Below, in pieces: positions 1 through 17,651 of a stretch of DNA of 17,651 nucleotides (within the stretch, counting starts at the first letter, position 1; each line of letters begins with the position of its first letter). The notes under the pieces are model-generated. The model worked only from the letters and a program-made list of their open reading frames with translations, searched no databases and was not told where the DNA came from. The position numbers and the translations under genes were made by a program. Source of the DNA: Anaerolineae bacterium (GTDB taxonomy: Bacteria > Chloroflexota > Anaerolineae > Promineifilales > Promineifilaceae); the NCBI GenBank assembly GCA_028277515.1, contig JANQGC010000230.1, forward strand, positions 1 through 17,651, in the 5' to 3' direction.

Positions 1-105
1 AAAGTATTGCTATAAGCCACGAAACAGGTGATGTCAGTTTGGTTTGTCGCAAAAGTATCATTACCCAACTGACATCACCTGTTTCGTGGCTTATAGCAAT
101 ACTTT
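1..105. repeat. 39-bp perfect inverted repeat at left edge
   Basis: Positions 1-39 and 67-105 are exact reverse complements, separated by a 27-nt spacer (40-66). The left arm starts AAAGTATTGC and the right arm ends GCAATACTTT. The arm begins at base 1, so the repeat may extend beyond the window. As RNA it would be a very stable hairpin. No T-run follows it, so it is not a typical intrinsic terminator. It could be a palindromic mobile-element remnant or a fold-back artefact at a contig end; the sequence alone cannot tell. Confidence 0.9.
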
Positions 106-215
106 GGATGTTCTCGGCCCACATTGCCAGTTCCCAATGTAAGGTTGACCGGCGAAATTTTGAAACTCGGTAATTAGATGAAATATTTCAAGCGTTATAT
201 TTTTAATATCCGGGT

Positions 216-230
216 TTCTTTGACAAAGAA
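216..230. promoter_or_regulatory. Small palindrome at the RBS of the beta-helix gene
   Basis: TTCTTTG, a one-base centre, then CAAAGAA form a 7-bp perfect inverted repeat that runs into the AAGGA ribosome binding site (about 10 nt before the ATG at 243). It could be an operator or a hairpin that hides the RBS. Other short palindromes lie upstream: ACATTG/CAATGT at 121-140 and TGAAATATTTCA at 179-190. Function is not shown. Confidence 0.35.
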
Positions 231-242
231 GGAATAGCAACT

Positions 243-1598
243 ATGATTCGCAGACTTGGTATCATCATCATCGTGTTACTGGCTGTTTTCGCTGCCGCCA
301 TTTATTTAGGCCAGATGATGGCTGCGTCGCAGCTCCGCCTGCAAGCCGCTCCCCAGGTGGCCGCCGGAAGTGGGTTCGCTTACCAGGGTCACCTGGAGGG
401 GGATGGCGATCCTGAGGATGGTAGTTTCGTCTTCAATTTTCAGCTCTATGATGCGCCAACCGGCGGGAATCAGATTGGCAGTACGATTTCACAAACCCTA
501 CCGGTGAGCAACGGTCGATTTATGACCAATCTTGATTTCGGCGCAGATGCCTTCAACGGAGAGGTTCGTTTCCTACGGGTATCTATTAAGAATGAGGGAG
601 GATTATATATTATTCTCTCCCCGCGCCACCCCTTGACCCCGGTACCTATGGTCCATTACGCATCCCAGGTCCCCGCGCCGGCCAATATCATTCGCGTGGC
701 TAAAGAAGGGGGCGATTATGACAGCGTCAGCGCCGCCCTGGCAGCAATCACGGATGCCGCGGCCGACAACCCTTATCTGGTCCGCGTTGCGCCGGGTGTA
801 TACACCGATTCCATCGATCTCAAATCCCACGTTGACATTGCCGGCAGCGGGCCGGAAGTGACCGTCCTGCGCGGCCTGGGCAGTAACACTGTTTTCACCA
901 CGGATGGCAGCAGCGCCACCGTGCGTGCAGCCGGTCTGGTCACCGCCGAACTGCGCAGCCTGGCCGTGGAGAGCATCACAACTGATGCTTTTGCCACCGG
1001 AGTGTGGGCATTCAATGCCGGTGATGCCCTGCGCCTGACCGAAATCGCCGTTAAAGTGGAATCTCCTGTTGCCGCCACCGGGTTGGCCAACCTCACTTCA
1101 ACACTAAGCCTTGACGGAGGTCAGATTTTTACCAATGGAGACTCTCAGTCAGCAGGCATCATTAATTTTAATGCCGCCTTACAAGCCAGAAACCTTCAAA
1201 TTTCCACCAGCAGCGCCATTTCAGGAAATAATGCCGGAATCAATTCCTTTAATTCGCAGATATTCCTGGATGATGTGCAAATTAAGTCCGCTGGCGGAGA
1301 AAATAATACAGGACTGGCCGATAACAGTGGTTCGCTTGAGCTGGTTAATGGCGACATCGAAGCAGTAGCCGGGCCAGGGCTGAAAGATTATGGCATCGCA
1401 GGAGATGATACATCCATATTCATTCGTGATTCGCAGGTAAAAGGAGAGGAGAATGCTATTTCAATTAGTGGTATCTCAACAGTAGATATTGCTACTTCCC
1501 TGCTCATTGGGGATGTCGATGGTGACGGCATCACTTGTTTTGCGGTCTATGACGAAAACCTTGATATCGTGTTATGCGATGGGGGGCTTGATCCATAA
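243..1598 (+). CDS. Secreted beta-helix (pectin-lyase-fold-like) protein
   Basis: This 451-aa protein begins with a signal peptide or membrane anchor (basic MIRR, then a hydrophobic stretch to about residue 27), so it is probably exported. Residues of about 45-135 have the pattern seen in front of many secreted Chloroflexota and planctomycete proteins: F-Y-G-L, then FNFQLYDA, GG, NGRF, LDFG and LSPRHPLTPVP. From about residue 148, IRVAKEGGDYDSVSAALAAI followed by VRVAPGVYTDSIDLKSHVDI is the characteristic entry into a pectinesterase-type right-handed beta-helix, and the rest consists of short repetitive strand-rich segments. A DVDGDG calcium-loop-like motif lies near the C-terminus. The ATG is preceded by AAGGA. 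I see no catalytic residues that justify calling it an enzyme; it may bind or present carbohydrate at the cell surface. No neighbour shares its strand closely enough to imply an operon. Confidence 0.75.
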   Translation: MIRRLGIIIIVLLAVFAAAIYLGQMMAASQLRLQAAPQVAAGSGFAYQGHLEGDGDPEDGSFVFNFQLYDAPTGGNQIGSTISQTLPVSNGRFMTNLDFGADAFNGEVRFLRVSIKNEGGLYIILSPRHPLTPVPMVHYASQVPAPANIIRVAKEGGDYDSVSAALAAITDAAADNPYLVRVAPGVYTDSIDLKSHVDIAGSGPEVTVLRGLGSNTVFTTDGSSATVRAAGLVTAELRSLAVESITTDAFATGVWAFNAGDALRLTEIAVKVESPVAATGLANLTSTLSLDGGQIFTNGDSQSAGIINFNAALQARNLQISTSSAISGNNAGINSFNSQIFLDDVQIKSAGGENNTGLADNSGSLELVNGDIEAVAGPGLKDYGIAGDDTSIFIRDSQVKGEENAISISGISTVDIATSLLIGDVDGDGITCFAVYDENLDIVLCDGGLDP

Positions 1599-1622
1599 CA
1601 AATGCCAGACACTTTATATCTA

Positions 1623-1655
1623 AGATTGGTCCAATTTTCAAAATTGGACCGATCT
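1623..1655. terminator. Hairpin after the beta-helix gene
   Basis: GGTCCAATTTT (1628-1638) and AAAATTGGACC (1640-1650) are perfect reverse complements around a single C. The stem can be extended to 1623/1655 with one G-U pair. It lies 24 nt after the stop codon. There is no strong T tract, so this is a possible terminator or mRNA-end hairpin rather than a textbook intrinsic terminator. Confidence 0.45.
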
Positions 1656-1721
1656 CTCAATTAGAATCGTATGACAATCGTTCATTAATCATCTTGTAGC
1701 CAACCTCCGGCTGGGTTATAA

Positions 1722-2378
1722 ATGGCCGGAATGATGAGAAATCTCTTTTTATTCATCGTTCTGGTGTTAATATCCGCCTTTTCCGTGGCCCTGGTCGCGG
1801 CGCGTATCTGGTACAGCGGGCAGATCACGTTCATCTTCCTGGTCTGGAATCTGTTCCTGGCCTGGCTGCCCCTGACCTTTGCCTGGCTGGCCTTGCGCTG
1901 GCAGAAACGGCCGTTTATCGCCCTGCCCATGTTCTTCCTCTGGCTGCTCTTTCTGCCCAATGCGCCCTACCTGGTCACCGACCTGATCCATTTGCAAGCG
2001 CGCGCCCCTGTGCCTCTCTGGTATGATCTGATCCTGCTGCTGAATTATGCCTTGATCGGCATTCTGCTGGGTTTCGTCTCTTTACGCATCATGCAGGGCA
2101 TCGTCAACGGCCGCTTTGGCCCGGCAGCGGGCTGGCTGTTTGCCTTTTTTGCGCTCAGTGCCAGCGGATTGGGCATCTACATCGGCCGTTTCCTGCGCTG
2201 GAACAGTTGGGACATCTTTTTACGGCCGATGCCTCTCCTACAAGATATTTGGGTCCAACTTTTCCAACCGCGCACCCTGGCCATCTCCGGCATGCTGGCC
2301 CTGATCATGATCCTGGCCTACATCGTCTTCTCCCTCACCCCCGCGCAATCCTCAAATTCCGAATACCAATCCCTGTAG
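1722..2378 (+). CDS. DUF1361-family integral membrane protein
   Basis: This 218-aa, very hydrophobic protein has about six predicted transmembrane segments (roughly residues 7-28, 35-57, 65-82, 100-122, 135-158, 187-210). The segment FLWLLFLPNAPYLVTDLIHL at about residue 70 is the hallmark of DUF1361; the WNLFLAWLPL segment and WYDLILLL fit as well. The family has no established function. Possible starts are the ATG at 1722 or nearby ATGs at 1731 and 1734; no good ribosome binding site distinguishes them. The last codon and the TAG stop lie inside the flanking palindromic repeat (GTAG at 2375-2378), so the present C-terminus may have been set by repeat insertion. Confidence 0.75.
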   Translation: MAGMMRNLFLFIVLVLISAFSVALVAARIWYSGQITFIFLVWNLFLAWLPLTFAWLALRWQKRPFIALPMFFLWLLFLPNAPYLVTDLIHLQARAPVPLWYDLILLLNYALIGILLGFVSLRIMQGIVNGRFGPAAGWLFAFFALSASGLGIYIGRFLRWNSWDIFLRPMPLLQDIWVQLFQPRTLAISGMLALIMILAYIVFSLTPAQSSNSEYQSL

Positions 2379-2429
2379 AACACCCTTTCCAGGCCTGTCC
2401 TGAGCCTGCCGAAGGATTGTTCACTCGCA
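2375..2429. repeat. BIME copy R1 (variant, truncated)
   Basis: GTAG, then AACACCCT, loop TTCC, AGG, then a 23-nt insertion (2394-2416, beginning CCTGTCCTGAGCC and ending GAAGGA), then TTGTT, CACT and CGCA. The second hairpin of the unit is missing after CGCA. The inserted sequence belongs to a repeat commonly seen in genomes of this phylum (recollection, not searched). The GTAG contains the TAG stop of the preceding gene. Confidence 0.8.
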
Positions 2430-2436
2430 CGATACT

Positions 2437-2487
2437 GTAGAACAACCTTTCCAGGTTGTTAATTCGCAAGCGGCAAGCATGCGCTAC
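2437..2487. repeat. BIME copy R2
   Basis: GTAG, AACAACCT, TTCC, AGGTTGTT, AATT, then a slightly decayed second hairpin, then CTAC. It is 51 nt where the intact unit is 52. One base separates it from R3. The first hairpin is a perfect 8-bp stem with a TTCC loop. Confidence 0.85.
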
Positions 2488-2488
2488 T

Positions 2489-2540
2489 GTAGAACAACCT
2501 TTCCAGGTTGTTCACTCGCAAGCTAGAAAGCATGCGCTAC
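2489..2540. repeat. BIME copy R3, left boundary of the RAYT unit
   Basis: A full 52-nt unit: GTAG, AACAACCT-TTCC-AGGTTGTT, CACT, CGCAAGCT-AGAA-AGCATGCG, CTAC. Read on the minus strand, the second half is also GTAG + 8-bp stem (one T-T mismatch) + a four-base loop. The two REPs are therefore inverted and each starts with GTAG, the tetranucleotide rule known for RAYT-associated REPs. The transposase stop codon (2537-2539) lies in this unit. Confidence 0.9.
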
Positions 2541-3175
2541 AAATATCTACTATAAGTCCAAGGCCACTGATCCCAATATTCAACCAACCCCGCCTTGACC
2601 GGATTCAACGTCACATACTTACGAATTCGCTTGAGTTCATTAATGTCACGCACAAAATGATCATAACTTTCATGCTGCCAAAATTGACCTTTACGTTTCA
2701 ATACATCATTGCATGTTTTGGCCGTGTATCCCTTATGGGACTGCATGATTTTTCTCAAACTGAAATATTCGCCAGTTTTAACATCTATTAGCGGCGTAAA
2801 GATAGCATGGACATGATTTGGCATGATTGTAAATGTGTCCAACTCAACCATATTTTGGTGGAGAAATTTGAGACTATCACTGACCAACGAAGCGACTTCT
2901 TGTTCTTTCAGCCAGGTAGGACCGGATAAACAATTATCAAGAAAGCCATCCCATTTGCCAAATAATCGCCTTTGGTCCAAATAGCGTTGTTCGGCCGTTT
3001 CTTGATTTTCAGGGAGTGCGGAATTACGCTTTTCCAATCGCTTTGATTCTTGTTTCAATTCCCATAATTTTTGGGCCGGAATCGAGCCGGCCAAGCGGTA
3101 AGTAAGGAAAAGAGTCGCTCCGGGTGGTTGAATATGAGGAAGATTGCGCTCGTAAAAAATTTGAAATTCCGGCAT
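2537..3175 (-). CDS. REP-associated tyrosine transposase (RAYT, Y1 family)
   Basis: This 212-aa protein belongs to the IS200/IS605-like Y1 HuH single-strand transposases, in the REP-associated branch. The HuH motif is MPNHVHAIF (His121 and His123). The likely catalytic tyrosine is Tyr150 in SHKGYTAK. The C-terminal signature FWQHESYDHFVRD followed by YVTLNPVKAGLV and WPWTYSRYL is typical of RAYTs. Such enzymes cut and join single-stranded REP hairpins next to a GTAG-type tetranucleotide. The gene is flanked by exactly such repeats: three BIMEs on the left and two on the right, which supports function on these repeats. The stop codon is inside the left repeat. No clear ribosome binding site precedes the ATG. 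The ORF is full length, so the enzyme may be active. Confidence 0.9.
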   Translation of the reverse strand: MPEFQIFYERNLPHIQPPGATLFLTYRLAGSIPAQKLWELKQESKRLEKRNSALPENQETAEQRYLDQRRLFGKWDGFLDNCLSGPTWLKEQEVASLVSDSLKFLHQNMVELDTFTIMPNHVHAIFTPLIDVKTGEYFSLRKIMQSHKGYTAKTCNDVLKRKGQFWQHESYDHFVRDINELKRIRKYVTLNPVKAGLVEYWDQWPWTYSRYL

Positions 3176-3204
3176 GATTTTTTTGATTGTAATCGATTTT
3201 TATT

Positions 3205-3256
3205 GTTGAAAAACCTTTCCAGGTTATTCATTCGCAAGCTGGAAAGCATGCGCTAC
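3205..3256. repeat. BIME copy R4, right boundary of the RAYT unit
   Basis: A 52-nt unit with a decayed first tetranucleotide (GTTG) and first stem (AAAAACCT-TTCC-AGGTTATT, one mismatched pair), then CATT, CGCAAGCT-GGAA-AGCATGCG and CTAC. It starts about 30 bp upstream of the transposase start. One base separates it from R5. Confidence 0.85.
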
Positions 3257-3257
3257 A

Positions 3258-3332
3258 GTAGAACACCCTTTCCAGGCCTGTCCTGAGCCTGCTGAAGGAT
3301 TGTTCACTCGCAAGCTGGAAAGCATGCGCCAC
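3258..3332. repeat. BIME copy R5 (variant with 23-nt insert)
   Basis: GTAG, AACACCCT-TTCC-AGG, a 23-nt insert (3277-3299), TTGTT, CACT, CGCAAGCT-GGAA-AGCATGCG, CCAC: 75 nt, the standard 52 plus 23. The insertion point and the C in the left stem are the same as in R1, so R1 and R5 are one subfamily, not two independent insertions. On the minus strand the far tetranucleotide is GTGG instead of GTAG. Confidence 0.85.
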
Positions 3333-3338
3333 ACGATG

Positions 3339-3566
3339 TCATAGCAGCCCATCGCGTAACTGGTTGGCAAGCTCCAAGGTGATAACTTGTGCACCTTCTT
3401 TTTTAGGAAACAGAGGGACTTCATTGCGGGTTTCCAAACTTTCCTGACGAATCAGCGATTCTCTGGCCAGGTCTGAGAGCACCTTTCCCATTGTTTGTTT
3501 TTTACGCCGGGCAATGGCTTTGGCTGCCAATATTACATCTTCGTCTATGTTCACAGTTATACGCAT
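3339..3566 (-). CDS. Ribbon-helix-helix antitoxin-like protein (orphan)
   Basis: This 75-aa protein starts at the ATG at 3566-3564, chosen because GGAGG sits 5 nt upstream; a longer TTG-initiated frame would run through that ribosome binding site. MRITVNIDEDVILAAKAIAR followed by RRKKQTMGKVLSDLARESL is the strand-helix-helix pattern of VapB/CopG-type antitoxins, which bind DNA as dimers and neutralise a toxin through their C-terminal tail. The stop TGA overlaps a potential ATG (ATGA, 3342-3339), as is usual for a coupled downstream vapC-type toxin. That frame has only three codons before the BIME R5 begins and stops after 12 codons. No PIN-domain toxin is visible, so the antitoxin appears orphaned. 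The toxin type is inferred, not seen. Confidence 0.65.
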   Translation of the reverse strand: MRITVNIDEDVILAAKAIARRKKQTMGKVLSDLARESLIRQESLETRNEVPLFPKKEGAQVITLELANQLRDGLL

Positions 3567-3604
3567 CTTAACCTCCAATAAATCGCAGTAGAGTGATGAT
3601 AAAA

Positions 3605-3643
3605 AACCAATTATCTTTATAGCAATTGGTTCATATATTCTAA
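3605..3643 (-). promoter_or_regulatory. Promoter with overlapping palindrome for the antitoxin
   Basis: AACCAATT (3605-3612) and AATTGGTT (3624-3631) form an 8-bp inverted repeat with an 11-nt centre. On the minus strand a -35 like TTAGAA (3643-3638) and a -10 like TATAAA (3621-3616) are 16 nt apart, with the -10 inside the palindrome centre. This arrangement fits autorepression by a ribbon-helix-helix antitoxin. It is predicted only from the motifs. Confidence 0.45.
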
Positions 3644-3667
3644 TATTTTGTGAACGCGAATTCCATA

Positions 3668-3716
3668 TTGCTCCCCTTCGGTGAGGATAAAAGTCCTCGG
3701 TTACTTTTACCCAATT
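3668..3716. other. Short hairpins beyond the oxidoreductase gene
   Basis: GAGGA, a six-base loop and TCCTC form a 5-bp hairpin, and AAAAGT/ACTTTT pairs compete with it. They lie just past the minus-strand oxidoreductase stop at 3729. They may act as a weak transcript end. There is no strong T-run on either strand. Confidence 0.25.
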
Positions 3717-3728
3717 ATTTTGTGAATT

Positions 3729-5234
3729 TCAATCAAGAACTGTGAATACCTTGCCATCCCGCGCGCAAATCGTCTGCATACAATTCTTACCCGACGCCGC
3801 AGCCAGGGCCACCGTCCCGCCTGGCTCCACCCAATGCCCGGCCATGTAAAAATGATCCAGGCCAGGCAATGTCTTGGGCACGCCCCGGATCATCATCGGC
3901 ATCGTCTCCTTCGTCAGCAGCCAGCCGGTCGTCGCACCCATCCAGTTACCGGTATACCGTTCATAGCTCATCGGCGTCGCTTCATCCACCACCTCAATAT
4001 CGGCCGCAATCCCCGGATAAATGCGCTCCAACTGCTCAATGATGATGTCAGACACCTGACTCTGCTCCATGTCATATAGGCGACGGCCGTAAATGCGCTG
4101 CCAGTAAGCGTAGTTGCTGCGGATAATCAACTCGATCACCGACTTGCCCGCCGGAGCCAGCGAGGGATCGAAACAGTAATGCTTGACCCCCAGTTCATAC
4201 CGTTCCTCCCCGGCCAGGATAATCGGCTCATCCAGCAGATAAGTGACCCAGTGCGGTTCGGCCGATAAATCACGATTCACTCCTAACGACACCTGGCACA
4301 TCTGGTGCGTGGGCAGGTGGCCGTCATACATGCGCTCGATCTTGCTGTTACTGAACTGCCCGCCCAGCATGTCAAAAATCGTGCCCCGGCCGTCGGCGGC
4401 GGAGATGATCCAATCCGCTTGATGAACCGCATCATCATACAGCCTGACGCCGACGGCGCGGCCGTTTTCCGTGATGATCTTTTCCACCTGCGCCTTATAA
4501 TGAATCGTGCCACCCAAATCGCAGTACCGTTTTTCCACAGCCCGCGCGAATTCCAGCGATGCGCCAACCGGAAAGCCGGCATTGCCCCGGCCCATATAAG
4601 CCAATAGCATCATACCCATCATCACCGGCGCTTCCTCCCAGGAGAACATCTGCGCCACCGCCTGGCGCAGGAAGGGGTCCTGAAATTTATCCGCAAATTG
4701 GCGTGAGGATTGGCGCGCCCAACGCAGCAGTGGGGGCAGAAAAGGCAGCATCTTGACCCCCATTTTCATCCACTCCAGCGGACCCATGAGCGCCTTGGGC
4801 TGCCTGTACATGATTGACATATCAAACCTGGCGAACTGGCGAACTCCTTCGCATAGACCGTCAATCAGCCGCGCATCGCCCGGGCTGAGCTGTGTCATAT
4901 GCCCTTGCAGCCGGTCAGGATCGGTATAGACGATCAGCGTTTGCCGGCCGTCGGTGACCCGCTGATATTCCTGGTGGTTGATGAATTGCCGTTCCTGCAC
5001 CGCCCCCAGCTCGCGCCACATTCGGTTAAAAGGCTGTCCATCCCCTGAGCCGAAAAGATAATGGATGCAGCCGTCGAAAATATACTCTTTGCGCTCCCAG
5101 GCTGTGCACAAACCGCCTGGCAAATGATGCATCTCAAAAATCTGGCTGTCATAGCCGTTCATTTGAGCATAACATCCGGCTGCTAACCCGGCCATACCGC
5201 CGCCGATGATGATAATTGATTTGTTCTTACGCAT
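3729..5234 (-). CDS. Phytoene-desaturase-like NAD(P)/FAD-dependent oxidoreductase
   Basis: This 501-aa protein opens with a dinucleotide-binding fold, IIIIGGGMAGLAAGCYAQMN, followed by a conserved acidic residue and PGGLCTAW (about residues 7-46), the N-terminal signature of the CrtI/phytoene dehydrogenase and retinol-saturase (RetSat) superfamily. The matching C-terminal FAD motif, FYMAGHWVEPGGTVALAAASG, is at about residues 463-485. Members oxidise, reduce or isomerise polyenes or other lipophilic substrates at membranes. There is no crtB or other carotenoid gene nearby, so the substrate is unknown; a saturase-like or generic NAD(P)/FAD role is as likely as carotenoid desaturation. The ATG at 5234 has AAGGGGA as a ribosome binding site. 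It seems monocistronic: 395 nt separate it from the next coding start on its strand. Confidence 0.85.
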   Translation of the reverse strand: MRKNKSIIIIGGGMAGLAAGCYAQMNGYDSQIFEMHHLPGGLCTAWERKEYIFDGCIHYLFGSGDGQPFNRMWRELGAVQERQFINHQEYQRVTDGRQTLIVYTDPDRLQGHMTQLSPGDARLIDGLCEGVRQFARFDMSIMYRQPKALMGPLEWMKMGVKMLPFLPPLLRWARQSSRQFADKFQDPFLRQAVAQMFSWEEAPVMMGMMLLAYMGRGNAGFPVGASLEFARAVEKRYCDLGGTIHYKAQVEKIITENGRAVGVRLYDDAVHQADWIISAADGRGTIFDMLGGQFSNSKIERMYDGHLPTHQMCQVSLGVNRDLSAEPHWVTYLLDEPIILAGEERYELGVKHYCFDPSLAPAGKSVIELIIRSNYAYWQRIYGRRLYDMEQSQVSDIIIEQLERIYPGIAADIEVVDEATPMSYERYTGNWMGATTGWLLTKETMPMMIRGVPKTLPGLDHFYMAGHWVEPGGTVALAAASGKNCMQTICARDGKVFTVLD

Positions 5235-5400
5235 GGTCCCCTTCTTGTACCGCCGGCATCTTACCGGCCCTTTGCCACCAGGAATTGGCGCTGCAATCAG
5301 AATAGCATAATTGAATAGGGGATGTCAGGTGACGTTTGTCATATCTTTATGTTGCGAGTTTGCAAGTCGTGAGCAGGTGAACGGCTAAAAGACGAAATAA

Positions 5401-7005
5401 TTATGGTTTGATCATTACCGGCAGCCAGACAGTGTAGGAAGGAATATTATTGGCTGTGATTTCAATGGAGAAGCTGCCTGGTCGCGGGGGTGACTGGCCG
5501 TCGCTGACCTGAAAAGTGAAAGTATCGGCCGAAGTTCCAGGTCCGGTATGCTGGTATAGCAGCAGGTCTTGGTTCACATCTTGCTGGGTAAATGTGTCCC
5601 CTGGAGCGAGGGTTACATCATCAAGGCGTAGTTGGCCAAACAGTGGGGCATTGACCAGAGTATAGATTAGCGCCGCCGGTCCGTCATCCTCATCCATAGT
5701 TAGAAGTTGTTCCTCATCAAGCAGCAAACTGCCTCGCTCCGGCACAGAAACCTGGTGCAGCCTATCCTGATCGTAAAGAATCACCTCATGCCCATCTCGC
5801 GTGGCGGCAAAAACATCCACATCGCCGTCGAAATCGACATCGATCGTAAAGATGCCATAAGCCCCGTCCGCACGATCATCGATCACTCGTTTCGTGAAAT
5901 TGCCCTGCCCATCATTTTCGTGCCAGGCTACCGTATCGTCGTCGACGCTGGCCGAAAGCGCGTCGATATCGCCGTCCCCATCGACATCTGCTCCCAGCAC
6001 CGTGCGCGCTCCAAGCGCATTGCGGTCAATAAACATATTATTAAAGTTACCCTTGCCGTTATTTCTATGCCAGGTCACAGCGGACCCTCCCTGAAGAGCG
6101 CCGAGAACATCCAGATCGCCGTCGCCATCAATATCGGCCGGAAATACATAATAAGCGCCACGGGCGTTGTTCCGAATGATATGTTTCTTGAAATTTTGTT
6201 CACCATCATTTTCATGCCAGGCGATTTCTTTGCTGGAGAAACTGGCCGAGATAATATCGTTGTCGCCATCCCCATCAATATCAGCCATTTCTGCTCGTTT
6301 AGCGTCATCCGCAGTAACGTCGATTACCCTTTCCTCGAAATTCAAATTTCCGTCGTTTTCATACCAGGCGATAATGCCCGCATCCTGGCTAGAAGTGATT
6401 AAATCAATATCACCATCCCGATCCAGGTCGCCGGTGACGATAGAATGGGCACCGTCCGTGCTATCGTCGATGATCGTTCTGCTGAAGCTGCCACCCCCTT
6501 CGTTACGATACCAGGCGAAGGTGTCCGCCGAATAACCGCCGGCCAGGATATCGACATGGCCATCTTGATCGACGTCCCCGGCATGCATGGGATACGCTTC
6601 ATCCAGGTTGGGATCGACCACCTGTTGGAGGAAATTACCCTGGCCGTCATTTTCAAACCAGACCACCTTATCACCACCGCTGTTGGAGGCCGCGGCGTCG
6701 ATATCACCATCACGGTCAAAATCGGCAGCGACCACGGCATGAGTGTTGGTCACGTCGTCGGCCAGGATGTTTTTAGAGAAAACCATTGTACCGGACACGA
6801 TTTGCGGCAATACATTGTCATTTGCTTTGTCGGCAAGGGGCATGTCCCATCGCCATTCAACAGATAATTGCTCGCCAAAAAGTGTCTTACTCAAAGAAGG
6901 CTGTGAGAATTGGGGGGCAGGAAGGGTTGTACTGCCCATGTTAATCAAAAAAGAGATTAACCCCAACAAAATAGTCCATTTAACAATGTTAATGATAAAT
7001 TGCAT
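5401..7005 (-). CDS. Secreted FG-GAP/VCBS-repeat protein with cadherin-like C-terminal domain
   Basis: The start is the ATG at 7005-7003, preceded by GGGGGT; an upstream TTG in the same frame is less likely. The 534-aa product has an N-terminal hydrophobic export segment (about residues 5-23). It then has seven FG-GAP/VCBS blades of about 46-47 residues, each with a calcium-binding loop of the form DxDxDGDxD (for example DFDRDGDID, DIDGDGDLD, DVDFDGDVD) followed by VAWHENDGQGNF-type strands, consistent with a closed seven-bladed beta-propeller. Residues of about 425-510 resemble a cadherin-like/CSPG repeat (LIYTLVNAPLFGQLRLDD, then DTFTFQVSDG). The C-terminus, YTVWLPVMIKP, matches the short LP-rich tail found on many exported Chloroflexota proteins, perhaps a sorting tag. 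The role is probably adhesion or matrix binding at the cell surface. Confidence 0.85.
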   Translation of the reverse strand: MQFIINIVKWTILLGLISFLINMGSTTLPAPQFSQPSLSKTLFGEQLSVEWRWDMPLADKANDNVLPQIVSGTMVFSKNILADDVTNTHAVVAADFDRDGDIDAAASNSGGDKVVWFENDGQGNFLQQVVDPNLDEAYPMHAGDVDQDGHVDILAGGYSADTFAWYRNEGGGSFSRTIIDDSTDGAHSIVTGDLDRDGDIDLITSSQDAGIIAWYENDGNLNFEERVIDVTADDAKRAEMADIDGDGDNDIISASFSSKEIAWHENDGEQNFKKHIIRNNARGAYYVFPADIDGDGDLDVLGALQGGSAVTWHRNNGKGNFNNMFIDRNALGARTVLGADVDGDGDIDALSASVDDDTVAWHENDGQGNFTKRVIDDRADGAYGIFTIDVDFDGDVDVFAATRDGHEVILYDQDRLHQVSVPERGSLLLDEEQLLTMDEDDGPAALIYTLVNAPLFGQLRLDDVTLAPGDTFTQQDVNQDLLLYQHTGPGTSADTFTFQVSDGQSPPRPGSFSIEITANNIPSYTVWLPVMIKP

Positions 7006-7054
7006 TACCAAAGACCCCCAATGGATCAAAAAATACAAGAAAGAAGACCCCAGT

Positions 7055-7085
7055 CAAAGAGGTCCGCAGGCAAAGAGAGGTCCGC
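7055..7085. repeat. Short tandem direct repeat in the VCBS gene upstream region
   Basis: CAAAGAGGTCCGC (7055-7067) and CAAAGAGAGGTCCGC (7071-7085) are near-identical copies four bases apart. They lie about 50 bp upstream of the minus-strand VCBS gene start and could be a paired regulator site. Nothing else in the 7006-7262 gap is recognisable beyond AT-rich promoter-like sequence. Confidence 0.4.
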
Positions 7086-7262
7086 GAACAATATAACTAG
7101 TTTATATGATTAATGGGTAGGAACAGTTCAGCTAATGAAATGCTTATGAATCGGCATATTTGTTAATCAAATAATTCATAATTGTTGCCGGTTTGTTGTC
7201 AATTATGCAACAACGATCCCTTAACTTGCCATGTAAATCAAATCCATCAAGGAGGTTTACAA

Positions 7263-7469
7263 ATGGCAAGGAAAGGAAACCAGGCCCAACTAGATCAATT
7301 AGTAGAAGCGATCAAAGCGAATCCAAACCAAAAAGCCGGCTGGTTTGCCCGGTTACTAGGCCGCGATAACAAATCTATCATGCGTGCTCTTCCCCAGTTA
7401 GAGGATAGAGGTGAGTTATTGATGGAAGATGAAGACGGCCGGATCAGCTGGTTTGGCCGTCGTCGATGA
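7263..7469 (+). CDS. Small winged-helix-like DNA-binding protein
   Basis: This 68-aa protein starts at the ATG at 7263, which follows a strong AAGGAGG site 7 nt upstream; an in-frame ATG at 7182 lacks one. The sequence reads as a winged helix: a basic N-terminus, helix DQLVEAIKANPNQKAGWFAR, recognition-like helix NKSIMRALPQLEDRGELL, then a hairpin wing DEDGRISWFGRR. It lies 146 nt upstream of the WYL-Cas3 gene on the same strand, so it may regulate the CRISPR-Cas locus or be co-transcribed with it, but it may also be an unrelated neighbour. It matches no Cas family I know. A TTGTTG/CAACAA inverted repeat lies about 60 nt upstream and is a candidate operator. Confidence 0.6.
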   Translation: MARKGNQAQLDQLVEAIKANPNQKAGWFARLLGRDNKSIMRALPQLEDRGELLMEDEDGRISWFGRRR

Positions 7470-7615
7470 CCAAACCAGCAACAAAAAGGTCCCAAAAGTG
7501 GCGTTATTTGGCAACACTCTGTGGTAAGATTTCATAGAAACCAGTATTCAAGTTGAATCCTAAATATTGGGCGATCACATTCGCGAAAATTTGGATTCCA
7601 TCGTTTGGAGGGCAA

Positions 7616-10600
7616 ATGGCCGGCAAAGAACGAAAAAGATACGTCTATATCGAGGAAATGATCAATCGCTATGTGCAGCGCGCCTGGTCGGACGCCCAGA
7701 TGGCGGAGGCGTTGGGCACCGATCGCAGTAACGTGTATCGAATGCGCACCGAAGTTTTAGAATATCAGATGGGAATTCCCATATATGAAGAATCTCGCGG
7801 CCGTTATCGTATTAACCGGGAACACTTTGTATCTTATGTGCGCCTGAATCCCGCGGAAAGCCTGGCGCTCTATCTGGGAGGGCGTCGCTTACAGCAGCAA
7901 ACCAAAACCGGGCAATATGATGTCGGCTCAGCATTGAAGAAACTGGCGGAGGCCTTAAGAAAACCACTCATGCAAAACCTGGTGCGCTCGGCGCAGTTTG
8001 TCCTGGACCAGGAGCAAGATGAGCGACAGGCCCAGGTGATGCGGGTCCTGGTTGAAGGTTGGATCAACCATCGTCGCGTGCGCATCAAACACCGAAAACT
8101 ACACGGCGACCTGCGCACCTATATCGTGAGTCCCTACCAGTTAGAGCCGGCCGTTTGGGGGGATGGAACCTATCTGATCGGAGAAAGTGATTACCATAAT
8201 GACCTGGCAACCTTCAAGGTTGCGCGTATTGAATCGGCCACCCTGACCGCCGAACCGTTCACCATCCCAAAAGATTTCGACAGCCACAAATTGTTACAGC
8301 ATGCCTGGGGCATTTGGCACACTGGCCAGGAACCGGTAGCCGTTCAACTAAAATTTTCCCCTTATGTGACCCCTCGCGTCAAAGAAAGCATATGGCATCC
8401 GGAGCAAACCATCCAGGATGATGACGATGGGGGCTGCATCTGGCAGGCAGAAATCGCCGAATGGCGGGAGATGGTTCCATGGGTGCGAGGTTGGGGGAGT
8501 GATGTAGAGGTGTTGGAGCCTCAGCCCCTGCGCCAATTGATAACCGGACATGTCCGCCGCCAGGCTGAAATATACGGGGTTCATATGGAAAATACAACCG
8601 CTCAAACACGTTTGCTAAAGTTGTGGGGCAAGACATCGACCGTGGATGACCTCTATCATCCTGCCCTGTTTCACATGATCGATGTCGCCCATGTTTCCCA
8701 ACAACTGCTCAGCCCAAAAGCATCCTCCCGTTGGCGGAGAATATTAGGTGATGCATTCAACAGCGATGCGCAGGTCTTGTTTGAATGGTTGCCCTGGTTC
8801 ATTGCCCTTCATGATATTGGGAAGATTTCGGTTCCCTTTCAAGCGCAAAATTCTTTTCAACGTGCACGATTAGAGAAACTTGATTTTAAGTTTGGCTCAT
8901 ATTCAAATCACCACAAGACGCTTCACCATACCCTATGTGGGCATCTAGCTCTCAATGAATGGGTCAAAGATTTTCCCGATCATTGGCGACAGGTGATTCT
9001 GGATGTAATTGCCGGACATCATGGATATTATCAAAGGCCGGAAAGGGAGCAGAAAAGGCAGTGGAAAACCCTCCAAGAACCCCAAGAATGGAGGGAGTTA
9101 AGAACAGAAGCGGTCGATGTTTTACGTTCGATCTTTTTGCTCAATGAACCTGCTGCCTGGCCGCAACCGCAGAATATATCAGCGGCTATTGTAGCTTTAA
9201 ATGGATTTACCATTCTTTGTGATTGGCTGGGGTCGGATGAGAATTACTTTCCTCCAACTCCATACACGACCCTGCTTGATTATTTACCTCAAAGTCGGCG
9301 GCGAGCGAGAGATCGTGTGCAATCGGCCGGTTTTTTTACGCCGACATTAAGTACGGTTGGGGTTGATTTCAAAGAATTATTCGGCTGGCAGCCACGACCA
9401 CTGCAAGAGGCCGTTGCCGATATCCCAATCCGATTGTTGGCTCAGCCGACACTGACCATTATCGAAGCGCCAACTGGGGAAGGAAAAACCGAGGCTGCTC
9501 TGACCCTCGCCCATCGAATCGGACGCCAACAAGGTAGTGACGAAATGTACATCGCCCTGCCGACAACAGCTACCAGCAACGCCATGTTCGGCCGAATTCA
9601 AGAACATTTGCGGGATCGCCTGGGATTATCTGCTACGTCCGTGCGTTTGATCCACGGCCAGGACTTTTTACTCAGTGACGATTTATCCGTAAAGCCACTG
9701 GGCAATGGTGAAGATCAACCGGCAGAGCATCCAGCCTTAACCTGGTTTCAACCGAAGAAAAGGGCGCTGTTAGCCCCATTTGGCGTGGGCACAATCGATC
9801 AGGCTGAATTATCAGCTTTAAACGTGCGTCACAATGCCCTTCGTCTGATTGGCCTGGCCGGCAAAGTTGTCATCCTGGATGAGGTTCACGCTTACGACAC
9901 CTATATGACCACCATCATTAAGCGTATGCTGCAATGGTTGTCGGCATTAGGGTGTTCCGTCATCTTACTCTCAGCAACCTTACCTATTTCGCGGCGTAAG
10001 GAGCTGCTCGAAGCCTACGGAGGTGACGCAGTTGAATTTGAAGACGATGAAGCATATCCTTTGTTAATTTGTGCCGGTAGTCAAGGGCATTTTAAAGCAG
10101 TCCCTAATCCCATCCAGCCGCAGAAAACGATCCAGTTGAATTTCATACACTTTAATGAAGATGAGTGGCCAGAAAAGGCGCGCTGGCTGGTTGAAAAGGC
10201 GCAGGATGGGGGCTGTGTGTGCTGGATAACCAACACCGTTCATCGCGCCCAACAAATGTTTCTTGCGCTCAAGGCCATTATTCCCCAGGATATTGAATAT
10301 GACTTACTTCATGCCCGTTTTCCAGTCAACGAACGGCAAAAACTTGAAGAAGTAATATTAAGGAAATATGGAAAAGAAGAAATCGGTAACCGGCCGCAAA
10401 AAGCGATCATCATCGGTACACAGGTATTGGAACAGAGCCTGGACATTGACTTTGACCTGCTGGTTTCTGATTTAGCACCGGTCGACCTGGTTTTACAGCG
10501 CATCGGCCGTCTGCACCGCCATCTAGATCGAACAAACCGCTCCCATGCCCATCCCAATCCGCACGTTTACATCAACGCTGAGGTCGACCAGGCGGGGCAA

Positions 10601-11275
10601 GTCGTAGAAGGAACTGACAAATTTTATACCCTTTATCTCCTGCAAAAAAGCTGGTTGGCCTTGCAAGCTCTAGAGGAAGAACAGGGAGCGATCATCCTAC
10701 CGGCTGATTACCGGCCTTTGGTAGAACAGGTATATGAGGATAGCCAACTGGAAGAAAATACTCCTCTAAAAGCATTACGGCTTAAAAGGCATAAGAAAGA
10801 AACAATATATGAAGATGAAGCTGAGCTGCGATTGAGCAATAAGCCTGAAGCCGATTGGCCGTTTTGGAAGGGGCAACGGGCTGAGTTTAAAGAAGACGAA
10901 GAAAGCAACAACTGGATTGTTGCCCAGACGCGTTACCAGGAACAGGAGAGCATCACTCTCATTCCGTTAAAAAAGGTGGACAATCATTTCGTCCGCCTGT
11001 CTGGCCAATCCAAACAGATCCGCCTGGATGAACCGCTCAATCGCTCAGATCAGATCGAACTGCTGCGGCATAGCCTAAAAGTCAGCAACCGCACGGCCGT
11101 TGAAGCCATTAAAGCGCAGGCTGAGGCTGAAGGTCTTCCGGCCCTTTTTACTCGCTCAAGCCTGCTAAAACATTGTTATCCTCTTTGGCTCGTTGATCGA
11201 ACTTGGATAAGTATGGAGGATCAAAATCCGGTCGTCCTTACATTGGACCCGGAGTTGGGTTTACTGATTGAATAA
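7616..11275 (+). CDS. cas3: HTH-WYL-WCX regulator fused to type I-E Cas3 nuclease-helicase
   Basis: The start is the ATG at 7616, with GGAGGG 5 nt upstream; a longer TTG frame (7553) lacks support. The 1219-aa product is two proteins in one. Residues of about 1-70 form a winged HTH (SDAQMAEALGTDRSNVYRMR). Residues of about 140-225 are a WYL domain (TYL at 185-187, then FKVARI), followed by a WCX extension to about 325 (VQLKFSPYV, WHP, VRGWGSDVEVLEP, LR). Cas3 follows: LLKLWGK at about 332, HD nuclease residues His348, His353, His399-Asp400 (HDIGK) and His468-His469, then SF2 helicase motifs I (EAPTGEGKT, 617-625), II (DEVH, 755-758), III (SAT, 786-788), V (VLEQSLDIDFD) and VI (QRIGR, 961-965), and a C-terminal domain. 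All catalytic motifs are intact. Cas3 is recruited by Cascade and degrades the non-target strand. The fusion suggests DNA-binding or ligand control of Cas3 or of cas transcription (inference). Confidence 0.93.
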   Translation: MAGKERKRYVYIEEMINRYVQRAWSDAQMAEALGTDRSNVYRMRTEVLEYQMGIPIYEESRGRYRINREHFVSYVRLNPAESLALYLGGRRLQQQTKTGQYDVGSALKKLAEALRKPLMQNLVRSAQFVLDQEQDERQAQVMRVLVEGWINHRRVRIKHRKLHGDLRTYIVSPYQLEPAVWGDGTYLIGESDYHNDLATFKVARIESATLTAEPFTIPKDFDSHKLLQHAWGIWHTGQEPVAVQLKFSPYVTPRVKESIWHPEQTIQDDDDGGCIWQAEIAEWREMVPWVRGWGSDVEVLEPQPLRQLITGHVRRQAEIYGVHMENTTAQTRLLKLWGKTSTVDDLYHPALFHMIDVAHVSQQLLSPKASSRWRRILGDAFNSDAQVLFEWLPWFIALHDIGKISVPFQAQNSFQRARLEKLDFKFGSYSNHHKTLHHTLCGHLALNEWVKDFPDHWRQVILDVIAGHHGYYQRPEREQKRQWKTLQEPQEWRELRTEAVDVLRSIFLLNEPAAWPQPQNISAAIVALNGFTILCDWLGSDENYFPPTPYTTLLDYLPQSRRRARDRVQSAGFFTPTLSTVGVDFKELFGWQPRPLQEAVADIPIRLLAQPTLTIIEAPTGEGKTEAALTLAHRIGRQQGSDEMYIALPTTATSNAMFGRIQEHLRDRLGLSATSVRLIHGQDFLLSDDLSVKPLGNGEDQPAEHPALTWFQPKKRALLAPFGVGTIDQAELSALNVRHNALRLIGLAGKVVILDEVHAYDTYMTTIIKRMLQWLSALGCSVILLSATLPISRRKELLEAYGGDAVEFEDDEAYPLLICAGSQGHFKAVPNPIQPQKTIQLNFIHFNEDEWPEKARWLVEKAQDGGCVCWITNTVHRAQQMFLALKAIIPQDIEYDLLHARFPVNERQKLEEVILRKYGKEEIGNRPQKAIIIGTQVLEQSLDIDFDLLVSDLAPVDLVLQRIGRLHRHLDRTNRSHAHPNPHVYINAEVDQAGQVVEGTDKFYTLYLLQKSWLALQALEEEQGAIILPADYRPLVEQVYEDSQLEENTPLKALRLKRHKKETIYEDEAELRLSNKPEADWPFWKGQRAEFKEDEESNNWIVAQTRYQEQESITLIPLKKVDNHFVRLSGQSKQIRLDEPLNRSDQIELLRHSLKVSNRTAVEAIKAQAEAEGLPALFTRSSLLKHCYPLWLVDRTWISMEDQNPVVLTLDPELGLLIE

Positions 11276-11363
11276 TCATACCCCCACAAGGTGGGGAGAT
11301 TTTAGTCAAACTCGTTTCGTAAGCCCACTAAACTGGGCCACCCCCAATAAGATTGGGGAGCGA
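11274..11363 (-). ncRNA. Stand-alone pseudo-crRNA (two degenerate CRISPR repeats around a 32-nt spacer)
   Basis: Read on the minus strand, pseudo-repeat 1 (11363-11334) contains TCCCCA and TGGGGGTG and ends in the handle-like GTGGCCCA (true handle GTGAACCG). Pseudo-repeat 2 (11301-11274) contains TCCCCAC, CTT, GTGGGGGT, against TCCCCAC, ACAG, GTGGGGGT in the real repeat at 17623. Differences in repeat 1 are compensated in the stem (CCCCAAT/ATTGGGG). Aligned by their stems, the repeats leave a spacer of exactly 32 nt (11333-11302), the standard type I-E length. A promoter lies just upstream. Cas6e should be able to process such hairpins. Known analogues are CreA- and CreR-type crRNA-like regulators encoded inside cas loci. 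Alternatives are an old inverted two-repeat array or, for 11281-11304 read on the plus strand, a terminator for cas3 (GC hairpin then ATTTT). Confidence 0.8.
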
Positions 11364-11373
11364 GTTCATGTAT

Positions 11374-11401
11374 ATTATAAGGGAATTTTGCAAATTTTCA
11401 A
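11374..11401 (-). promoter_or_regulatory. Sigma70-type promoter of the pseudo-crRNA
   Basis: On the minus strand, TTGAAA (11401-11396) is followed after 16 nt by a perfect TATAAT (11379-11374). The expected transcription start, about 7 nt later (near 11367), is at the 5' edge of pseudo-repeat 1. There is no protein-coding gene on this strand for it to serve. Confidence 0.75.
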
Positions 11402-11422
11402 CCTATAAGCCCAGTAAACCTT
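11388..11422 (-). promoter_or_regulatory. Predicted Cascade target of the pseudo-crRNA, with AAG PAM
   Basis: The spacer starts GTTTAGTGGGCTTA. The minus strand at 11419-11406 reads GTTTACTGGGCTTA, identical except at position 6. In type I-E guides every sixth base is flipped out and not read. The three bases immediately 5' (11422-11420) are AAG, a canonical type I-E PAM. Similarity stops after position 14, as expected for a guide that should bind but not trigger full interference. The 32-nt footprint covers the -35 of the pseudo-crRNA promoter and abuts the likely -35 region of cas8e. Confidence 0.75.
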
Positions 11423-11423
11423 A

Positions 11424-11452
11424 TCGCATTGCAATCTATTTCTTGTTAGAAT
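11424..11452 (+). promoter_or_regulatory. Candidate cas8e operon promoter
   Basis: An extended -10 motif, TGTTAGAAT, occupies 11444-11452 (TAGAAT hexamer at 11447-11452). The -35 position (11424-11429) is poor. Transcription would start near 11459, giving a leader of about 80 nt before the cas8e ATG. The PAM of the predicted Cascade site ends 1 bp before this -35 region. The call is tentative because the -35 is weak. Confidence 0.4.
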
Positions 11453-11539
11453 GGAGCTTGTTTTGTTTAGGAGCCTGGGGGTTCCCTATTTAGTGTCTCT
11501 GTTTTGCTCTCCCAAGCAGCAGTGGCAAGGAGGAAATAT

Positions 11540-13102
11540 ATGACTGATCCATCATTTAATCTGTGGCAAAATCCCTGGATAACCGTTGAAGACGACCAGG
11601 GTTTCTTATCCGATCTGAGCATTTCGCAGCTCTTGACGGATGCAGGCAAGTACCGGGGGCTTTTCGATCCCTCGCCATTGGTCATCGTGGCTATTCACCG
11701 GCTGTTAGTGGCAATCGTCCAGGATATATTTGATCCTCGATCCGAATCGGATTTGCAAGAGTTATGGCAGAAAGAGAACTTTCCTCGGTCTAAAATTGAA
11801 GCTTTTGGTGAAGAATTTGGTCATCGATTTGATCTCTTCTCTGAAGAAATGCCCTTCATGCAGTCGGCCGATATTCCCTTGTACCCGGAAAAATGGGGCA
11901 AGGGCAAATCCGTAGGCTATCTCTTTCATGAGCAAACTGCCGGCACGGCTGTCACTCATTATAACCATACCTATGACGATGAACAGCATTGCTGCCCCAT
12001 CTGCCTGGCTAAGGGCTTGCTGAGCATTCCCCCCTTTGCTACCGCAGGGGGAGCAGGGATCAGGCCATCGATCAACGGCGTACCGCCCGTATATATTATC
12101 CCTGGGGGTGAGACATATTTTCAATCCCTCGTCGCATCCTTGCTGACCCCACCATTCAAGCCCGGGGTAAGAGACAAGAGAGATGACCGGCCCTGGTGGC
12201 GACGCGATCCGCTGATTGGCAAAAAGGAGGAAGTGCTGCGCGTCGGCTATTTGCACAGCCTGACCTTTCCGGCGCGGCGTGTTCGCCTGCATCCCCAGCA
12301 GCTTAGCAAACCCTGCACCCGCTGCGCCCGCCAGACAGCCTGGAGCGCGCGCGAGATGACCTATGAGATGGGCCAGAGCCGACCCAAAGATGCCGCATTT
12401 TGGCAAGATCCATTTGTTGCTTACCGTGTTCGCGAAAAAGATCAGCCCTTGCCTATTCGCCCGGTTGAAGGTCGTGCTCTCTGGCGCGAATATGCAGGTC
12501 TTTTCTTGCCTCACCAAAAGGATGAAAAGTTTTATAGACCCCTGGTGATTGACCAGTTGGAGGAGATCGCAGAAGATTTGCCTTTTGACGAATCAACGCC
12601 GATTCCTTTCCAAACGATTGCTTTTCGCACGGATATGAAGATGAAATTCTTTGAATGGCAGCTCAACGGCTTCAAGGTACCTACGACATTACTTTCTGAT
12701 ATTTTTGCTGAAGAAAAGATATCCGCTGGTCTTGAGTTTGCTGCCAGGGTGGATAGAAGTTTGAAGTTTACCTTCCGCCAATATTTTGCCGGCGAGGGAA
12801 AAAGCGAGCACCATGCCCAATTGAAGCGGCGTTTATCCCGGAAATATTGGCAGGATCTGGCTCCTCATTTTCAGCAGTTTGTGCAGGATTTAGCCGGGAC
12901 TAACAACATGGAAGAGCCTTTTCATGATTGGCTGGATGGGGTTGTACGAACAGCGATAACAACATTTAATGACACGGCCGAAATGGTGGGCAATGATGCA
13001 GTTAAAATTCGCCAGCGGGTAAATGCGATCAGCCATAACCGATCTAAGATTTATAAAATGCGCCGGGACCTGTTTCCCCGGCCGGAGGAGGTACCTTTCT
13101 AA
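11540..13102 (+). CDS. cas8e: Cas8e (Cse1/CasA), large subunit of Cascade
   Basis: This 520-aa protein starts at the ATG at 11540, with AGGAGG 6 nt upstream. It is close to the usual Cse1 length (about 500). NLWQNPWITV at the N-terminus, PFMQSADIP, KSVGYLFHEQTAGTAVTHYN and PPFATAGGAGIRPSINGVPP are family hallmarks. A putative zinc site is formed by CCPIC (Cys152 and Cys155) and CTRC (Cys259 and Cys262). The protein recognises the PAM, opens the target DNA and recruits Cas3. It is the first gene of the Cascade operon. Its stop and the cse2 start overlap by one base (TAATG). A 264-nt regulatory gap with the pseudo-crRNA precedes it. Repression at this promoter would shut down the whole effector complex. 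Confidence 0.95.
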   Translation: MTDPSFNLWQNPWITVEDDQGFLSDLSISQLLTDAGKYRGLFDPSPLVIVAIHRLLVAIVQDIFDPRSESDLQELWQKENFPRSKIEAFGEEFGHRFDLFSEEMPFMQSADIPLYPEKWGKGKSVGYLFHEQTAGTAVTHYNHTYDDEQHCCPICLAKGLLSIPPFATAGGAGIRPSINGVPPVYIIPGGETYFQSLVASLLTPPFKPGVRDKRDDRPWWRRDPLIGKKEEVLRVGYLHSLTFPARRVRLHPQQLSKPCTRCARQTAWSAREMTYEMGQSRPKDAAFWQDPFVAYRVREKDQPLPIRPVEGRALWREYAGLFLPHQKDEKFYRPLVIDQLEEIAEDLPFDESTPIPFQTIAFRTDMKMKFFEWQLNGFKVPTTLLSDIFAEEKISAGLEFAARVDRSLKFTFRQYFAGEGKSEHHAQLKRRLSRKYWQDLAPHFQQFVQDLAGTNNMEEPFHDWLDGVVRTAITTFNDTAEMVGNDAVKIRQRVNAISHNRSKIYKMRRDLFPRPEEVPF

Positions 13103-13605
13103 TGGAAAAAACAAAAGATAATGTCGATCTGTTCATTGAGCGCCTGGAGGGTCTAGATGCCGGTGCAAAAGCGCGTTTGAAGCGCAACGCCGGCAATACC
13201 ATGAGCCGGTCTCGCGGCGCGCTGCCCATCTTTTTCCGTATTTTACCTTATGGAATTGCCCGCTACCGGGAACCCTGGTATTTCCTGGTGGCTACGCTCT
13301 ACCCACTGGCTGACGCCGGAGGTGGGGGAAATATCGGCCAATCCTTGCGGATCGCCCGCCGCAATCATCCTGAGCGCGAAAAGGGATACGATCGTCGTTT
13401 TGAAGTTCTCTTGGATGCTGACAAGGTCCAACTTCCCTTTCGCCTGCGCCAGATCGTGCGCTTGCTGAATTCGGCCGATATTCGCCTGAACTGGCCGCAA
13501 CTCCTGCGCGATCTGCAAGCATGGGATCACCCCAGACGATATATTCAAGAAAGGTGGGCGCGTTCTTATTACACCATGCAGCCCGAGGAAGAGCAATCAA
13601 CTTAA
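13102..13605 (+). CDS. cse2: Cse2 (Cas11e/CasB), small subunit of Cascade
   Basis: This 167-aa protein is near the typical Cse2 length (about 160) and, as expected, rich in basic helices: ALPIFFRILPYGIARYREPW, NIGQSLRIARRN, RRFEVLLDADKVQLPFRLRQ and LNWPQLLRDLQAWDHPRRYI. Two copies line the belly of Cascade and stabilise the R-loop. The start codon overlaps the cas8e stop, so the two are translationally coupled. The stop codon TAA (13603-13605) lies at the edge of the 7-bp duplication of the following MITE-like element, which therefore inserted right at the end of this gene without changing the body of the protein. Confidence 0.93.
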   Translation: MEKTKDNVDLFIERLEGLDAGAKARLKRNAGNTMSRSRGALPIFFRILPYGIARYREPWYFLVATLYPLADAGGGGNIGQSLRIARRNHPEREKGYDRRFEVLLDADKVQLPFRLRQIVRLLNSADIRLNWPQLLRDLQAWDHPRRYIQERWARSYYTMQPEEEQST

Positions 13606-13722
13606 TAGAGTAGGGCGATTCCAAAGTTGTCAATTGGTGTAACCGAAATTTCAAAATTTCGTTCCTCGGCGCGATAAGAAATCGCAGTTACATATCCGAC
13701 TTTGGAATCACCCTGAATAGAG
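13604..13722. mobile_element. 105-bp MITE-like element in the Cascade operon
   Basis: The element body is 13611-13715. Its ends are 17-bp terminal inverted repeats matching at 15 positions: left TAGGGCGATTCCAAAGT, right (reverse complement) CAGGGTGATTCCAAAGT. It is flanked by the direct repeat AATAGAG at 13604-13610 and 13716-13722, a probable 7-bp target duplication. Inside are a second stem TGTAAC/GTTACA and two hairpins (CGAAATTT/AAATTTCG at 13644-13661, GCGAT/ATCGC at 13671-13685), so the RNA would fold as a branched structure. No coding capacity. Confidence 0.75.
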
Positions 13723-13783
13723 GAATCCGAAAAACCGGGTTTCTTCAAAGTTATGCCCAAACTAATCAAAAAAGGAGAAAACA

Positions 13784-14881
13784 ATGTTAATTCAAATTCA
13801 TATGTTGCAAAATTATGCCCCCTCAAATTTAAACCGGGATGATACCGGAGCGCCTAAGGATGCCGTATTTGGCGGCTTCCGCCGCGGCCGAATTTCCAGC
13901 CAATGTATCAAAAGGAGCATTCGCCGCTCAGAAGCCTTCGCCGACGCTTTTGAAGGAGATGATCTGCTGGCAAAACGAACCCAATTGTTACCCCGTCTGG
14001 TGGATCAAGAATTAGCCGAGCGCGGTGTTGATGAGAATGAGCGGGAAGTGATCACCAGCAAACTAGCCACCCTGGGTGGGGGAAAGGCGACAGACGACAT
14101 GAAAACGCGTTTGCTTGTTTTCCTGGCCGACGGCGAAGTTAAAATCGTGGCTGATAAATTGTTGGAACTATACCGTGAGAGGGGAGAGAAAGCCTTCGCC
14201 AAATTAAAAATCGCTCAATTGGAAGACGCGATGGCCCACGCCACACCACGCTCTGTGGATGTCGCCATGTTTGGGCGCATGACCACTTCCACGGCATTTG
14301 AGGATGTCGAAGCGGCCGTGCAGGTTGCTCATGCCCTCTCCACCAATGCCCTGGAACAGGAATTTGATTATTTCACTGCCGTCGACGACCTTTCCGGTGA
14401 ATCCGGAGCCGGGATGATTGGCGATGTGGAATTTAACAGTTCCACCTATTATAAATACTTCAACATCCACTGGGAGCAACTCCTGCAAAACTTAGGCGGA
14501 GACAGGGAGATCGCTGCCCGTGCTATGACCGCCTTGATCGAAGCCGCGGCGACGGCCCAACCCAGTGGGAAACAGAACAGCTTTGCTGCCCAAAACTTGC
14601 CTGATCTTGTGCTGCTTGAAATTCAGGAGAGAAATATCCCCATCAGTTATGCCAACGCTTTCCTGAACCCGGTCGGCAATTATAACGGTTCGTTAATGGA
14701 CAACTCCATCAAACAGTTAAACGATTATGCTGCCAATTTGCGCCGCGCTTATGGTTTGAACGGCCGTCGTGCTTTTTTCTCCGTGTTGGATGTTCAGGTC
14801 AAAGACGCCGCTGATCAGAAATCCTTGAGCGCCCTCTGTGACTGGGCTGAACAGCAGATCAAGGAGGTGGCCGATGGCTAA
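13784..14881 (+). CDS. cas7e: Cas7e (Cse4/CasC), backbone subunit of Cascade
   Basis: This 365-aa protein matches the family length (about 363). IQIHMLQNYAPSNLNRDDTG, then FGGFRRGRISSQCIKRSIRR at the N-terminus, is diagnostic. GRMTTSTAFEDVEAAVQVAH and FDYFTAVDDL with FNSSTYYKYF are conserved in the fold and thumb. Six copies form the helical backbone that grips the crRNA and kinks out every sixth base. The ATG is preceded by AAGGAGA. It lies 178 nt after cse2, a gap mostly filled by the MITE-like element; without it the gap would be about 66 nt. Its last 8 nt overlap the start of cas5e. Confidence 0.95.
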   Translation: MLIQIHMLQNYAPSNLNRDDTGAPKDAVFGGFRRGRISSQCIKRSIRRSEAFADAFEGDDLLAKRTQLLPRLVDQELAERGVDENEREVITSKLATLGGGKATDDMKTRLLVFLADGEVKIVADKLLELYRERGEKAFAKLKIAQLEDAMAHATPRSVDVAMFGRMTTSTAFEDVEAAVQVAHALSTNALEQEFDYFTAVDDLSGESGAGMIGDVEFNSSTYYKYFNIHWEQLLQNLGGDREIAARAMTALIEAAATAQPSGKQNSFAAQNLPDLVLLEIQERNIPISYANAFLNPVGNYNGSLMDNSIKQLNDYAANLRRAYGLNGRRAFFSVLDVQVKDAADQKSLSALCDWAEQQIKEVADG

Positions 14882-15563
14882 TACTTTGTTTTTGCGCCTG
14901 GAAGGGCCGCTCCAATCTTGGGGGGAACGTGGGCGATGGAGCATTCGCGATACAGCCCCTGAACCAACCAAATCCGGGGTGATCGGTCTCATAAGCTGTG
15001 CCATGGGTCTGCGCGATGATGAACCGATCCGCTCCCTTTCTGTCCAAACCCGCATGGGAGTGCGGCGGGATAAAGCGGGCACACTCCTTACTGATTACCA
15101 CACCATTGGTGGTGGTGCCCGGGAGCCGATGCTGCTGACTGCCGAGGGCAAGCCTAAGAAAAGCAGCGGCAAGCCGCATACGGAGATTTCCTATCGTGAT
15201 TACCTGGCTGACGCCTCTTTTTTAGTCGCTTTGCAGGGACCATCTACCCTGGTTGAGGAAATGGCCTCGGCCGTGCAGGACCCCGTGTGGGTCGTCTTTT
15301 TAGGCCGAAAGGCCTGCCCACCTGTCCGGCCTCTTTTCGATGGCCTGGGTCAATATGATAGTTTGCAGCAAGCCTTAACTATCCATAATTGGCCGCAGGG
15401 TGAAGATCGGCTGACGGCCGTCTTACAATGCTCACCGGCCGATGACGATGCCCAGGCTCGCCTGGATCACCTTCATGCTCGCAGCCATCGCCTGTTTCAC
15501 CCCCGATACACGCGAACGGTGACCCTTTTCGCTAAACCTTCTGCCAGGGAGGAAGCATCATGA
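14874..15563 (+). CDS. cas5e: Cas5e (CasD), crRNA 5'-handle-binding subunit
   Basis: This 229-aa protein starts at the ATG at 14874, inside the end of cas7e (ATGGCTAA), with AAGGAGG upstream. LFLRLEGPLQSWGERGRWSI followed by RDTAPEPTKSGVIGLISCAM is the Cas5e signature, with the glycine-rich turn and the thumb of a RAMP fold. GRKACPPVRPLF and the HPRYTRTV tail also fit. Cas5e caps the foot of Cascade and holds the 8-nt crRNA handle, GTGAACCG for the array repeat. It overlaps cas6e by 4 nt (ATGA). Confidence 0.95.
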   Translation: MANTLFLRLEGPLQSWGERGRWSIRDTAPEPTKSGVIGLISCAMGLRDDEPIRSLSVQTRMGVRRDKAGTLLTDYHTIGGGAREPMLLTAEGKPKKSSGKPHTEISYRDYLADASFLVALQGPSTLVEEMASAVQDPVWVVFLGRKACPPVRPLFDGLGQYDSLQQALTIHNWPQGEDRLTAVLQCSPADDDAQARLDHLHARSHRLFHPRYTRTVTLFAKPSAREEAS

Positions 15564-16216
15564 CCGATCTTTGTCTTTCTCGTTTGATGCTGGATCCCCG
15601 TTCTCGCCAGGTGCAGCGGGAATCGACAGACGTGTACCAGATGCACCGCACGATTATGAAAGCCTTTGAGAAGAACCGGCAGGAGTCGGGCGTTCTATAC
15701 CGGCTGGAAAATCAAAAAAGGAATAACCAGTTAACTCTTCTGGTGCAGTCAACAGCGGAACCTGATTGGAGTTCGCTGGACGGCCGATCCTACTTACAAG
15801 CGGTTGACCCGTTTTCCGGTTTGCCCAACCCGGCCGTAAAACGAATAAACATGCAGTTTCAAAAGGGACAAGTCCTCAACTTCCGTTTGCGTGCCAATCC
15901 GAGTATCAAAAAGAAACGCGAAGGCAGACACAGCAATCGCGTGCCCCTTGTGCGCGAAGAAAAACAGGAAACCTGGCTCAAGCGTAAGGGCCAACAGCAC
16001 GGCTTCTCACCTGTGCGCTTTTGGATCAGTGGCCAGGGAAACCGTTTGGGTTGGAAAAAGAATGGTCAGAAACGGAAAAAGCTAACGATATATGATGTAC
16101 AGTTTGACGGTGTATTGGCGGTCGTCGATCCCCAGACATTCGCTGATAGCCTGATCCTGGGCATCGGCCCGGCCAAAGCCTTTGGCTGCGGGCTTCTATC
16201 ATTGGCTCCGGCGTAA
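15560..16216 (+). CDS. cas6e: Cas6e (CasE), crRNA-processing endoribonuclease
   Basis: This 218-aa protein has the N-terminal strand LCLSRLMLDPRSRQVQ and DVYQMHRTIMKAF with the likely catalytic His29 (His20 in the E. coli enzyme). Its C-terminal GIGPAKAFGCGLLSLAP is the glycine-rich RAMP motif. It cuts each repeat at the 3' base of the hairpin and stays bound. It is slightly longer than the E. coli protein (199 aa), with a lysine/arginine-rich insert around residues 110-180. Its start overlaps the cas5e stop as ATGA. It would also have to process the pseudo-crRNA, whose stems keep the GC-rich closing pairs but have altered loops. Confidence 0.94.
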   Translation: MTDLCLSRLMLDPRSRQVQRESTDVYQMHRTIMKAFEKNRQESGVLYRLENQKRNNQLTLLVQSTAEPDWSSLDGRSYLQAVDPFSGLPNPAVKRINMQFQKGQVLNFRLRANPSIKKKREGRHSNRVPLVREEKQETWLKRKGQQHGFSPVRFWISGQGNRLGWKKNGQKRKKLTIYDVQFDGVLAVVDPQTFADSLILGIGPAKAFGCGLLSLAPA

Positions 16217-16303
16217 TCGTCGACGACCGCTCGATAGTTCGCCTGTCGTTTGAAAAAGTGAACCTTAACAATTAAATATCAAATTTTCTAAAGGAGGCTG
16301 AAC

Positions 16304-17215
16304 ATGCAAGATTTACATGAACTACCCAAACTGCGAGACAGCTTAAGCTATTTATATGTGGAACATGCCATACTGGATAAGAAACAACAGGCAGTAGAAT
16401 TTATCAAAGAGGACGGCCGCACCCTGATCCCCGTCGCCAACCTTTCCGTGCTCCTGCTTGGCCCAGGAACCAGTATCAGCCACGCGGCGATTAAAACACT
16501 GGCCGAAAATGGATGTTCCGTGATTTGGACCGGCCAGGATGCCACCCGTTTTTACGCCCAGGGCAAAGGAGAAACCCGCCGCGCCCAGCGCCTGCTGCAC
16601 CAGGCCCGGCTGGTCACCGATCCGCGTAAACGGGAACAGGTGGTGATCAACATGTATCGCCATCGCTTTGACTATACTCTGCCGCCCGACTTGACCTTGC
16701 CCCAGGTGCGTGGCATGGAAGGCGTGCGCGTGCGCGAAGCATATGCCCAGGCTGCCCGCAAATATGGCGTCACCTGGCGCGGCCGTCGCTATGATCGCAG
16801 CAAATGGGCTAAATCCGATCCCATCAACCGCGCCATCTCAGCGGCAAACGCCCTGCTCAATGGCCTGTGCCATGCGGCCATTGTGTCCGGAGGCTATTCA
16901 ACCGCCCTGGGCTTCATCCATACCGGCAAACAACTCTCCTTCGTTTATGACATTGCTGATTTGTACAAGGTTGATTTAACCATTCCCCTCGCCTTTGCCA
17001 TCACCGGCGAATCCGAAGAAAAAGTAGAAACGCGCGTGCGGGAGGCCTGCCGGGAAAAGTTTAAAGAGGACAGGCTGCTCAAGCGCATCTTGCCGGACAT
17101 CGATCAGCTGTTGACATTGCCCGATCAAACGTTGGAGAAACAGCAAGAAAGCGGCGATATTGATGCCGATCCTGCCTTGCCGACCCGTTTATGGCACAGG
17201 CTGGAAGGGAACTAA
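16304..17215 (+). CDS. cas1: Cas1e, spacer-integration nuclease
   Basis: This 303-aa protein has the Cas1e start LRDSLSYLYVEHAILDKKQQ and all metal-binding residues: Glu139 (GMEGVRVREAY), His206 (LGFIHTGK), and Asp216 and Asp219 (YDIADLYK). These match Glu141, His208, Asp218 and Asp221 of E. coli Cas1. With Cas2 it integrates new spacers at the leader end. The ATG follows AAAGGAGG. The 87-nt gap after cas6e contains a 10-bp palindrome (TCGTCGACGA, 16217-16226) and otherwise AT-rich sequence, so a separate promoter for the adaptation genes is possible. Confidence 0.96.
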   Translation: MQDLHELPKLRDSLSYLYVEHAILDKKQQAVEFIKEDGRTLIPVANLSVLLLGPGTSISHAAIKTLAENGCSVIWTGQDATRFYAQGKGETRRAQRLLHQARLVTDPRKREQVVINMYRHRFDYTLPPDLTLPQVRGMEGVRVREAYAQAARKYGVTWRGRRYDRSKWAKSDPINRAISAANALLNGLCHAAIVSGGYSTALGFIHTGKQLSFVYDIADLYKVDLTIPLAFAITGESEEKVETRVREACREKFKEDRLLKRILPDIDQLLTLPDQTLEKQQESGDIDADPALPTRLWHRLEGN

Positions 17216-17225
17216 GGAGAAACAA

Positions 17226-17579
17226 ATGGTTGTCATGATCCTGGAAAAAGTGCCCATATCCTTACGCGGCCAGTTAAGCCGTTGGTTGATCGAGCCGCGG
17301 ACCGGCGTCTTCGTTGGCCACATATCGGCTATGGTTCGAGAAAAATTGTGGGAAAAGTGCAGCAAAAGTAAACAAGCCGGCGGTGTCGTGCAAATCTGGT
17401 CGACCAACAACGAACAGCGCTTTCAAATGCGCATCACCGGCGACACCAGCCGGCGCATCATCGAACTGGATGGATTACAGTTGATCGAAATACCCCACGA
17501 TTTGGACCAACTAAAAAATGGAAGTATCATCAAGAGTCGGCTCGCTCAACTGCGCAAAACCGCAATATCTGGGGATTAA
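17226..17579 (+). CDS. cas2: Cas2e, adaptation complex subunit
   Basis: This 117-aa protein starts at the ATG at 17226, with AAGGAG upstream; an upstream in-frame ATG would overlap cas1. MVVMILEKVPISLRGQLSRW followed by LIEPRTGVFVGHISAMVREK is diagnostic of the type I-E Cas2 (CT1978 family). It is longer than the E. coli protein (94 aa), as in many relatives. It forms the central dimer of the Cas1-Cas2 integrase. Ten bases separate it from cas1, so the two are co-expressed. Its 3' end contributes one arm of the leader hairpin. Confidence 0.95.
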   Translation: MVVMILEKVPISLRGQLSRWLIEPRTGVFVGHISAMVREKLWEKCSKSKQAGGVVQIWSTNNEQRFQMRITGDTSRRIIELDGLQLIEIPHDLDQLKNGSIIKSRLAQLRKTAISGD

Positions 17580-17603
17580 CCCTATGCAATCCCCCCAGAT
17601 ATT
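17564..17603. promoter_or_regulatory. Leader hairpin overlapping the cas2 stop
   Basis: AATATCTGGGGATT (17564-17577) pairs with AATCCCCCCAGATATT (17588-17603) except for a two-base bulge, with a 10-nt loop. It ends 19 nt before the first CRISPR repeat. It could terminate the cas transcript or be a leader structure. Its TGGGGATTA (17570-17578) is the exact reverse complement of TAATCCCCA in the repeat, so leader and repeat RNA could also pair. The leader is only 43 nt from the cas2 stop to the array. Confidence 0.6.
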
Positions 17604-17622
17604 CGATAAAAATGGATGAAGG

Positions 17623-17651
17623 GTAATCCCCACACAGGTGGGGGTGAACCG
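17623..17651 (+). CRISPR. First repeat of a type I-E CRISPR array (truncated by window end)
   Basis: The 29-nt sequence has the type I-E form: GTAAT, CCCCACA, CAGGTGGGGG, TGAACCG. Its last eight bases, GTGAACCG, are the expected crRNA 5' handle. It follows cas2 as usual and would be transcribed rightward. The window ends at the last base of this repeat, so no spacer is visible and the array itself is inferred from its position and sequence. Confidence 0.88.

Follow-up and report, generated by a model that had tools for sequence, protein, structure and literature searches.

The window, by which we mean the whole 17,651-nt stretch of DNA analysed here (its own locus is labelled W in all comparisons between loci), carries every part of a type I-E CRISPR-Cas system: cas3, cas8e, cse2, cas7, cas5, cas6e, cas1 and cas2, together with a single copy of a 29-nt repeat. 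On the plus strand, a WYL-WCX-Cas3 fusion with HD, helicase and Cas3_C domains (7553..11275; start codon uncertain) is followed by cas8e (Cse1; 11540..13102), the first gene of the operon presumed to be repressed, and then by cse2 (13102..13605), cas7e (13784..14881), cas5e (14877..15563; start uncertain), cas6e (15560..16216), whose product is the presumed processor of the RNA discussed below, cas1 (16304..17215) and cas2 (17226..17579). The first true CRISPR repeat, GTAATCCCCACACAGGTGGGGGTGAACCG, stands at the window's end (17623..17651, plus strand). Among the best 120 of 744 Cas8e relatives, the closest other protein is 63 percent identical, identities running from 63 to 57 percent over the closest set (P0002 to P0010), and all 4 relatives that carry an organism name belong to Chloroflexota. 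The gap between cas3 and cas8e measures 264 nt in the window, and it is this gap that contains the element with which we are mainly concerned.

A preliminary description of this DNA, made from the sequence alone, had proposed that a crRNA-like regulatory guide is combined here with a WYL-Cas3 fusion. The fusion itself is borne out, and loci without the element carry it too: WCX and WYL domains are found at the Cas3 N-terminus in the window and in loci L003, L004, L005 and L024 (with WYL below the cut-off in L005). In L106 (11008-14691), an HTH-WYL-WCX protein is encoded as a separate gene directly upstream of an unfused cas3, and a separate gene of this type is a possible source of the WYL-Cas3 fusion.

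Several other features of these records deserve mention in their own right. Small HTH-like ORFs occur between the element and cas8e in L001 (2691-2903) and L017 (2675-2878), as well as upstream of the WYL-Cas3 gene in the window (7260-7469); they resemble TrmB, SarA and ArsR, and HVO_A0114, all under Pfam cut-offs. Elsewhere in the window, several 55-57-nt repeats (2375-3333) surround a minus-strand ORF (2537-3175) that resembles a REP-associated transposase (MPNHVH motif); a protein encoded on the minus strand at 5401-7038 has a hydrophobic N-terminus and recurring D-x-D-x-D-G motifs, its DNA repeating with a period of 147 nt; and the window starts with a near-perfect inverted repeat (1-105), the 43-nt arms of which are 98 percent complementary with 19 nt between them. 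A tandem family with 139-nt spacing lies around position 12,000 of L003, downstream in that cas locus record.

A crRNA-like element between cas3 and cas8e

The preliminary description had reported, on the minus strand between cas3 and cas8e, two degenerate copies of the locus's own CRISPR repeat that keep their stem blocks, show a compensated stem change in one copy, flank exactly 32 nt and follow a TTGAAA-16-TATAAT promoter, and each of these observations was confirmed for the window, where the copies span 11362-11273. Pseudo-repeat 1 (psiR1, 11334..11362) has the stem CCCCAA/TTGGGG and carries at its 3' end the sequence GTGGCCCA, which would become the 5' handle of the RNA. It is followed by the pseudo-spacer (psiS, 11302..11333), a 32-nt guide, and by pseudo-repeat 2 (psiR2, 11273..11301), in which the stem CCCCAC/GTGGGG is kept and the handle part is degenerate (GTATGATT). 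The pattern CCCCA-N3..8-TGGGG occurs three times in the 17,651 bases, in psiR1, psiR2 and the true repeat, compared to an expectation of 0.20, and none of 200 shuffles reaches 3. At the sixth stem pair, psiR1 has A-T where the true repeat has C-G. Ungapped identity to the true repeat is low (14/29 for psiR1 and 13/29 for psiR2), and loop lengths differ. In the predicted fold of the window's RNA both the psiR1 and the psiR2 hairpins form, and psiR2 was scored as terminator-like on both strands in a terminator scan. An Rfam scan of the window gave no family at gathering score.

A promoter scan identified the TTGAAA-16-TATAAT sequence (11401-11374) as sigma-70-like, with 11/12 matches to consensus, and ending 11 nt ahead of psiR1. 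Its -35 hexamer (11396..11401) and -10 hexamer (11374..11379), both on the minus strand and separated by a spacer of 16 nt, would form the promoter of the element, which we refer to below as creR. Facing the other way, a putative extended -10 of a cas8e promoter (TGTTAGAAT, 11444..11452, plus strand) has no good -35 and is missed by the consensus scan.

The preliminary description did not include a target for the guide, and the match reported here, which with its PAM spans 11422-11406, was found in the present analysis. Guide nucleotides 1-14 have their counterpart 86 nt upstream, also on the minus strand, at 11419-11406; 13 of the 14 positions agree, the sole mismatch being at position 6. The rule that sixth positions remain unpaired applies to type I-E Cascade as well as to the type I-B guide discussed below. 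The target seed (GTTTACTGGGCTTA, 11406..11419, minus strand) has directly on its 5' side an AAG trinucleotide (11420..11422), the presumed PAM by comparison with the E. coli type I-E system. The whole 32-nt protospacer (11388..11419, minus strand) is identical to the guide at 18 of 32 positions and covers the putative creR -35; the seed match itself sits between this hexamer and the putative cas8e promoter. The best run of the guide elsewhere in the window, ignoring sixth positions, is 8.

Two published systems provide a context for a match of this kind. According to the available part of PMC5904413, AAG is the best PAM for E. coli type I-E, Cascade can bind with AAG and only a few paired seed positions, and interference requires more than 18 bp. 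For haloarchaeal CreA, the available part of PMC8501985 reports that a discontinuous seed of 10 nt suffices, that nucleotides 6 and 12 stand outside the pairing and can be changed without harm, and that a change at any of the other ten is harmful.

Guide and target in related loci

Related loci were gathered from a scan of genome contigs, which yielded 26 loci (Chloroflexota by title, except L015, which is labelled Rubrobacter), and from overlapping genome searches with matches in 48/396 genomes (class of L001's genome), 28/301 (its order), 6/25 (order of L023's genome) and 32/400 (phylum), DNA being taken for at most 30, 20, 20 and 30 matches, respectively. The 106 sequences include 103 with a Cas8e start (L022, L044 and L045 were dropped), representing 84 distinct regions upstream of cas8e; L001, L017 and L023 also bear the labels L028, L029 and L030. 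The gap before cas8e is mostly shorter than 50 nt. An element was found in 5 of the 84 distinct regions (W, L001, L017, L023 and L071), on the strand opposite to cas8e in the first four and on the cas8e strand in L071, where the target lies downstream of the element.

All five elements are recovered by our final, handle-based detector, the handle pattern of which was set after the first examples had been seen. Earlier stem detectors with a loop limit of 6 miss L001, and their output was dominated by CRISPR arrays and tandem repeats. A stem-only detector, which requires a stem and no handle, permits loops of up to 8 and retains the three best candidates per locus, misses L017 (psiR1 loop of 9), which was found by reading, and at L023 the site is masked by a terminator palindrome. 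Runs of at least 11 were returned by the stem-only detector in many other loci, and these we judged to be chance, because none has a same-strand AAG as in W, L001 and L071, and many are opposite-strand palindromes.

A Cas8e tree built by a quick method without bootstrap, and covering 82 of 84 rows (L026 and L075 were too short), recovers a six-member clade (SH-aLRT 98) of W, L001, L017, L023, L003 and L024, and places L071 in a distant clade. Neither by eye nor with the handle-based detector could an element be seen in L003 or L024, both of which have wide gaps. Presence of the element requires at least three state changes on the tree, a number as low as which was reached in 0 of 500 label shuffles. 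The simplest reading is that the clade had the element from early on, that one or two losses left a wide gap behind, and that the element of L071 arose separately. A 75-repeat CRISPR array (L106, 158-4722) adjoins the cas operon to which the L071 element belongs, and in a search of four genomes with a looser pattern we found an array in G604 and a two-repeat fragment in G002, whereas G001 and G005 showed nothing array-like; a first, stricter pattern had found arrays in 0 of the 4.

The starts of the five guides all differ (W GTTTAGTGGGCTTA, L001 TAAAAGAAATACATCTTGT, L017 ATAAACGTGCTGT, L023 AGACGCGGTCAGTT, L071 ATTGGAGTGAGCGT), and yet each guide matches its own cas8e upstream region at all seed positions save some of 6, 12 and 18. 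Within these stretches, the mismatches of each guide to its own target fall at position 6 in W, at 6, 12 and 18 in L001, at 12 in L017, and at 6 and 12 in both L023 and L071; the PAM is AAA in L023 and AAG in the other four. Across the 84 regions and 169 handle-preceded candidate guides, 6 loci have at least 11 informative matches if positions 6, 12, 18 and so on are ignored, compared to 0 loci if any of the other five phases is ignored and 1 locus (L017) if no position is ignored. The 6 are the five element loci and L085 (11 informative matches), which was taken as chance: its match is on the opposite strand and flanked by CTG, and the guide lies 1086 nt upstream of cas8e.

When the five guides are compared with the 83 other regions, the maxima are 8, 8, 8, 9 and 8. 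Shuffling the first 20 nt of each guide and comparing these with the 250-600 nt upstream of cas8e (the 264-nt gap for W), the PAM not being required, gave matches as good as those observed in 5 (W), 1 (L001), 79 (L017), 4 (L023) and 21 (L071) of 200,000 shuffles. In the L071 genome, none of the 74 spacers of the 75-repeat array scores above 7 when compared with the gap, whereas the pseudo-spacer scores 12. On the evidence of these alignments, the co-divergence of guide and target is the pattern that Cascade-guided pairing predicts, and the preliminary proposal of a stand-alone crRNA-like regulatory guide gains support both from the AAG-flanked target and from the four further loci with different, self-matching guides. 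With 11 to 16 informative matches in the five loci, against the more than 18 bp given for E. coli interference in the available part of PMC5904413, the complementarity would be too short for interference.

Other features of the element are kept to varying degrees. The 32-nt spacing, which had been expected to recur in relatives, does not: the pseudo-spacer measures 32 nt in W, 33 nt in L023 and L071, and only 21 nt in L001 (within 2513-2570, minus strand) and 20 nt in L017 (within 2520-2600, minus strand). Covariation of the stems in related gaps had been put forward as a check. Six-position pairing is seen in all ten pseudo-repeat stems, and pairs 1, 2, 3, 5 and 6 each show two-sided changes in one copy or more, but the stems were picked for being paired, so that their pairing describes the element and does not test it. 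Of the six fixed positions of the handle NTGANCC(G/A), psiR1 retains 5 in W, 6 in L001, 3 in L017, 5 in L023 and 6 in L071, and psiR2 retains 1, 4, 2, 1 and 2, respectively; the score of 3 for L017 refers to one stem register, and ATGAACCA precedes the L017 guide. A handle found mainly in psiR1 is what a gene would need if its RNA retained the first repeat's handle but nothing beyond the stem from the second repeat.

The predicted folds likewise vary. In the L023 and L071 RNAs the pseudo-repeats pair mutually and the two hairpins are not formed, the L071 fold being little better than shuffles (z -1.53). In L001 and L017, the handle end and seed start are predicted to pair with the guide's 3' end (CCGTAA/TTACGG and CCAATA/TATTGG), and these two loci may represent a variant with short hairpin-forming guides. 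A terminator scan of the sequence after the element flags W and L023 and none in L001, L017 or L106, near which hairpins with T runs are visible by eye (uncounted).

The best-scoring cas8e-side extended -10 lies 24 nt beyond the PAM in W, 13 nt in L001 (where two other candidates score equally high), and 22 nt in both L017 and L023. In L017 a -35 (TTGACT) overlaps the PAM, and in L071 the PAM falls inside the -10 of TTGACA-17-TAAGAT, directly before cas8e. With a stricter consensus scan, a cas8e-side promoter is recovered where proposed in L017 and L071, and none is recovered there in W, L001 and L023. As well as covering the putative creR -35 in W, the protospacer covers a candidate creR -10 in L001. 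The matched site may be the cas promoter: the consensus scan speaks for this in L017 and L071, and the extended -10s of the other three loci are weaker candidates.

Probable autorepression and alternative explanations

We consider it very probable that the element is a creR gene, specifying a CreR-type autorepressor RNA of the type I-E cas genes. This reading takes as its starting point the anatomy, seed match, PAM and guide-target co-divergence observed in the five loci, from which we infer the promoters, transcription, processing, loading, repression and release that follow. A short minus-strand RNA would start near 11367 and be cut by Cas6e at the pseudo-repeat stems, and its crRNA-like product, comprising the GTGGCCCA handle and the 32-nt guide, would load into the system's own Cascade. 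The complex would then read AAG and the discontinuous seed at 11419-11406 and, once bound, would sit between the creR and putative cas8e promoters, which diverge, blocking cas8e and the genes downstream of it and probably creR too. Because pairing would end after the seed, Cas3 would not be engaged and the chromosome would remain uncut. Repression would ease when array crRNAs compete for Cascade or when an anti-CRISPR removes it, release by competing crRNAs or anti-CRISPR proteins being a feature of the CreR literature in the available parts of PMC12737573 and PMC13131331.

By analogy with E. coli, the strongest doubt concerning repression is raised by inert partial-match Cascade sites: in the available part of PMC5904413, off-target Cascade sites with partial matches left local expression unchanged, the authors expecting most such sites to lie inside genes and arguing that intergenic ones would be inert as well, and promoter repression is reported to fall with PAM-distal mismatches. 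Within our own data, the AAA PAM of L023, the lack of an element in L003 and L024, the folds of L023 and L071, the missing consensus promoter on the cas8e side in W, L001 and L023, and the post hoc handle filter also speak against the creR reading.

If the element were what is left of a small, decayed CRISPR array that had a self-matching spacer and no longer functions, this would account for pseudo-repeats that are degenerate (14/29 and 13/29 positions identical in W; 17/29 and 15/29 in L071) and for an occurrence as patchy as 5 in 84. However, decay is not expected to keep the pairing positions of guide and target matched while both diverge between loci, nor to preserve the handle chiefly in the one repeat that needs it, and five loci share a PAM-flanked match close to cas8e; we regard decay as very unlikely. 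Still more improbable, to the point where we give it hardly any credence, is the suggestion that the stem-loops resemble repeats by accident and serve between cas3 and cas8e as terminators or as a device for transcription collision. This would explain the terminator-like character of psiR2 on both strands, but it leaves the handle, the seed match, the spacing of 32 nt and the other four loci unaccounted for.

The remaining alternative, unlikely but the least so of the three, is a CreTA-like module, in which a CreA antitoxin represses a small toxic RNA (creT) located in the gap, and not cas8e, rendering cells dependent on Cascade. The psiR1-psiS-psiR2 plan and the pairing at positions 1-5 and 7-11 are shared with haloarchaeal CreA (available part of PMC8501985), a small toxin RNA leaves few marks, and in L001 and L017 the element is separated from cas8e by a short ORF. 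Against this, those ORFs resemble small HTH proteins, albeit below Pfam cut-offs, the presumed leader in the window is about 80 nt, and the position of the L071 PAM, inside a -10 right before cas8e, leaves no room for a toxin gene there. No creT or toxin gene was recognised at the element loci, although the window could hold a small toxic RNA.

Returning to CreR, we also entertain, as a tentative extension that we think somewhat doubtful in its entirety, that within the Cas8e clade it may be an inherited and fast re-targeted double switch. Guide and target would be rewritten as a pair in each lineage, with selection at seed positions only, and the PAM would lie beside the -35 region so that the bound complex shuts off both cas and creR. 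The sub-form in L001 and L017 would have lost a third of its guide, would hold handle and seed in a hairpin, and would control the small HTH-like gene together with cas8e.

Relation to known regulatory guides

CreRs autorepress type I-B, I-E and V-A systems, according to the available part of PMC13131331. As described in the available parts of two reviews (PMC12737573, PMC13131331), a CreR is a crRNA-like RNA encoded in a cas locus and using the system's own effector, has partial complementarity to the cognate cas promoter, and is generally not coupled to a toxin. The window has repeat-like elements around a spacer-like stretch in a cas locus, and a guide the 5' end of which is partly complementary to a PAM-adjacent site upstream of the cognate cas operon, and on these sequence-level features the element fits CreR. 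Since type I-E CreRs have already been reported, it would add a member to a kind already described. Compared with the available review text, our loci differ in their Chloroflexota host, in a target that lies between the creR and cas8e promoters and covers the creR promoter in W and L001, and in the 20-21-nt guides of L001 and L017. We found no published report of a CreR from Chloroflexota in a literature search that took in, in part, the best 20 of 226 and 8 of 16 matches, the primary CreR paper not being among them.

Other repeat-derived RNAs are more distant, as far as the available parts of the sources describe them. The CreA of Haloarcula CreTA (PMC8501985, PMC9458426) has in common with our element two degenerate repeats around a pseudo-spacer, a PAM-adjacent promoter target, and pairing that covers positions 1-5 and 7-11 but leaves out 6 and 12; it differs in controlling a toxic RNA, in being type I-B and in its TTC PAM, whereas the target here precedes cas8e and L071 is without room for a toxin. 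Racr, an RNA anti-CRISPR (PMC10651486), is likewise a repeat-like RNA, but consists of virus-encoded solitary repeats, in contrast to two pseudo-repeats and a guide inside a cas operon. The scaRNA of Francisella (PMC9458426) is a degenerate-repeat RNA that directs partial pairing and repression, but it works with Cas9 on a lipoprotein operon.

If the creR reading is correct, RNA-guided self-control of cas genes would extend to the type I-E systems of Chloroflexota. Moreover, regulatory guides may be recognisable from sequence alone, by a nearby target that matches all seed positions save each sixth, and this sixth-position signature, in combination with the phase control, would offer a direct method of searching for regulatory guides in type I loci. 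The same signature would show natural selection in genomes following a rule that the structure of Cascade sets for pairing.
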